The notes beneath the pieces were generated by a model, which saw only the letters and a list, made by a program, of their open reading frames with translations, did not search any database and was not told the origin of the DNA. The position numbers and the translations under genes are program-made. Below, piece by piece: positions 1 to 52,520 of a stretch of DNA of 52,520 bases. Where the stretch lies: IMG/VR virus record IMGVR_UViG_3300031576_000059, positions 1-52,520 of that record; one strand, written 5' to 3'. The first letter of the stretch is position 1. Every line of letters begins with the position of its first letter. The stretch is from a virus.

Positions 1-127
1 CCCCGCCGATGCGCCCATCGCATCCCGCGATGCCGCGCCAGCATCCCCGCGATCCCCATCGCGCAACCCGCCCACGCGATCCCCGTCCCGCGAGCGCTCG
101 AAACCCCCCAAGGGGTACCCCTCTTTG
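1..127. repeat. 127-bp terminal direct repeat (copy 1), palindrome cluster
   Basis: These bases are identical to 52394-52520, so the two window ends are the same piece of a circular or circularly permuted genome; an exact 127-bp overlap is what k=127 assemblers leave at a closed contig. The segment is GC-rich and full of symmetry: CATCGC-N5-GCGATG (16-32), CGCGAT-CCCC-ATCGCG (48-63), the palindromes CGAGCGCTCG (91-100) and GGGGTACCCC (112-121), and a direct repeat CGCGATCCCC (48-57 and 75-84). No gene is seen. The palindromes could belong to an origin, a packaging site or a terminator cluster; that part is inference. Confidence 0.9.
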
Positions 128-328
128 TATATGAATAAGCACCCCCTCCCATACCACCCCATATATTTCGAGGGCACGAAAGTAAGGCGGAAGTGCTGTG
201 GGGCGGTTCCACTTGTTCCGGTATCAAATCTCCTTTCCTGACGGGATGACGGGTTCTGAATAGTTGTTCCAAAGTATTCCACGTGAGAGATGTATAGTGA
301 AATCTCTGGGAAAAGTATTCAGAACTAT
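128..328. other. non-coding region downstream of the helicase gene, structured
   Basis: Together with 1-127 this is a stretch of about 330 bases without a convincing gene, and it is more AT-rich than the rest. It holds a nested inverted repeat. The outer arms are TGACGGG (247-253) plus CTGAATAGTT (256-265), matched by AACTATTCAG (323-332) plus CCCGTCA (333-339). The inner stem is AGAGAT (286-291) with ATCTCT (302-307). AAAGTATTC is also repeated directly (271-279, 312-320). The right outer arm runs into the 3' end of the helicase gene. There is no T-run, so it is not a classic terminator. Its place beside a P4-type helicase makes an origin one possibility. Confidence 0.5.
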
Positions 329-1768
329 TCAGCCCGTCAGCCGATCAGGCCGAATAGATAGCCCGAGATATTTCTTTCCGTGCTCGCTGTGGGTCCTCTT
401 GAATTTTCTGACCATTCGGTTGCCGAACGATGTCTGGGTAAGGGAGTCTGCGTTGATCCCCTCGGCTTTTGCCTTCCAAGCGATGTAAGTCTTGTAGAGT
501 CTACTGGATAGCTCTGATTTCCCCTCCCCCAGCTCACAACACGATTCGAGGAACTCCGAGAGTGGATCGCTCTCTTCCCGGTACTCCCTGGTTGCGGATG
601 TTACTTCTTCTGGTGGGCACAGTCCCTCGACCTTCCACGCCACCGCGCCAGCCACCATCCAAGCGAGGATCCCAGGAGCCTCGGCGCGGAGCTTCAAGAA
701 CAGATCCCTGTCGGCGCGAGAGCCGAGAAACTCCTGCTCGAACGGCACGAGATGCACGCGCCTCCAGAACCCCTCGGAGTCGTCGCGTACAACAGGGCGA
801 TGATTGAAGGCGAGCCAGAGCTTGAACACGGGGGTGAAGGTGAAGAATTCCTTGAAGTGGAAGCGTGCGGAGATCGTGTCGCCGCCGGTGATCGCTTTCA
901 CGCGAGCCTCGTTGAGGCGAGTGTCCTCTCCTGTCTCGCTCGCGGTGACGAATCGGACGCTCGTGAGAGCCGCGAGATCGTTGGTGGCGCCTTTGCTGTC
1001 GTGAGCTTCGAATGTCGAAAAGGGTGTCGCGGTGGCGAGAGAGCCGAGAATGGAGTGGACAGTTTCGAGGAGCGTCGATTTCCCGTTTGCACCCGTGCCG
1101 TAGCAGGCGAACAAACACTGCTCCGATGTGCTGCCGGTGAGAGAGTACCCAAGGGCGCGTTGCACGAACGAGATGAGCTGTGAGTGTCCGTTGAATATGC
1201 TGTCGATGAACGCGAGCCAACGGGGAGCGGGCGCGAGAGGGTCGAAGGGGATCGGAGAAGCGCGGGAAATGAGATCGGATTGCGCCCCTGAGCGCAAGGA
1301 TCCGTCTCGAAGGTCTACGACCCCGTTCGCCGCGCCGAGGAGAAGAGGATCGCGGTCCCACAACCCGCTCTCGACTCGTATCGCGGGGTCGGTTTCGGAA
1401 AGTTTGAGGAGATCCAGGATGGGTCGAAGGTTCTCGCTGCGCAATGAGAAGGTGACTTCCTTCTGAATCTTCTGCGGGTCGTCGTGTCGGCGCATGGAGC
1501 GCATTCCGCGGAACCTCATAGTGTGCTTCGCAAGCTCCATCGCCTCCGCGGAGGCGCCCGGACGCCACGAATGCTCCCCCCAGACGAGCCAAGTGCCTCG
1601 ATCAGGGTCGAAACGGAGGTGATCGCCGTGTCGTTCGATGAAGAATTCCGAGTTTCCGAGGCCGGAGCAGTTGAAGTCTCTGGAAAAGGAGGAATCTTCG
1701 GGTGGAAGGGGGACTTCGGAGAGCGGTGGAGGGGCGGAGGCGACTGGATCGCGCCGTTTTCGAGGCAT
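329..1768 (-). CDS. P4/D5-type SF3 replicative helicase
   Basis: A 479-residue protein with the C-terminal architecture of phage/plasmid P4-family primase-helicases (D5_N plus SF3 helicase). Seen: Walker A G-T-G-A-N-G-K-S-T at 224-232, a Walker B-type segment ending in ETGED near 278-282, motif C around W-L-A-F-N-H-R-P (318-325), and an arginine-finger-like G-F-W-R-R. The N-terminal 180 residues match the D5_N region, but no Toprim or other primase domain is visible, so it is probably a helicase only. The family unwinds the origin as a hexamer. The start ATG has an AAGGAG site six bases upstream. A clear promoter (1874-1902) and a long hairpin leader precede it. It is far from the polymerase gene and may be transcribed alone. 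Confidence 0.9.
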   Translation of the reverse strand: MPRKRRDPVASAPPPLSEVPLPPEDSSFSRDFNCSGLGNSEFFIERHGDHLRFDPDRGTWLVWGEHSWRPGASAEAMELAKHTMRFRGMRSMRRHDDPQKIQKEVTFSLRSENLRPILDLLKLSETDPAIRVESGLWDRDPLLLGAANGVVDLRDGSLRSGAQSDLISRASPIPFDPLAPAPRWLAFIDSIFNGHSQLISFVQRALGYSLTGSTSEQCLFACYGTGANGKSTLLETVHSILGSLATATPFSTFEAHDSKGATNDLAALTSVRFVTASETGEDTRLNEARVKAITGGDTISARFHFKEFFTFTPVFKLWLAFNHRPVVRDDSEGFWRRVHLVPFEQEFLGSRADRDLFLKLRAEAPGILAWMVAGAVAWKVEGLCPPEEVTSATREYREESDPLSEFLESCCELGEGKSELSSRLYKTYIAWKAKAEGINADSLTQTSFGNRMVRKFKRTHSEHGKKYLGLSIRPDRLTG

Positions 1769-1798
1769 CTGGGTCTCCTTCGGCCAAGGAGAGCGAGA

Positions 1799-1847
1799 CT
1801 GAGGCCGCTGGGCCGATGTGGGAGCAACCCCACAACAGCGGCCTCAG
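1799..1847 (-). promoter_or_regulatory. leader hairpin of the helicase mRNA
   Basis: A perfect 12-bp inverted repeat, CTGAGGCCGCTG (1799-1810) with CAGCGGCCTCAG (1836-1847), encloses a second perfect stem, TGTGGG (1817-1822) with CCCACA (1829-1834). It lies between the promoter at 1874-1902 and the ribosome binding site of the helicase gene, inside a leader of about 100 bases. No T-run follows, so it is more likely a leader structure or protein-binding site than a terminator. Function is inferred from position only. Confidence 0.6.
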
Positions 1848-1873
1848 CCTATGACCCTCACTTCAAGAGGGGA

Positions 1874-1902
1874 AGTCTACAGTACCAGGGCTCCATTGTC
1901 AA
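1874..1902 (-). promoter_or_regulatory. sigma70-like promoter for the helicase gene
   Basis: On the minus strand TTGACA (1902-1897) is followed by 17 bases and TAGACT (1879-1874): a perfect -35 box, the optimal spacer, and four of six -10 bases. It lies in an intergenic region and points at the helicase gene. A start near 1867 would give a leader of about 100 bases containing the hairpin at 1799-1847. Confidence 0.7.
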
Positions 1903-1955
1903 CAAAAATCGAGCGGTGATCAAATTTCAGGGTTCACGGCGTCGAGTGTGCTCCT

Positions 1956-2981
1956 TCATGCCCCCTCCCTCACCACCGCCTCTATCATCTTCTCCACCGC
2001 GGCCTTCGAGATGTCGTACCGCTTCACAATGCGCTCCTGCCGGCTCGTGGTGAGCCCGAGGCTCGCAAGGATGGCCTTCGACGCGGCCACGCTCGCTCCA
2101 GCGGCCTCCACAGCCCTCTGCTGCGCCCAGAACTCCAGCGACTCCACCGCACTCAGGCCCGCGACGAGCAACTTCTCCCTCAGCGCCTGCACGCCCTCGG
2201 CGCTCCCCAGCACCCGCCGCAGCTCCGACTCGAACAGCAGGAACGGCGGCGACTGCACGAGCTGCCGAACAAGCTCCTCCTCCACATCGAGGCTCCGGGC
2301 GATCTGCTCGTCGCTGAGCCCCATCGACCTGGCGTGCGCGGTGGTGATCCACAGCCGATAGGTCTGCGCGTCGCACCTCTCCACGATGCTTGCCACTGAC
2401 GAGCCGAGGCGCTTGAGTGCGTCGCGCATCTCCGTGCGGCTCGACGTCCCTCCTCTGGTCTGCCGAATGACATGCCGGAGTTTATTCGGCACCTTTGGCC
2501 CCGCGCTGAGTTTGCGGCGCTTCCGGTGGTACAGCGCCGACCGCCACACCTTTGTCGTCGGCTCGAAGGTCCACCCACGGTCTAGCAGTCCCGCGGAATC
2601 ACACTCCACGCCGCGCAGGTGCTCGGTGCCGCAGTCCTGGCACGGGCTCCCACCACGACCAATGGGGATCCCATGTGGGCCTCCCTGGGTTTCTCTGCTG
2701 CGAGGGCGGTTCTTGCGGAGTGGAACAGGCGACCCGCTCGACGATAGCCGCACTGGAACGAGTGGAGCCGCGGGTGCGGGAGAGGTCGGTGGCTCGCCCT
2801 CGCTGGCGATCACCGTCTCCGACGAGTTGCCCGCGGCGCTGGGAGAGGGAGAAGCCCCAGCCGCCGCGGGCGTGGTGGAGGAAGGGGCCTGGGAGACCGC
2901 TTCCTCGTGGGAGGAGCAAGCAGATGAACCGTCGGGCTCGTTCACCACGGGAACGGTACAACGACGCAGGGGAGGAGTCAA
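1956..2981 (-). CDS. HTH-containing protein next to the packaging genes (small terminase candidate)
   Basis: A 341-residue protein with no family I can name with certainty. The first 100 residues are low-complexity (Ser, Pro, Ala). Next comes a possible zinc knuckle, C-x2-C with nearby His and Cys (CQDCGTEHLRGVEC). The C-terminal half is helical, with a helix-turn-helix-like stretch M-G-L-S-D-E-Q-I-A-R-S-L-D-V. It is transcribed divergently from HNH-terL. Position beside the large terminase plus a DNA-binding-type fold make a small terminase or packaging regulator plausible, but the opposite strand argues caution. The start used is TTG with GGAG eight bases upstream. GTG at 2948 or 2945 is an alternative, because a promoter-like TTGACT-N17-TACCGT overlaps the 5' end. 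Confidence 0.6.
   Translation of the reverse strand: MTPPLRRCTVPVVNEPDGSSACSSHEEAVSQAPSSTTPAAAGASPSPSAAGNSSETVIASEGEPPTSPAPAAPLVPVRLSSSGSPVPLRKNRPRSRETQGGPHGIPIGRGGSPCQDCGTEHLRGVECDSAGLLDRGWTFEPTTKVWRSALYHRKRRKLSAGPKVPNKLRHVIRQTRGGTSSRTEMRDALKRLGSSVASIVERCDAQTYRLWITTAHARSMGLSDEQIARSLDVEEELVRQLVQSPPFLLFESELRRVLGSAEGVQALREKLLVAGLSAVESLEFWAQQRAVEAAGASVAASKAILASLGLTTSRQERIVKRYDISKAAVEKMIEAVVREGA
2953..2981 (-). promoter_or_regulatory. possible promoter overlapping the start of the 1956-2981 gene
   Basis: Minus-strand TTGACT (2981-2976), a 17-base spacer and TACCGT (2958-2953). If used, transcription would begin near 2946, at a GTG-GTG pair in frame with the gene, giving a leaderless message. The same TTG can also be read as the start codon with its own GGAG, so the two readings compete. 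Confidence 0.3.
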
Positions 2982-3012
2982 GAGGCGTACTCCGTGCTAC
3001 CATTTCAGAGCT

Positions 3013-3402
3013 ATGAACTCCAGGTCTCGTAGGCGCCGTGGTCGAGGTTTCTGGGCTTCCTACAGCCGCCGTCGCTCCTGGGCGATCCTACTGTGGAGAC
3101 ACCTGATTGTCCTCGCCGGGGATCGGTGTCTCTGCTGTGAGATGCAAGGGATCCCTCTGACCATCGATCACGTCGTGCCTCTGGGTCTCGGAGGGCAGGA
3201 CGACATACGCAACATCCAACCTCTCTGTGGCCCCTGCAACGCGGCGAAGAACGACTCCCCCGGTCTCCGTTGCGCCGACTACCGGACTCCCGAGATCCTT
3301 CGCTTCGAACACCTCTCCTGGTCCGAGCAGGTTCGGTGCATCGTTTCCAATGGGCCTGTCCGCTTCTCCAGTGGCCCCGGCTGGGAATGGACCATCGCCT
3401 GA
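3013..3402 (+). CDS. HNH endonuclease beside terminase
   Basis: A 129-residue protein whose N-terminus is very basic (R-rich, residues 1-22). The HNH core with its structural zinc site is clear: C39-x2-C42, D52-H53 in I-D-H-V-V-P-L, N67 in N-I-Q-P-L, C72-x2-C75 followed by N-A-A-K-N. Small HNH nucleases directly next to terL are common in phages with HK97-type packaging, where they assist terminase cutting of concatemers. The frame stays open further upstream, but that part would overlap the divergent gene, and ATG 3013 fits a 129-residue HNH protein. Its stop overlaps the terL start (TGATG), so the two are translationally coupled. It heads the late block. Confidence 0.9.
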   Translation: MNSRSRRRRGRGFWASYSRRRSWAILLWRHLIVLAGDRCLCCEMQGIPLTIDHVVPLGLGGQDDIRNIQPLCGPCNAAKNDSPGLRCADYRTPEILRFEHLSWSEQVRCIVSNGPVRFSSGPGWEWTIA

Positions 3403-5375
3403 TGCCCTACTCCCCCGAGATCCCCGGCCACCCCCTCCTCCCTCTCGACCCCATCGAATCCCGCACTTTCACCCGCGACCTCCTCTTCGCTGGCATATAC
3501 GGTCTCGCCGAGAACACCTCGAAGGTCTGGCTCGCAACCCGCGCCCGAGCCCGCCGAGACCTCCTCTGGGCCTGTCGCAACGTCCTCAACCTCGACCGGC
3601 TCGACGAGGCGCATCACCGGCCCCCGGCGGACTTCATCATGTCCGTGTGCAAATCACCCCACGGCTTCGGGAACCTCCGCGACCCCCGCGGCAACGGCAA
3701 GACCTCCCTCAGCACTCGTGGCGGCACGGTCTGGGTGCTCATCCAAGACCCCATCGAGTGCATCGAACGCGGCTGGCCGATCCGAGGGCGCGAGAGCCGC
3801 ATCGGCATTACCACCCTCAAGATGGACCTCACCTATGACTTCATGCGCGTCGCCCTCGACGACATGAACAACGAACTCCTCCGCTGGGCCTTCCCTGAAC
3901 TCTTCCCCAGCGCCCCCCGCCGCTGGAGTATCAAGGGGATCGAACTCCGTCGCGGCCTCACCGAGGAGCTGGAGAGCCTCCGCGATCACCCCCTGTTCGC
4001 CACATACCCCTCCCAGACCAAATGGCCCGACCCGACGATCTCCCCCCGCGCCCTCGAATCCGGTGTCGCCGGCCCGCACTCCCACGGCGAATTCATCGAC
4101 GACCCTGTGAACACGAAGACTTGGAACTCCGAGACGAACATCGACAACGCGATCCACGGGATCCGGCAGCTCTTCTCCGTCACCCGCCCGGAGCAGGGGT
4201 TTCGCCTCGTCACCGGCAATCACTGGACCGCCGGAGATGTCGCCGACACCATCGACCGCCAGGACGGCAACTGGCGCGTCTTCATGCGCTCGATGACCGC
4301 GTGCACGCTGTGCCGCGACGGTTGGCCCACGGACAGCTCCGGCATCCCCGAGCGCCGCGCCGACAACCGCTGGGTCCATCAGCACGCCGACGCCGACGGC
4401 ACCCCCCTTCCGACCTTCACCTGGCTTATGAAAGAAGCCGACGGCTCCGTCCCTGATGCCGCCGTGATCTACGCCGGCTGCGCCACCAAGCACATCGCCA
4501 TGAGTCAGTACGAGAACTCCCCCTACGACTCCGAGGCGACGACCTGGGATTCCAAAACCCTCCCGCGCTTCCGCTACTTCGACGTGCCCGGCGCCATCAC
4601 CGACCCGCCGAAACTCGGCTGGCGTCTCGCCTACCCCAGCACCACAACCCCCGGCGACCTCACGACCCGCCTCTCGGACCTGCGGATCGGCATCACCTAC
4701 GACCCGGCGCACGGCGCGGACGAGGGAACGTCTCGACACGCGATAGCCGTGTGGGGCTGGCTCCCCGACGACCGCTTCGCGTGGCTCGAATCCTACACTT
4801 GGCCCAGCGCTGACGCCCTCGACGCCCTCGACACCCTCGTCTGGCTCATCCACCGTCTGCACCCGAACAAAGTGGGCATCGAGTCGGTGGGGTATCAGCG
4901 CGTGATCCGCCCGCTCATCTGGCGCGAACTCGAAGCCCGTCGCACCCCCTGCTGCTTCGTTCGCGTCACCGACCCGAAGCGCCTCGGCTGCACCGTCCAC
5001 CGCCTCGACCCGCTCGTTCGCTCCCCCATCGCCGAAGACGACATCATCCCGATCCCCCGCACCCGCGAACAAGGCCGAAAGTCCGCGTACATCCGAGACG
5101 CCCTTGGCCCGCTCATCAACACCCGCGCCATCCTCCTCCCCGCTTCCCCTGCTCCCGGTGCCGCCGAGTCCTCCCACGCCATCGACGTGTTCCCCGTCAC
5201 GATCACCGACCTCATCGACGCCGCCGCGATGATGCCGCACCTGTTCGAGGGTCGCCCGCCGGCCACGCGGGAGGCCAAGATGGAGCGGCGCCGGACGTTG
5301 AAGTTCCGCCAGCTCCGCCATCGCAAGACCGCCGGGGTGACGGGGTACGGGGACTTCGGGCGGCGCCCGCGATGA
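3402..5375 (+). CDS. terL: terminase large subunit
   Basis: A 657-residue packaging motor and nuclease. Seen: an ATPase domain with Walker A-like R-G-N-G-K-T-S at 96-102, Walker B F-I-D-D at 231-234, then a coupling-type G-N-H-W near 272. The C-terminal nuclease has D434 in I-T-Y-D-P-A-H-G, E494 in G-I-E-S-V-G-Y, and a late acidic pair in I-T-D-L-I-D. Known role: hydrolyses ATP to pump DNA through the portal, and cuts the concatemer. The start is ATG at 3402, overlapping the HNH stop; the frame is open upstream, but that part overlaps the HNH gene. The C-terminal tail is basic. Length and motif order are normal for the family. Confidence 0.93.
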   Translation: MPYSPEIPGHPLLPLDPIESRTFTRDLLFAGIYGLAENTSKVWLATRARARRDLLWACRNVLNLDRLDEAHHRPPADFIMSVCKSPHGFGNLRDPRGNGKTSLSTRGGTVWVLIQDPIECIERGWPIRGRESRIGITTLKMDLTYDFMRVALDDMNNELLRWAFPELFPSAPRRWSIKGIELRRGLTEELESLRDHPLFATYPSQTKWPDPTISPRALESGVAGPHSHGEFIDDPVNTKTWNSETNIDNAIHGIRQLFSVTRPEQGFRLVTGNHWTAGDVADTIDRQDGNWRVFMRSMTACTLCRDGWPTDSSGIPERRADNRWVHQHADADGTPLPTFTWLMKEADGSVPDAAVIYAGCATKHIAMSQYENSPYDSEATTWDSKTLPRFRYFDVPGAITDPPKLGWRLAYPSTTTPGDLTTRLSDLRIGITYDPAHGADEGTSRHAIAVWGWLPDDRFAWLESYTWPSADALDALDTLVWLIHRLHPNKVGIESVGYQRVIRPLIWRELEARRTPCCFVRVTDPKRLGCTVHRLDPLVRSPIAEDDIIPIPRTREQGRKSAYIRDALGPLINTRAILLPASPAPGAAESSHAIDVFPVTITDLIDAAAMMPHLFEGRPPATREAKMERRRTLKFRQLRHRKTAGVTGYGDFGRRPR

Positions 5376-5396
5376 CACCCACCACACGAGTTCCCC

Positions 5397-5425
5397 TTGA
5401 CACCTCGCACGCGCAGGAGTAGCGT
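5397..5425 (+). promoter_or_regulatory. candidate late-block internal promoter
   Basis: TTGACA (5397-5402), a 17-base spacer and TAGCGT (5420-5425) in the gap between terL and the next gene. The -35 box and spacing are perfect; the -10 box matches three of six. Its intergenic position and orientation toward the portal-capsid genes support it. Confidence 0.5.
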
Positions 5426-5473
5426 TGCGAGGTGGCTGGACTCGGCCGGGGGGCGCGAAAGGACCACAGACCC

Positions 5474-5623
5474 ATGCCCAAGTCGAAACTCTCCCGCCGC
5501 AAGGCCGCGAAGATGCTCCACGAGGGGAAGGCGCAAGGGCACCCCCTTACGAAGGCGCAGAGGGGGTATTTCGGCGTCGTGGCGTCCGGGAAAGCGCGCA
5601 AGCGAAAACGGCGGCACTCATGA
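5474..5623 (+). CDS. small basic conserved phage protein
   Basis: A 49-residue, strongly basic protein with the pattern K-M-L-H-E-G-K-A-Q-G-H-P-L-T-K-A-Q-R followed by F-G-x-V-A-S-G, which recurs in small proteins beside portal or capsid genes of many phages; its function is not known. The start is ATG 5474, with AAGGA about ten bases upstream; an in-frame GTG at 5432 would add 14 residues without a ribosome binding site. The stop overlaps the next start (ATGA at 5620), indicating coupling. Confidence 0.75.
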   Translation: MPKSKLSRRKAAKMLHEGKAQGHPLTKAQRGYFGVVASGKARKRKRRHS

Positions 5624-5910
5624 GTCTCCTCCGTACCCTCCTCTTCGCTCGCCGCCTCTATCACTTCCTCAAGGAGACCCCAGACATGCTCTCCAAACTC
5701 TTCCCCAGCACGAACGGTCCCGGCGTGTCCAAGAAGATCCTCGTCCTCTTCATCACTGGCACCCTCCTCCCCGTCCTCAACCTCCTCGACACCCCGATGT
5801 GGATCGTCCAGGGCATCGGGCAGCTCGGGGCGATCTACCTCGGCGGGCAATCTCTGGCAGACGCCGCTGGGGCGTATGGGAAATCCAAGAATGGCACTGG
5901 CAGCCACTGA
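5620..5910 (+). CDS. small two-segment membrane protein
   Basis: A 96-residue protein with two hydrophobic stretches, around I-L-V-L-F-I-T-G-T-L-L-P-V-L and W-I-V-Q-G-I-G-Q-L-G-A-I-Y-L-G-G, joined by a short loop. The segment A-I-Y-L-G-G-Q-S-L-A-D-A resembles short membrane proteins found near phage portal genes and sometimes called holins. A second, better-placed holin candidate lies beside the endolysin at 16812, so the role here stays open. ATG 5620 overlaps the stop of the preceding gene. Confidence 0.7.
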   Translation: MSLLRTLLFARRLYHFLKETPDMLSKLFPSTNGPGVSKKILVLFITGTLLPVLNLLDTPMWIVQGIGQLGAIYLGGQSLADAAGAYGKSKNGTGSH

Positions 5911-6103
5911 GTCTCGCGCTCGCACAGTCTCTGCGCCCCCCTTGCAGTTCGTCTGGCGCCGCACCGTGATTCGCCACATCGAAGACCCCCCGAACGTCTA
6001 CGCCCTCTACTCCTGCACCGAATGCGGATGCAGCATCGAGGCCCGCGAGGGTGAGATCCTCGCTTCCCTCGACGCGCACTGCAAGCTCTGTGAGCCTCGC
6101 TGA
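5891..6103 (+). CDS. small zinc-ribbon-like protein
   Basis: A 70-residue protein with a C-terminal Cys pattern: S-C-T-E-C-G-C-S near residue 40 and C-K-L-C near the end, enough for one zinc site. It overlaps the preceding gene by 20 bases in another frame and ends one base before the portal start. No enzyme domain is seen. It is one of many CxxC microproteins in this genome. Confidence 0.65.
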   Translation: MALAATESRARTVSAPPLQFVWRRTVIRHIEDPPNVYALYSCTECGCSIEAREGEILASLDAHCKLCEPR

Positions 6104-6104
6104 C

Positions 6105-8141
6105 ATGGCGCCCCGGAAGAAGGCATCGAGCGCGCTCGCCGTGAGCCCCGCCCCCGAGGCCCCCTACCTCCTCAAGCTCACCCCCGCTCAACTCACCCGC
6201 CTCGAATCCCAGATCACCATCGCCTACGAGCACCACATGCGGGTGCTTCGTCCCTACCACACCAAGATCAAGCTCTGGCGCGACCTCTACGACGGCGGCG
6301 ACGCGGTGCGCCCGACCCCTGAATCCCGTCCCTGGTCCGACGCCTCGGCGATCTTCTTCCCCCTCCCGCGGATGGTCGCCGACACCGCCTCCGCCCGCAT
6401 CACCCAGACCCTCACCCAGCAGCGCGACTTCCTTGCCGTCGAGGCCACGATCCAATCCTCCGACTACTCCCGTCTCTCCGGCGGCGGCGACTTGCTTGAG
6501 GACATCAACGCCTTCCGCCGTGGCGCGAACGAGATCCTCTGGGACGAACGCCAAATCGACATCCGCACCGTCGCCGACCAGCTCGCCTCCGAGTCGAGTC
6601 AGATCGGCACCTGTATCTCTCGCACCGCTCACAGCTTCCGTCGCGCCCCCCGCAAGCTCCAGATCGACGGTCAGGGATCGGTGTTCACCGCGGAGAACCT
6701 CACCCTCTCCGACCGCGTGGAGATCCGCGTGATCCCGATGGAAGCCTGCGTCTGGGACACCACCGCTCGCATCTCGAACGACATCTCCTTCTTCACCTAC
6801 CCCTTCGAACTCAGCTACCCCCTACTCAAGAACGACCCGACCTTCAACGAGGCCACCGTCGCCGACATCCTGATCCACCCTGACAGCACCCCCACCGACT
6901 CCACCTCTGATCGGATGCGCCGTGCCCATCTCGACCCCTCCACAGGTCCGATAGAGGAGGTACAAGACTCCAAGGGCGTCCCGCACCCCGTACCCTTCGG
7001 CTCCCGCTACACCCTCCACGAGGTCTATCTCCGCAACATCGACGTGAACGACGACGGAACACTCGAAGACGTGATCGTCACGTGGCACCGCGCCTCCCAC
7101 AAAATCGCCCGCGTGATCCTCTTCCACTACATCCACAACGAATCCCCCATCGACTTCCTCTGGTATCAGCAGCGCCACAACCACCCCATCGGCCAAGGCG
7201 TCATCGAACCCGGCGAGACCCTCGCCGCTGGCGTCAACACCATCGCCAACCAGACCATCGACGCTCAAACCATCCGCAACACCCCGACGATCATCACCGA
7301 CGAGAACTCCGAGGCGGCGGACGACCTGGAAGCCGACGGCTGGCACCCCGGACAGATCCTCCGCAAGCGCACGGGGCAGGAGATCAAAACCCTCGAATTC
7401 GGCCAGTCCAGCGCCGTGCTCTCCCTCTCGATCTTCGACCGCTTCGTGGACATCTACTTCCGCATCAACCACCTCGGCCCGGCGCAATTCGGCGACGTGC
7501 GCTCAGCCCAGCGCGCCCCCGCGGACCTCGGGCAATCGATCATGCTCGAAGGCTTCGCGCTCCTGGATAAAGTGATCTCCCGCTTCCGCTCCACCCTCAC
7601 CAGCGTCTGCTCGAAGGCGCTCGCAATCACTTGGCAAACGAACCCCGCTGCGTGGGCTCGCGCTGTCGGACCCGAGGATTTCGCCAAGATCAAGCGCCTC
7701 ATCGGTACCCTTGGCTGGAACGGTCTCTCGCTCGACCTCAACATCTCCTCCGCCGCGCACTCCCGCGAACTCGACCGCCAGAACACCGGCGCGGCCTTCC
7801 AGTCTCTCGGTCAGTACCAGCGTGCGATCCTGGAGGTCATCGGCCTCGCGTTCGGCACCGTGGACCCCAAAACCGGCGAACCGCTCCCCCAGAACCAGCT
7901 CCTCCAATCCACCGCCGCGAAGTTCATCCGATCTACTCAGATCGCCATGCGGCAATTCTTGGACAAGTTCCCGAACATCACCGACCCCGAGGAACTCACC
8001 CCCGACGTGGCGAGCGACGTGGAGGCCGCGGCAGCCGCAGTGACCAGCGGCGGCTCTCCCATTGCCGGTCAAGCCGTGTCTCCGCTTGCGCCGGTGTTCG
8101 CTGGTCCGGGCGCCGGGGCGATTCGGCAGGGAGCCATGTGA
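6105..8141 (+). CDS. portal protein
   Basis: A 678-residue portal, the dodecameric ring at the capsid vertex through which DNA enters and leaves. Support: size, position after terL and before scaffold and capsid, and sequence features of large podovirus-type portals: an N-terminal S-D-A-S-A-I-F-F-P-L segment, a central W-Y-Q-Q-R-H-N-H-P region (the wing/stem transition in this group), and long helices in the C-terminal third ending in a disordered Ala/Gly/Pro tail. The start is ATG 6105, just after the preceding stop. The stop overlaps the next ATG (TGATG). Confidence 0.85.
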   Translation: MAPRKKASSALAVSPAPEAPYLLKLTPAQLTRLESQITIAYEHHMRVLRPYHTKIKLWRDLYDGGDAVRPTPESRPWSDASAIFFPLPRMVADTASARITQTLTQQRDFLAVEATIQSSDYSRLSGGGDLLEDINAFRRGANEILWDERQIDIRTVADQLASESSQIGTCISRTAHSFRRAPRKLQIDGQGSVFTAENLTLSDRVEIRVIPMEACVWDTTARISNDISFFTYPFELSYPLLKNDPTFNEATVADILIHPDSTPTDSTSDRMRRAHLDPSTGPIEEVQDSKGVPHPVPFGSRYTLHEVYLRNIDVNDDGTLEDVIVTWHRASHKIARVILFHYIHNESPIDFLWYQQRHNHPIGQGVIEPGETLAAGVNTIANQTIDAQTIRNTPTIITDENSEAADDLEADGWHPGQILRKRTGQEIKTLEFGQSSAVLSLSIFDRFVDIYFRINHLGPAQFGDVRSAQRAPADLGQSIMLEGFALLDKVISRFRSTLTSVCSKALAITWQTNPAAWARAVGPEDFAKIKRLIGTLGWNGLSLDLNISSAAHSRELDRQNTGAAFQSLGQYQRAILEVIGLAFGTVDPKTGEPLPQNQLLQSTAAKFIRSTQIAMRQFLDKFPNITDPEELTPDVASDVEAAAAAVTSGGSPIAGQAVSPLAPVFAGPGAGAIRQGAM

Positions 8142-8362
8142 TGCAGGTATTTCACGATATCGTCTCCAGCCCAGGCCTAGTGGAGGTCTACGTCAGGAAA
8201 ACCGAAACCGGAGAGGATCTCCTGCACCTCATGATCTTTCCGAGAGGAGAACTCCTGGAGATCCTCCTCGTGGACAAGAAAGACTTCGTTCCGGTGGTGA
8301 ATGTCCGGTACGATTCTAAGGCTGCCGTCGATGCCGCGGCGCCTCAGCAGGGAGCGCTCTGA
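8141..8362 (+). CDS. hypothetical protein in the head module
   Basis: A 73-residue protein with alternating hydrophobic and charged residues, probably a small alpha/beta fold. ATG 8141 overlaps the portal stop, so it is co-translated with portal. No motif or family recognised. Confidence 0.65.
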   Translation: MQVFHDIVSSPGLVEVYVRKTETGEDLLHLMIFPRGELLEILLVDKKDFVPVVNVRYDSKAAVDAAAPQQGAL

Positions 8363-8363
8363 C

Positions 8364-8612
8364 ATGTCCCTCCGAGTCCAGGTCCAATGCAAGCGCTGCG
8401 GCACCCGCACCGAACTCCCCCCCGGCAGCGCTCCGGCACCTCTCTGCGGCACGTGCGCCAAGCACTCCGGCGCTCCACACCCCGACACTCTTCTAGCGAA
8501 TCGCGCCTACCGTGCCATGAAGCGCCTGCACGGCATCGATCCCGAAACCGGCGCCCGTAAGCTCTCCCCGTTCCAGCGCGGCGCGTTCGCGTTCGTGAGG
8601 CGGCAGCGATGA
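8364..8612 (+). CDS. small zinc-ribbon protein
   Basis: An 82-residue protein with an N-terminal zinc ribbon: C-K-R-C-G near residue 9 and C-G-T-C near residue 28. The basic C-terminal half (R-A-Y-R-A-M-K-R-L, F-V-R-R-Q-R) could contact nucleic acid. It starts two bases after the previous stop, and its own stop overlaps the next start (ATGA). Function unknown. Confidence 0.7.
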   Translation: MSLRVQVQCKRCGTRTELPPGSAPAPLCGTCAKHSGAPHPDTLLANRAYRAMKRLHGIDPETGARKLSPFQRGAFAFVRRQR

Positions 8613-8851
8613 GCGCCCCAAGCCCCTTCGAGATTCTCTACACCTCCACAGCGTTTCAGGATCTCCTCCGCGACTTCAACCGGGAGCGCGACGCCACCCT
8701 CGCCGAGCACGTCGCTGCGGTCCAATCCGCTCGCTCCCTCGACGCCGCCACAGCCTCCATCTTCGCTGCCGGCGCCGTCTCCGGCATCGACCGAATCTTC
8801 TCCATCATCAACCGCCGGCTCAAGAAGTCGGCGAGACCCGTGGAGTCCTGA
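8609..8851 (+). CDS. hypothetical helical protein in the head module
   Basis: An 80-residue, mostly helical protein (F-Q-D-L-L-R-D-F-N-R-E-R-D-A near the start), Ala-rich with a basic tail. ATG overlaps the previous stop by four bases. The spacing pattern in this portal-to-capsid stretch suggests one polycistronic unit. No family recognised. Confidence 0.65.
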   Translation: MSAPSPFEILYTSTAFQDLLRDFNRERDATLAEHVAAVQSARSLDAATASIFAAGAVSGIDRIFSIINRRLKKSARPVES

Positions 8852-8852
8852 C

Positions 8853-9731
8853 ATGCCCGAAAAACCCCCCGACGCCAAAGCCACCGTAGACCGCCTCCTA
8901 GAGGGCCTCTCCAAGCTCGACGAGACGATCCGAGCCCGCGCACAAGACCCGCCTCGTAACACTCCTCCGCTTGTCGATCCCAACGCTCCACCTCCTCCCA
9001 TTGTCCCCACCGCCGTCGCCGACAAGTTCGACGAACTTATCAACGCCGGCAAGGGCCGCGAGGCCATCGAGTTCTTCGCTCGCCACATGCAGGACACCAC
9101 CGTCGCCCCGGCGCACGGCCAGATGAAAGCCCTCGCCCGCGCTGCCGCGAACGCGAACCTCTCCCAGCTCCGCTCGAAGTACGGCGAGAAGTTCACGAAG
9201 CGCGAACTGCTCTTCCGCGAGCAGCAGCGCGTCGCCAGCGTCCCCGACGAGTGGCTCATGGACATGGACACCTGTGAGCGCCTGTTCGCCCTCACCATCG
9301 GCGCCGATAGAGATGCCTACGTGAAGGAGGAATCGGAATCCCTAATCGTCGCCGCCGTGACCGAGCGCGAGGCCCAACTTCGCGCCGAATCCCTCCCGCT
9401 CCTCGCCCCGATCTCCGCGATCACCCACGCCTTCCCCGAGACCGAGCGCGAGCGCGTCACCAACGTCCTCAAGCACGCCGGGTTCGAAGACGACGAGGTG
9501 ATCCGCTACCTCCGTTCCCGCATCGAGGACTACAACTCCCGCGGCGCCAACATCACTTGGCCCGCGATCATCCGGCAGATCGAGAAGCAATCCTCCCCGC
9601 GGCACACCGTGACGCACGGCGTGGGGCCGTTTAGGAAGCGCACATGGACCATGACTGGTGAACACCCGGAGGATGAACGCGCCGAAGCCGAAAGGCGTGC
9701 AGCCGCCACTCGGGCTGCCGCAGGAGCCTGA
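8853..9731 (+). CDS. candidate scaffolding protein
   Basis: A 292-residue protein lying between portal and capsid, the usual place for a scaffold. It has a Pro-rich linker (residues 30-55), then long charged helices. The last 30 residues are highly charged and Ala/Arg/Glu-rich (E-D-E-R-A-E-A-E-R-R-A-A-A), as in scaffold C-termini that bind capsid subunits. No protease motif is visible. The assignment rests on position and composition, not on sequence similarity. Confidence 0.55.
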   Translation: MPEKPPDAKATVDRLLEGLSKLDETIRARAQDPPRNTPPLVDPNAPPPPIVPTAVADKFDELINAGKGREAIEFFARHMQDTTVAPAHGQMKALARAAANANLSQLRSKYGEKFTKRELLFREQQRVASVPDEWLMDMDTCERLFALTIGADRDAYVKEESESLIVAAVTEREAQLRAESLPLLAPISAITHAFPETERERVTNVLKHAGFEDDEVIRYLRSRIEDYNSRGANITWPAIIRQIEKQSSPRHTVTHGVGPFRKRTWTMTGEHPEDERAEAERRAAATRAAAGA

Positions 9732-9746
9732 ACTCGTAATGCACAC

Positions 9747-9777
9747 GATCTACTAGTACATACTGATCTAGTAGATC
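9747..9777. promoter_or_regulatory. perfect inverted repeat between scaffold-like and next gene
   Basis: GATCTACTAG (9747-9756) and CTAGTAGATC (9768-9777) form perfect 10-bp arms around an 11-base loop in one of the few gaps of the late block. It is AT-rich against a GC-rich background. No T-run follows. It could be an operator, an RNA processing hairpin or a weak terminator. Confidence 0.55.
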
Positions 9778-9795
9778 CTCTCCGTGGAGTCTCAA

Positions 9796-10680
9796 GTGGA
9801 ACTCGCAAAGAAGGGCCTCAACGACGGTGAGACGATCCAGATCCGCACTCTCGCCACCGCGTTCTCCAAGGAGCGCGGCATCGCTTTCAAGGAAGCCAAG
9901 GCGCAGGTGATCAAACTCCTCCGCCGCGCTGGGATCTCCAAGAGCGTCACCGGCAAGCCGATCTACGGCACGCAGAAGGTGCTGATCGCCGACGCCGAGC
10001 GCGCTCTCGCCAAGGCCGCACTCCCTCCAGTCCCCCTCGACACCCCCTCCGTCACCGCCCGTCTCGACACCCTCCGCACCGCTTCCGACGCCGTGCTCGC
10101 ACAAGTTCCCGCCCCCGCACCTCAAGGCGGCACCGGCGATCTCGAAACCGATCCCGTCGATGAATCCGCGTTCATCGAGGACGCCGCCCGTGACACCGGT
10201 GGTTTTCCTCCAGTCCCCAACCTCCCCGCCGAGTACGTCCACCTCTTCGTCAACCGCTCCCCGGCTCGCGTGATGCACTTCCACCAGCGCGGGTGGCGCG
10301 CACCCACTAACCCCGCGACGCTCCTCAAGTGGGACCCCTCCGGCCTCCTCCTCAAGAAGCGCCTCGCCGACGGCCGCGTGTACCACGAAGACACCGTTCT
10401 CATGGTCCTCCCACGCAAAATCTGGAACGCCCGCCAAGCCGCTCGCTCTACCTTCCGCTCCGACCGCTCCGCCGAGGTCGTCGAGACCTTCCACGAGAAC
10501 ATCACCGAGGCCCAGCGGCAGCTCCACGATCAGCACGGTCTCAAGGGCAGCGAGCACGTCGCCTCGATCCATCTCGAAGACGACGAGATCCAAGATCGCG
10601 CAAAGTTCTCGAAAGCCAAGAAGGCCGGCGCTCCCCCGAAAGCCTTCACCGATCTCGCCTCCAGAGGGACTCGCACATGA
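9796..10680 (+). CDS. hypothetical head-module protein
   Basis: A 294-residue protein just upstream of the capsid gene. The first 80 residues are basic and helical. A Pro/Ala-rich acidic linker follows (around 90-135). The C-terminal half carries H-F-H-Q-R-G-W-R-A-P and V-L-M-V-L-P-R-K-I-W, a pattern I associate only loosely with accessory head proteins. The start chosen is GTG 9796 because GGAG lies six bases upstream; GTG 9784 has none. The stop overlaps the next tiny gene (ATGA at 10677). Confidence 0.6.
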   Translation: MELAKKGLNDGETIQIRTLATAFSKERGIAFKEAKAQVIKLLRRAGISKSVTGKPIYGTQKVLIADAERALAKAALPPVPLDTPSVTARLDTLRTASDAVLAQVPAPAPQGGTGDLETDPVDESAFIEDAARDTGGFPPVPNLPAEYVHLFVNRSPARVMHFHQRGWRAPTNPATLLKWDPSGLLLKKRLADGRVYHEDTVLMVLPRKIWNARQAARSTFRSDRSAEVVETFHENITEAQRQLHDQHGLKGSEHVASIHLEDDEIQDRAKFSKAKKAGAPPKAFTDLASRGTRT

Positions 10681-10784
10681 CGACTTGTATTCTGGACTCG
10701 ATCCTCCTTGTCTCTACTCTCTCAGACTCCCTCGAACCGATCCTACGTGAGATCGTTGCTGCTCCTGGAGACCCCAACCTGTGA
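10677..10784 (+). CDS. 35-residue protein resembling the capsid N-terminus
   Basis: A tiny gene coupled to its neighbours on both sides (ATGA with 10680, GTGA with 10781). Its middle, S-L-E-P-I-L-R-E-I, matches the capsid start F-F-E-P-I-L-R-E-I. At DNA level 10720-10754 and 11026-11060 agree at 28 of 35 positions. It therefore looks like a partial duplication of the capsid 5' end that has been kept open. Whether it is translated or is debris cannot be told here. Confidence 0.45.
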   Translation: MTTCILDSILLVSTLSDSLEPILREIVAAPGDPNL

Positions 10785-10936
10785 CCCCCAAGCCCCCGAA
10801 GCTCTGTCCAAAATGCCTCGCTCCTCTCCTCCCCTCCGACCCCCAGCAAGCCTCCCCGAACCCCTCCGACATCAGCTACCGAAAGGAGCACACCGTCTGC
10901 CCCACACCTCGCCAAAAAGATCCCCCTTCCTCTTGA
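10781..10936 (+). CDS. 51-residue CxxC protein before the capsid gene
   Basis: The GTG start overlaps the stop of the preceding mini-gene (GTGA). The product has L-C-P-K-C-L near residues 8-13 and one further Cys in the C-terminal part, and is Pro-rich. The coupling and the zinc-knuckle pattern, shared with other small proteins here, support it; length alone would not. Confidence 0.45.
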   Translation: MTPKPPKLCPKCLAPLLPSDPQQASPNPSDISYRKEHTVCPTPRQKDPPSS

Positions 10937-11003
10937 CTCCTGCACCCCCGTGCCGCACCCTCCTCTCGTAACGCCCGCATAGAGCGGCGACGAGGAGCAC
11001 CCG

Positions 11004-11942
11004 ATGCCGACCACTACCTCAACCTTCTCAGGCTTCTTCGAGCCGATTCTGCGCGAGATCACCAACCAGTCCTTCCGCTCCCAGCCAACCGAGTACACCT
11101 CGGTCATGCGAACGATCTCCTTCGCCAAGCACACAGAGACCTTCCAAGAGTTCGCCCAGCTCGGCCTCGCCTACGACAAGGCCGAACTCGCTCCCATCGT
11201 CTTCGACGACCCGATCCAGGGCGGTCGCAAGGAATACCAATCCCGCGTCAAGGCCCTCGGCTACAAGTTCTCCTACGAAGCCGAGGAGGACGACAAGTAC
11301 GGCGTCGTCGTCGGCGTGGTCAGCTCGATGGGCGACTCGTTCCGCGAGACCCAGGAGATCGACGCCGCGACCGTCTGGAACCGCTGCTTCGCCGCCGACA
11401 CCCCTGGCACCGACCTCCTCACCTACGACGGCCTCAGCATCGTCAACACCGCTCACCGCCGCCTCGACGGAGGCCCCAACCAGTCGAACCTCTTCACCGG
11501 CGACATCTCTCTCGCTCTGATCCAGTCCTTCCGCTACCACTACCGCAACCTCCGCAACGACCGCGGCTTCCGCAACCAGGGCCACAAGCTCTCGAAGATC
11601 GTCATTGCCCCGGACGCCACGACCGAACCTCTCCTCGACCAGATCCTCGGCGGCTCCGGGATGCAGCCCTTCACCTCCGACAACACCCCGCACGAACTCG
11701 GCGCGATGCGCACGGGCATCCAGAAGGTCGTCTACTCCTACCTCGACGACACCGACCGCACCATAGCGCTCAGTAACCTCGCGCTCTCCAAGTCCGACGG
11801 TCCCTTCTGGGCCAACCGCCGGATGCTCTCAATGACCTCATGGGACGACGACGAGATCCAGGGCTCCTGCCACGCAGGCTCGTACCGCTGGTCTCAGGGC
11901 TGCCCGGACTGGCACGGGATAGCTGGTTCGACCGGGGTTTGA
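11004..11942 (+). CDS. major capsid protein, Mu gpT-like HK97 fold
   Basis: A 312-residue protein with the hallmarks of the Mu-like major head subunit family: an N-terminal segment, a long acidic region around A-E-E-D-D-K-Y-G-V-V-V-G (the E-loop/spine area), a central G-L-S-I-V-N-T-A-H motif, and a C-terminal P-domain ending W-D-D-D-E-I-Q-G-S and G-S-Y-R-W-S-Q-G. About 300 residues and position after the scaffold fit. Known role: several hundred copies form the icosahedral shell. A strong GAGGAG site lies six bases before ATG 11004. The stop overlaps the start of the homing endonuclease gene (TGATG). Confidence 0.85.
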   Translation: MPTTTSTFSGFFEPILREITNQSFRSQPTEYTSVMRTISFAKHTETFQEFAQLGLAYDKAELAPIVFDDPIQGGRKEYQSRVKALGYKFSYEAEEDDKYGVVVGVVSSMGDSFRETQEIDAATVWNRCFAADTPGTDLLTYDGLSIVNTAHRRLDGGPNQSNLFTGDISLALIQSFRYHYRNLRNDRGFRNQGHKLSKIVIAPDATTEPLLDQILGGSGMQPFTSDNTPHELGAMRTGIQKVVYSYLDDTDRTIALSNLALSKSDGPFWANRRMLSMTSWDDDEIQGSCHAGSYRWSQGCPDWHGIAGSTGV

Positions 11943-12376
11943 TGATGAAACTGTCTCTCGAATACGTAGCCGGACTCGTGGACGGAGAAGGCTGCATCAG
12001 TCTAATAAAATCGGGGAAGTCGAAAAACTCCGTGTCAGTACGTCGTTACCCAAGAGTTGTCGTAACGAACACACACTTCGGAGTTCTTCTTCTGGCCGAG
12101 CAGTTCGGTGGAAGGGTTTACGTGCATCAAAGACCTGGGGAAGTAACGAAGACCGGAGTTCGCGCCAGTAAGCCGTGCTTCAATTGGCAAACTGGATCTA
12201 AGCAGGCACGAGATCTCTTGACGGCTATTCTTCCCTTCCTGGTGATTAAGCAGGCGAAAGCAAAAGCAGTTCCGGCGCAGGACGACTACGGGAAGCCCCG
12301 TCGTAAACCTGTCGCGGTTTACAAAGTTGATCGTGGCTTGATTCAAGAAGCGCCTCCACTGGCGTTCGAGGCATAG
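11942..12376 (+). CDS. LAGLIDADG homing endonuclease
   Basis: A 144-residue protein with a single LAGLIDADG motif at its start, Y-V-A-G-L-V-D-G-E-G-C-I-S-L, so it should act as a homodimer that cuts a long target site and spreads its own gene. It is free-standing and overlaps the capsid stop by one base. Composition differs sharply from its neighbours: 12001-12060 is about 43% GC by my count (26 of 60), against roughly two thirds nearby, and codon use is relaxed, both signs of recent transfer. The capsid C-terminus upstream looks complete, so there is no evidence of an intron or intein. The basic C-terminal half may bind DNA. Confidence 0.88.
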   Translation: MMKLSLEYVAGLVDGEGCISLIKSGKSKNSVSVRRYPRVVVTNTHFGVLLLAEQFGGRVYVHQRPGEVTKTGVRASKPCFNWQTGSKQARDLLTAILPFLVIKQAKAKAVPAQDDYGKPRRKPVAVYKVDRGLIQEAPPLAFEA

Positions 12377-12385
12377 AGGACTCAG

Positions 12386-13132
12386 ATGGCGATCACCAAC
12401 AACACCCTCACCCGCGGCGGCATCCGACCGGCCAACGACTTCGGCAGTGGGGGCACCTACCCCTCGGCCCCGACGTGGTACGGCTGGGTCGTGGAGAACG
12501 ACTCCTACCCCAGTGGCGCGCCTCTGATCCTCAGCGGCACCGCGGGCGAACTTGGGCTCGTCGATTTCGGCGCCGCTGAGATCGCCGATGACGCCTGCTT
12601 CGGCGTCTCCGTTCGTATGTCCCCTCGGCGCCAAGACCTCGCTCCTCTGACCTCCGCCACCGCTCCCGCCACCGCTCTTCCGTGGCAGCGCACTGTTCCC
12701 GCAGCCGTCGCTCCCGACTACGCCAACCCCGCCGACGAGACGAGCGGGATCCTCTTCCACCCCTTCCTCCCCGGCATGATGTTCGCGGCGCACCACGTCA
12801 CTTCCGCTGCGGACAACGACGGAGGCTCCGACCGTACCTCCGCCGCAGGCAACATCTACGACGGCCCCGTGAACATCTCCTTCGGCCGAACCGTCACGGG
12901 CGTCTCGAACATGCAAGACATGGACTACAACATCGCTGATGAGTTCGTCCTCCTGAACACCGACGCGAATGCCATCGTCGGCGACCACTGCGTCATCATG
13001 GGCTTCGCCAACCCGCAGCCGATTAGCACCGTCGCCGCTGTTCCCGGTGGCCCGGCAGTCCTCAACGTCGGCACGCAGCAGAACTGCCTCGTCTTCTTCA
13101 CCGTCGTCGCGGCGGGGTCGATACTCTTCTAG
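12386..13132 (+). CDS. probable virion protein downstream of capsid
   Basis: A 248-residue, Ala/Gly/Thr-rich, beta-type protein with G-T-Y-P-S-A-P-T-W-Y-G-W near residue 25 and a D-Y-N-I-A-D-E-F segment near 185. Position after the capsid gene and composition fit a decoration or head-surface protein, but no family is recognised. GAGGACTCAG before ATG 12386 provides a modest ribosome binding site. Confidence 0.6.
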   Translation: MAITNNTLTRGGIRPANDFGSGGTYPSAPTWYGWVVENDSYPSGAPLILSGTAGELGLVDFGAAEIADDACFGVSVRMSPRRQDLAPLTSATAPATALPWQRTVPAAVAPDYANPADETSGILFHPFLPGMMFAAHHVTSAADNDGGSDRTSAAGNIYDGPVNISFGRTVTGVSNMQDMDYNIADEFVLLNTDANAIVGDHCVIMGFANPQPISTVAAVPGGPAVLNVGTQQNCLVFFTVVAAGSILF

Positions 13133-13141
13133 GAGCCCTCG

Positions 13142-13759
13142 GTGGCAAGCACCCATTCCAGCGGCCCGGTCGTCGAAACCGGGGTCGTGAACTCTCAGCA
13201 AGCCGCGAGGAGCAGCGTTCGGGGCCTCGTCGCGTTCATCCCCGCGTGCCAAGCCTTCCTTACCACGACCCAGACCAACTGGCTCGCCAACCGCCGTGGC
13301 AACGGTCAGTTCAGCATGCGCCACGCGAACGTGGACGAGACCAGCGTGGTCGGTTTCGCCATCACCGGCGCTCTCTTCAACGTCGTAGACGCCGCGGTCG
13401 CGGAGCGAGGCGAACGTGCTCGTGGTGCCCGTGTCAACGCGCTCCAGTTCTCGATGATCAACCCTGCGACAGGCGGCGCCGCTCTCGACGCCGCTCCGAC
13501 ACTCGCCTGCTTCCTCCAATCCTACGCCGCGGATGCCGTGGCCTTCGTTGTGGGTGCAGCCGTCGCCGTGACGGCCAATGTCGCCGCGGTCGTCACGACC
13601 AGCGACACCTTGCAGCGCCGTCCGCGCTGGACTCTCGACACGCCACAGATCATCTCCGCTCTCAACCAAGTTCTCTTCGCCGAACTCACCATCAACCACG
13701 CCGCCACAAGCGATCTCGAACTCGAAGGCTGCATCATCGAATACGATCTGCTCACGTAG
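13142..13759 (+). CDS. probable virion protein
   Basis: A 205-residue protein starting at GTG 13142 behind AGGAG. It is rich in Ala, Val and Thr, with a hydrophobic beta-type stretch A-V-A-F-V-V-G-A-A-V-A-V-T-A-N-V-A-A-V-V near residues 135-155 that looks more like a buried beta core than a helix. The end, E-L-E-G-C-I-I-E-Y-D-L-L, resembles the closing strand of small head or fibre proteins. Function unknown; inferred structural from context. Confidence 0.55.
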   Translation: MASTHSSGPVVETGVVNSQQAARSSVRGLVAFIPACQAFLTTTQTNWLANRRGNGQFSMRHANVDETSVVGFAITGALFNVVDAAVAERGERARGARVNALQFSMINPATGGAALDAAPTLACFLQSYAADAVAFVVGAAVAVTANVAAVVTTSDTLQRRPRWTLDTPQIISALNQVLFAELTINHAATSDLELEGCIIEYDLLT

Positions 13760-13772
13760 AGTGGGACTTCCC

Positions 13773-13961
13773 ATGCCCCCGAAGCTCCGCAAGCAGCCAA
13801 AGAAGCCCCCCGAGCCCAGCGCAGTGTCTCGCGCTCGTTCCGCAGGCTCCAAGCGCCAGCGCTTCTCCGGCACCGTCACCGACGCTACCCCCGTCACCGA
13901 CCCCACCCAACGGCGGCTCAAGGAGGCCGAAAGCTCACTTCGCCGGGCCGCAAGGAGATAG
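13773..13961 (+). CDS. small basic hypothetical protein
   Basis: A 62-residue, Lys/Arg/Pro-rich and probably disordered protein with a short helical tail (R-L-K-E-A-E-S-S-L-R-R-A-A). ATG 13773 sits in a 14-base gap with a weak ribosome binding site. It could coat DNA or be a linker within the head; nothing specific is seen. Confidence 0.5.
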   Translation: MPPKLRKQPKKPPEPSAVSRARSAGSKRQRFSGTVTDATPVTDPTQRRLKEAESSLRRAARR

Positions 13962-13967
13962 CCCCTC

Positions 13968-14567
13968 ATGGCCCGAGTGCCCTGGCACCTCGCTGGACCC
14001 ACACGCAACCTCCCCATCGCCGCGACAGGCGGGGTTCCGATTGTCCTCGCACCCCCACACCCGAGCGCCGGCCAAGCCTGGACAATGGCGAAGTGCAAGC
14101 CCACCGCGGCCGTCATCGCCACCGCCACGACCCTGACCCTCGCCACCACCGCGACATGGAATGAGGCAGAAGCGTGGGCGACACTCCGAGTGACCGCCGA
14201 CCGCCTCCGCGACACCTCCTTCCGCTGGATGGGCCGCGTCTACCGCATCACCGCCCACTCCGTCGCCGCGCTCATCACCTGGACTCCAGCTCTTGTCGAT
14301 CCCATCGGCGCGAACGACGACATCGAGATCCAGGCGGATCTCCCCCCGATTCTGTCGTACCTCCTCCTCGACACCGCGGGCGTGGCGATCCAGTGGTCCA
14401 TGAGCGAGGACGACACTCCTGTGGAAGCCGAGATGGCGGACCTTGCGAACGGCGAGAGCGAGATCCTCGTAGACACAGATCAGATCATCGGCACCCCCGC
14501 GAAGAAGGTGCAGATCGTCGGCTCAGGCGCCGCCGGGTCTGCGCAGGTCCGATGCTTCGCAGCCTAG
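13968..14567 (+). CDS. probable virion protein
   Basis: A 199-residue, beta-rich protein with an Ala/Thr-rich centre and an acidic C-terminal third (S-E-D-D-T-P-V-E-A-E). It starts six bases after the previous stop with an AGGAG-type site. Its last 16 bases overlap the start of the exported beta-helix gene. No family recognised; structural role inferred from the neighbours. Confidence 0.55.
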   Translation: MARVPWHLAGPTRNLPIAATGGVPIVLAPPHPSAGQAWTMAKCKPTAAVIATATTLTLATTATWNEAEAWATLRVTADRLRDTSFRWMGRVYRITAHSVAALITWTPALVDPIGANDDIEIQADLPPILSYLLLDTAGVAIQWSMSEDDTPVEAEMADLANGESEILVDTDQIIGTPAKKVQIVGSGAAGSAQVRCFAA

Positions 14568-16516
14568 CGGCACTCGCAGCGGCACTCGTTCTCACGGCGG
14601 GCGCGGCGTTCGCGGATCCGGGGATCGGCGGCGGCATCTTCGGCTCCCCGGAGAACCCGCGGGTCATCGAGGTCTGCTCGACGTGCGCCACGACCGTCAT
14701 CTGTGGTGCAACCTGCTCCAGCGCTACTTCCGCCTGCGCCGCTGGAAGCGCCGTTGCAATCGCCGCGCAGACCGCCTCGATCACCAACCCGATCACGATC
14801 AAGGCTCGCCCCGGCGTTTACAACGAGTGCGTCGTCATCGAGATGACGGATCTATCCCTCGTACTCGATCCCGGTGCTATCGTCAAGCCGACAGTAGCGG
14901 CGGTTCTTGACGTAACTGGCGGGGTCCTTCGCATCGGCCCCAATAACGACGGTGTGACACCGACCCGCATCAAGATCCAGGGCGGCACATACCACAATAA
15001 TGCTTTCAGTGGCCCCGAATCTGGATGCCAGATTGGTGCCGAGGGAGGAACAAGAGCTGTCGGCGAGATCACGTTCGACGGCGTGACATGCATTGGACTC
15101 CATGATGGACTGCAAGCGGCTCCTCTTAGTAGTGTCACGTCCCAATTGACATTCAGGAATGTTCTAAGTATCTCCGGCCACGATTCCTGTGCTTTCAAGA
15201 ACGGCGACCCCGATTCTACGGTCATAGCCAACGGGCTTACGTGTCTTTCGTGGTCGAATTACTGCGCCCCAGCGAGCGGTGTCAACTTCACGTCCTGCGG
15301 TACCGGCAACGATACAACCCACATGTGCATCACGTCGGGGCCGGCAGCCGATTCTCTCCGGGGAATTGAACTGACACTAGGAACCTGCGCGGCAGCGGGG
15401 GCCTACACCGTTACAGCCAACACCACCTCGCTTCTTACGTTTACTCCGGCAGCAGGAGTCGCCACAGACGCCACATGCACTATCAATTTGACCACAGTGA
15501 ACGACGAGGACTCGCTCTGCACTGACGACTGGATCACGCTCAATTCCCCCTGGAAGTCAGCAGCGCTTCATTTCGCCAATACAGCAAACGGATCTTATAC
15601 CTTCGCTAATTTCACCGGCAGAACCATCATCAACAGCGGCCTTGGAGGAGCGGCTGCCACAGGCGCTACGGCATCGGTCATCTCCAGCATCTCGAACTCT
15701 GGCGCCGTGGTGATCGACGGTCTGACGGGAGAACTCCAGATCAACATTGACTCTTTCAACGATGACACGCCTGCGGATTCGGTCATACCTGTTGGCGGTA
15801 TTATCATAACGAGCGAGCCCGTGAATCTCTCCATCTCCAACGGCTTCATTAAAGTCCGCAACACCGCCGATCCCGACATGAACATTGGCGGGGTCAAAAT
15901 GGGGCTTGTAGGCGGCGGCACAGGAGCCCTCAAGCTGTCGCGCATCGTCTTTGACGTAGATTCGACAGTCGGCGGCTACGCGGCGACAACGCGGGATCTC
16001 TGGTTCCTCGATGACGCCCTGGAGACTCTTGCTGTTCAGGATATCACATCTCTCCGAAACGGCGGTACAGTGCAAGCCCTGTGGTCCACGACGGCAACTC
16101 CGGTTCTCACAGGGAACTGGTGCGATCATCAATATTTTGTCAACCTGAACCCCAACGAAGCCGCCGACGCCTTCGCTTCATTCTCCTCGAAGGAAGTCGT
16201 GGGTGGCACAAGCGCCCAGAACGCCACGGAAACGAGCGTAGACGATACAAGGACTCCGAAGGCTCTGTGGTTCCGGGATCTCAATGTCTTGGTGGATGTA
16301 GCTCCGGCCACTACGGATTCCTGGGATCTAACGCTCATGGATGATGGAGTCGCTACGGCTGTGACGTGTCAGATCCTCGGGGCGGCCACGACATGCACCT
16401 ACTCGGGGTCTCCCGTCCTTGTCGCGGTTGGATCGAAGATCGACATGAGGATCGATCAGACAGCAACCCCGGCGCTGGCGGCTGAGATGCTTATCGGTGT
16501 GTGTGCTGCGCCGTGA
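14552..16516 (+). CDS. exported Cys-rich beta-helix protein (tailspike-like)
   Basis: A 654-residue protein with a clear Sec-type signal peptide: M-L-R-S-L, then a hydrophobic Ala/Leu core and a likely A-F-A cleavage site near residue 21. The body has repeating short strands (V-G-E-I-T-F-D-G-V-T-C, L-T-F-R-N-V-L-S-I) typical of right-handed parallel beta-helices, as in tailspikes and pectate-lyase-like enzymes. About 20 cysteines, five within residues 40-70, would suit disulfides formed outside the cytoplasm. Codon use is less GC-biased than its neighbours, suggesting acquisition. A virion protein does not need a signal peptide, so secretion or envelope display is a real alternative. Confidence 0.6.
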   Translation: MLRSLAALAAALVLTAGAAFADPGIGGGIFGSPENPRVIEVCSTCATTVICGATCSSATSACAAGSAVAIAAQTASITNPITIKARPGVYNECVVIEMTDLSLVLDPGAIVKPTVAAVLDVTGGVLRIGPNNDGVTPTRIKIQGGTYHNNAFSGPESGCQIGAEGGTRAVGEITFDGVTCIGLHDGLQAAPLSSVTSQLTFRNVLSISGHDSCAFKNGDPDSTVIANGLTCLSWSNYCAPASGVNFTSCGTGNDTTHMCITSGPAADSLRGIELTLGTCAAAGAYTVTANTTSLLTFTPAAGVATDATCTINLTTVNDEDSLCTDDWITLNSPWKSAALHFANTANGSYTFANFTGRTIINSGLGGAAATGATASVISSISNSGAVVIDGLTGELQINIDSFNDDTPADSVIPVGGIIITSEPVNLSISNGFIKVRNTADPDMNIGGVKMGLVGGGTGALKLSRIVFDVDSTVGGYAATTRDLWFLDDALETLAVQDITSLRNGGTVQALWSTTATPVLTGNWCDHQYFVNLNPNEAADAFASFSSKEVVGGTSAQNATETSVDDTRTPKALWFRDLNVLVDVAPATTDSWDLTLMDDGVATAVTCQILGAATTCTYSGSPVLVAVGSKIDMRIDQTATPALAAEMLIGVCAAP

Positions 16517-16815
16517 TCCTCCTCGCCACCCTCCTCGCCACCTGGACCCTCGCCACGGATTGCGCTCCGCTCGCCCACTGCCCACGCACCACCCACTACC
16601 AGTTCGAAGTCCTCCGCGTTTCGATGGTGCCCGGAACCTGCGCTGACGGCTCTTCCTGTCTCGTTGCAGGCGTGGACAGGCTCTCCCCGTCGTGCGTGGT
16701 TTCGGGTACCTCCCTTGACTGTCCCTCTCTTGCGCCCGGTGACGCCTACCTCCTCCACTGTCTACGCGCCTGCAACGCCGCAGGGTGCTCGCCGTGCGCG
16801 GAGACCTCCTGGTGA
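16513..16815 (+). CDS. small exported Cys-rich protein, FN3-like
   Basis: A 100-residue protein with a hydrophobic start (I-L-L-A-T-L-L-A-T-W-T-L) like a signal peptide and ten cysteines in about 85 remaining residues. The end, A-Y-L-L-H-C-L-R-A-C-N-A-A-G-C-S, follows the G-strand pattern of fibronectin type III domains (Y-x-x-x-x-x-A-x-N-x-x-G), here with extra Cys. The GTG start overlaps the stop of the beta-helix gene, so the two exported Cys-rich proteins are probably made together. Role unknown: partner of the beta-helix protein, or a surface or superinfection factor. Confidence 0.55.
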   Translation: MILLATLLATWTLATDCAPLAHCPRTTHYQFEVLRVSMVPGTCADGSSCLVAGVDRLSPSCVVSGTSLDCPSLAPGDAYLLHCLRACNAAGCSPCAETSW

Positions 16816-17195
16816 GCCCCGCCCTCGAAACCTCCCTCGTCGGCCTCCTCGGCGCCCTCACCACCGTTGCAATCTCCGTGGGCTCCATCTTCGGCGCCCG
16901 CAAATGGAACTCCTGGCGCCACGTCAACGGCCGCGACCGCCGCAGCGCCTCCCGCAACGGCACGAACGGCGGCTGCCTCCTCGCTACTGGCCGAATGCCA
17001 GATTCCGCGATGCCCAAGGCAGCTCTTGACTACTACACCAACACCACCGAACTCCTCCGCGATATCGTCAACAGCCAGGGTGATATCGTCAACCACCAGG
17101 AGCGCATCGCCGGGTGCCTCGAACGCCTCGAACGTCGCGCTGAGACCGGGGGCGACGCCCTCATTCGACTTCTGGAGCGCCACCGCGTAGACTAG
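16812..17195 (+). CDS. membrane protein beside the endolysin (holin or spanin candidate)
   Basis: A 127-residue protein with one N-terminal membrane segment (S-L-V-G-L-L-G-A-L-T-T-V-A-I-S-V-G-S-I-F-G), then a basic stretch and a helical C-terminus (T-E-L-L-R-D-I-V-N, L-E-R-L-E-R-R). That layout fits an inner-membrane spanin or a class III-type holin, and it sits 15 bases before the endolysin gene. GTG 16812 overlaps the previous stop. Which lysis role it plays cannot be decided from sequence alone. Confidence 0.6.
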   Translation: MSPALETSLVGLLGALTTVAISVGSIFGARKWNSWRHVNGRDRRSASRNGTNGGCLLATGRMPDSAMPKAALDYYTNTTELLRDIVNSQGDIVNHQERIAGCLERLERRAETGGDALIRLLERHRVD

Positions 17196-17210
17196 CCTCG
17201 GAGGCCCCCG

Positions 17211-17648
17211 ATGCTCGACCTCACCGACCTCACCCCCGATCTCCGCGTTCGAGTAGACGCCCTCATCGCCATCGCCAACAGCGAAGGCATCTCCGTCGTC
17301 AAGACCTCCGGCCTCCGCACCTTCGCCGAACAAGCCGACCTCTACCGCGCCTACCGCGAAGGCCGCCACAAATACCCCGCTGCTGCCCCAGGCCTCTCTC
17401 GCCACCACGGCTACTGGTCCGGCCTCACTGCCGCTGTCGATCTCTCCCCCGTCGATGCTGACCCTGACACCATCGAACACCAAAAGGACCGCCTTGGCAT
17501 CCTCGCCCGTGACATCGCCCTCGTCTGGGGCGGGGACTGGAAGACCCCCGACCGCGTGCATTTCGAACTCCCCGGCCTCGATCCCTGGACCCGTTTCACC
17601 CCTCTCTGCACCGCTATAGACGCCTTTCTGAAAGCCCTCTCGCCGTGA
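17211..17648 (+). CDS. M15 family peptidoglycan peptidase (endolysin)
   Basis: A 145-residue enzyme of the VanY/L-alanyl-D-glutamate peptidase type. Zinc ligands are visible: S-x-H at 63-65, D77 in A-A-V-D-L-S, and H117 in V-H-F-E, with S-G-L-R-T-F-A-E-Q at 33-41 forming the substrate-side motif. Known role: cuts the peptide stems of the cell wall at the end of infection. No signal peptide, so it needs the membrane protein encoded just upstream for release. Length is typical of single-domain phage M15 lysins. Confidence 0.88.
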   Translation: MLDLTDLTPDLRVRVDALIAIANSEGISVVKTSGLRTFAEQADLYRAYREGRHKYPAAAPGLSRHHGYWSGLTAAVDLSPVDADPDTIEHQKDRLGILARDIALVWGGDWKTPDRVHFELPGLDPWTRFTPLCTAIDAFLKALSP

Positions 17649-18490
17649 GCACCACCATCTTCCGCCCTACATCTCAGGGCGCCGACTCCAACATGACCGC
17701 CGTTGGTCTCGTTGACGGATCCCAACAGTGGGACGCCCTCAACGAAGATCCCCGCTGGCCAGCGCTCGATCTCGACTCCCACGACGGCTGGACGACCTAC
17801 CTCAGTGCCACCGTGGCGATCACCACACCCTCCAGTTTCATCTTCTCCGACCTCTGGCACCCCACGAACTTTGCCTTCGGCACACCCGCCGGATTCAGCG
17901 CTCCCCTCATCTCCTCCCTCACTTTCACCGTCGTCGCCTCTCATGGGCTCGCTCTCGGCGACGCCTCCCAGCGTGGGCTCCTCGGTCAAACTCGCCCCCT
18001 CACTCTCCACGTCCGCCGCGCCGGCGTCAGTACCGACATCGGCTCGATCACCATCACCTCCACCGGCGCAAACCCCTCTAACGACTCCATGCGCCCGTAC
18101 ACCTCCGTCTCCACCCTCGATCCCGTCACTGGTCTCGCGTGGGCCGGCTCCGATCTCCTCTCCGGCTCCCTGGAGTTCGGCATTCGTGGGGCCGCGGGCC
18201 TCATCGGCGTCTCCGTCTCCCAGCTCTTCGTCGCCTTCGCCGGTACCTGGAGCGAGAACTTCCACCTCCCCGGCAGCGGAGTCTTCCACCGCGGCCCGGC
18301 GATGCACGACACCGTACACATCGACTCCATCTCCGGCATCCCCTACCACCGCTCCGACCTCGCGCAAGTCAACGACCCCCGCCACCCTCACTACGGCCTC
18401 CTCCTTCGCCCGGAAGAACTCGACGACATCAACCCAGAGCCCACGGAGCCGAGGTTCGTCGAGGGGGATCTGGAGGGCCATGATGCCTGA
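17645..18490 (+). CDS. probable tail-associated protein
   Basis: A 281-residue protein whose GTG start overlaps the endolysin stop (GTGA). It is beta-rich with many Ser/Thr; the C-terminus is acidic (P-E-E-L-D-D-I-N-P-E-P). The G-A-A-G-L-I-G-V-S-V-S-Q-L segment resembles the hydrophobic strand of beta-sandwich virion proteins. No family recognised. Context between lysis and adaptor genes suggests a structural role. Confidence 0.5.
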   Translation: MSTTIFRPTSQGADSNMTAVGLVDGSQQWDALNEDPRWPALDLDSHDGWTTYLSATVAITTPSSFIFSDLWHPTNFAFGTPAGFSAPLISSLTFTVVASHGLALGDASQRGLLGQTRPLTLHVRRAGVSTDIGSITITSTGANPSNDSMRPYTSVSTLDPVTGLAWAGSDLLSGSLEFGIRGAAGLIGVSVSQLFVAFAGTWSENFHLPGSGVFHRGPAMHDTVHIDSISGIPYHRSDLAQVNDPRHPHYGLLLRPEELDDINPEPTEPRFVEGDLEGHDA

Positions 18491-18511
18491 GATATGTGGT
18501 AGGATCCCCCT

Positions 18512-19183
18512 GTGACCCTCGCCGATCTCCGCACCCAAGTCCGCATCCGTCTCGGGGGCAGCTCGCGTCAAGACCTCATCTCCGGCGATGGCCTCACCGC
18601 GCTCGACTACTGGATCAACTTCGCCGTCCGCGAACTCGCCCACACCTTCCGCTTCCCGCAGCTCGAACGCCTCGACTCCTCCCGTACCACCTCCACCGCC
18701 GACGCCTTCGTCTCGATCCCCTCCGACGCCTACGCCATCCGCACCGTCTTCGACATCACGAACGCCGTCTATCTCCGCCCGCTCCCCGGCGGCTTCGAAG
18801 AGTACGAGCGCACCCGAGTTCTCTCCTCCGATCAAGGCCGCCCGACACACTGGGTCCGTCAAGCCTCCAGCATCTACTTCAAGCCCCGCCCCAACGGAGC
18901 CTATGGTCTCCGAATGCTCGTCCAAGACGAGCCCGCGACTCTCGCGGCTCCGGGCGACATCCCCATCATCCCCGAAGTCTGGCACGACGCCATCATGCTC
19001 CTCGCAGTCCGCAACGGCTGGAACGCTCTCGACGAGACCTCCCGCGCAACGGCTGTCGAACAAGGCGAGTACCGCGCCTTCCTCACTCGCGTCCGTCTCC
19101 CGCAAGCCATCGAATCCCACACTCGACGCCCCCGCGGCATTCGTGCGTGGCGCGGGATACGAGATCGCCGACTCGGTATCTAG
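18512..19183 (+). CDS. head-tail adaptor (connector) protein
   Basis: A 223-residue protein matching the gp10/gp4-type adaptor layout: a start L-A-D-L-R-T-Q-V-R-I-R-L-G, then A-L-D-Y-W-I-N-F-A-V-R-E-L-A, a strand-rich middle with V-S-I-P-S-D-A-Y, and a helical E-V-W-H-D-A-I-M-L-L-A-V segment. In this group the protein forms a ring under the portal and closes the head for tail attachment. GTG start; the last 20 residues are Arg-rich. The pattern is recognisable, but the sequence is divergent. Confidence 0.65.
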   Translation: MTLADLRTQVRIRLGGSSRQDLISGDGLTALDYWINFAVRELAHTFRFPQLERLDSSRTTSTADAFVSIPSDAYAIRTVFDITNAVYLRPLPGGFEEYERTRVLSSDQGRPTHWVRQASSIYFKPRPNGAYGLRMLVQDEPATLAAPGDIPIIPEVWHDAIMLLAVRNGWNALDETSRATAVEQGEYRAFLTRVRLPQAIESHTRRPRGIRAWRGIRDRRLGI

Positions 19184-19192
19184 GAGCCCCTC

Positions 19193-19930
19193 GTGGCCTA
19201 CTCCGTCGTATGGTCAAACATCCTCCCCGCCGACGCGGAAGCCGCGTCTCTTGGAGACGACCGCATCCGTGAGTTCAAGGTCCAGGTCTATGAGCGCCTC
19301 ATCTTCGGCTCCGGTGCAGGGGGAACCGGTCTTGCCGACACCACCGGCACCCGTACCGTAGACACCGACCCCGCGGAGGTCAACCCCAACAAAGCCGACA
19401 CCATTGCCCTCTCCCGCGGCGCCGGAGGCTGGAACGCCGTCGCCCGTGCTGCGACCTACTTCGAGGTCTTCACCAACGCCGCGAACCTCAGTGTCACCAG
19501 TACCTCGTGGGCTTCTTTCTCCACGCCCGTCACGATCACCATCCCTTCTCCACCTCTCGCCGCCGACATTGCTCACGCCAGCGGCTCTGCCCGCGACACC
19601 TCCGACTACGCGATCTTCCTCATCTTCGAAGCCACCGCGAGCCTCGGCGGCAGCTCCGGGGACATAGGCCACGTCAAGATCCGCAACACCACTGCTGCCG
19701 CCGATGTCAGCCCCGCGATCCAGGCCGCCGATGTTGACACTTTCTCCAACACTGGCAATATCCGTAGCTCCCTCTTCCTCCTCGGCCATGACTTCGGCCG
19801 CACCGCCGCGACGACCTATGAAGTTCTTGGACGCGCCACCGCCGGCGCCACTCTCCGCCTCCGCGGCGATCAAGCCTTCGACGGCACCAACACCTCCACT
19901 CGTCTCTACGCCGCGGTCTTCAAGAGGTGA
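19193..19930 (+). CDS. probable fibre or tail protein
   Basis: A 245-residue protein whose start, W-S-N-I-L-P-A-D-A-E-A-A-S-L-G-D-D-R-I-R-E, is the kind of N-terminal module seen on many phage fibre proteins (P-x-D-x-D-x-x-S-x-G-D-D-x-I-R). The rest is Thr/Ala-rich and beta-type. GTG start with AGGAG eight bases upstream. It is the first of three small fibre-like genes here. Confidence 0.6.
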   Translation: MAYSVVWSNILPADAEAASLGDDRIREFKVQVYERLIFGSGAGGTGLADTTGTRTVDTDPAEVNPNKADTIALSRGAGGWNAVARAATYFEVFTNAANLSVTSTSWASFSTPVTITIPSPPLAADIAHASGSARDTSDYAIFLIFEATASLGGSSGDIGHVKIRNTTAAADVSPAIQAADVDTFSNTGNIRSSLFLLGHDFGRTAATTYEVLGRATAGATLRLRGDQAFDGTNTSTRLYAAVFKR

Positions 19931-19935
19931 CACCC

Positions 19936-20031
19936 ATGCTCAAAGACCTCCGCGCCGTCGCTCGCGCTCTCCGCTCCGCCGCGAAGTCCATCGCTCGCAT
20001 CGAGAAGGCCCTCTCGCGGAAGCGTGGGTGA
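19936..20031 (+). CDS. 31-residue basic helical peptide
   Basis: ATG 19936 opens a short frame in the gap between two fibre-like genes. The product is one amphipathic, Arg/Lys/Ala-rich helix (L-R-A-V-A-R-A-L-R-S-A-A-K-S-I-A-R-I). Spacing (five bases before, six after) is that of a real cistron, and the codon choice matches its neighbours. Small peptides of this kind recur beside fibre genes; function unknown. Confidence 0.5.
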   Translation: MLKDLRAVARALRSAAKSIARIEKALSRKRG

Positions 20032-20037
20032 ACCCCC

Positions 20038-20367
20038 GTGGTCCGCGGCCCCGCGACCCACTCGCCCCCCTGGCTCGAACGCGGTGTCGTCGAGGTCACA
20101 GCCGCAGCCTCGATCACTATCCCCGCAACCGGCCGCGTGACCGTCTGCCGCATCGTTGGGAACGCGAACATCGACACGATCACGGCGACAACTCACGACA
20201 GTGGGCGTCTAGTAGCTCTCCGATTCTCCGGCACCCCGACGATCACCCTTGCCGGCAACCTTGAGATGCCCGCTGCCATCGGCCCCGTGACCAACAAGGA
20301 CAGTCTCCTCTTCGCCTGTTTCAACGGCGTGAACTGGACACTCCTCTCTCAGAGCGCTAACGTCTAA
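20038..20367 (+). CDS. small fibre-head-like protein
   Basis: A 109-residue protein made of short strands: I-x-I-P-A-T-G-R-V-T-V, then G-R-L-V-A-L-R-F-S-G-T-P-T-I-T-L, and an end F-A-C-F-N-G-V-N-W-T-L-L-S. This is the pattern of the small beta domain often found at the tip of tail fibres and in stand-alone capsid fibre proteins. GTG start. It may bind the preceding fibre-like proteins. Confidence 0.6.
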   Translation: MVRGPATHSPPWLERGVVEVTAAASITIPATGRVTVCRIVGNANIDTITATTHDSGRLVALRFSGTPTITLAGNLEMPAAIGPVTNKDSLLFACFNGVNWTLLSQSANV

Positions 20368-20384
20368 CTGGAGCCCCCACCCCG

Positions 20385-22088
20385 ATGCCCTTCGCCTCCG
20401 TCCACATCGGCCTCCCTCTCCAGGGGCTCGCTCGCACCGTCCCCAAGCGCCAACCCTCGCCGCAGCAGACCCATCTCTGGTTCGCCCAGGATCTCGACGG
20501 TTTCCGCTTCGCCCGCGACGCTGATCAGGGCGAAGTCCTCCGCCCCTGGCCCGCCGTCGGCTCCTTCGCCAACACCCCCAACGCCTCTCCCGTGCGTCTC
20601 CTCCACAACCTTCTCTGGGGCAACGGTACTGTAGACACCTTCCGCCACACCGCCACCTCGATCCACCGGCTCCTCGCTGGTTCCTGGACATCCATCATCG
20701 GCGCCCTCAACCTGAACGCCCCGGCCAGCGCCTACTGGTCCTCTGCGCTCATTCCAGGAAACACCGGTCGAGGCTACTACCTCTTCACCTCCAACAATAA
20801 CGAAGCAGGAGGAGCCCCCACTCCCCAAATATTCTTCTGGGACGGTGCAGCCCCGTCCATCTCGAACACCTGGACCTCTGGCACCCCCTCCCCAGCACGC
20901 TTCGTCACTTCCTTCGCTGACCGAGCATGGCTCGCTCATCAACTCGTCGCCGGCAGCACCTGGGGCCGACGCATCCAATGGTCCCTCCCCGGCGACGGCC
21001 TCGCATGGACCGGCACCGGCTCCGGCGCACGCGACTTCGCCGAGTTCGAAGGCCCGATCACGGGGATCATGCCCTTCGACGAGTACCTCTACATCCTCTC
21101 CGAGCGCGCAATCATCCGCGGCGTCGAGAGCTTCGACGTGGACGCCCCGGTGTACTTCGGCCCCCCTCTCCGCAACGCCGCCGGAGTCTGGGCTCCGGGC
21201 TCCCTCGTCCGCTTCAACCAATCCTTCGCATGGCTCTCCCAAGAAGGCTTCCACGCTTGGGATCCCGTCTCGAACTCCATCACGAACATCGGCGAGGCCG
21301 TTGACGCCTACATCATCTCCCGCATCGAGCGCTCCGCCATCGCCACGATCTGCTCCGCCTTCCTCCCTTCCCCATGGAACCTCGCTATCTGGGCGCTCCC
21401 ACTCAGTAGCACTGGCCTGCCGTCCGAAATCTGGGCCTACGACACGGTACGCCAGCGCTGGCTCCGCACCTCCCAACTCTTCGCATCCGAAGCCGCCCCC
21501 ATAGCTCTCGCTCTCATCACCAACAACGCTGGCGTCACCTGGGGCGCTCTCGTCGGGGCATGGAGCGCGCAGGTCGGCTCCTGGGCCTCTCTTGGCGGCG
21601 CTCCAACCTCCCCTCTCATCGTCTCCGGTCACAACGACGGCGAAACCCACGTCCTCGACGACACCTCTCCAAACACCTCCATCGAGATCACCATCGACAC
21701 CCCCGACTGGACCTGGGAGGGCACACTCCTCTCCGGCCCCGAACCCCGGCGCCCGGAGGCCGTCATCGACTCCCGCTCTATGATCACTCTCGACGGCCTC
21801 CTCATCGACTACTCCCCCTTCGACGGCACCGCAGCGAGCACCCTCTACGTCCTCGCATCTGGCGACGGCGGCCTCGGTTGGACCCACATCGGCACCCTCA
21901 CTCTTCCCGCCGGCACCCTCAGCAGCGTCCACCAAGCCGAAACCGGCTTCCGCCACACCTTCCGCTCCCCTCGTCTCCGCCTGACGAACCGCCACCCCGT
22001 CACCGGCGCCGTCACCCCCTTGCGCTCCACCATCAACGACATCACCATCAGTCTCCGCAAGAGCGGCGCACTGAGGTTCGCCTCGTGA
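20385..22088 (+). CDS. tail protein, P22-stabilisation-protein-like
   Basis: A 567-residue, Trp-rich, beta-type protein with repeats such as W-S-L-P-G-D-G-L-A-W, Y-L-Y-I-L-S-E-R-A-I and F-A-W-L-S-Q-E-G-F-H-A-W that fit a beta-propeller, as in phage stabilisation/hub proteins of the P22 gp10 type. It follows the adaptor and fibre genes, as such proteins do, and would close the portal-adaptor channel. Sequence similarity to known members is weak by eye, so the family name is tentative. The stop overlaps the next start (GTGA). Confidence 0.55.
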   Translation: MPFASVHIGLPLQGLARTVPKRQPSPQQTHLWFAQDLDGFRFARDADQGEVLRPWPAVGSFANTPNASPVRLLHNLLWGNGTVDTFRHTATSIHRLLAGSWTSIIGALNLNAPASAYWSSALIPGNTGRGYYLFTSNNNEAGGAPTPQIFFWDGAAPSISNTWTSGTPSPARFVTSFADRAWLAHQLVAGSTWGRRIQWSLPGDGLAWTGTGSGARDFAEFEGPITGIMPFDEYLYILSERAIIRGVESFDVDAPVYFGPPLRNAAGVWAPGSLVRFNQSFAWLSQEGFHAWDPVSNSITNIGEAVDAYIISRIERSAIATICSAFLPSPWNLAIWALPLSSTGLPSEIWAYDTVRQRWLRTSQLFASEAAPIALALITNNAGVTWGALVGAWSAQVGSWASLGGAPTSPLIVSGHNDGETHVLDDTSPNTSIEITIDTPDWTWEGTLLSGPEPRRPEAVIDSRSMITLDGLLIDYSPFDGTAASTLYVLASGDGGLGWTHIGTLTLPAGTLSSVHQAETGFRHTFRSPRLRLTNRHPVTGAVTPLRSTINDITISLRKSGALRFAS

Positions 22089-22678
22089 ACGACGAGCGCA
22101 TCGAATCGCTCGCCGCCGCCGGCAAGATTCGCCCTCTCCAGCACCACCTCCTCGTCCGCATCGTTATCCCCATGCACGACTCCGAACTGGCCCCCGGCCT
22201 CGCGTTCCCACCTCCGAAGGACTACCACCCGCACGAGATCCCGCACTATTTCAGGCAACGCCTGATCCGCTTTCTCGAAGCGCGCCATCCAGTCCTTCCG
22301 CGCTTCCTGGACCCCATCCTCCCACAACGCGAGGCCGTGCAGGCCAGGGCAGCATGGCGTAAACTGCGCTCCGAGGGCGTCGAGCCCGGTGACGCACTCC
22401 TCGCCCTCGGCATCGTCGCCAAGTTCCCCACCGTCATCGTCCCAGGAGAAGCCTATGCTCGAATCCTCCGCGCAGGCTGCACATGCGACGCCACGAAGGA
22501 AGAGGAAATCCTCATCGACTCCTCCATCGGCGAGCCCCTCACCGACTCCCTCAGAATCATCCGATGCAGCGAGGTTCTTGGAGGAATTCCAGCAGCCTCC
22601 GAGCGAGCCGCCGCCCGCATCCGAGCCTTCGAGCGAGACCACATCGGGTTCGCCTCTCTCCGAGTCCACGTCGGCTGA
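22085..22678 (+). CDS. hypothetical protein, 3' third overlapped by the GNAT gene
   Basis: A 197-residue protein with an N-terminal L-L-V-R-I-V-I-P strand, a His/Pro-rich stretch and helices with R-Q-R-L-I-R-F-L-E. No family recognised. GTG 22085 overlaps the preceding stop. From 22455 onward it shares 224 bases with the next gene in a different frame, an unusually long overlap for a phage. Both frames have coding-like features, so both are kept. Confidence 0.55.
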   Translation: MNDERIESLAAAGKIRPLQHHLLVRIVIPMHDSELAPGLAFPPPKDYHPHEIPHYFRQRLIRFLEARHPVLPRFLDPILPQREAVQARAAWRKLRSEGVEPGDALLALGIVAKFPTVIVPGEAYARILRAGCTCDATKEEEILIDSSIGEPLTDSLRIIRCSEVLGGIPAASERAAARIRAFERDHIGFASLRVHVG

Positions 22679-23198
22679 CCGACCCCAGCGCCGCCGCACC
22701 CTCACCGACACCGACATCCACATTCTCGCGCACCTGAACCTCACCGGCGCGCAGCTCTACGAGATGTGGCGGCACATCGAGCGAATGCCCTTCCTCCTCG
22801 ACGACAAGGCCCGCAACCCCTTCACCTTCGGCGCGATCCTCTCTTCCTCCAACGCCGCCGCCTTCGCTCTCGGCAACCCCCCAGCTGGCCTCGTCTGGTT
22901 CGCCGACATCGTGCCGGGCGAGACTGCCTCAGGCTCCATTGCTCTGTGGGGCTTCCGGGCCTATGGGCGCCAGGATCTCCTCAAAGTCATCATGGAAGCC
23001 GTGTTCCAGCAGTACGACCTCCACCGCATCTACGTCCTCATCCCCTCCCCAAACCTCCCCTCCCAGCGTCTCGCCACCTCGCTAAATTTTCGCCAGGAAG
23101 GCCACATCGTCGAAGCTCTGCGCTACAATGGCGCCTGGACGGATGTGGAGATTTACAGCCTCCTTCGCCGTGGCACCTTCTACGATAGGGTGGTGTAG
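22455..23198 (+). CDS. GNAT-family acetyltransferase-like protein
   Basis: A 247-residue protein. Residues 1-95 are disordered (Ser/Pro/Glu-rich) and overlap the upstream gene. From about residue 100 a GNAT fold is likely: P-A-G-L-V-W-F-A-D-I-V, then G-S-I-A-L-W-G-F-R-A-Y-G-R-Q-D-L at the acetyl-CoA-binding position, H-R-I-Y-V-L-I-P-S-P-N and A-T-S-L-N-F-R-Q-E-G (the typical A-x-x-x-G-F-x-x-E-G element with Asn for Gly). GNAT proteins occur in tail modules of several podoviruses with unknown targets. ATG 22455 has AGGAG seven bases upstream. Confidence 0.65.
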   Translation: MLESSAQAAHATPRRKRKSSSTPPSASPSPTPSESSDAARFLEEFQQPPSEPPPASEPSSETTSGSPLSESTSADRPQRRRTLTDTDIHILAHLNLTGAQLYEMWRHIERMPFLLDDKARNPFTFGAILSSSNAAAFALGNPPAGLVWFADIVPGETASGSIALWGFRAYGRQDLLKVIMEAVFQQYDLHRIYVLIPSPNLPSQRLATSLNFRQEGHIVEALRYNGAWTDVEIYSLLRRGTFYDRVV

Positions 23199-23201
23199 GA
23201 C

Positions 23202-23915
23202 ATGACTGGAACCGAAGCTGCCTGGGTGCCGTGGGCCATCAGTGGGGCCTCCGCTCTCTACAGTGGCCTCAGTGGCAAGGGCGGCTCCGGCGGCAAAAAG
23301 GGCGGCAGCTCCGGCGCCGACACCTCCTTCCTCAAGCCCTTCCAGCACATCGCTGCGCCTCTCTCCAACATGATGAACCGTACTCTCACGGGTGGCGCCG
23401 GCTTCGAGGCCGGGGTCAAGCGTGGCACTCGTTTCTTCTCCGACATCGAATCCAACCCCGACGTGCTCGCAAGTATGGGAGCCCTCCGGCAGGTCACAGA
23501 CGACCCCACTAAGTTCACCGACCCTCTCTTCCTCCAAGAGCGCGAGCGGCTGGGTGCAGAGCTGGCCGAGCGCTCCCGTCAGGGCATCGGCCTGCGCTCC
23601 ACCGGTGCCGAGAGCATGGTCTCCCGTGGTCTCAGCGACTTCACGAACCGCTACCTCGACGCCGCGATCAACCGCCGCACCGCAGGAGCGCAAGCCCTCT
23701 TCGGCCAGACCCAGGGCCTCGGCGAATCCCTTTTCACTCCCTTCCGCTTCTTCTCCTCTGCGCTCCCCGGCTTCGGCGGCGCGCCCGTCGTCCCACCGTC
23801 GCAGTACAACAACCAGAAGGCGCAGTTCGCAAGCATGCTCGGGAACCTCGGTGGGTCATACCTCGGCGGCGCCGCAGAGAGAGGATTCCTCGGCGCTGCT
23901 CCTGGACCGAAGTAG
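23202..23915 (+). CDS. internal virion / DNA ejection protein (small)
   Basis: A 237-residue, Gly/Ala/Phe-rich protein with a Lys/Gly/Ser-rich linker (residues 24-40), a helical core (L-F-L-Q-E-R-E-R-L-G-A-E-L) and a Gly-rich end. The first of five consecutive proteins of this kind; size and composition resemble the smallest ejection proteins of podoviruses (T7 gp14, P22 gp7 class), which leave the head first and form a channel through the host envelope. Inferred from context and composition. Confidence 0.55.
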   Translation: MTGTEAAWVPWAISGASALYSGLSGKGGSGGKKGGSSGADTSFLKPFQHIAAPLSNMMNRTLTGGAGFEAGVKRGTRFFSDIESNPDVLASMGALRQVTDDPTKFTDPLFLQERERLGAELAERSRQGIGLRSTGAESMVSRGLSDFTNRYLDAAINRRTAGAQALFGQTQGLGESLFTPFRFFSSALPGFGGAPVVPPSQYNNQKAQFASMLGNLGGSYLGGAAERGFLGAAPGPK

Positions 23916-23925
23916 CGGAGTCCCC

Positions 23926-25527
23926 ATGCCCCACCCCATCATCGGTCCCCCCATCGACCCCGAGGAAGAGGACCGCTTCACCGATCCGGTGCAGAAGCGA
24001 GCGCAATCCCGAGCAGCCGCTTTCTTCCGTACCCCGATCCCCGCCTCCTCCCTCCCCGCCGAACCTCCCCCGACATCCCTCTTCAAGCCCACCTTCCTCT
24101 CTTCTCTCACCGCGGCTCTCGGCGGCTTTCAGCGCGGCGCGAGCGCGGGGGCGGAGGCAGCTATCGGAAGAGAGGAGCGCGAAGAGGCCAAGAAGACCCG
24201 AGAAGCTCAACTTGACATTCAACGCCGTGGTGCGAAGACACAAGAGGATCTCGCCGCTCTCACCGCGAGGCGTCTCGAAGAGGAAGCCGCTCAGGCTCGC
24301 CGGGATCGTCAAGATAAAGCGAGAGAGTTCTCCTTCGGGGTCTTCCAAAAGTACCCCGATCTCCACCGGCTCGCTGCATCTGCCGGTATCAACGCCAGCT
24401 CTCTTCTCCGTGGATACTACCTCGGAGACCTCTCTCCTGAACAGGAAAACGCCCTCGCAGGCGGGCTGGCGATGGCGTTTCGAGACGATACCCTCCCTCA
24501 GTTCGTCAAGGACACCATCACCCTCCGTATCGCACACGCCAGATTGGAGAAGCCGAAGTTCACAGTAGAGGACGAAGACAAGATCCGCGAGGAGGTCTTT
24601 GCTGAGAGCCTCAAGTCTGGCCTCGACCCTCTCTCCCGCGCAGAGATGGAAGTAGACAACGCCAGAGCCGAGCGCGAGATGCTAGATGCCCAAATCGCCA
24701 ACCTCAAGGGCCAGAGTCTCCGTGATTTCCTCACCTCCACTTCCGAATCCGAATCCCATGCCCGCGCCGCGATGATCAGTCTCGCTGCGACGGTGTTCAA
24801 GACCGACCCCGATCAGGGCATCGGATCGCTTCAAGCTCTCCTCGGCGCTTCCGCTGATGATCGTGAGGACGCGCTCTCTGGCCTCCCCGCTTCGAAGCCC
24901 GAGGACAAGCGCGCCATCGCGCTCCTGCGTGAAGCGATCAACGAGTACGAGAAGCTGTCGATCTCCCGAAACGCAGCAACCCGAAAGCTCGCAGGAGCCG
25001 CAGATGTGGAGCTGCCGGGAGGGGATCCCTCGATGGCGACGAGGGTGTTGGGGGAGGAGCCAATAGACAAGAGACCTCCGACAGATGTTGGTCCCTTTGC
25101 CCCTCTCCCCGAACCTCTCAGGGGCGGTGAATTCGAGCCCCCCGCAGCGAGTCCTGTTGGGCAGTTCGGCAAGGCGTTCATGGGGGCAGGTCCGGGTCCG
25201 CTGCTCGCGGTTTTTGGGAAGGCCGCAGAGTGGATTGGAGGTGACACCCCCTCTCAGAAGATCGATCACGCCGACAGCCTCGTTGGTGCCGCCCTCGAAA
25301 ACGACCGCGCTCTGCGCTACCTCGCTTCGAAGCTCGACCGCTTCCCTGATCCCACGCAGAACTTCAAGGACGATCCTCGCTGGGCCGATCTCAGCGTCGA
25401 TCAACGAGTCGTCGCTCTCAAGGCCTTCATCTCCGGCAGCAGCGAGGACTACTTCCGCGATTGGGCTATGCTAGTCTCCCTCGGTCACGACACCTGGAGC
25501 CAATGGAAGACCGGCGGAGAGGAGTGA
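23926..25527 (+). CDS. internal virion / ejection-type protein
   Basis: A 533-residue protein. A Pro-rich start is followed by a long, highly charged coiled coil (about 85-135: E-E-R-E-E-A-K-K-T-R-E and R-R-L-E-E-E-A-A-Q-A-R-R), then helical repeats, a Pro-rich linker near 385-400 and a compact C-terminal domain. No catalytic motif seen. ATG 23926 has GGAG seven bases upstream. Position and architecture fit a podovirus ejection protein. Confidence 0.55.
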   Translation: MPHPIIGPPIDPEEEDRFTDPVQKRAQSRAAAFFRTPIPASSLPAEPPPTSLFKPTFLSSLTAALGGFQRGASAGAEAAIGREEREEAKKTREAQLDIQRRGAKTQEDLAALTARRLEEEAAQARRDRQDKAREFSFGVFQKYPDLHRLAASAGINASSLLRGYYLGDLSPEQENALAGGLAMAFRDDTLPQFVKDTITLRIAHARLEKPKFTVEDEDKIREEVFAESLKSGLDPLSRAEMEVDNARAEREMLDAQIANLKGQSLRDFLTSTSESESHARAAMISLAATVFKTDPDQGIGSLQALLGASADDREDALSGLPASKPEDKRAIALLREAINEYEKLSISRNAATRKLAGAADVELPGGDPSMATRVLGEEPIDKRPPTDVGPFAPLPEPLRGGEFEPPAASPVGQFGKAFMGAGPGPLLAVFGKAAEWIGGDTPSQKIDHADSLVGAALENDRALRYLASKLDRFPDPTQNFKDDPRWADLSVDQRVVALKAFISGSSEDYFRDWAMLVSLGHDTWSQWKTGGEE

Positions 25528-25531
25528 TCCT

Positions 25532-27160
25532 GTGGGGCTCCTTGACCGAGTTATCGAGGAGGAGAAACCTGAGCAGGGGTTTCTCGGTCGTACTCTAGGC
25601 CCGCCGACAGGGCTCCTCGACCGCGCTGCCGCGGCACCGGCAGACGCTTTCGCTACTCCAGCTCTCCACAAGGATCTCGGCGATCTCGCAGTCGATCTCC
25701 TCGCCGACCAACTTGACCCCTTCAACCTCCTCCTCCTCGCTTCTGGCTACGGCCTCGCAGCGAAGCTCGGCAAGGCCGTGCCCGCTGTGAAAGCTGTCGG
25801 CGCTCTCACCCGCACCGGCGCACCGATCCTGGAAGCGAATTACGGCCGTCGTGTGCTGCACCGCCTCGCCACCGGCCTCGGCTGGTCGCTGCCCTTCGCG
25901 TCGGTGGAGCTGTTCGAGGAGCCCCGCGAAGGCGGCTCCCGCATCGGTGAGTTCGCGCAGAGTCTCCTCGTATTCGAGGCCCTCGAACTCGGATTCATGG
26001 GGCTCGGGGGTGCAGGATCGATGGCACTCAAAGGCGTCCGCGGCCACCAGCGCATCCTCGAACACCGAGCCGTCGCGGAGACGTTCAATCGCGCCGTTCA
26101 GAGTGCCGAAGCTCGCAACTTCTCTCGCAACGAGGCCATCGACGCCGCGCTCGCCGACATGCTCACCTCGAAGGTCGCCACCATCGAACGTGTCATCGGC
26201 AAGCCCGCGACAGCAGACCTCCTCCAAGTCGCTCAGACCATCGCCTCCAAGACCCCCCAGGAACTCACCGAAGCCGGCCTCGCCAGCTCGTTCGCCGAAC
26301 TCGCCGTGCGCCCTGAAATCTTCGGTGGCTTCAAGCAGCTCGGGATTCCCATCGAGTCCCTCGTGAGGCTGCCGGAAGCGTTTCGCAAGGAAGCCGCAGA
26401 AGCCGCAGCCGCTGTCGCCGAGAAGGAAGCCGCGAAGCTCGCCGAACTCGCTACACAGAAAGCCGCCATGCACTCGCAGATCATCCGCGGCAACCGGGGT
26501 CTCTTTTTCGAGATCCCCGCCAAGAAGCCGGGTGATCGTCCCCGCACCCGCGCTCTCGTTCACACTCCTCTCGATCTCACCAACATCGAGTTCACCGCCG
26601 CTGCGAGGGAGCACTACTCGCAATCCGATCTCGATCTCCTCTCCGACTCCATCCGCGATATGCTCGGCACAGAGCGGGCAGGGCTCTCGTCTCCGGCGTT
26701 CGGAAGGCGGGTTGGAGGCGGAAGTGGAGGTGCCGGTTCTCTCACTGCCCACGGCCTCGAAGGCATCCCTCCCAAAAAGGCCCCCACGAAACCCGGAGGC
26801 AAGCTCGTCTGGTCCCGTGGCACCTTCAAGGAGAAGCCCGCGTTCAACGCTGGCGACTTCACGATCACCCAGAACGACCAGGGCCTCTGGTTGCTGCGAT
26901 ACCCCAAACCCGGCGCACCGGACCAGTCCGAGTTCCGCACCTTCAAGACCGTCGGGGAGGCGCGGGATCGGGCGATTGCGCTGCACGAGGGGAAGGCTCC
27001 AGCGGCAGAAGCGCCACCCGCAGCACCCGAAGCCGTCGCAGCCGCGCCCATTGTCGCCGAGGTGAAGAAGACATTGAAGAAGAAGCCGCTCGTGAAGAAG
27101 CCGAAGGAGGGTGGAGGTACGAGCGGTGCGGCACCTGCACTAGGAGAATCAACCCCATGA
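25532..27160 (+). CDS. internal virion / ejection-type protein
   Basis: A 542-residue protein with a GTG start after GGAG. It has amphipathic, partly hydrophobic segments (D-P-F-N-L-L-L-L-A-S-G-Y-G-L-A-A, F-E-A-L-E-L-G-F-M-G-L-G-G-A-G) that could insert in membranes during ejection, an Ala/Glu/Lys-rich helix near 290-315, and a Lys/Pro/Ala-rich tail (V-K-K-T-L-K-K-K-P-L-V-K-K). No enzyme domain recognised. The stop overlaps the next ATG by four bases. Confidence 0.55.
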   Translation: MGLLDRVIEEEKPEQGFLGRTLGPPTGLLDRAAAAPADAFATPALHKDLGDLAVDLLADQLDPFNLLLLASGYGLAAKLGKAVPAVKAVGALTRTGAPILEANYGRRVLHRLATGLGWSLPFASVELFEEPREGGSRIGEFAQSLLVFEALELGFMGLGGAGSMALKGVRGHQRILEHRAVAETFNRAVQSAEARNFSRNEAIDAALADMLTSKVATIERVIGKPATADLLQVAQTIASKTPQELTEAGLASSFAELAVRPEIFGGFKQLGIPIESLVRLPEAFRKEAAEAAAAVAEKEAAKLAELATQKAAMHSQIIRGNRGLFFEIPAKKPGDRPRTRALVHTPLDLTNIEFTAAAREHYSQSDLDLLSDSIRDMLGTERAGLSSPAFGRRVGGGSGGAGSLTAHGLEGIPPKKAPTKPGGKLVWSRGTFKEKPAFNAGDFTITQNDQGLWLLRYPKPGAPDQSEFRTFKTVGEARDRAIALHEGKAPAAEAPPAAPEAVAAAPIVAEVKKTLKKKPLVKKPKEGGGTSGAAPALGESTP

Positions 27161-30100
27161 GCCTCGCCCTCCTCGAATCCCTCCTCCGCCGCATCGGCTC
27201 CGACGCCACCGCCGAGTCGATCACCCGTACAGTCCTCGACTCGCTCTCTCACGCCCGGCGCACGGGCTCGTCCACGCCTCCCCTTGACCAACTCCGCCAG
27301 CGCATCCGCTCGATTCTCTCCGAGGAGGGCATCACAGCGTTCCAGCAGCGCGAGCGCCAAGCCCGCCTCCCCGGCATGGAGCAATTCGAGATCCCCGACG
27401 TGGCGAAGCTCGACATCTGGGATCGCATCGTCACCTCGGTCGCACGAGCGAGAGAGGAGTTCGAAGGCCCAGCAACCAGCGGCGGTCTCGTGCGGGGCGA
27501 GGAGCCTGTGATAGACCCTCTCACCGGTAAAGTTCTCGCTCCAGCCGTGCTGAAAGAGGGCTTCCGCCGTACTCCCGCACTCCGTCAGGGCGGAGGCGTC
27601 ATTCCGAAGGGGCCAATCGAAGAGGGGGGAGCTATCGCAGTCCACCAGACCCGGTTCTCCGGTGAACCCCCCATCGATAGCGCCGCTTTTATCACCTCCA
27701 TCGCCTCCCGTGCCGGCGAGATCCTCAAGCGCGACTCCGGCGTCTCATCCCGTGAGGGCTCCCGTGTCCTCCAGATCCTCGACCGCGAACTCTCCCGCCT
27801 CCGAGGCGAGATCGCCGCCGAAACCTCCCTCCCCGCGTACCCCATCAGCATGCTCCCTCGCTTCTCCGAGGAGGAAACTCGCCTCTCCACCCTCTCCTCG
27901 AAACTCTCCCGCATCAACACCGCCGCGGACTCCTTCACCGCCACCGGCGAAGTCGCACCGGCGCTCGCCGAGGCCATCCCTGCGCTCGCCGCTGCCCTGC
28001 CCGCCGAACCGGAGCTTGCTCGTACCTTCAAAGTCCCCTCCGGCAAGCGCTTCTCCCTCCCCGCACTCCTCCGAGTCCTCGGCGACGAGATCACCGAACG
28101 CCTCTTCCCAGGCAACAAAGTCCTCCCCTCGATGGACTCCCACACCGTCCGCTCCACCGCCATCGAGATCGCCGAGCGTTACGGTCTCCTCGCGCAAGGC
28201 CAAGCTCGTCGCTCTGACCTCAAGCAGCTCGCAGACCGCGCAGCAAAGATCGGAGAAAAAGCCGGGCTAGCGGAACGGGGGTTCACAAGAAAGGAGCGTG
28301 TGCCCCTTATCAAAGAGGGGATCACTTTGTTGGACGAGCTATCTGCCTCCGTTACCCGCTCCCCCGACGCCCTAATGCGCGTCTCTGCTATCACCCGCTT
28401 CCTCGACGCCCCGATGCGCGTTTCTGCTGAGATCCAAGCCTGGACCCACGCGCTCTACGAGCGTGCCCTCGCTCACAGCCCCTACTCCGAAGTCCGTGAG
28501 CGCCTCAAGCGCCTCGTCGCCACCGAACTGCGCGCCACCGACGCTGACATCACATCCATCCTCCCACCTGACGCCCGCCCGGATCTCCGCATCTCCTTCA
28601 CCGCTGAGATCGCCCCCTTCAAGCAGGAGCGCGGCGTCGAAGCGGCGCTCGAATCCGCTCGCCGTGTCCTCGGGGCTCGCCGAACTCTTGAGCGCGGCGG
28701 CAAGGTGATCGCTCTCCCCGGTGCTCCTGGTCTCTCCTTCGAGCGCGCTGCGATCTCCGACACCCGCTTTACGCCTGGATCAATTCTTCGGGTCAAGGAG
28801 GACCGATTGGCTTTTAGGGCCTCCGGTGGAGGAATAAAGATCGGCGCCATAGGCCCGGCGCTCCACCTCAATTCTCTCGAAGGCCGCGATCTCGTGGTCC
28901 TCTCCACGGGCAAGGGGTTCTTCCGCGTCATCGAGGAAGAGCCGGAGCGCGTCTCTGAGGCCCTCCTCGTCGCACCGTTCGAGAATGGTCTCGTGCGCTC
29001 CGACCTCGCCACACTCATCGAGCCACGGAACGTCGCTACAGTCACTAGTTCCTCCACCCTCTCCCGCCAAAAGGCCCTCGCCGCCGACACCGAAGTCTTC
29101 GCCTCCGCAGGCTCGAATGTCGTCTTCAAAAACGTCGCGGAACGAGCGCGGGCGAGAGCATTGACATCAGCCGGCGAGCCTCTCGTCGCCCTCATCCACG
29201 AACCCAACGGCAGCTTCGTGCAGGCGTGGACGCCGGACGGGATCGACCAAGCGCTTCTCGCCGCGAGCCCTGAGGCGACACTTGAAGTGATCACCGGCCG
29301 CACACCCCTCGAAGCCGTGATCAGAGCCGAGATGTCCGTGAGAGAGGAGACAGCGAATCGAGTGATCCGCATGATCGAAGCCTCCGCAAGCCCAGAGGCC
29401 GCTGAACGCCGCGTCGCCGATCTTCTCACGGCCGCATTCGGAGCCACGACCGACCCCCTCGACACCTCCATCCGCAGAGCCTCCGGCACAGCGATGATCA
29501 AGGCCCTGCGTCGTAGAGCGCCGCGAGGAGCCCCAGAGGAGAATCTCGGCGATCTGGGCCTGCGGCTGCTCAAAGGGGGCAAGATCCCGTCAGGCGCCAC
29601 CGCCACAGGACAGGCCGAGATCGCCGCTTCGCAGCTCGCCGAACTTCGGCAGGTCTGGCACAAGGGCTTCAAAGAGGGATCGTTTGAGGCCACCCGTGAG
29701 CACCCCTTCTTCAGGATCCTCGTCGAACGAGCGAGCCTCCGCACCGCCGCTCGCGCACCTTATCAAGAGACCGCCGAAGCGGTCGTGGATGACCTCATCA
29801 AGCAGATGGAGGAATCGAGCGTCGAGATGCTCTCGCCTCAATTCAAGATGGGCACCTCCCCCTTCGATTGGGCACGCAAGATCGGAACGAAACTCAAGCA
29901 GCGCATCCGTGCCCTCAACATCGATCCCACAACGATACGCCTCCACTCTCTTGGCGAGGCCGAACTCGTCGGGCAACTCGTCCCGCTCACCAAGCCAGGC
30001 AGAATGCGAAGTCGGCTCGTCAAGGTTCAGGAGGAGCTGGCGCTGCCACGAGGATTCCTTGGTCCATCATTGAAGGTGGAAGTCTCGCAGGCGGCAAAGG

Positions 30101-30495
30101 AACTCACCGACGAGATCGCCGCTCTTCGTCTTCGTCTCCGACCGCTTGTTCCGCCGAAGGGCGAGGTCAGTCCCAACCCGCAGCTCCACGCCGAATTGCA
30201 GCAGAAGATCAGCACTCTCACCGCTCGTCTCGCTGAGGAAACCGCCCGAACCGAGATCCCCGGCTCCTCCTCCTCCATTGGCCGCGTCGCCATCTCCGCC
30301 GAGCGCATCGGTGTGCGCCTCGCACAGGGCGGCGAGCCAGTCATCGAGCGCCGCTCGGTGTGGCTGGTCGTTGACTCCTCTCACCTCGGTTTCTGGCGCG
30401 AGACAGCGAGGGCCGAGGAGGCGTATACTGCGCTCGACAACAGGATCTTGAAGCTCGCCCTGACAATGCCAGGTGGACCATGCAAACCGACGTGA
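27157..30495 (+). CDS. giant internal virion protein 1 (1,112 residues)
   Basis: A 1,112-residue, mostly helical protein with many charged coiled-coil stretches. No transglycosylase E-S-x motif, peptidase or polymerase motif was recognised. A beta-rich region near 540-650 (R-F-T-P-G-S-I-L-R-V-K-E-D-R-L) may be a small all-beta domain of the kind seen in large phage polyproteins. Size and place match the largest ejection proteins of podoviruses, which form a tunnel or carry enzymes into the cell. It is coupled to 25532-27160 and overlaps the next small gene by 16 bases. Confidence 0.55.
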   Translation: MSLALLESLLRRIGSDATAESITRTVLDSLSHARRTGSSTPPLDQLRQRIRSILSEEGITAFQQRERQARLPGMEQFEIPDVAKLDIWDRIVTSVARAREEFEGPATSGGLVRGEEPVIDPLTGKVLAPAVLKEGFRRTPALRQGGGVIPKGPIEEGGAIAVHQTRFSGEPPIDSAAFITSIASRAGEILKRDSGVSSREGSRVLQILDRELSRLRGEIAAETSLPAYPISMLPRFSEEETRLSTLSSKLSRINTAADSFTATGEVAPALAEAIPALAAALPAEPELARTFKVPSGKRFSLPALLRVLGDEITERLFPGNKVLPSMDSHTVRSTAIEIAERYGLLAQGQARRSDLKQLADRAAKIGEKAGLAERGFTRKERVPLIKEGITLLDELSASVTRSPDALMRVSAITRFLDAPMRVSAEIQAWTHALYERALAHSPYSEVRERLKRLVATELRATDADITSILPPDARPDLRISFTAEIAPFKQERGVEAALESARRVLGARRTLERGGKVIALPGAPGLSFERAAISDTRFTPGSILRVKEDRLAFRASGGGIKIGAIGPALHLNSLEGRDLVVLSTGKGFFRVIEEEPERVSEALLVAPFENGLVRSDLATLIEPRNVATVTSSSTLSRQKALAADTEVFASAGSNVVFKNVAERARARALTSAGEPLVALIHEPNGSFVQAWTPDGIDQALLAASPEATLEVITGRTPLEAVIRAEMSVREETANRVIRMIEASASPEAAERRVADLLTAAFGATTDPLDTSIRRASGTAMIKALRRRAPRGAPEENLGDLGLRLLKGGKIPSGATATGQAEIAASQLAELRQVWHKGFKEGSFEATREHPFFRILVERASLRTAARAPYQETAEAVVDDLIKQMEESSVEMLSPQFKMGTSPFDWARKIGTKLKQRIRALNIDPTTIRLHSLGEAELVGQLVPLTKPGRMRSRLVKVQEELALPRGFLGPSLKVEVSQAAKELTDEIAALRLRLRPLVPPKGEVSPNPQLHAELQQKISTLTARLAEETARTEIPGSSSSIGRVAISAERIGVRLAQGGEPVIERRSVWLVVDSSHLGFWRETARAEEAYTALDNRILKLALTMPGGPCKPT

Positions 30496-30716
30496 CCGGG
30501 GATGTTCCATATTTTACAAAAGATACGATTTCCCTATCCCCCCAGCGCGATCCCGGATGCTCAAGGTGCTCCTCTCCCCGTGACCGCCTTGGTCAGCGTC
30601 TCTGCCGCCCCTGCCACGCCGCCTACATGCGGTCCTGGCGCGCTCAGAGGCATCACTACACCCGCACCCTCGAATCCCTCCTTCTAGAGGCCCTCCTGCG
30701 ATGCCCACCCCTGTAG
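30480..30716 (+). CDS. small zinc-finger protein between the giant proteins
   Basis: A 78-residue protein with C-S-R-C near residue 27 and C-R-P-C-H-A-A-Y-M-R-S-W-R near 42. This treble-clef-like pair resembles the C-x2-C ... C-x2-C-H-x-x-Y-x-R-x-W-R element of small phage zinc proteins related to endonuclease VII-type folds, but the catalytic part is missing. It overlaps genes on both sides by about 16 bases, so it is translated with the giant proteins. Confidence 0.65.
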   Translation: MQTDVTGDVPYFTKDTISLSPQRDPGCSRCSSPRDRLGQRLCRPCHAAYMRSWRAQRHHYTRTLESLLLEALLRCPPL

Positions 30717-33697
30717 CCGCCGCCGGCTGCCCCGCACTCCAATCCACTCTCCGTGCCGGCGAGAACTTCGCCATTCTCCGTGGCTCCTCTCGCCCCTCGA
30801 ACCCAGAGCGTTACTGGAGCGTCCGGGAGCGCCTCGACCGGGGGCTCGTGGGCCTCGTCAAGGGCCGCGTGGCGACGACGCTCTTTTTCAGCCCCCGAGA
30901 AGCCGACGCCCTGCTCGCCGAACTCCGTGTCCTCTACCGCTCCGAACCTGCCATCACCGCTGTCCTAGAGCGCCACTTCCGCACCGCCATCGAGCAGTTC
31001 AACGTCCGCTCTCAGCAGCTCGGTGACAAGCACACCCGCATCGCTACTATGGACGCTCGTGTCGCCGCTTGGGCCACCCCGACCCACCTTGAGGCCCTCG
31101 GTTTCTCCTTCTCCTTCACCCCGATCAAGCACCTCCTCTCCGCCACCGACGACGCGATCCCGTTGAAGGAGCAGCTCCAGCGCTTCCACGGCGCCCTCAT
31201 CTCCCACATGGACGAGGGCATCGGCATGGCGAACGACGCGGACCTCGCCTCGCTCGGCGTCGCCACCTTCGCCGAGGGCCACGCCAAGACCGTCGAGGCT
31301 CTCCGCTCCCTCAACCTCCCTCGCGTCCGCACTATCTTCGACTACTGGAAGTTACAGCGAGAGCTGTACCTCGAATCCCGCGCCTCGGTCGTCAAAGAGT
31401 TCCGGCGCATGAACCCCTCCTCTCCCTTCAACGACCAGGAGATCGCCGACACCCTCCTCGGCCCAACCCTCGACGCCTACTACGGCCACGTATTCGATCT
31501 CTCCGTGAAATCCGGTCTCGCCGCCGACGAAGCCCTCGCCGCCGCGATCACCGACGGAGGCTGGGAGATCGGCCACCTCAAGCACGGCCCGAGGACACTC
31601 GCATCGTCCATCCGCTCGATCCTCCGAGACCCCAATCCCGAGGCCGCGTGGAAGCGCGCCTTCCCCGGTGTGGACTTCCGCAAACACGAGCAGGAGCTAC
31701 GGCGAGCGGCGCTGGCATCCGACGACGTAACGATGACCCGAGCCCTGCCTCCCGACATCCGAAACCGCTACCTCCTGCGACGCAAAGGCGAGACCGGCTG
31801 GACCCCGGACTGGCGGCTTCAGGCCGAAGTCACATCCCGCTCCGCCGCCCGACACATCCACTTCGGCCCCCTGTTCAACGAGGGCGGCGCGATGCACTCA
31901 CTCATCGTGGATTGGGGGAAACTCGACCCCTCCGGCAGCGCGGCATTCGCAGACGGGCTCGCTCGGGTCGCAGGCGTTACCCCCCGCCGAGACGCCGCCT
32001 TCCGAGACATCGCGGAGTACACCTACGGCCTCACCGGCCTCGTGTACCACGCCATCGTGCTCGCGTGGCCCGGCGTGGCGCTGCCGAACGTCCTTGGACT
32101 CCCCGTCTACGCTCTCGGAGAGGCCGCACGCCCAGGACTCAAGGAAGGCGCCCACGACGTTCTCGCCGCGATCAAGACCACCACCGACTCAGGTTTCCGC
32201 AACGCCCTCGACCGTCTCGGGATGCGCTCCACCTACTCCCGCAACCCCACCATCGAAGGCGCAACCGAAATCGGCCAGCGCCTCTGGCAAGCCTTCGACG
32301 CACAAGACCCCCTCCTCGCTATGCGCTACCTCAAGGAGTCCGCCCTCTCCTTCACCGACTTCATCTCCATCACCGAAACTCACGTCGTGAAGCCGTTCGC
32401 CTACGCGCTCGGTCTCGCCCGGTGGCAACGAGAGAACGGCCTCGTCGGAGTCCCCTTCTCCCAGCTCCCCGAAGAGGCCCTCGACGACATGCTCGGGGCG
32501 ATGATGAGCACCGCTGCGAAGCTCACCGTTCTCCCCGGCGCCTCGAACGTCATGCCCGCGATGCGCGTGGCCCACGACATTCCCGTGATCGGTCCGCTCT
32601 CCACGATGTTCCTCTCGACCCCCGTGAACATCCTTGGCTTCACGACTCGCAACCTCAAGACCATGCTCGACCATCGTGCCCTCCCCGCCGACCGCGCCCA
32701 AGCCGCCCGCGTGTTCGGCACCACCCTTTTCGCCGGCACCGCCATCGCTGGACCCTACTGGTTCTTCCCCTGGTTCCGGGAGATGGAAAGCAGCGAGGAC
32801 CGAGAGGGTCTAATCGGGGCGCTCAACTCGTTCGAGAAGCGCTTCACCCTCGCCGGGGCACTCCAAATCGACCTCGCCCGTCGCCTGAGCCCCATCGCCG
32901 GAGTGTTCGAGCGCTTCTACCCCGTTGGCGCAGCAGGTGTCGGGGAGGCCGCACTCCGCACGACCTTCGGCCCCCTCGGCCCCGCCGCCTCCGACATCCT
33001 CGCCGGGCTATTCGGCAGCGACCTCGCCGCCCGCCGACGAGTTCTCGGAGCGGCCTCGGAGTTCATGGACATCCCTGCGGCGAGCGTGATCCCCGGAGCC
33101 GCCCAAGTCCTCATCCCCGGCGCCACCGGACTCGAACGCATCCTCCGCTCCGTCATGCACGACATCCCCGCCGTAGACGAGCGCGGGTTTACGCTCGACC
33201 CCACCGGGCGCGCCACCCGCCCCGGCCCCACGGAGTTCGGCGAGGTGAAGGCGTGGCTGTTGGGATCGAGAGACCTGGAGGACACCCTTGCCGCCGCCGA
33301 GGGTGTCCGCTTCGACAAGCGAGTCGAGCACCGCTCGACCGTCGAGAAGCAGATGCGCGCCGCGATCCTCGACGGCAACGCTCAACGGGCCATCGATCTG
33401 TGGAGCGCGAACCAGGATCTCTCCCCCGTGATCACCCTCAACGAGGTCGAGCGTGAGGGTCTGTTTCGTCGTCTCCCAGCCCAGGCCCGTGCGATCTACA
33501 CGAGCCCCATCCGCGATGCGCTTCCCCGAGGGCAGAGGGCCGTCGAGCGACTGGCCGCCGGCAACCTCAGCCCCAGGGAGCGCATGAGCGAGCAGGCGAT
33601 CCTCCTCGCCGTGGTGCTCAAGTTGAGGAGCGGTGTCAGGGTTCCGAGCGACGAGCTTCTGGGATCGAGTCTGACTCTGGGGCCGGCGCCACGATAA
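30701..33697 (+). CDS. giant internal virion protein 2 (998 residues)
   Basis: A 998-residue protein, last of the late block. It is helical, with hydrophobic segments around G-L-V-Y-H-A-I-V-L-A-W-P-G-V-A-L, and near 675-690 F-A-G-T-A-I-A-G-P-Y-W-F-F-P-W-F, which could cross a membrane during ejection. The C-terminal 200 residues are charged and repeat-like. No enzymatic motif recognised. Its 3' end meets the minus-strand block head-on; a tiny antisense frame (33636-33737) overlaps its last 60 bases. Confidence 0.55.
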   Translation: MPTPVAAAGCPALQSTLRAGENFAILRGSSRPSNPERYWSVRERLDRGLVGLVKGRVATTLFFSPREADALLAELRVLYRSEPAITAVLERHFRTAIEQFNVRSQQLGDKHTRIATMDARVAAWATPTHLEALGFSFSFTPIKHLLSATDDAIPLKEQLQRFHGALISHMDEGIGMANDADLASLGVATFAEGHAKTVEALRSLNLPRVRTIFDYWKLQRELYLESRASVVKEFRRMNPSSPFNDQEIADTLLGPTLDAYYGHVFDLSVKSGLAADEALAAAITDGGWEIGHLKHGPRTLASSIRSILRDPNPEAAWKRAFPGVDFRKHEQELRRAALASDDVTMTRALPPDIRNRYLLRRKGETGWTPDWRLQAEVTSRSAARHIHFGPLFNEGGAMHSLIVDWGKLDPSGSAAFADGLARVAGVTPRRDAAFRDIAEYTYGLTGLVYHAIVLAWPGVALPNVLGLPVYALGEAARPGLKEGAHDVLAAIKTTTDSGFRNALDRLGMRSTYSRNPTIEGATEIGQRLWQAFDAQDPLLAMRYLKESALSFTDFISITETHVVKPFAYALGLARWQRENGLVGVPFSQLPEEALDDMLGAMMSTAAKLTVLPGASNVMPAMRVAHDIPVIGPLSTMFLSTPVNILGFTTRNLKTMLDHRALPADRAQAARVFGTTLFAGTAIAGPYWFFPWFREMESSEDREGLIGALNSFEKRFTLAGALQIDLARRLSPIAGVFERFYPVGAAGVGEAALRTTFGPLGPAASDILAGLFGSDLAARRRVLGAASEFMDIPAASVIPGAAQVLIPGATGLERILRSVMHDIPAVDERGFTLDPTGRATRPGPTEFGEVKAWLLGSRDLEDTLAAAEGVRFDKRVEHRSTVEKQMRAAILDGNAQRAIDLWSANQDLSPVITLNEVEREGLFRRLPAQARAIYTSPIRDALPRGQRAVERLAAGNLSPRERMSEQAILLAVVLKLRSGVRVPSDELLGSSLTLGPAPR

Positions 33698-33737
33698 TGC
33701 GGGGGTAAATACTTAGAGTCATCGCGTCGATCAGCAT
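33636..33737 (-). CDS. possible 33-residue peptide at the end of the early block
   Basis: ATG 33737 on the minus strand has AAGGAG nine bases upstream and a 33-codon frame ending inside the 3' end of the opposing giant-protein gene. The good ribosome binding site is the main argument; the antisense overlap is the main doubt. Confidence 0.25.
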   Translation of the reverse strand: MLIDAMTLSIYPRIIVAPAPESDSIPEARRSEP

Positions 33738-33757
33738 GTTCAACAACTCCTTCTGTG

Positions 33758-33994
33758 CTAGTGCCACCTCTCCCCCGGCAGCAACGTCATCTGTGTCACC
33801 ACCTCCCTGAACTCCCCCGCCGTCCCCACTTCGATGCTCGTCTCCTGCTCGCATACCGCCTTGAACCTCCCTTCTCCACACCGCTCGCACTTCAACTTCT
33901 CGTCATCGGGCCAATCTGTCAACACCGTCATCGCATTGTCGAGCGCCCGCGTGCAGCCAGCGCATCTGAGGAAGAGTCTAGCTGCCACCTCCAC
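33758..33994 (-). CDS. small zinc-ribbon protein
   Basis: A 78-residue protein with C-A-G-C near residue 11 and C-E-R-C-G near 36, a four-Cys zinc ribbon, and a Leu-rich start. It overlaps the 3' end of the preceding gene by 17 bases. The start is GTG 33994, or GTG 33988. Function unknown; nucleic acid or protein binding would be usual for such ribbons. Confidence 0.65.
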   Translation of the reverse strand: MEVAARLFLRCAGCTRALDNAMTVLTDWPDDEKLKCERCGEGRFKAVCEQETSIEVGTAGEFREVVTQMTLLPGERWH

Positions 33995-34310
33995 CCCCGT
34001 TCGTCCGGGCCTCTTTGATCGCCTCTACCACCCCCTCTGGCCCGAGCGTCTCCTCCTCCATCCACACCGGTGTCACCTTCCCTCCGAAGTTAGCCTCCAC
34101 GAGCTTCCAGGTGTGGTAGCACCCCTTCCCGCACCGCAGCCCAGCTCGGATCTCGTGCATCTGAGCCTGGAGCGCCCCAGGCGTGATCACCCTCGGCATC
34201 CCATGCGCCAGCACCGCGAGGTTCGCCATCATGTCGATGAACGGCACCCGCACATCGGCGGGGAAGATTCGACTCTGCTTCGGCTTCTTCGCTCCCTCAT
34301 CCTCTCCCAC
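33978..34310 (-). CDS. hypothetical protein in the polymerase cluster
   Basis: A 110-residue protein with a helical M-M-A-N-L-A-V-L-A-H-G-M-P segment, L-R-C-G-K-G-C-Y-H-T-W near the middle (possible Cys/His metal site) and a Gly-rich end. GTG 34310 is chosen because GGAGAGGAGG stands six bases before it; TTG 34340 in the same frame has no such site. No family recognised. Confidence 0.6.
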   Translation of the reverse strand: MGEDEGAKKPKQSRIFPADVRVPFIDMMANLAVLAHGMPRVITPGALQAQMHEIRAGLRCGKGCYHTWKLVEANFGGKVTPVWMEEETLGPEGVVEAIKEARTNGGGGGS

Positions 34311-34407
34311 GCCGCACCTCCTCTCCTCGATTCGCTTCAACGATCCTCATGAGCACCCTCACCGCACTCTCCAGGCACCGAATGTACCGCTCCCTCTCAG
34401 CTTCCAA
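34297..34407 (-). CDS. possible 36-residue charged peptide, TTG start
   Basis: TTG 34407 has AAGGAG seven bases upstream. The product is a single charged amphipathic helix (E-A-E-R-E-R-Y-I-R-C-L-E-S-A-V-R-V-L). Start and stop overlap both neighbours, as is usual in this block. A TTG start is also used at 44634. Confidence 0.4.
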   Translation of the reverse strand: MEAERERYIRCLESAVRVLMRIVEANRGEEVRRGRG

Positions 34408-34558
34408 GATACATCTCCTTGAACCTCGGCGGCACCCCGAGGGGCACCCGCTCTCCGCAATCGCACACGGCCCGCAGCGCCCCGAGCAGCCCTGGTAGGA
34501 ACATCTGGCCGCAGGCGGAGCACGTATGTGGGGCCTCTCTTAGCCATGCGCCTGTCAC
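34397..34558 (-). CDS. 53-residue zinc-ribbon protein
   Basis: GTG 34558 overlaps the polymerase stop (GTGA) and has GGAGAGG just upstream, which decides the start. The product has C-S-A-C-G near residue 13 and C-D-C-G near 32, a compact zinc ribbon. It is translated with the polymerase and could be a small polymerase-associated factor, but nothing proves it. Confidence 0.6.
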   Translation of the reverse strand: MTGAWLREAPHTCSACGQMFLPGLLGALRAVCDCGERVPLGVPPRFKEMYLGS

Positions 34559-36042
34559 AGCACCCTCTCCATCCCCCCCGGATTCCCCTCGCTCTTCGGT
34601 CCCCAATTCCTTCCTCGACTCACCTCCACCCTCGGTCTCCATGTCGCCTTCCCTATGAGCGCCTCGAACTCCGGCACCTCGCGCTCAAGTGTGTGTTTGA
34701 CCTCCTTCGTCAGCCTCTCCGCTTCCTCCTCCCGGACCTCCACGACGTGCTCATCGTGCTGCACAGTGTACAAGCCCACTCCCAGCGCCGTCAGGTCCGC
34801 GATCCCCACGAGATGCAGCACCGCATTCATGCTCTGCGGCCCCGTTGCTAGCGCCTCCTTGCGCTGCTTGCTGTCGAGCATGAGCACCCGCCTGCCTCCA
34901 GAAGACTTCGCCGTCACGTCGAAGAACCTCCTCCTGAACCCGAACACCGTTCGCAACTCCCTACGCGCCAGCACCTCCTCCTCTACCCCCTTTTGCCACA
35001 CCGGGATCTCCGGCCACGCAGCGAAGTAGGCCGCTCGTCCGGCCGCTGCCAACCGCTGCTCGATCCTCATCCGCCGAGCGAGGTTGAAATCCCCTTCACC
35101 ATAGTCCTCTGCGTGGGTGAACGTCTTGCACACCGAGCGCCGCGCTTTCCACCCCGCCTTGTCGTTCCACGACCACCCGAAGATCGGCGCCAGCAGCTCC
35201 AGGTTCTGTGAATGGATGTCCTCTTCGCGCTCATAAGCCTCCACCGCTCGTCCGCACCTCGCTGCGATCATCGTCATGATCCACTCGATCTGCGCCGCAT
35301 CCGCCGCGAGCAGCACATGCCCCGGCCGCGCCACGTAGATACTCCTCACGTCCTTTGGGATGTTCTGCCCGTTGTAATCCTCCTCCTCGATTGGAACGTC
35401 CTCGCGGATCGCCCCTGAGCGGATCCGCAGCGTTGAAGTGCCACACAACGACGAGTTCGGATGCGCACATCCATCCACCCCTATCGGCGGATCCAGAAAC
35501 GTCCGTAGTCGCTGCCCTACGTGCGCGAGGGAGATCAGCGTCCGCAGCAGCGGCACGGCCGCATCCGGCGTCGAGCGTAGCTCCAACAGCTCCTGGAGCA
35601 CGAGGAGACGGACGCTGCGGATCCCCGTGTCCGTCCACCCAATCGCCGGCCACTTGAGCCCCAGCTCCTCGCCCAGCAGCCACCTCACATGATCCGGCTT
35701 CACCGGGTTGAAGTTCGACAGCCTCAGCTTCCGCCGCACCACCGGGCTCGCCTTCCACTCCCGGATCGCCGCACGCCGCTCGGCGCACCGCTCGCACTTC
35801 CGTACCCCTTCTCCTCGATTCGGGTGCGGATGCTCGCTGCACCCCTCGACCTCCGGGCCATCGATCTTCGGCACCCTCGGCGCGGCCACTGCGAGCACCT
35901 CGTCCGAGGCCCTGGCGTGCTCCTTCTTGGCCTCCTCGCGCTTGCGCTCCAGCTCCTCGGTGTCCACCAGCATCCCTCGCCGCCGCATCGCTACGAGCGG
36001 GGCGAGAGTGGGGGCGATGATCGACGAGTAGAGGGGGCGCAT
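34555..36042 (-). CDS. polA: family A DNA polymerase (polymerase domain only)
   Basis: A 495-residue polymerase with the three palm/fingers motifs: motif A D248-A-A-Q-I-E (normally D-Y-S-Q-I-E), motif B R302 to K306 through Y314-G, and motif C H429-D430-E431. The N-terminal 200 residues are thumb-like (G-M-L-V-D-T-E-E-L at 23-31) and hold a Cys/His cluster (C68, H71, C83, C86) that looks like a zinc insertion. The 3'-5' exonuclease domain is missing here and is encoded by 36442-37671. Known role: template-directed synthesis of the genome. Start ATG 36042 overlaps the previous stop; a TTG 33 bases upstream is less likely. Confidence 0.88.
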   Translation of the reverse strand: MRPLYSSIIAPTLAPLVAMRRRGMLVDTEELERKREEAKKEHARASDEVLAVAAPRVPKIDGPEVEGCSEHPHPNRGEGVRKCERCAERRAAIREWKASPVVRRKLRLSNFNPVKPDHVRWLLGEELGLKWPAIGWTDTGIRSVRLLVLQELLELRSTPDAAVPLLRTLISLAHVGQRLRTFLDPPIGVDGCAHPNSSLCGTSTLRIRSGAIREDVPIEEEDYNGQNIPKDVRSIYVARPGHVLLAADAAQIEWIMTMIAARCGRAVEAYEREEDIHSQNLELLAPIFGWSWNDKAGWKARRSVCKTFTHAEDYGEGDFNLARRMRIEQRLAAAGRAAYFAAWPEIPVWQKGVEEEVLARRELRTVFGFRRRFFDVTAKSSGGRRVLMLDSKQRKEALATGPQSMNAVLHLVGIADLTALGVGLYTVQHDEHVVEVREEEAERLTKEVKHTLEREVPEFEALIGKATWRPRVEVSRGRNWGPKSEGNPGGMERVL

Positions 36043-36305
36043 CAACTGGCCCACTTGGCAAACTCGCCGGAGCAATCAGCGAGGGGCGCATCCTCGTACT
36101 GCGTGTTCCACCCGGCTACTGGCTTGATTTTTCCAAGTCTCCTAAACTTCTTGAACATCTCGGCTAGAGACTCGTAGGTGAAATCCACACAAGCGAGGTT
36201 GTCACCGTAGATCCACTCCGGCTCCCCGATTTCCCTCCATCCCAGAAGCACGTTGATTGAGATCAACGCCGCGGCGAGACCCGAGAAGAATCGTCGGCGG
36301 GTCAC
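36042..36305 (-). CDS. small membrane or exported protein between the polymerase halves
   Basis: An 87-residue protein starting T-R-R-R-F-F-S-G-L-A-A-A-L-I-S, which resembles a twin-arginine signal (R-R-x-F followed by a hydrophobic stretch) or a single N-terminal membrane anchor. The rest is soluble with two Cys. GTG 36305 overlaps the stop of the previous small gene. Finding a membrane-type protein between the exonuclease and polymerase genes is odd; function unknown. Confidence 0.6.
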   Translation of the reverse strand: MTRRRFFSGLAAALISINVLLGWREIGEPEWIYGDNLACVDFTYESLAEMFKKFRRLGKIKPVAGWNTQYEDAPLADCSGEFAKWAS

Positions 36306-36442
36306 GTCCGCTCCAGAGCGTCGATGATCTCGTTGATCTTCCTTCGTACTTCTCTCAGCTCCTCGGCTGTTGTGTTCCCCGGTACCCCAGGAGCAAGATC
36401 ACTGTCCCGCGGAATCGTCTCGTCGAGTTTCTCGATCTTCAT
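36302..36442 (-). CDS. 46-residue helical protein
   Basis: ATG 36442 overlaps the stop of the UDG-exonuclease gene (TAATG). The product ends in a charged helix (A-E-E-L-R-E-V-R-R-K-I-N-E-I-I). Its stop overlaps the next GTG. Tight coupling on both sides makes it likely real. Confidence 0.6.
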   Translation of the reverse strand: MKIEKLDETIPRDSDLAPGVPGNTTAEELREVRRKINEIIDALERT

Positions 36443-37671
36443 TAGATCCACCCCTCCCTTCGACACACCTCATTCTGTTCCGCCCACAACCTCCTCGTCG
36501 AATCCACGTCCAGCGCGCAGTATCCCGCTCTCCACTGCCCATCCGTGATCGGTATCAAGGGTGCAGGCATCATTGCTGCCCATGCCGCCCTCAGCGCCGT
36601 CTGCCTCCTCACTTCATCCGGCTTCACCGCCCCACTCAACTCCTTCCAATACGGCCTCTCGTGCCCGAACCTCAGCGCCGACCGGAACGCTAGCCCTCTC
36701 GCAAGGTCCGGCTCGCACAGCCCTCCCTGTGCCATCGTGTCCTCGAACGGCGGCACGACATCGATCCCCGCCTCCTCCAGCCTCGGAATATCGAACCCCT
36801 GGATGTTGTGCCCTACCTTCACCACTGGCATCCGCATGAGCCTCCGCACCTTCTCCCTTGCGCTCCACCACGCCTCCCCGTACACCGGCCCTCCATCGAG
36901 CGCCTGCATCCCGATCCACTCGATCCTCCCCGTCCCATCCGTCTCCAGGTCGAACACGAACCCTCCCCGGAGCCTCGCCTCCTCGATTCCCTCGTGCATC
37001 ACAAACGGCATGAACTTCCGCCCTCGTCGAACGACCTGGAGCAGGCGCATCGTGTCGAGCCCCGGTACAGCCCTGTAGGCCATCGCAGGGAACTTCTCTA
37101 ACCTCTTCCTCCTGATGATCGCCGCTGGGTGGATCGACACCCCAATCCAATCCACCTCCTGCGGCACCGGGCACCTCTCCCCAACCGCCGCGTGCATCGC
37201 AGCGACCTCTCTCTGACTCCACACCGCTCCTCGGTGCTTGAGCAACCTCGCCGACCCTGCGGCCGGCACGATAGGCCCGAGCACGCTCCTCAGCGCCGCG
37301 CCTCCGAGCAGCATCACACCCCTCGGCCGTACCTGCCGCAAGAACTCCTCCACCCTCTCTCTGCACACCCTCACCGCTCGGATCTCCTTCATCCCTCCCT
37401 TATCTGGGCGAGCGCACTGGTGGGCGTTCTCGACAGCGACCTCCACTCTCGCTAGCCCTACCCTCCCGAGCGTCCCGACCTCCAACTCCCTCCCCGCGGC
37501 GCCGACGAAACAGTGAGGCCCCGGCTCGTCTCGTGCAGCCGCCCTCACTTCATCCTCCGCCGGCCCCTCCCCGATGAACGCCACCTCCACCCCGGCTCGC
37601 CGTTCCGTGGAGCGGACGACACCTAGCCCTCCGCTCCACGGACAGTCACGGCAGGGCTCAACCAGCGGCAC
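36442..37671 (-). CDS. uracil-DNA-glycosylase-like domain fused to 3'-5' exonuclease
   Basis: A 409-residue fusion. The N-terminal half (1-205) is a family 4-type UDG fold: C7-x2-C10, G-E-G-P at 34-37, C86 and C103 spaced as in 4Fe-4S UDGs, and H181-P-A near 180. The C-terminal half (235-405) is a DnaQ-type proofreading exonuclease: D241-x-E243 (Exo I), G-H-N-I-Q-G-F-D (Exo II, D294), and Y-C-A-L-D-V-D (Exo III). Together with the gene at 34555 it reconstitutes an SPO1-like polymerase (UDG-like + exonuclease + polymerase) split in two. Whether the UDG half is catalytic or only structural is open. GTG start. Confidence 0.8.
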   Translation of the reverse strand: MPLVEPCRDCPWSGGLGVVRSTERRAGVEVAFIGEGPAEDEVRAAARDEPGPHCFVGAAGRELEVGTLGRVGLARVEVAVENAHQCARPDKGGMKEIRAVRVCRERVEEFLRQVRPRGVMLLGGAALRSVLGPIVPAAGSARLLKHRGAVWSQREVAAMHAAVGERCPVPQEVDWIGVSIHPAAIIRRKRLEKFPAMAYRAVPGLDTMRLLQVVRRGRKFMPFVMHEGIEEARLRGGFVFDLETDGTGRIEWIGMQALDGGPVYGEAWWSAREKVRRLMRMPVVKVGHNIQGFDIPRLEEAGIDVVPPFEDTMAQGGLCEPDLARGLAFRSALRFGHERPYWKELSGAVKPDEVRRQTALRAAWAAMMPAPLIPITDGQWRAGYCALDVDSTRRLWAEQNEVCRREGWI

Positions 37672-37867
37672 GGCGATCCCTGAATTGCATGTACCACTCC
37701 ACCGTCTTTCTCAGCATCGCGCTGAAGCCCAGCTTGTCCTCAATAGCGAATGCCACCAGCGCTTCGTGCTGCACTACCGACAGCCGAGTACTCACGTTCC
37801 TCGTTAGCCGTGCGTGTTTCCTGTGCTTCGCTACGGTCTCCTTTCTCCAGCTTCGCTTCCTCGTCAT
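37658..37867 (-). CDS. ribbon-helix-helix DNA-binding protein
   Basis: A 69-residue protein with a basic N-terminus and the RHH pattern T-R-L-S-V-V-Q-H-E-A-L-V-A-F-A (strand then helix) followed by G-F-S-A-M-L-R-K-T-V-E-W-Y. Such proteins bind operators as dimers of dimers. ATG 37867 overlaps the stop of the nuclease gene. Likely a small regulator of this replication cluster. Confidence 0.7.
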   Translation of the reverse strand: MTRKRSWRKETVAKHRKHARLTRNVSTRLSVVQHEALVAFAIEDKLGFSAMLRKTVEWYMQFRDRRAAG

Positions 37868-38805
37868 AGGCCCCACTCCTCCCACGGGATCGCCACCTGC
37901 ACGATCCCCTTGTCCTGAAGCGCCACGCCCCGGAGCTTGAGGCACGTCCTGTTGCTCCCACAGTACGGCCTACAAGCGCCGCCGTACATGGTCTCGCACG
38001 AGTGGGGGATCGACTTGAGCACCTCCACTGGATCCTCTCCCTCCTTTACCCTCGTAAACGCCGCGTCGAGCCACTCCACGGCTTCCGCGACGGTGTTCCC
38101 TGCACCCCCAGGCCGAACGGCGCCGATCTCCTGGAGGTTCATCGGCGGCACCCGCTGTCTGATCCACGGGTCCACGAACTGCCCGGACTTCTTATCAAAC
38201 GCCGCCCGCGCAATCGTCCCCGTCCAAGCCTGCATCTCCACGTTCGCCGGGCGGCCGTCGGAGTCGATCTTCACCCGCTCGTCCATCTGAGAGAGCAGAT
38301 GCACTCCCATGTTCACCTGTGCAGAGACCTCCACCTTTGCGACGTGCCCGGAGCGGGTGTAGTAGAACTCCCCTGCCCCGGCGAACTTGTTCTCGATGGC
38401 GAACACACCACCGTTCGGATCGAACAGCACCGTGTCCATCCGGCCCTTGAACTTCTTGCCCAAGAGGGTGCCTCTCACCTCCACCTGCCTCGTCCACCCT
38501 CCCTTCACGAGCCCTTCCTCGACCCTCTCACCCACCGCCGTGCCGACGATGAGCGAGTTGACCCCCTGCGCCTCTGGAGCGTAGGGAAGCGTCCGCCGGA
38601 TGAACTCATCCCGTACCTTCCCGAGCACTGTCGTCGGGGTGAGGATCAGCTCCTTGTGGAACTCATTCCCCTCGCTGTCGAGCGCGGCCTGGACGAGTCC
38701 CGGATGGATCGTTGGCTCCGAGCACTCCGACATCCAGTGCCGCCCGCTCGGGGGCACAAGTTTCCAACAGGATCTACACACAAGCCCCTTGATCCCCGGT
38801 GTCAT
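37864..38805 (-). CDS. PD-(D/E)XK nuclease with Cys cluster (Cas4/RecB-like)
   Basis: A 313-residue nuclease. Core residues: D124 in K-G-R-M-D-T-V-L-F and E138-x-K140 in A-I-E-N-K-F, preceded by a conserved-looking G-T-A-V-G-E-R. Four C-terminal Cys (C270, C278, C282, C288) could hold an iron-sulfur cluster as in Cas4/AddB-type enzymes, and N-terminal C10-x2-C13 with C28 could bind zinc. Such phage exonucleases make single-stranded ends for recombination, here probably feeding the Sak4-like protein (41590). The frame is open far upstream (to 39681), but ATG 38805, coupled to the previous stop, is the sensible start. Confidence 0.78.
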   Translation of the reverse strand: MTPGIKGLVCRSCWKLVPPSGRHWMSECSEPTIHPGLVQAALDSEGNEFHKELILTPTTVLGKVRDEFIRRTLPYAPEAQGVNSLIVGTAVGERVEEGLVKGGWTRQVEVRGTLLGKKFKGRMDTVLFDPNGGVFAIENKFAGAGEFYYTRSGHVAKVEVSAQVNMGVHLLSQMDERVKIDSDGRPANVEMQAWTGTIARAAFDKKSGQFVDPWIRQRVPPMNLQEIGAVRPGGAGNTVAEAVEWLDAAFTRVKEGEDPVEVLKSIPHSCETMYGGACRPYCGSNRTCLKLRGVALQDKGIVQVAIPWEEWGL

Positions 38806-38972
38806 TCCCCTACCTCCGCCGCCACCTTGAACAGCAGCCCCTCTGCGGTGTGCAGATCCTGGCTTCCCACCCCCGTCTCCGAGAGCAGAATCCTCTGCGC
38901 GTCTCCGATGAGCTGCGCCGCCTTGACGATCTTTCCCTTGGCCTTCTCCAGCTTCACGTTCACGGTGTTCAT
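38802..38972 (-). CDS. 56-residue helical protein
   Basis: ATG 38972 has AAGGAG six bases upstream, one of the best sites in the block, and its stop overlaps the nuclease start (ATGA). The product is two amphipathic helices (V-K-L-E-K-A-K-G-K-I-V-K-A-A-Q-L-I). It may bind the nuclease or DNA; no family. Confidence 0.65.
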   Translation of the reverse strand: MNTVNVKLEKAKGKIVKAAQLIGDAQRILLSETGVGSQDLHTAEGLLFKVAAEVGE

Positions 38973-38991
38973 GATCTCTCCTTGCGTGAAT

Positions 38992-39010
38992 GCCGGGGAT
39001 CGTCCCCGGC
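38992..39010. other. hairpin at the edge of the reversed island
   Basis: GCCGGGGA (38992-38999) and TCCCCGGC (39003-39010) form a perfect 8-bp stem with a 3-base loop. It lies 20 bases upstream of the 38972 start and at the left edge of the plus-strand island. It could be a terminator remnant or the site where the island was joined. Confidence 0.5.
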
Positions 39011-39091
39011 GGGTTGAACAGCATCCATTGGTCGGCGCGGAGGTCGAGTGCGAAGTGGTGGCGGAGATTGAGGAAAAGGAGGCCCGAGCTG

Positions 39092-39307
39092 ATGAAACGC
39101 ACGGCTAAGCGGAAGCCGAGGCTGTTCCTGCACCTCGACGGCTCTTCCGCGTTCTGGCCCAGCCACGTGCATGTCCTCGTCGGCACCCCGTACCGCGCAC
39201 CGAGGCCGGTCTGGCGATGCACCTGCGGCGCGGCGCTGAGGTCGCGGTGGAAGTGGATGCGGCACTGGCTCAAGTACGGGTGCGAGGGGTGGAGGTGCGA
39301 GCGGTGA
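39092..39307 (+). CDS. small Cys/Trp-rich protein on the reversed island
   Basis: A 71-residue basic protein on the plus strand inside a minus-strand block. It has W-R-C-T-C-G near residue 43 and C-E-G-W-R-C at the end, a likely zinc site, with K-R-T-A-K-R-K-P-R at the start. AAGGAGG lies about ten bases before ATG 39092. The plus strand here is G-rich (39241-39300: 30 G, 10 C by my count), opposite to its surroundings, so the gene has probably been flipped with the DNA around it. Confidence 0.6.
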   Translation: MKRTAKRKPRLFLHLDGSSAFWPSHVHVLVGTPYRAPRPVWRCTCGAALRSRWKWMRHWLKYGCEGWRCER

Positions 39308-39402
39308 GCATAGGAATCATCGGGCACGCAGCGAATAAGTTCACTTCTGCTACGGAGGTCGAGGCAAGGGCTGTGATAGCTGTCTTCTTGCTGCCCCCTA
39401 GT
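39304..39402 (+). pseudogene. 5' fragment of a SLOG/DUF2493-like gene
   Basis: GTG 39304 overlaps the previous stop (GTGA). The first 30 residues, I-G-I-I-G-H-A-A-N-K-F-T-S-A-T-E then E-A-R-A-V-I, look like the start of a SLOG-type nucleotide-binding fold. After about residue 33 the frame reads antisense through the neighbouring minus-strand genes and loses all coding character, so the gene is cut off near 39402. A TAG stands at 39399-39401 one frame away. Confidence 0.5.
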
Positions 39403-39681
39403 TTGGAGTGTTCCCGTTTCCTCGCCTTCGTCGTCCAAGATATGAGCGGTCTCAGGCTTGTCCTCGTTCCAAATAGAGCGACAATTCAGGCATCTCCATC
39501 CAACCGCCTCTGCCTCCGCCGCCTCCCTCGCGTACCTCGCGCAGATGTCCAGATCCCGCTTCAACTCCGGGGAGATCATCAACGCTCCGGCCTGTACGGT
39601 TGCCATCCTCTTCTTGGCGAACGTCTCGACCCTCTCCGCCGCCGCGATCACTTCCTCGCGTGTTATTTTGCGCGTCGTCAT
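39403..39681 (-). pseudogene. 3'-truncated CxxC gene at the island edge
   Basis: ATG 39681 overlaps the previous stop (ATGA). About 93 residues look real: I-T-R-E-E-V-I-A-A-A-E-R-V-E-T-F-A-K-K, a helical middle, and W-R-C-L-N-C-R-S-I-W-N near residue 62. Below 39402 the frame enters the antisense of the island genes and does not stop until it joins the nuclease gene. Its true 3' end may be the piece E-V-V-A-E-I-E-E-K-E-A-R-A-D that is read on the plus strand just before 39108. Confidence 0.5.
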
Positions 39682-40238
39682 CGGCTACCTCCCACTCTCG
39701 CCCGCTCCGCCGCCACGGCTCGCTCGATAATGGCGTGGAGGTCGAGTGGCTTCGCCGCCGCCGCCCTCGCCGCCGCCTCCGCCGCCCTCGCCCACGCCGC
39801 CGCCGCTGTGGCATCGCCGAGAATGTACGCTGTCGCCCACTCGTCCCACGCCGGGATGGGCGGGATGGGCACGGTTCGCACCGCCCGCGCTATCTCGATG
39901 GCAGCGCAGCAACGCTCACGAATACTGAGCTTTGGCGGCTCAATCTCCTCGAACAGTCGCGCCCGCGTGACGCCGCACTTGAGCACGCTCGGAGTGTCAT
40001 CGAGGCGCTTGCCCTCCCATTCCATCGTCCAGAGCCTCAACGTGGACTCGTCGTAGGCCCCATCCACCGGATTCCGCAGCATCGCCACGAGAGACGAGTT
40101 GTAGGCGTGCAGCCACCCTGGCCCGCATAGTTGTCCCTCCCCGCTCGCCGTGACCCACTCACCTTTCGGCTCAGGCCACAGAAACCCGTCGTGAGTGCGC
40201 CGGTCCTTGTCGGTGATCTTGTAGAGCAGCGGGTTCAT
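39678..40238 (-). CDS. DUF7666-like protein
   Basis: A 186-residue protein whose first 110 residues fit a domain common in phage and prophage hypotheticals: L-Y-K-I-T-D-K-D-R-R-T-H-D-G, then G-E-G-Q-L-C-G-P-G-W-L-H-A-Y, and a later L-K-C-G-V-T. The C-terminal 70 residues are Ala-rich helix. Function of the domain is unknown. ATG 40238 (GGAGGAG upstream) is preferred over a start 24 bases earlier. Confidence 0.65.
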   Translation of the reverse strand: MNPLLYKITDKDRRTHDGFLWPEPKGEWVTASGEGQLCGPGWLHAYNSSLVAMLRNPVDGAYDESTLRLWTMEWEGKRLDDTPSVLKCGVTRARLFEEIEPPKLSIRERCCAAIEIARAVRTVPIPPIPAWDEWATAYILGDATAAAAWARAAEAAARAAAAKPLDLHAIIERAVAAERARVGGSR

Positions 40239-40258
40239 TCTCTCCTCCTCGAAGCCGG

Positions 40259-40486
40259 TCACTTGTGGGGCCTCAATAGATCATCACAGCGAACACAGGC
40301 CATGCATAGCCCGGTCGAGCCGTGCTGGCAGACTGAGACCATCTCCTGGATCTCCCGCAGGTCGTTGCGGAGGCCGCGAAGCTCCTCGGCAACGGCTTGC
40401 ACAGCATGAGTCAATGCCTGCGCATCGCTGTATCCCTTGACACCCCAGACACCAGCGGACCAGTCGATCTCCGGCAACGGTTTCAT
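40259..40486 (-). CDS. small Cys-rich protein
   Basis: A 75-residue protein: a helical middle (A-V-A-E-E-L-R-G-L-R-N-D-L-R-E-I) and a C-terminal Cys cluster, V-C-Q-H-G then L-C-M-A-C-V-R-C-D, able to bind one zinc. It overlaps the preceding gene by four bases. Unknown function. Confidence 0.65.
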   Translation of the reverse strand: MKPLPEIDWSAGVWGVKGYSDAQALTHAVQAVAEELRGLRNDLREIQEMVSVCQHGSTGLCMACVRCDDLLRPHK

Positions 40487-40725
40487 CCCCGTCCTCCTTG
40501 TGTCCCGTGCCGCTTCCCGAGATACTCCTCCAGGTACGTCCCCCTATTCGGCAGCCCGCGCATGTCGCGCCTCCAGAATTGCGCCCCCGCCCACCCGCAC
40601 CGTGCGGGAGCCGGGCGCACCTTGCCGAGGATGCCCGGCACGGACGGGGGCGCGAGATCGCACCACTTCTTCTTCAATGGGCAGCCTCGATTTGAACGAG
40701 GGACGAGAAGGGCTTCTCTCGTCAT
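40483..40725 (-). CDS. hypothetical protein
   Basis: An 80-residue protein, basic, with two Cys in C-P-L-K-K-K-W-C and G-x-P-N-R-G-T-Y-L-E-E-Y near the end. ATG 40725 has AAGG five bases upstream; a TTG 18 bases earlier is possible. The stop overlaps the next ATG. No family recognised. Confidence 0.5.
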   Translation of the reverse strand: MTREALLVPRSNRGCPLKKKWCDLAPPSVPGILGKVRPAPARCGWAGAQFWRRDMRGLPNRGTYLEEYLGKRHGTQGGRG

Positions 40726-40805
40726 ATTAGCCTTGGGGACCAATGACCCCCCTTGCGCCTTTGTACCGGGCCAACGCCACGTCTCTGCCCATCGAAACGC
40801 CTACG

Positions 40806-40889
40806 CTACTTCTTCCACCCTCTCCCCCGCCCCAGCACCACCGGCGCCAGGATGAGCACCATTACCACCAACACCACCGTCCACCCCAC
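40806..40889 (-). CDS. 27-residue hydrophobic membrane peptide
   Basis: GTG 40889 lies just after the stop of the 41528 gene, with AGGAG directly upstream (short spacing). The product is almost one membrane helix, W-T-V-V-L-V-V-M-V-L-I-L-A-P-V-V-L, with a basic tail. Small membrane peptides are common in phage early regions. It fills the otherwise empty 40726-40895 gap. Confidence 0.4.
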   Translation of the reverse strand: MGWTVVLVVMVLILAPVVLGRGRGWKK

Positions 40890-40895
40890 GGTCTC

Positions 40896-41528
40896 CTAGT
40901 CCGCGATGCTGCTGCCGGCCGCGACGGTCGCTGCTGCGCCCTCCTTCCGCGGCTTGGCGACAAGGTAGCTCCGCTTCCTCCCGTTCTCCTCGCGGCTCTT
41001 CACCTGCACGCCGTTGAAATCGAACCCGGCGTCGGTGATCGCCTTGAGGTTCTCCTCGGTGGCGACGTAGTAGTCCTGGAGCCTGCTTCTGTCAATGCCG
41101 TTCTGGTCCTTCTCTGTCGTGAGCCACGCGATGAACTTCCGTCCCTTCGCGGCCACGGCCACTGCACGCGCTATCTTCTCCGAGTTCTCCTTCGTGGGCG
41201 GCAAGGTGATGCTCCCGAGCCCCAGCGCCACGGCGAATCGAGAGAACATCCTCCACCCAGGGCAGTCTCCCTTGTCGTTCTGCTTGATGCTCGCATACGA
41301 CCGAATGAACGACGCCCGGCGGTTGGGGGTGAGAGCCATCTTCGAGTCCAGCCACAGCGTGCATGTCACCCCATGCGTTCCCTGCTTCTTGCTGCACTCG
41401 TACTCCGCCTTATCGACCTCCACGAACGCCCACTGTGGCGGTGGCGCGTCCGCCGTCGCCGCGAATCCCTCGCCAAGTTCCTTCTCGTCGTAGTCCGTGT
41501 TGAAGAGTCCGAACTGGTCCTCGCTCAT
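40896..41528 (-). CDS. probable ssDNA-binding or recombination accessory protein
   Basis: A 210-residue protein with an acidic N-terminus, then beta-type stretches (Q-W-A-F-V-E-V-D-K-A-E-Y, V-T-C-T-L-W-L-D) and G-R-K-F-I-A-W-L-T-T-E-K near the middle. This layout is like DUF669-type proteins encoded beside Sak4/RecA-like ATPases, which are thought to coat single strands. It sits directly after the Sak4-like gene, which is the main support. No diagnostic residue is available. Confidence 0.55.
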   Translation of the reverse strand: MSEDQFGLFNTDYDEKELGEGFAATADAPPPQWAFVEVDKAEYECSKKQGTHGVTCTLWLDSKMALTPNRRASFIRSYASIKQNDKGDCPGWRMFSRFAVALGLGSITLPPTKENSEKIARAVAVAAKGRKFIAWLTTEKDQNGIDRSRLQDYYVATEENLKAITDAGFDFNGVQVKSREENGRKRSYLVAKPRKEGAAATVAAGSSIAD

Positions 41529-41589
41529 CTGGCTTGTGCCTCCGTGCCGCTCGATGGCGGCGGGGATAGAAGTACGACCTTTATTACGC

Positions 41590-42495
41590 CTACGCCTGCT
41601 TCCACCACTTCACCGTCTCCTTCCCGTGCAGCCGCCGAAGAACGTTCGGTAGATCCTGTGGCTCACGCATGGCGAGGTTCCTGTGCGGCTTCGCGCTTAC
41701 TTCGCCTGTGTTCTCCACCGTGAACATCCTCTTGATGCACACTCCCGTGAGCGCCCCCTTCGCGTTCCTCTCGAACCTCATGTGCGGCGGGGGATCGCCT
41801 GCGATCTCCACGCTCTCCTTGTCGGTCTCTGGATCGAAGGTGAGTTTCTCGGATCGCAGGTACAGACACGCGCTCGAAAGCCTCGTGAGATTCTTCGGGA
41901 TGAGCTTCCCGTCCACGCTCAACTCGGGGATCGGAGAGAAGCTCCCCTCAAAGGTGGTGGCGGTGGCGACGAAATCTATGCCGGGGATGTTGTCGCGTCC
42001 CTCGATCAGCACGTCGATCACCCCGTACCCTCGCTCTCCGAACTCTCGGAACGTGTTGCGGGAGGTCTGTCCGCTCTTCTCGTCGCGTGAGAGGATGGGG
42101 TTCTTCTCGTAGTACCGTCTCCCGTAGTCCGCGGCACCGGAGATACTATCCCAGAAGACCACACCCGGCAGACGCTTACCCGAGGCCCTCGCACGCACGA
42201 GATCCTCGATGAGCTTCATCACGTCCTGCGGAGTCTGCCGGCGCTCGATCCAGATGTTCGGGAGCGCATCAGCCCCGACGGTGCTCGTGCTGTCCTCGCT
42301 CATGATCGCAAGGATCCCCGCCTCGACCATCCCTTTGTCGAGTGCGAGCTGCCGGAGGAGGTGACTCTTCCCGCTACCGCTTGGGCCGAGCACTACCACG
42401 AGTTGCTTGTCGAGAACCTCGCTCCCTCGGGTGGCTGTCGAGGGCAGCCACAACTCCTGCTCCTTGGGCACTGTCACCGCTGCTTGCTCTCCCAT
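41590..42495 (-). CDS. Sak4-like RecA-fold ATPase
   Basis: A 301-residue P-loop protein with Walker A G-P-S-G-S-G-K-S-H at 37-45, a Walker B-type L-P-G-V-V-F-W-D-S-I near 108-117 and a T-x-T-T-F switch-like element near 178-182. It lacks RecA's N- and C-terminal domains, as do Sak4 single-strand-annealing proteins (AAA_24 group), which pair homologous ends with help from a single-strand-binding protein. The neighbour at 40896 would be that partner, and the nuclease at 37864 would make the ends. GGAGGAG precedes ATG 42495. Confidence 0.75.
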   Translation of the reverse strand: MGEQAAVTVPKEQELWLPSTATRGSEVLDKQLVVVLGPSGSGKSHLLRQLALDKGMVEAGILAIMSEDSTSTVGADALPNIWIERRQTPQDVMKLIEDLVRARASGKRLPGVVFWDSISGAADYGRRYYEKNPILSRDEKSGQTSRNTFREFGERGYGVIDVLIEGRDNIPGIDFVATATTFEGSFSPIPELSVDGKLIPKNLTRLSSACLYLRSEKLTFDPETDKESVEIAGDPPPHMRFERNAKGALTGVCIKRMFTVENTGEVSAKPHRNLAMREPQDLPNVLRRLHGKETVKWWKQA

Positions 42496-42501
42496 GCTAG
42501 G

Positions 42502-42750
42502 CTACTCCTCCGTGTCCACAATGTCAACATATTTCTCCCTCGTCTGAGGCGCCCGTTTAATAGGTCTCTCGCTCCTCGGTCTCGATCCCTTCTCCACGAG
42601 CGGCAACCCCACGAGCTTCCGCAACTCGTCGAGCCCGTACCTCTCCGCTCGATACTTGCTCCAGCATCTCTCGCAGATCGGCCGCCCCTCTAGGAGTATG
42701 TCCGGTTCCCGCGAGCGGCACCTCGGAACCGCGCACCTCGTGCGGCTCAT
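42502..42750 (-). CDS. small zinc-finger protein
   Basis: An 82-residue protein with C-A-V-P-R-C near residue 6 and C-E-R-C-W near 26, a four-Cys zinc finger, and a basic middle. ATG 42750 overlaps the previous stop by four bases. Likely nucleic-acid-binding; unnamed family. Confidence 0.65.
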   Translation of the reverse strand: MSRTRCAVPRCRSREPDILLEGRPICERCWSKYRAERYGLDELRKLVGLPLVEKGSRPRSERPIKRAPQTREKYVDIVDTEE

Positions 42751-42998
42751 GGGCTCTCCGTGCGCCGGAGTGCCCGCCGCAGCTCCTTGAGCCTCCTCTT
42801 CCGCTGCCTCCCCGACAACCCTGCTGCCTTCATCTCTCGCTCCCTCCTCGCCTCCTCGTCGATACGACAGTAGGCACCGTCCACCCTGACACGGTAGAGC
42901 GTGCCGTCGGTGGCTTTCACACCGACCCCGACCGCGTGTCCCATCTCGCCGCCGTGCTTCGTGATGAAGCCGGTAGCCAGCTTGGGGATCCTATGCAT
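42747..42998 (-). CDS. hypothetical protein with basic C-terminal helix
   Basis: An 83-residue protein with an N-terminal beta part (G-V-G-V-K-A-T-D-G-T-L-Y-R-V-R-V-D-G) and a very basic helix at the end (R-Q-R-K-R-R-L-K-E-L-R-R-A-L-R-R). ATG 42998 has AGGAG seven bases upstream and overlaps the preceding gene by eight bases. RNA or DNA binding is plausible. Confidence 0.6.
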   Translation of the reverse strand: MHRIPKLATGFITKHGGEMGHAVGVGVKATDGTLYRVRVDGAYCRIDEEARREREMKAAGLSGRQRKRRLKELRRALRRTESP

Positions 42999-43296
42999 CG
43001 ACCGGCTCCTTCCAGACAAACAGCCAATTCCTGCGCATGGTGCAATTCCAACCGAGGCCGCGCCTGCGGCGGGCGGCTTGGACGGTGTTCCTCGTGTTGC
43101 GCGCCATCTCCGGGGTCTTCAACTCCCACCTCAGCACAGTTCCTTCTTCCAGAGCGTCGAGAGCCTTTCTGATCCCAGCCCAGGGCTCGTACTCGGCGAG
43201 TTCTATTACGCTCCGGTTCCAACCTGTACTCCTCGGGATCTCCTCGCGTCTGATCACGTCGATCTTCGCCGGCTCCCGCTTACGGCGCACTCTCAT
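42991..43296 (-). CDS. hypothetical basic protein
   Basis: A 101-residue protein, Arg-rich start, with W-A-G-I-R-K-A-L-D-A-L-E-E-G and an Arg-rich A-A-R-R-R-R-G-L-G-W near the end. ATG 43296 overlaps the previous stop and has GGAGGAG close upstream. Possibly DNA-binding. No family recognised. Confidence 0.6.
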   Translation of the reverse strand: MRVRRKREPAKIDVIRREEIPRSTGWNRSVIELAEYEPWAGIRKALDALEEGTVLRWELKTPEMARNTRNTVQAARRRRGLGWNCTMRRNWLFVWKEPVDA

Positions 43297-43535
43297 AACT
43301 CCTCCTCTCCCCCGTCGCACTCCATCTCGAAGTTGCTCCACGCCCGAGCGAAGATGCGATCCGCCGTCTCTCGAAGCTCGGGCTTCACTCTTGGAAGCCC
43401 CTCGTTTAGGACGTGGAGGAGGTCGGAGAGAATGTCCGAGTAGATGGTCTTGTCCCCGTCTCCGTAACCGCTCGTGATGTAGTGATCGATCACCTCCTTC
43501 CCCCTCTCGAACGCCTCCACTCTCTCACGAGCCAT
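43293..43535 (-). CDS. hypothetical acidic helical protein
   Basis: An 80-residue, helical, acidic protein (I-Y-S-D-I-L-S-D-L-L-H-V-L-N-E-G). It overlaps its neighbours by a few bases on both sides. Unknown function. Confidence 0.6.
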   Translation of the reverse strand: MARERVEAFERGKEVIDHYITSGYGDGDKTIYSDILSDLLHVLNEGLPRVKPELRETADRIFARAWSNFEMECDGGEEEL

Positions 43536-43743
43536 CGCCCTGAGCCTCCCGTCTCGCCTTCGCGGCGTCGATGAACTCCTTCTGACTCTCCTGTGCCTCG
43601 GCCAGCACGATCCCCGCGACCAGCATGTCCACCTCGTGTGAGCAGAGCATCCCTGGTGTCACCACGGCGTGCTGATCCCCGAGCTTCCATCGATGCATGT
43701 TGAGCCACATCGTGAGCAGTCCCCTACTCCTCTCGCACGCCAT
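43525..43743 (-). CDS. hypothetical protein
   Basis: A 72-residue protein with W-L-N-M-H-R-W-K-L-G-D-Q-H and a helical V-A-G-I-V-L-A-E-A-Q-E-S-Q. It overlaps the previous gene by 20 bases and the next by 11. No family recognised. Confidence 0.55.
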   Translation of the reverse strand: MACERSRGLLTMWLNMHRWKLGDQHAVVTPGMLCSHEVDMLVAGIVLAEAQESQKEFIDAAKARREAQGDGS

Positions 43744-43882
43744 CGCCCCTCCCCTCCGCAGCGAACAGCTCGTTGATCATCTCGTCCGTTTCGTCTGAGT
43801 CAAGGCGCTCGGGTGGAATCGAGAGCCCCGTCATCTCGTGGATCCACTTTACGAGCAGCTCAGTGCTCTGTCTGCACGGCAT
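43724..43882 (-). CDS. 52-residue acidic protein
   Basis: ATG 43882 opens a frame that bridges the 43744-43859 gap between two genes and overlaps both by about 20 bases. The product is acidic and helical (P-E-R-L-D-S-D-E-T-D-E-M-I-N-E-L-F). The ribosome binding site is weak (AGGCGAG). The continuous packing of the block supports it. Confidence 0.5.
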   Translation of the reverse strand: MPCRQSTELLVKWIHEMTGLSIPPERLDSDETDEMINELFAAEGRGDGVREE

Positions 43883-44231
43883 CCGCTCGCCTCCCCAATC
43901 GCTCCAGTAGGTACGTAAGCACCGCCAGATCCCCTGCTTCCGGGTTCGCGTCGATCACCTTGGCGATGAACGTGGCTTTCGTGCTCGAAGTCAGCTTCGG
44001 CTTCGTGAACAGTGCAATGGGGGGCGCTTCCTTCCCTTGCATCACGGCTTGGATCGCAGCGAAACTGCTCGACTTGACCCGCTTCCCCCTCCGCGCGAGG
44101 ACCAGCGTGCTCAGACTCACCCCCGCTGCCTCCGCCATCTTTAGCCACGTCAACCCCTTGCTCTCCTTCCACTCCAGAAGCTGCCTCGCAAGCGCCTTCC
44201 CTGTAGCAACCGAGCTTCCGCCTCTCGCCAT
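43860..44231 (-). CDS. XRE-type helix-turn-helix regulator
   Basis: A 123-residue protein with an HTH near residues 28-60: L-T-W-L-K-M-A-E-A-A-G-V-S-L-S-T-L then R-R-G-K-R-V-K. This is the Cro/CI-type fold in a variant form. The C-terminal half is helical and may dimerise. One of two XRE proteins 400 bases apart. Probably controls early transcription. Confidence 0.65.
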   Translation of the reverse strand: MARGGSSVATGKALARQLLEWKESKGLTWLKMAEAAGVSLSTLVLARRGKRVKSSSFAAIQAVMQGKEAPPIALFTKPKLTSSTKATFIAKVIDANPEAGDLAVLTYLLERLGRRADAVQTEH

Positions 44232-44232
44232 G

Positions 44233-44442
44233 TCAGGACTCCTCCACTCTTCGAATCACCGCAGTCCACGCCCCAGGCGCGAACGCCCGCACGAGCCGCA
44301 TGTCCACCTCGAACTCCAAGGCTCCGCACGACGAGATCCCACAGCTCTCTGCGCCGACAAGCACCTCTCCGCCGTCATCGCCTATCACGCGGTACACGTA
44401 GATCCTCGCCACCTCCGGCTCTGGTCCCTCGTGTGCGCTCAT
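44233..44442 (-). CDS. hypothetical protein
   Basis: A 69-residue, beta-type protein (R-I-Y-V-Y-R-V-I-G-D-D-G-G) with two Cys in E-S-C-G-I-S-S-C-G. Separated by one base from the next gene. No family recognised. Confidence 0.55.
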   Translation of the reverse strand: MSAHEGPEPEVARIYVYRVIGDDGGEVLVGAESCGISSCGALEFEVDMRLVRAFAPGAWTAVIRRVEES

Positions 44443-44448
44443 TTCAGT

Positions 44449-44634
44449 TTACCCTCCACAGGACTTGAACAAGACAATCGCGCAAGCCAAGGCGCCAACT
44501 AGCCCCGTTAGAGCCAAGATAAAGGGAATCCACCCGAGCCAGTAGTCCAGCCTCGCCTCGCGTTTCCGCTTGAGGAACCTCCTTCTCGCATCGACTTCGC
44601 CCGGAATCTCGTGTGTAGAGCCTCCGCGTCTCAA
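44449..44634 (-). CDS. small membrane protein, TTG start
   Basis: A 61-residue protein with a basic N-terminal half and one membrane helix (W-I-P-F-I-L-A-L-T-G-L-V-G-A-L-A-C-A-I-V) near the C-terminus. TTG 44634 overlaps the stop of the preceding regulator, with GGAGAGG five bases upstream. Possible inner-membrane anchor or superinfection-exclusion peptide; unproven. Confidence 0.55.
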   Translation of the reverse strand: MRRGGSTHEIPGEVDARRRFLKRKREARLDYWLGWIPFILALTGLVGALACAIVLFKSCGG

Positions 44635-44978
44635 TGTGCCCTCTCCTGCGCCCGCAGGATCCCATTCATCGCCCGTGCGAGCACCCGCATCTCCGGCCCA
44701 AGCGACGATATCTCCCTCTCACCCATCGCCTCGATCCGCACCCGCTTCCCGATGGTTTCGAGCGCGCACACCAACTCGGGGCGGGTGTGAAAGAGCCTCG
44801 CCATGCGGATCGTGTTGTCCCGGCTCGGCAGGCACCGGCCGCCTTCCCACCCATACACCGTCCCCCTCTCCACCCCGAGCAGCTCTGCCATCTTCGCCGT
44901 GGAGATCCCTGCCTCCAATCGCAGGTCTCGGATGATCGTCGCGGCCTCGTCCAGTCGGTTCTTTCTGAGTTTCGTCAT
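44631..44978 (-). CDS. XRE-family helix-turn-helix regulator
   Basis: A 115-residue protein with a textbook Cro/CI HTH at about 17-57: L-E-A-G-I-S-T-A-K-M-A-E-L-L-G-V then G-T-V-Y-G-W-E-G-G. The start is ATG 44978 with GGAGG six bases upstream; the frame is open for 35 more codons upstream but without a site. A DNA-binding repressor or activator of this block. Confidence 0.78.
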   Translation of the reverse strand: MTKLRKNRLDEAATIIRDLRLEAGISTAKMAELLGVERGTVYGWEGGRCLPSRDNTIRMARLFHTRPELVCALETIGKRVRIEAMGEREISSLGPEMRVLARAMNGILRAQERAH

Positions 44979-45247
44979 GCGGTGCCTCCTCGTAACTCGT
45001 TCAGTTCGTGTAGCGCAGAACACAACTTGCACCCGCACCCTTCGTGCGGCGCGGTGTCCTCGTGCTCCCTGTGCTCCCTCCAAACCGCCAGCGAACTCTC
45101 CAGCCCCGCGATTTTCGCTTTGGGGTCCAGGTCCGCTACCCTCACCTTCAACTCATCCCTCTCGATCAGCGCCGCTACGATCTTCGAGACGCTCACCGAG
45201 ATTTCCGTGTCAGGGATATCCTCGATCCTGTTTGGCTCACCCTTCAC
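44975..45247 (-). CDS. hypothetical protein with Cys cluster
   Basis: A 90-residue protein: helical, acidic, with a C-terminal H-E-G-C-G-C-K-L-C that could bind metal. GTG 45247; the first 14 bases, GTGAAGGGTGAGCC, are identical to those of the upstream gene at 45410, so the two genes share their translation start. Confidence 0.6.
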   Translation of the reverse strand: MKGEPNRIEDIPDTEISVSVSKIVAALIERDELKVRVADLDPKAKIAGLESSLAVWREHREHEDTAPHEGCGCKLCSALHELNELRGGTA

Positions 45248-45251
45248 AGCA

Positions 45252-45410
45252 TCAACCCCCTCCGCCGTTACAGCCCGCGATCTCGCAGGCCAAGCAAAGA
45301 GTTTCTATCACCGTTTCGTCCGGGTCCAGTGTCAGTGGGACTTCGCAACAACCGCAGACCGGCAAAGGCTCCCGTGGTCCTGCTTTGCACTCTTTCGGCT
45401 CACCCTTCAC
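45252..45410 (-). CDS. 52-residue zinc-ribbon protein
   Basis: GTG 45410 begins with the same 14 bases as the next gene. The product has V-C-G-C-C near residue 18 and L-C-L-A-C near 38, a zinc ribbon, and an acidic middle (L-D-P-D-E-T-V). It fills the gap between 45248 and 45399 and overlaps the preceding gene by 11 bases. Confidence 0.6.
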   Translation of the reverse strand: MKGEPKECKAGPREPLPVCGCCEVPLTLDPDETVIETLCLACEIAGCNGGGG

Positions 45411-45657
45411 GACTTACCTCCACCTGGACCTCGAACTCCAGATCCCCGAGGATCTCCGAGATCAACCTCGGCTGCTGTGATCCATCCATCGAAAACCACG
45501 GGATAATCCTCCCGTCCTCCGGCGGATCAGGGGTGATCCACAACCCCCGCTCCCACGCAGATCGCAGGAACCCTAGCATCTCCCCTTTGTACCTCACCCG
45601 AAGCCCCACAAGCTGTCGCTGAGGCTCCAATTCCGTCGCTCGAATCCACTGGGTCAC
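45400..45657 (-). CDS. hypothetical beta-type protein
   Basis: An 85-residue protein with V-G-L-R-V-R-Y-K-G-E-M-L-G-F and G-L-W-I-T-P-D-P-P-E-D-G-R-I-I-P, suggestive of a small SH3-like barrel. GTG 45657 overlaps the RadC-like stop. Unknown function. Confidence 0.55.
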   Translation of the reverse strand: MTQWIRATELEPQRQLVGLRVRYKGEMLGFLRSAWERGLWITPDPPEDGRIIPWFSMDGSQQPRLISEILGDLEFEVQVEVSREG

Positions 45658-46106
45658 ATCAGCCCCCTCTCCCTCATCGACACGAGCCCTCTCGGACTCA
45701 CGATCAGGTGATCGTACAACCCGATCCCCAGGATGTCCGCCGCTTTCCGAATCGCCATCGTGAAGTCCTGGTCCTCCTGGCTCACCTCCAGGCTTCCAGA
45801 CGGATGATTGTGCGCGAGGATCACCCCCATCGCCCCATGATCAATCGCCGGCTTGAATATCTCTCTCGGATGCGTGTGGGTGGTGTTTAGGCTCCCCACC
45901 GAAATCTCCTCCCTCGCAAGGAGCTGATTCTGAGCGTCGAGATAGAGTCCCACGAGGTGCTCGCGCTTCATCTTCGACAGCCCACGAACAACGGCGTAGG
46001 CGGTCTTGGGATCGGAGATCGCCTGTGCCTCCCTCACCTCCACCTGTCCCCCGCACATCTCGCACACCGCGTAGCTCCCCTTACCGTTCGCTTTATACTT
46101 GCTCAT
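45654..46106 (-). CDS. radC: RadC-type JAMM domain protein
   Basis: A 150-residue protein: an N-terminal C-E-M-C-G, then the RadC/JAB fold with a complete metal site H-N-H-x7-S-x2-D in H-N-H-P-S-G-S-L-E-V-S-Q-E-D, and an upstream Glu in the E-I-S-V-G region. It lacks the helix-hairpin-helix domain of chromosomal RadC, as do many plasmid and phage versions. Metal-dependent hydrolase fold; the true substrate of RadC proteins is unknown. It follows the E1-like gene by two small genes, so the block has two JAMM proteins. Confidence 0.85.
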   Translation of the reverse strand: MSKYKANGKGSYAVCEMCGGQVEVREAQAISDPKTAYAVVRGLSKMKREHLVGLYLDAQNQLLAREEISVGSLNTTHTHPREIFKPAIDHGAMGVILAHNHPSGSLEVSQEDQDFTMAIRKAADILGIGLYDHLIVSPRGLVSMRERGLM

Positions 46107-46276
46107 GCCGTCCCTCTCTGCCTCCTAAGCAGCCTCTTGAAACACCGCTCCCCACACGTATCGACGTGCTCACTCTGCCCACGCCCCGGTCCAAGTGGCT
46201 TCAACAGCCTCCCGCAGATCACGCACTGGCGCGGCTGGACTTCTCGCCCCTGTTGAATCCAGATTCCCCGTGTCAT
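46103..46276 (-). CDS. 57-residue zinc-finger protein
   Basis: ATG 46276 overlaps the previous stop, with GGAGG five bases upstream. The product has C-V-I-C-G near residue 18 and C-G-E-R-C-F-K-R-L near 41, a treble-clef-like pair with a basic helix after it. Unknown role. Confidence 0.6.
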   Translation of the reverse strand: MTRGIWIQQGREVQPRQCVICGRLLKPLGPGRGQSEHVDTCGERCFKRLLRRQRGTA

Positions 46277-46473
46277 CTCACCCTCCAACAGTTGCACTCC
46301 GGCGGCGCGCAGCAGCTACATTCCGCCAAGAGAGTCCCACTACATAGCAGGCACCTCCAGACATTCCCTCTCAGGTACACCGCATCGTTCTGTTCTGCCT
46401 GCCACCGGACATTTACAACCGTCTGCTTCGTTTCCCTCGCAAGCTCAACCGCCCGTTCATCCGTTAGGATCAT
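46273..46473 (-). CDS. 66-residue Cys-rich protein downstream of the E1-like gene
   Basis: ATG 46473 overlaps the E1-like stop (ATGA), so it is translated with that gene. The N-terminal half is helical. The C-terminal half is packed with Cys: W-R-C-L-L-C, then E-C-S-C-C-A-P-P-E-C-N-C. It could bind one or two zinc ions. Being coupled to the conjugation genes, it is a possible accessory or substrate of that system, which is inference. Confidence 0.6.
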   Translation of the reverse strand: MILTDERAVELARETKQTVVNVRWQAEQNDAVYLRGNVWRCLLCSGTLLAECSCCAPPECNCWRVR

Positions 46474-47150
46474 GCCGCCCTCACCTCCTCCACGAAACCC
46501 GCTCGGAAGTTCCACTCCACCCTCTCCGGGAGCACCCTATCCCCCCTCTCCCCCGCGAGCCACATCGTGAGCGCCGCTCCCGTGATCGCCGCCGCGTTCG
46601 AGCACAGCGCCCTCGCGCCGCACTCCGAATGCGTGTATGTCACCCCGAACAGGCTCCTCTCGAAGTCCTCCACGCTCGTCGGAGGGCAGAACACCACGCT
46701 CCCTCCCTCCGGTGCCACCCGCACGTCGATGATCCGCCGCGGCGCTCGTCCTCGTGTCATCGCCGCTCGCCATCCGTCGATTGTGGCGTGCCATCCCTCC
46801 TCCGCGTCTGCGCACATGAACACCACCTTCTCGTCGAGAAGCGGTTGTCCAGGGGCTCCTGTGAACATCTCAGGGATCGCCCGCACCCGCAACCCCGTCA
46901 TGAGCCGGATCCCCCGTGCCAGCGCCCTCACCTTCGCCTCCCCCACAGCCCCCGGAGCATACACCTGCGCCGGCAGGTTGTGAGGCTCCACCTTGTCGGC
47001 ATCCATGACCATAACGCTCTCGAACCCCATCTTTGCGAGCTGGAGCGTAAACCAGCTCCCCGTAGTCCCGGCGCCGAGGATGAGCACCTCCACGCGCCGG
47101 AGCGCTGCCGGGACCAGTCCCTCCTGCCGTCTGTAGTCCGCCGCTGTCAT
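46470..47150 (-). CDS. ThiF/E1-like ubiquitin-activating enzyme homologue
   Basis: A 226-residue protein of the E1/ThiF/MoeB superfamily. Seen: nucleotide loop G26-A-G-T-T-G-S32, D50 at the end of strand 2 (V-M-V-M-D-A-D-K-V-E), N58-L-P-A-Q62 (the E1 N-x-x-x-Q element; the usual Arg before Gln is Ala), K73, D115 in C-A-D-A-E-E, and a Cys pair C177/C183 in E-C-G-A-R-A-L-C where related E1s carry the transfer Cys. The family adenylates the C-terminus of a ubiquitin-like protein. ATG 47150; the frame extends 33 codons upstream, but that part overlaps the JAMM gene. Next to a JAMM and an E2-like gene. Confidence 0.82.
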   Translation of the reverse strand: MTAADYRRQEGLVPAALRRVEVLILGAGTTGSWFTLQLAKMGFESVMVMDADKVEPHNLPAQVYAPGAVGEAKVRALARGIRLMTGLRVRAIPEMFTGAPGQPLLDEKVVFMCADAEEGWHATIDGWRAAMTRGRAPRRIIDVRVAPEGGSVVFCPPTSVEDFERSLFGVTYTHSECGARALCSNAAAITGAALTMWLAGERGDRVLPERVEWNFRAGFVEEVRAA

Positions 47151-47151
47151 G

Positions 47152-48048
47152 TCAGGCACAGCTCTCCTCCCACTCTTGAAGGTATGCCTGGAGCACCCGC
47201 CGCATGAGCTTGAACTTCCGCACCTGGACCCAGCTCCCCGACGTTCCACGAGGCTCCCCAGCCCATCGCCACAGTTTCCCGTTCGTGACCTCGTAGATCA
47301 ATCCCCCCACCGTGGTCTGTTGCCCCTCGAACGCCTCCAGCTCGTCCACCACCTCCACCCTCGTCATCCCCTTCACCGAGGTGAAGTCGTCCGCGCTAGT
47401 CCCTCCACCTCCCCCACCAGCGATCTCGCCAGTCCTGGAGAGGCTCCCCACAAAAGGGCGAGTGGTGTCCTCCCCATCGAAGTTGAACGATCTCACACCG
47501 TCGAGGAGCGAAATCGTCGCCCGCTTCGTCGCCGCCCTCGCCGCCGCGGCCTGCTCCGCCTCCCACGGATACGCCACTCTCTCCTCCACGAACTCCAGGT
47601 CCGTGATCCTCACGAACACCGGCTTGTTCACGTACAGCTCCCCGGCGATCTCCCCCTTGAGATTGTGCGTGATCCCCACGCACCAGTCCTTCGCGCCGAA
47701 GTGCTTGAGCAGACTCTTAGAGTCCTCGCTGCTTCGGTGCGCCGCCAGTGCCGCATGGCTGTGCCCCTCCATGTTCAGGTCCGCCGGGTCACACCCATCG
47801 GCGAACACCCTCTCGTAGAGCGCGCTCACCTCCTCCGCGTCGATGTCCCCGTGCGCTGCCCCGACCTTCTGCACCGCTGGCAGCCACACCCGCTCCACGC
47901 GCACGCACGAGGAACTCACCAGCCTCGCAATCCCCAGCCACGCGATCTCCGTAGCCGTCCCGCCCCCGTTGTCATCCAGCCCCGCGTTCTCGATCCACGT
48001 CTTCACGAGTGCGAGGATCTCGTTCGGAAACCTCACTTTGACAGGCAT
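47152..48048 (-). CDS. JAMM/MPN+ isopeptidase-like protein
   Basis: A 298-residue protein. Residues 1-150 form a JAB/MPN+ domain: E34 in T-E-I-A-W-L-G, then H96-S-H98-x7-S106-x2-D109 in H-S-H-A-A-L-A-A-H-R-S-S-E-D, a perfect zinc site. The remaining half contains an Ala-rich helix, a Gly-rich linker and a C-terminal domain ending in helices. Such proteins remove or mature ubiquitin-like modifiers. It lies one base from the E1-like gene and nine from the E2-like gene, so all three should be one message. The C-terminal extension is larger than in minimal JAMM proteases and may bind substrate. Confidence 0.83.
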   Translation of the reverse strand: MPVKVRFPNEILALVKTWIENAGLDDNGGGTATEIAWLGIARLVSSSCVRVERVWLPAVQKVGAAHGDIDAEEVSALYERVFADGCDPADLNMEGHSHAALAAHRSSEDSKSLLKHFGAKDWCVGITHNLKGEIAGELYVNKPVFVRITDLEFVEERVAYPWEAEQAAAARAATKRATISLLDGVRSFNFDGEDTTRPFVGSLSRTGEIAGGGGGGTSADDFTSVKGMTRVEVVDELEAFEGQQTTVGGLIYEVTNGKLWRWAGEPRGTSGSWVQVRKFKLMRRVLQAYLQEWEESCA

Positions 48049-48057
48049 TCTCTCCTC

Positions 48058-49200
48058 CTAGCGGCGTGACTGTAGCTCGCCGTCTCTGTACGCCGCGATC
48101 ACGCACTTGGCACTGCAATACTCCCCCTCGCCGTCGCCCGAGCGGAAACCCTCATCGCACCCCAGACAGGTGCTGAACGTCTCGCCGTAGCAGGCCTCAC
48201 AGTAGGAGTCTCCGCTGTGGTCAATCACGTCGTCGCAGTGGACGTACTCCGAGCAACTCGTACATACGGAGTAGTCCCCCCGACACTCGGCGCAGACACG
48301 CCTGCCAGATAGATCCTCCGTCTCCCCGACGGTACCGCAATTCTCACATGTCGTCTCCGACTCTCCCGGAGCCTCACCTACCAAGTCTGGCCCAGGCGCC
48401 CCACCTGACGCCTCCGTCTCCACCGCCACTACCTCCGCAGTCCTCGTCAGCTCCGCATTGAACACCCCTTCACGCGCCACACCACTGCACCCAGGACAGC
48501 CCATCGCCACCGCGAGGCTCCAGTAGACCCTCTTCCCCAGCGGTCTGCACGTCGGGCACATCACCAGCTCTCTGTAGTGCTCCGGCCCGCAATACGGCAC
48601 ATCCCCGTCCCCGTTCCCGCTCCTCCCCGGTTGGGACTCCAGCAGCGCTCGCACTGTGTCAAACACCATCGCGTACCTGCCGGCTTCTATCAGCGAGCGA
48701 ATGGACTCCTTCGCCGTGCCCAGGCAGATGAGCTGCTCACTAGCATGAACCCCGTAATGGTTATGCGGCCCGAATCCGGGGGGCGCCCCATTCACTCCCG
48801 GCAGCAACGCCTCTCCACTCGGGAGCACCACGCCTCCGAGCCAGCGGATGTTGAGCCTGCTGTCCACCGGTGGAGCTACTGGCACCTCCACCGCCCCTAA
48901 GAACTCGAACCCTCCACTCTTGAACCTCATCGGCATCACGAGGGCCTCTCCGCTTCTTGTCGCTCGCACGCCCATCTCCACGAGCGCCTCGGGCTCACTG
49001 GCTCGAACCTCCGCCCAGTGGCGCTCGGTCTCGTTGAGCTGGCGTCTGACGTTCTTCAGAGACTCCTCGGCTGACTCCAGGAGGGCCTCCCGTGAGATCA
49101 CCGTTGTACCCAGCGCCTCGCACTTCCGCCTCCCCTCCGCCCCGAGCGCCGCGGCTATCTCCTGTCTCGCAAACATGCACACCGCCATCCGATCCATCAT
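48058..49200 (-). CDS. E2-like protein with Cys-rich zinc tail
   Basis: A 380-residue protein. Residues 36-70 are helical. Residues 88-190 resemble a prokaryotic E2/UBC fold: strands M-R-F-K-S-G-G-F-E-F and L-N-I-R-W-L-G-G-V-V, then P-P-G-F-G-P-H-N-H-Y-G-V-H followed by L-I-C159-L-G, as in the H-P-N-x-x-x-x-G-x-I-C-L active site of E2s, and a helix ending in V-R-A-L-L. The tail (204-366) has at least eight C-x2-C or C-x3-C pairs (for example 215/218, 285/288, 303/306, 313/316, 334/337, 345/348, 362/366), like RING/treble-clef arrays. ATG 49200 is chosen because a terminator sits just upstream; an earlier start would read through it. E2 assignment is by motif and context. Confidence 0.6.
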   Translation of the reverse strand: MMDRMAVCMFARQEIAAALGAEGRRKCEALGTTVISREALLESAEESLKNVRRQLNETERHWAEVRASEPEALVEMGVRATRSGEALVMPMRFKSGGFEFLGAVEVPVAPPVDSRLNIRWLGGVVLPSGEALLPGVNGAPPGFGPHNHYGVHASEQLICLGTAKESIRSLIEAGRYAMVFDTVRALLESQPGRSGNGDGDVPYCGPEHYRELVMCPTCRPLGKRVYWSLAVAMGCPGCSGVAREGVFNAELTRTAEVVAVETEASGGAPGPDLVGEAPGESETTCENCGTVGETEDLSGRRVCAECRGDYSVCTSCSEYVHCDDVIDHSGDSYCEACYGETFSTCLGCDEGFRSGDGEGEYCSAKCVIAAYRDGELQSRR

Positions 49201-49212
49201 CCCCGCCCTCTC

Positions 49213-49248
49213 AAAAATGCAGGGGGAGCCATGCCCCGCTCCCCCTGC
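49213..49248 (-). terminator. intrinsic terminator before the E2-like gene
   Basis: On the minus strand, GCAGGGGGAGC and GCTCCCCCTGC form a perfect 11-bp stem (49219-49229 with 49238-49248, 8-base loop) followed by ATTTTTG (49218-49212). This is the clearest rho-independent terminator in the window. It stands between the gene at 49271-49582 and the E2-like gene, whose expression must then come from read-through or from regulated antitermination, because there is no room for a promoter after it. Confidence 0.85.
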
Positions 49249-49270
49249 GAGAATCACGCCCGAGGCGCCG

Positions 49271-49582
49271 CTACGACCGGACCTTGTACTCCGGCGCCAC
49301 CATCACCCTCGCGCCTTCGGGGATCGTCACGTTGAGCCCCGCCGACTCCCCGTTGATGCGGATGTGCGACTTCGGGTCCAGGAGGGCCTCCTGGAAATCC
49401 CCGAACTCCTCCCCGCACTCCTCCGCGGCCACGCCGTTGAGGGTGAGGTACGACCCCTCCATGCGACCCGGCGAGGCGTCGTACTCCGCGATTCCCCTCA
49501 CCGTGAACGGCACCCCGTTGTGCCCCGACACCTCCACCGCGAAGGTCGTGCTGAGGCTCCCCACGAACATGCTGCACTTCAT
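49271..49582 (-). CDS. 103-residue protein, possible beta-grasp C-terminus
   Basis: A beta-rich protein. The last 30 residues, H-I-R-I-N-G-E-S-A-G-L-N then I-P-E-G-A-R-V-M-V-A-P, follow the ThiS/MoaD/ubiquitin-like pattern V-N-G ... L-x-x-G-x-x-V-x-x-x-P. It does not end in Gly-Gly (the end is K-V-R-S), so activation by an E1 would need a different chemistry, and it may simply be an unrelated beta-protein. ATG 49582 lies after GGGAG. It is the gene immediately before the E2-JAMM-E1 set, separated by a terminator. Confidence 0.45.
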   Translation of the reverse strand: MKCSMFVGSLSTTFAVEVSGHNGVPFTVRGIAEYDASPGRMEGSYLTLNGVAAEECGEEFGDFQEALLDPKSHIRINGESAGLNVTIPEGARVMVAPEYKVRS

Positions 49583-49667
49583 CTTTTGCTTCTCCCTCTT
49601 GCGAATCACCTCGATCACCGGTGATCGGGGTGCCGTGCAACTGCAACACCCTTCACCACTCGAACAC

Positions 49668-49865
49668 CTACCCCCTCGCCCTCACCTCCCTCCCACGGTG
49701 CGCCGTGAGGTACTCCCTCCGCCTCTCGGCCTCCACGGCCTCGCTGCGCCTCAGCTCCTCTGCGAGACCCCGCATTGCCTCCCGCGTCTCCGCGCTTGGG
49801 AGATGCGCCCGCATCCCTTCGAGCTGCCGGAGCACCTCGCTAGAGAGTCTATCCCTAATTGTCAT
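49668..49865 (-). CDS. helical charged protein
   Basis: A 65-residue, Arg/Glu-rich helical protein (A-M-R-G-L-A-E-E-L-R-R-S-E-A-V-E-A-E-R-R). ATG 49865 has GGAGG eight bases upstream. Unknown function. Confidence 0.6.
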   Translation of the reverse strand: MTIRDRLSSEVLRQLEGMRAHLPSAETREAMRGLAEELRRSEAVEAERRREYLTAHRGREVRARG

Positions 49866-49908
49866 GGCACTCGCCTCCCTCTCCCCGCGCCCCTCCCCCG
49901 CCCGAAAC

Positions 49909-49945
49909 GCCGCCAGGGCACGCGGGGGGAATGCACCCTGGCGGC
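49909..49945. other. GC-rich hairpin between two early genes
   Basis: GCCGCCAGGG (49909-49918) and CCCTGGCGGC (49936-49945), perfect 10-bp arms with a 17-base loop, in the 115-base gap 49866-49980. No T-run follows on the minus strand. It may be an RNA processing or regulatory hairpin. Confidence 0.5.
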
Positions 49946-49980
49946 GCCGCGCCAAGGAGCTGCTATGGCTGCTCCTGGCG

Positions 49981-50184
49981 CTAGGGCGAGGAGGCTACGA
50001 TTTGCCTCGAATCCTCGACAACCTGCGGCCCCCGCTCTATCGCCGCGAGCAGCTCCGTGTCCTCGCTCGTGAGGCCGGTGAGTTTCAACGCCTCTTCCGG
50101 CACTAGCGTGTGCTCAAGGTACGAGCAGAACATGTGCGGCTCCATGGGCCTCTCGTACCTCTCGGTGCACGTCAGACAGATCAT
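49981..50184 (-). CDS. small CxxC protein
   Basis: A 67-residue protein starting M-I-C-L-T-C, with H-M-F-C-S-Y near residue 17, so three Cys and one His could bind zinc. The rest is acidic helix (T-S-E-D-T-E-L-L-A-A-I). ATG 50184 overlaps the previous stop; GGAGAGG upstream. Confidence 0.65.
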   Translation of the reverse strand: MICLTCTERYERPMEPHMFCSYLEHTLVPEEALKLTGLTSEDTELLAAIERGPQVVEDSRQIVASSP

Positions 50185-50669
50185 CCTCTCCTCCCAGCGT
50201 GCTTGTACGGCTTTCCCTTCGGAAACTCCGCACCCTCAAACACGCAGTGGTAGTAACTCTCCAAGAACTCCCACAGCGCCTCACCGCCTTCGTTGCAGAG
50301 AATCCGAAACGGCTCATGGGCGTTCAACCCGGATCCGTCGGAGTAGCACTCAGCGCCGAGCAGATCGCATTTCGTTGAACTATGCCCTGCGTAGTGTGGT
50401 TCCCTGGCGTGATACCCGAGGTCGGCAGGCATCGCGGGGCGAACCTTCGAGAAGTCAAGCTGAGTGGGCTCCGGCAACCATCCCGCGAATAGAAGGAACT
50501 GCACCGCCCCCTTCTCCCCTTTGAGGATCCATCGGATCTGCATCCCGTGAATCCCGTGGCTCCCTCCCGCTCCGGGTTTGCAGTCTGGACTCCCGTTGAC
50601 GCACTCGAACCGGATGCAATCGTGTCCAGGTTCGAAGGCAACACTACGCTCGAAACTCATGCAGCTCAT
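50181..50669 (-). CDS. hypothetical protein, Cys/His/Trp-rich
   Basis: A 162-residue protein with alternating strands (G-M-Q-I-R-W-I-L-K-G-E-K-G-A-V-Q-F-L-L-F-A-G-W) and scattered Cys and His (C-D-L-L-G-A-E-C, Y-Y-H-C-V-F). It resembles a compact alpha/beta domain of unknown kind. ATG 50669 with GGAGGGAG eight bases upstream. No family recognised. Confidence 0.6.
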   Translation of the reverse strand: MSCMSFERSVAFEPGHDCIRFECVNGSPDCKPGAGGSHGIHGMQIRWILKGEKGAVQFLLFAGWLPEPTQLDFSKVRPAMPADLGYHAREPHYAGHSSTKCDLLGAECYSDGSGLNAHEPFRILCNEGGEALWEFLESYYHCVFEGAEFPKGKPYKHAGRRG

Positions 50670-50902
50670 TGGGCTCCCTCCTCGAACTCCATGTCGAGTA
50701 CCTCGCATCCCTCGCCGTTCTCGATCCCGGCGCTCCCCCGTGCAATCCGGGCGTAGAGGAGCGAGAGATTCTCTTGTCCTACCCGTAGCGTGAGGAGGAG
50801 ATGGTCCACCCCCGCAAGCGTGGCCCTCACACGCAGCAACTCGACCTGTTGGAACAGGGTCAAGTCCACTAGTTTTTGGTGCCAATCTGACCCCGCAATC
50901 AT
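50666..50902 (-). CDS. hypothetical helical protein
   Basis: A 78-residue protein with a helical core (V-E-L-L-R-V-R-A-T-L-A-G-V-D-H-L-L-L) and acidic end. ATG 50902 after GGAGG. The stop overlaps the next ATG. Confidence 0.55.
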   Translation of the reverse strand: MIAGSDWHQKLVDLTLFQQVELLRVRATLAGVDHLLLTLRVGQENLSLLYARIARGSAGIENGEGCEVLDMEFEEGAQ

Positions 50903-51099
50903 CTCGCCCCCTCCCCCGGATCCCTCATCCGAAACACTCCCGACTTCATCGCGTCCCCCGTACACGCCTCACACATCCGTGTACCCGTGCGGTCCTCCAT
51001 GTCCACCCGAAACAAGGTAGCCGTGGCCCTCTCCTCGCACGAGCCCAGGCACTCTGGGCACGAGGGGTCCGTGTCCTCGCACACCGGCCTGTGGCTCAT
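50899..51099 (-). CDS. small zinc-finger protein
   Basis: A 66-residue protein with C-P-E-C-L-G-S-C near residue 14 and C-E-A-C near 44: a zinc ribbon around a short beta hairpin (A-T-A-T-L-F-R-V-D). ATG 51099 has GGAGG four bases upstream and overlaps the previous stop. Confidence 0.65.
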   Translation of the reverse strand: MSHRPVCEDTDPSCPECLGSCEERATATLFRVDMEDRTGTRMCEACTGDAMKSGVFRMRDPGEGAR

Positions 51100-51287
51100 C
51101 TGGCCTCCCTCCACGCCGGCCCCGGCATGAGCGCCGAGAGTGCCATGAGCAGTCCTGCGGCGACCACGCATCTCCTCCGCTCCAGGCCCCGGCACTCCAG
51201 CTCCTCGACCTCGAATTGTAGCCTCTCCGCACGTTGCTCCACCCTCCCCCTCCACGTCGCTTCGAACCGTGTCACCTGCGTTGTCAT
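51096..51287 (-). CDS. first gene of the early block, helical with hydrophobic end
   Basis: A 63-residue protein: a charged coiled-coil-like helix (W-R-G-R-V-E-Q-R-A-E-R-L-Q-F-E-V-E-E-L-E) followed by a hydrophobic C-terminal stretch (V-V-A-A-G-L-L-M-A-L-S-A-L). Possibly a tail-anchored membrane peptide. GAGGTAGC precedes ATG 51287. It is the promoter-proximal gene of the long minus-strand block. Confidence 0.6.
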   Translation of the reverse strand: MTTQVTRFEATWRGRVEQRAERLQFEVEELECRGLERRRCVVAAGLLMALSALMPGPAWREAR

Positions 51288-51451
51288 GCTACCTCCCCTC
51301 GCGTGAGATTACCTCGCCACCCTCCTCGCACGTCTCGCCTCGTGTCCCTCGCGCATCTCGCGCGGGGATCGTGCTCGAAAGGCTGGTCGATCCAGGATTC
51401 TACTTTCACTTCCGAAACCGCCGATTTCCGAATTGTCCTAGAGCAGAGCGG

Positions 51452-51480
51452 CATTTGGAGTGAACTACAATGAATGTCAC
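51452..51480 (-). promoter_or_regulatory. candidate early promoter, leftward
   Basis: Minus-strand GTGACA (51480-51475), 17 bases, CAAATG (51457-51452). Both boxes are imperfect. Support comes from the fact that the right arm holds the same layout at the mirror position. It would drive the whole 33.6-51.3 kb block. Confidence 0.4.
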
Positions 51481-51485
51481 CCATG

Positions 51486-51504
51486 ACTGACAAAGATTGT
51501 CAGT
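51486..51504. promoter_or_regulatory. central palindromic operator
   Basis: ACTGACA (51486-51492) and TGTCAGT (51498-51504) form a perfect 7-bp dyad with a 5-base spacer, the size of a site for a dimeric helix-turn-helix protein. It lies between the two mirrored promoters, so one bound dimer could control both directions. The XRE proteins at 43860 and 44631 are candidates to bind it. Confidence 0.55.
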
Positions 51505-51519
51505 ATTGGCCGCTGTGGC

Positions 51520-51548
51520 GTGACCTAAATTGTCGTTCACTCTAAAAC
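51520..51548 (+). promoter_or_regulatory. candidate promoter, rightward
   Basis: GTGACC (51520-51525), a 17-base spacer, TAAAAC (51543-51548): four of six matches in each box, in the right arm of the inverted duplication, pointing at the gene at 51644. Confidence 0.45.
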
Positions 51549-51602
51549 CATTGCGGCACTAGGACGATTCGGAGATTGCTGGTTTCGGAGCCGTCTACAG
51601 AG

Positions 51603-51623
51603 GAAGTCGGATAGGCCGACTTC
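51603..51623 (+). promoter_or_regulatory. leader hairpin before the 51644 gene
   Basis: GAAGTCGG (51603-51610) and CCGACTTC (51616-51623) form a perfect 8-bp stem with a 5-base loop, 20 bases before ATG 51644. It could protect the message or modulate translation. Confidence 0.5.
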
Positions 51624-51643
51624 GCTAAAACATGGAGCGAGAT

Positions 51644-52102
51644 ATGAGCGAGAACATGCGAGCAGAGACGGACATCCTGAAAGAGCTGAACGCCACCCAC
51701 AAAAAGGCTGGAGGGCGGCAACTCGGGGAACATGTCGGGTACGCGATCTCCGTGCGGCTACCGAAGTACGTCGAAGGGAGCGCCGTCCGGGTCCATGCGG
51801 TACACGTCGCAGGGGAGGATCTGGTGCTCGCACCTCCGCTGGGCGCAGAGGAAACGTCGGAGATGCTCCGGGGAGTGGATTCCCCGGAGATGCGGCGGGC
51901 GGTAAGCGAAGCGGCGGTCGGCACAATTCCCTTTGCGTGGGATCTGGAAGGCGCGCAAATCGAAGAGGGAACGATCAACGCGCAAGACTACATGCTGGTC
52001 TCTCCCGAACCGCGCAAGGCGAAGGGCGTAGCGCCCACGGTGGATCTGGCGGCAGTGATCGCCTCGGCGGTCAAGGCCGCGTTGAAGTCGGTCAAGGCGT
52101 AA
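51644..52102 (+). CDS. hypothetical protein, rightward early gene
   Basis: A 152-residue protein: a charged helical start, a beta-type middle (G-Y-A-I-S-V-R-L-P-K-Y-V-E-G, V-H-V-A-G-E-D-L-V-L-A-P-P), an acidic stretch and an Ala/Val/Lys helix at the end (A-V-I-A-S-A-V-K-A-A-L-K-S-V-K). No family recognised. ATG 51644 has GGAG six bases upstream, better than ATG 51632. Its coding strand is G-rich, unlike the other plus-strand genes. Promoter-proximal in the divergent region, so probably expressed early and strongly. Confidence 0.65.
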   Translation: MSENMRAETDILKELNATHKKAGGRQLGEHVGYAISVRLPKYVEGSAVRVHAVHVAGEDLVLAPPLGAEETSEMLRGVDSPEMRRAVSEAAVGTIPFAWDLEGAQIEEGTINAQDYMLVSPEPRKAKGVAPTVDLAAVIASAVKAALKSVKA

Positions 52103-52117
52103 AGCTCCACAATCAAC

Positions 52118-52151
52118 GACCGCTGGGGAGCGATTGCGAGCCCCAGCGGTC
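52118..52151 (+). terminator. strong intercistronic hairpin
   Basis: GACCGCTGGGG (52118-52128) and CCCCAGCGGTC (52141-52151) are perfect 11-bp arms with a 12-base loop, between the genes at 51644 and 52170. No T-run follows, so it may be an RNA-stabilising or weak terminator structure rather than a strong stop. Confidence 0.5.
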
Positions 52152-52169
52152 ACAATCGCGGGGAAAACA

Positions 52170-52346
52170 ATGTCAACATTCCGGTACGTCGGTACGCGGT
52201 TCGGGGACGCGGTAGCCGTGGACCCGGTGACAAAGGCCGAACTAGTCCTTTGTGCGAACGGGGCGCTGTACTCCCAGACCGCAAGCGGGGCTCCGCTTTC
52301 CGTACTGTTCTCTGTCTATCCGCCGCGCCCAGAGTACAGCAAGTAG
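52170..52346 (+). CDS. 58-residue hypothetical protein
   Basis: A small beta-type protein (F-R-Y-V-G-T-R-F-G-D-A-V-A-V-D, then L-S-V-L-F-S-V-Y-P-P). GGGGAAAACA before ATG 52170 gives a usable ribosome binding site. Last gene before the genome junction. No family recognised. Confidence 0.6.
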   Translation: MSTFRYVGTRFGDAVAVDPVTKAELVLCANGALYSQTASGAPLSVLFSVYPPRPEYSK

Positions 52347-52356
52347 CACGCTCGCG

Positions 52357-52384
52357 GGGAGAGGAGCCTTGCCGCTCCTCTCCC
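52357..52384 (+). terminator. terminator-like hairpin after the last gene
   Basis: GGGAGAGGAGC (52357-52367) and GCTCCTCTCCC (52374-52384) form a perfect 11-bp stem with a 6-base loop, 10 bases after the stop of the 52170 gene. The following bases are C/T-rich without a clean T-run. Position makes a terminator likely. Confidence 0.6.
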
Positions 52385-52393
52385 TCACCCTCT

Positions 52394-52520
52394 CCCCGCC
52401 GATGCGCCCATCGCATCCCGCGATGCCGCGCCAGCATCCCCGCGATCCCCATCGCGCAACCCGCCCACGCGATCCCCGTCCCGCGAGCGCTCGAAACCCC
52501 CCAAGGGGTACCCCTCTTTG
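52394..52520. repeat. 127-bp terminal direct repeat (copy 2)
   Basis: Identical to bases 1-127. Removing one copy closes the genome to about 52,393 bp. Contains the same palindromes and the direct repeat CGCGATCCCC. Confidence 0.95.

Follow-up and report, generated by a model that had tools for sequence, protein, structure and literature searches.

The ubiquitin system tags proteins and is most familiar from our own cells, and bacterial ubiquitin-like tagging is known mainly as a form of anti-phage immunity. The locus described here raises the question of what such machinery might be doing in a phage. The window, that is, the whole stretch of DNA that was analyzed, is a 52,520-base IMG/VR virus record with terminase and portal-like genes on board. 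A sequence-only reading of it had claimed that three adjacent genes between positions 46470 and 49200 encode an E2-like protein, a JAMM isopeptidase and an E1-like enzyme, together forming a ubiquitin-like conjugation cluster. That claim is well supported by evidence at the level of the gene family, and the ubiquitin-like protein (Ubl) that was missed by the first reading has been found upstream of the other three genes. The window probably carries a phage-borne, four-gene Ubl-E2-JAB-E1 cassette for reversible conjugation, which belongs to a lineage common in diverse phages and is predicted to act early.

Layout of the cassette

A terminase-like gene, a match to an SU10-type portal and a virion structural protein are found on the plus strand of the window, while the minus strand carries replication-type genes. 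The three minus-strand open reading frames of the proposed cluster are present as claimed, and their identities as E2-like, JAMM and E1-like genes are confirmed by profiles built from relatives and by conserved motifs (Table 1). With the Ubl gene included, the order of transcription is Ubl-E2-JAB-E1, and the E1 ATG lies one base past the JAB stop. The likeness to the bacterial Bil system that had been noted thus holds for the gene order; however, the cassette is housed in a replication gene module, away from the tail genes.

Table 1. Features of the cassette region, in window coordinates
Feature	Position	Strand	Basis
Beta-grasp Ubl of 103 aa, encoded first in the cassette	49271..49582	-	Relatives' Ubl profile, alignment A9
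E2-like protein with a UBC-type core over roughly residues 1-190 and a C-terminus rich in Cys	48058..49200	-	Relatives' profile, alignment A8, AlphaFold
Active-site H-N-H of the E2-like protein, corresponding to relatives' HPH/HPN	48763..48771	-	Alignments A5, A7, A8
Cys of I-C-L-G in the E2-like protein, predicted to be catalytic	48724..48726	-	Invariant in 52 aligned sequences
Cys-rich C-terminal region of the E2-like protein, probably zinc-binding, repeated CxxC pairs	48061..48348	-	Sequence
JAB/JAMM metallopeptidase, predicted to process and remove the Ubl	47152..48048	-	Relatives' profile, JAMM residues
E1/ThiF-like adenylyltransferase	46470..47150	-	Pfam ThiF, relatives' profile, adenylation residues
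RadC-like JAB protein, neighbour; second JAMM protein of the same minus-strand module	45654..46106	-	Pfam RadC (2.9e-38)

Two further features of the region can be mentioned. The RadC-like JAB gene lies a few genes downstream of E1, and need not belong to the cassette. The E2 reading frame is also open upstream, lacking an ATG, and reaches the last part of the Ubl gene (49200-49302, minus strand), and this could possibly reflect, for example, a frameshift fusion with the Ubl gene.

A family of phage cassettes

Direct IMG/VR searches with each window protein returned no viral relatives. Direct searches likewise uncovered no relatives of the terminase, and none of the E1 in bacterial genomes. 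A tblastn search of phage records with the E1 matched Flavobacterium Fpv phages and Xanthomonas/Erwinia jumbo phages, and crAss-like phages weakly; a mixed crAss/Fpv alignment used as the query either diverged too strongly or led to no confirmed match. The route that succeeded was to pair the window E1 with a Xanthomonas phage E1, which led to 10 IMG/VR loci. The profile made from an alignment of these 10 loci recovered 119 E1 relatives in IMG/VR, 80 of which were kept.

The neighbourhood search of phage databases that had been suggested as a check bears out the cluster. All four kinds of protein (Ubl, E2, JAB and E1) are present in 72 of the 82 viral loci examined, a set that includes overlaps and 74 distinct E1 sequences, and whose members come partly from related phages; loci of such related phages are not independent and have overlapping sets of neighbouring genes. 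The parts are separated by a median gap of 8 bp in the relatives' cassettes. The gene orders found are Ubl-E2-JAB-E1 (24), E2-JAB-E1-Ubl (15), E2-E2-JAB-E1-Ubl (9), Ubl-E2-E1-JAB (8), Ubl-E1-JAB-E2 (6) and others. Profiles built from the relatives with the window left out were searched against 8398 open reading frames of the window and of the loci retrieved, and they recovered all four window genes. With these adjacent genes found together in 72 of the 82 loci, chance matches to motifs are not a reasonable explanation; gene order and profiles together rule them out.

In a midpoint-rooted FastTree phylogeny of 89 E1 proteins, the window falls inside a phage group with the loci L014, L016, L019, L037, L038 and L042 (support 0.945), and within this group it has the longest branch. 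The crAss/Fpv proteins and the ThiF proteins of plasmids or bacteria lie outside. The terminase profile phrog_2 matches 28 of 50 relatives' records but also 11 of 14 cellular controls, and phrog_38 matches 11 of 50 records and 5 of the 14 controls. Since the cellular controls match too, the terminase profiles only partly establish the relatives as tailed phages.

Several loci show duplicated parts. Some genes, mostly from one related phage group, contain two to four tandem Ubl domains and so resemble poly-Ubl (L090:8911-10062, L096:8233-8907, L071:5302-5943 and others). Two tandem E2-like genes stand ahead of JAB in L031, L033, L043, L052, L057 and L063, and L048:4704-14581 contains two cassettes in succession.

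The E1 and JAB proteins

The window E1 matches Pfam ThiF (E=2.8e-16) and the relatives' profile (E~1e-38), and the E1 family profile matches MccB, UBA5, ThiF and E1 enzymes. The adenylation site, on whose integrity the original claim depended, is intact: the Gly-rich loop and residues D55, D57, N63, Q67, K78 and D120 are conserved. C182 is invariant in an alignment with the E1 proteins of crAss, Fpv and Xanthomonas phages and is a candidate for the thioester residue. The Arg of the N-x-x-R-Q motif (NIGRQ in PRTRC ThiF) is not kept in phage E1 proteins, which have NLPAQ, NLPNQ, NVASQ or NMSGQ at this site (residues 63-67 of the window E1).

Searched alone, the window JAB gave no Pfam match and nothing convincing in PHROGs, but the profile of its phage relatives, built without the window, identifies it with E=1.4e-15. 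Its JAMM site is complete, as had been proposed, with E34, H96, H98, S106 and D109 invariant among 25 aligned JAB proteins (A10). The HxH...SxxD motif is found in 83 of 84 JAB matches.

The E2-like protein

The window E2-like protein alone matches no Pfam family and nothing convincing in PHROGs, and by itself it is a weak match to profiles. A profile of 79 relatives finds it as the only matching window frame among the 8398 searched (E about 0.008-0.026 over iterations), and the aligned region either spans the active-site Cys or lies right behind it. The 'H-x-H...I-C-L-G' pattern, first read as an active site from the letters, proves to be a conserved site of the family. Its Cys and Gly are invariant in the 52 sequences of alignment A8, as Cys158 and Gly160 when counted from 49197 (Cys158 is Cys159 when counted from 49200). 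When the A8 profile (52 rows, window included) was compared with the PDB, the best matches were eukaryotic ubiquitin-conjugating enzymes (2aak, E=0.0023), aligned at HPN...C. Two family members reach Pfam UQ_con, the better at 2e-4, and one member, L018, has the classical HPN motif. At the level of the family, the A8 profile and the invariant Cys thus point to an E2/UBC domain with a catalytic Cys.

An AlphaFold model of the window protein made without homologues was useless (pLDDT 37). With the 52 sequences supplied, the core reaches a pLDDT of 83.9 with a helix-strands-helices order, and confidence in the model drops only in the active-site loop and at the C-terminal end. A Foldseek search with this model gave no significant match in the PDB or among viral models; the E2 protein UFC1 turns up repeatedly near the head of the list, at E values of at least 0.6 and with entries that are many copies of one protein. 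The proposed UBC fold is therefore upheld by the sequence profiles, on which the claim rests because Foldseek found no significant match, and the structure model agrees with it weakly. The Cys-rich C-terminus gave only a weak zinc-finger match in Pfam; at least two CxxC pairs after the core are also present in 17 of 90 relatives.

The Ubl and its C-terminus

A Ubl profile of 56-75 phage relatives, excluding the window, matches a single window frame, that at 49271-49582 (E=3.7e-4 to 1.1e-3), and covers just its C-terminal half. The Ubl family matches SAMP2 (1.2e-6), ubiquitin, ThiS and MoaD. All 28 aligned relatives' Ubls have a Gly at or near the C-terminus, often with one to four residues after it (A9), and the Gly with zero to a few trailing residues that most relatives' Ubls show fits processing by trimming. 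The window Ubl ends in ...VMVAPEYKVRS, without the C-terminal Gly expected for activation. Since this near-invariant Gly is missing, conjugation by this particular copy is uncertain. The window copy may be altered, inactive, mis-assembled or using other chemistry. The Ubl profile found no second Ubl among window frames of at least 40 aa; one may lie outside the record, which may be incomplete.

Genomic neighbourhood and proposed role

The window cassette shares its minus-strand module with genes of the UDG/polymerase-like, Sak4-like and RadC-like kinds. In several phage groups the recurrent neighbours of the relatives' cassettes include PhoH, ribonucleotide reductase, RecA, DNA polymerase A, an SNF2-type helicase, SbcC-like proteins and ParB, and in crAss-like phages the cassette is placed between primase and uracil-DNA glycosylase. 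Such neighbours, from replication and nucleotide metabolism, speak for a role early in infection or linked to replication more than for the modification of tails.

Three other features of these regions were observed. The window gene at 36442-37671 (minus strand) combines an N-terminal match to uracil-DNA glycosylase with a C-terminal match of DNA polymerase type, possibly as a fusion. A tRNA-Trp gene is located at 40677-40773 (minus strand). In L007 (Acinetobacter phage ME3), a gene whose annotation reads PRTRC system protein A lies close to a ThiF gene (1742-5879).

The identities of the parts were observed directly, as were their motifs, order, conservation and gene company, whereas chemistry, direction and targets are inferred. 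In the family, the JAB protein would trim any residues beyond the C-terminal Gly of the Ubl, and could also take the tag off again. The E1 would adenylate the Ubl and hand it as a thioester to the Cys of the E2, which would attach it to targets, perhaps aided by its zinc-rich tail. Because the cassette sits among replication genes, action early in infection seems most likely, with phage replication proteins or host proteins as the likeliest targets.

Alternative explanations

The alternative that deserves most weight, though we consider it unlikely, is that the window copy is decaying or was wrongly assembled at the Ubl end, and does not work here. In its favour, the window Ubl ends in ...EYKVRS where 28 of 28 aligned relatives have a Gly, and the window E1 is the longest branch of its group. 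However, the four reading frames are open and closely spaced, and the active-site residues of E1, JAB and E2 are all kept. A role in sulfur-carrier chemistry of the ThiS/ThiF or TtuB-like kind, for example in the modification of nucleotides or tRNA, would involve no protein tagging. The E1 and Ubl families do match ThiF and ThiS/MoaD/TtuB, and JAB proteins occur in operons of the sulfur-carrier type (PMC1779556), but the presence of a conserved UBC-like E2 with its Cys in nearly every cassette makes this very improbable. Simple thiamine biosynthesis is ruled out by the presence of E2 and JAB.

Two further models invoke conflict, and we judge each of them improbable, to about the same degree. 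The cassette could act in superinfection exclusion, as a Bil-like defence that tags the virion proteins of a rival phage; its component set and gene order are those reported for Bil. In PADLOC scans, however, the window E1 and JAB match just the generic E1-E2 and JAB models and none of the defence models beyond these, the cassettes lie among replication genes, and part of the family is fixed as an operon across related phages. Alternatively, the proteins could counter host immunity based on Ubls (CBASS type II, Bil or Bub), mainly through the JAB or a decoy Ubl. The JAB is kept almost throughout (the motif count above), the E1 matches Cap2-type E1-E2 models, and the Gly-less window Ubl could serve as a decoy that cannot be conjugated. 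Nonetheless, a full E1-E2-Ubl cascade with mostly Gly-ended Ubls would be needless for pure counter-defence. An early-acting, reversible conjugation cassette remains the preferred reading.

Implications

As a broader and more tentative proposal, many phages may possess complete Ubl conjugation and deconjugation systems of their own lineage, tandem poly-Ubl precursors included, that serve the early or replication programme rather than immunity; some, like the window, would do so with a Gly-less Ubl. No account of phage Ubl-E2-JAB-E1 cassettes was found in the literature searched, which left most subscription papers outside its reach, and the novelty is therefore provisional. If the proposal is true, a widespread phage-owned version of the machinery would mean that the attackers use tagging too, and one would then ask which proteins, of host or phage, receive the tag. 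Cultured phages with related gene sets (Bacteroides crAss-like phages and Flavobacterium Fpv) make this question directly testable. The family also bears on the spread of E2-type conjugation between viruses and cells.

Comparison with known systems

Bil is a bacterial ISG15-like system consisting of a Ubl, an E2, a DUB and an E1. The window has these four kinds of protein in the same Ubl-E2-JAB-E1 order; unlike Bil, the window set is phage-borne and lies within replication modules, and the sequence comparison covers PADLOC scans of the E1 and JAB, with a model library that may or may not include Bil. Bil has been listed among immune pathways (PMC13373217). The adenylation half of the E1 resembles Cap2 of CBASS type II, and both systems have a JAB as deconjugating enzyme. 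However, the window set includes a Ubl and has its E1 and E2 in two distinct genes, and the E1 matches only the adenylation part of E1-E2 models. No CD-NTase was detected among the window proteins scanned, which, with the unfused E1 and E2, rules out CBASS.

The PRTRC cassette of Rhodoferax plasmid NC_007901 combines a Ubl (C), B, A (a JAB carrying HSH...SxxD) and ThiF within a single operon, ordered much as in the window, and the window E1 matches its ThiF protein. PRTRC systems reside on plasmids and ICEs and have ParB-related, E and F genes; a Pfam scan of a subset of window genes found no ParB-type match among the cassette neighbours. According to a published description (operon type 6d, PMC1779556), the classical E2 His is missing from the E2-like proteins of PRTRC; in the phage E2s, by contrast, H-x-H (HPH) or HPN is retained ahead of the Cys. 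The Arg of NxxRQ also distinguishes PRTRC E1s from the phage proteins.

Crassvirales and Flavobacterium Fpv phages have a JAB-E1 pair with an upstream H-S-H...C-x-G protein and a Ubl-like protein, near primase and uracil-DNA glycosylase. Their E1s form a separate clade, and their E2-like and Ubl-like proteins, unmatched by profiles, were identified by motif and position; hhalign comparisons of single window proteins with crAss families were uninformative except for E1. The Xanthomonas phage E1 is accompanied by a Ubl ending in SGG and a large HPH...CLG protein. The tail genes of phages Lambda and T1 also pair a Ubl-like protein (TAPI) with a JAB (TAPK) (PMC1779556), but as tail assembly genes without E1 or E2. 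The window has an E1 adenylation domain, an E2/UBC protein (at the family level), a JAMM protein and a nearby beta-grasp Ubl, the components expected of prokaryotic Ubl conjugation. As judged from sequence, the cassette appears to resemble the known prokaryotic Ubl-conjugation systems, sharing its gene order with Bil and, nearly, with PRTRC.

Follow-up and report, generated by a model that had tools for sequence, protein, structure and literature searches.

What is a large palindrome doing between two gene blocks that are read away from each other? The question is raised by a locus centred on position 51500 of the IMG/VR virus record IMGVR_UViG_3300031576_000059, all 52,520 nucleotides of which make up the window analysed here. 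The record is complete, and its two ends share a direct repeat of 127 bases; the genome is therefore a circle or a terminally redundant molecule of 52,393 bases. Its GC content is about 64%, and the 51500 region is among the least GC-rich 0.4% of its stretches of equal size. The open reading frames (ORFs) on both sides point away from the region, beginning with the following two.

51096-51287, minus strand: ORF of 63 aa, the first on the left to have a good ribosome-binding site, recognised from the sequence upstream of its ATG and not picked by the codon-usage caller
51644-52102, plus strand: first rightward gene, 152 aa, supported by codon usage, with no Pfam or PHROGs match

For the 152-aa protein, structure modelling gave nothing usable (mean pLDDT 37.7). 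Two genes further away had been named XRE in the first-pass annotation of this DNA. The product of 44631-45083, which lies 6.4 kb from the 51500 region, has an HTH match, and for the product of 43860-44231 neither Pfam nor PHROGs gave such a match. In the early region, genes for a RadC-like JAB-domain protein and a ThiF-type E1-like protein are near neighbours (45654-47249), an arrangement also found in ubiquitin-like or PRTRC-type clusters. ARAGORN called a 97-nt tRNA-Trp at 40677-40773 on the minus strand, overlapping ORF ends; the length is unusual for a tRNA, and the call may be false.

An imperfect palindrome of about 180 bp (51411-51589) had been described between the two blocks, and self-alignment, an axis scan and shuffles all bear it out. 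It is an inverted repeat with two arms of 70 nt each, which match at 52 of 70 positions (74% complementary) without a single indel. The arms are separated by 39 nt, and the axis of symmetry lies at 51500.

51411-51480, minus strand: left arm, outward unit, 52 of 70 matches to the right arm with no gap
51520-51589, plus strand: right arm, outward unit, 52 of 70 matches to the left arm
51481-51519, no strand: unique centre between the arms, with the axis at 51500, from the arm and axis scans
51486-51504, no strand: small off-axis dyad ACTGACA-N5-TGTCAGT, a possible operator, seen in the sequence and not above the genome background

Over all axes of the whole record, the mean was 23.4 matches of 90 (sd 4.5); the axis at 51500 had 61, and the runner-up had 45. 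When 51300-51700 was shuffled with dinucleotide content preserved (n = 300), the best 70-nt arm pair reached 38 of 70 matches, as opposed to the 52 observed. A chance origin of the mirror symmetry is refuted by these two comparisons, and we give it practically no weight. The two arms thus have above-chance mirror identity in one register, as an inverted duplication would. The 18 mismatches show no significant clustering (runs test p = 0.24). The lowest-identity 18-nt stretch lies between the candidate promoter hexamers described below (9 of 18 matches, and 43 of 52 elsewhere); this is the pattern expected of a promoter spacer, at a position-permutation p of 0.14. The five blocks that had been listed as recurring on both sides (TCCGAAACC, TCCGAA, GTCCTAG, GAGTGAAC-N-ACAAT and GTCAC) are all present in mirror register, but these same two tests lend no support to treating them as separate units. 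Each arm contains TTCGGA twice, 16 bp apart. No further copy of an arm was found elsewhere in the genome, which argues for a single local event and not for a family of dispersed sites. The ACTGACA-N5-TGTCAGT dyad exists, but it does not hold the central position assigned to it, as its centre (51495) is 5 bp off the axis. In this genome, a stretch of 180 bp contains on average about 0.18 perfect 7+7 dyads with spacers of 0-10, and the dyad alone is not unusual. As a single strand, the region folds into a strong hairpin (z about -8); this follows from the inverted repeat and hence was not counted as functional evidence.

The mirror similarity extends beyond the limits first drawn for it, to about 51331 and 51670. 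A gapped alignment of both sides outward from the axis scored 80 and reached about 170 nt, compared with at most 39 in 500 shuffles. Tested alone, the outer part (51331-51363 versus 51637-51670) scored 29. With the register unrestricted, this score was reached by dinucleotide shuffles of the two sides in 2.6% and 3.3% of cases and by random genome pieces in 2.8% and 0.4%. With the register allowed to depart from its mirror position by at most 3 nt (1000 shuffles per side, up to 1500 genome pieces per side and three segment choices), it was reached by 0 to 0.3% of controls, values that are somewhat flattering for a similarity spotted post hoc in the alignment. The outer part also lies in GCGAG-rich sequence. 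None of 106 slid registers matched the score. In the alignment, the start codon of the right gene (ATG at 51644) faces an ATG on the left (51356), and each is exactly 144 nt from the axis.

51331-51363, minus strand: outer left mirror part, around the ATG at 51356, from banded alignment against 51637-51670 (fraction of controls at most 0.003)
51637-51670, plus strand: outer right mirror part, around the ATG at 51644, from banded alignment against 51331-51363
51309-51356, minus strand: 15-codon ORF (MREGHEARRARRVAR) that mirrors the start of the right gene, with its ATG at offset 144 from the axis

Together, the unclustered mismatches and the outer part indicate that the likeness of the arms goes beyond short protein-binding boxes. 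The right leader also contains a perfect 8-bp hairpin (GAAGTCGG/CCGACTTC, 51603-51623) just ahead of the gene (z -2.6). The left leader has no counterpart of it, and its folding is at chance level (z -0.3).

A sigma-70 scan of the 51500 region found no promoter, and an actinobacterial promoter consensus, TTGACR-18-TAGRRT, gave nothing over background there. Neither did the GTGAC boxes when read as -35 elements (8 of 12 at best). The -10-like boxes said to fall at equivalent places in both arms proved no better than chance. The best promoter candidate is a mirrored TTCACT-18-TAGGAC, a quality of match that is found 5.75 times per kb in this genome, and mismatches are not clearly spared from the putative boxes.

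51435-51464, minus strand: tentative left candidate hexamers TTCACT-18-TAGGAC, of a match quality common in the genome
51536-51565, plus strand: tentative right candidate hexamers TTCACT-18-TAGGAC, of a match quality common in the genome

Rfam has no match for the region. Judging from their place between divergent ORFs, the arms likely drive transcription.

An ungapped 70-bp register with unclustered mismatches, followed by a start codon, is most simply accounted for by an inverted duplication. The two copies keep one register, reach to both start codons and lie between divergent ORFs. We consider it probable that the 51500 region is an ancient head-to-head inverted duplication of one control unit, with outward-facing copies that exert shared control over both blocks. 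Much the same had been suggested in the first-pass annotation, as a promoter-leader unit duplicated head to head. The duplication stands, on the strength of the ungapped 70 bp and the ATGs at 144 nt; that the units are promoters we infer from position, and their outward direction and common control are likewise put forward as probable. The ancestral unit would have comprised an upstream site, a promoter, a leader and a gene start, copied so that each copy reads outward from 51500. The right copy would still drive the 152-aa gene at 51644, and the left copy would now drive the leftward early block, in which 51287 is the start of the first well-placed gene. The left mirror start codon at 51356 opens only the 15-codon ORF, which may be a relic of the duplicated gene start or a leader peptide. 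Since the duplication, the arms would have diverged by 26%, and the gene would have been lost on the left. Not one indel accompanies the 18 substitutions (26% of 70 bp), which suggests that spacing has been held under constraint. Because the two promoters would have their upstream and initially transcribed stretches in common, both gene blocks could be turned on or off together by a single factor (host polymerase with a phage regulator). The region is thus most likely a pair of twin outward promoters that switch both gene blocks on together, and it is probably an ordinary kind of control region. If this is true, a phage can gain equally controlled divergent operons by copying a promoter, leader and start codon, after which the spare start decays. 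The arms would then also be a natural experiment, in which the features that are alike in both mark what the promoter requires.

We looked for relatives in several ways. Scanning viral contigs with five proteins of the window, one at a time, found none. DNA patterns derived from the arms hit no viral stretches and had two matches in bacterial genomes, both of which were judged to be chance: one (L087) shares only the 18-nt spacing and comes from a Riflebacteria contig that is AT-rich, and the other (L088) has a different spacing and reads like coding sequence. A distant blastn of the 51500 region gave matches of 29 bases or fewer against phages and none against plasmids.

An origin with paired protein sites had been offered as the other reading of the palindrome. 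It is less supported, given that a second palindrome occupies the place of a primase-linked origin and has no motif in common with the first.

238-340, no strand: second palindrome, probable replication origin, not part of the duplication, directly after the stop of the D5 primase-helicase gene

The gene in question (329-1768) encodes a primase-helicase of the D5/P4 type (Pfam D5_N, E 4.6e-22; PHROGs DNA primase). The palindrome has arms of 42 nt (238-279 and 299-340) that are 76% complementary, and it contains CTGAATAGTT/AACTATTCAG and CCCGTCAG repeats. The primase was aligned with five phage homologues, and the best 80 of more than 600 candidate viral stretches were taken (L007-L086). These loci have no other noteworthy gene in common with the window and were therefore used for origin comparison only. 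In 40 of them, compared with 3.04 expected by position alone, the strongest palindrome of the locus fell within the 0-400 bp that follow the primase match; in the other 40 it fell elsewhere. The loci are partly related to one another and do not amount to 40 independent cases. After the primase, the palindromes take the form of inverted short-repeat arrays whose repeats vary between phages (e.g., TGTCCG, CCGTCAG), and CCGTCAG repeats occur in AcaML1 and in L009 at a position equivalent to 238-340. In AcaML1, the best 40-nt axis (13764) lies in the gap after the primase; AbbeyMikolon and Gack have no post-primase palindrome axis. In the closest primase relatives (L007-L009), the best axis is elsewhere, and post-primase inverted repeats are visible by eye. 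Four axes in the 80 loci reached at least 44 of 70 matches, and all four lie at the post-primase origin place. Based on this placement in viral loci and on phage Sfi21, the replication origin of the window is most probably 238-340. In many unrelated phages, the D5-type primase gene is followed by a large array of inverted repeats, which provides a handle for locating origins in uncultured phages, and the strongest palindrome within 400 bp after such a gene is a possible general marker for them.

Base composition also bears on replication. The local GC skew switches sign at the 51500 region (from about -0.3 to about +0.15). Round the circle, the cumulative skew declines steadily between about 3200 and 51500 and then stays level from there to 3200. 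The plus-strand skew is negative throughout 3200-51500, irrespective of gene direction, which is rightward in the first half and leftward in the second. The coding strand has an excess of C at the fourfold sites of rightward genes (-0.53) and an excess of G at those of leftward genes (+0.30). Such a profile would suit mostly one-way replication from the 51500-3200 interval. This interval holds both palindromes, and the skew therefore does not choose between them.

Could replication nevertheless start at 51500, from two inverted sets of initiator sites placed around a central melting region, perhaps as a second origin beside 238-340? Palindromes this strong are typical of origins, as the four post-primase axes illustrate, and the region is AT-rich for this genome, sits where the skew stops its steady fall and becomes flat, and resembles the putative origin of lactococcal phage c2 in lying between divergent early and late genes. 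However, the post-primase origin place is already taken by 238-340, with which 51500 shares no motif (best local score 15, shuffle mean 16.5, p = 0.82). Its arms lack the tandem short repeats of other origins, with only TTCGGA present twice per arm, and it is about 1.2 kb from the primase stop round the circle, whereas a primase-linked origin would be expected within about 400 bp after it. Mirror similarity out to the start codons would also be unexpected for an origin. We therefore regard an origin at 51500 as unlikely. A combined arrangement seems quite improbable to us: 51500 would be a hub, at once a second origin distinct from 238-340 and a twin promoter, at which a regulator or initiator bound to both arms would couple the start of replication to transcription of both early blocks.

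The remaining explanations dispense with a duplicated control unit. Phages commonly have divergent promoters that answer to one regulator, as in TP901-1, and the two halves might be independent promoters of the same class that look alike through a common regulator and polymerase. The ungapped 70-bp likeness, with an outer part in register, far exceeds the length of a promoter. Resemblance in short boxes would be expected if only the regulator were common, and no third copy was found at other promoters of the genome, so we hold independent promoters to be rather improbable. Two inverted arms flanking a unique centre could also recall the remnant of an inserted MITE-like element with inverted ends. 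This we consider very improbable, as the genome has no other copy, plasmids and phages gave no match, and no flanking target repeat was seen by eye.

The 51500 region can be compared with several known systems. The lactococcal phage c2 early/late intergenic region likewise lies between divergent blocks and has annotated promoters as well as its putative origin. It contains the best 70-nt axis of its genome, a weak one (38 of 70); c2 thus lacks strong mirror symmetry, and its sequence is unrelated to the window. The origin of Sfi21 is likewise a large imperfect palindrome in non-coding DNA, and the best axis of that genome (34627) falls within the annotated origin (34487-34784). It adjoins the primase and has tandem short repeats, and consequently its equivalent in the window is 238-340 and not 51411-51589. 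The PR/PL region of TP901-1 is likewise a short region between divergent phage genes, and 51500 is similarly a probable target of a phage repressor. The 51500 region differs in that its halves are mirror copies out to the start codons, its repressor and promoters are putative, and its HTH gene is 6.4 kb off instead of adjoining the region. Divergent phage promoters are well known, but in the open papers searched we met no described pair that is mirror-copied out to the start codon.
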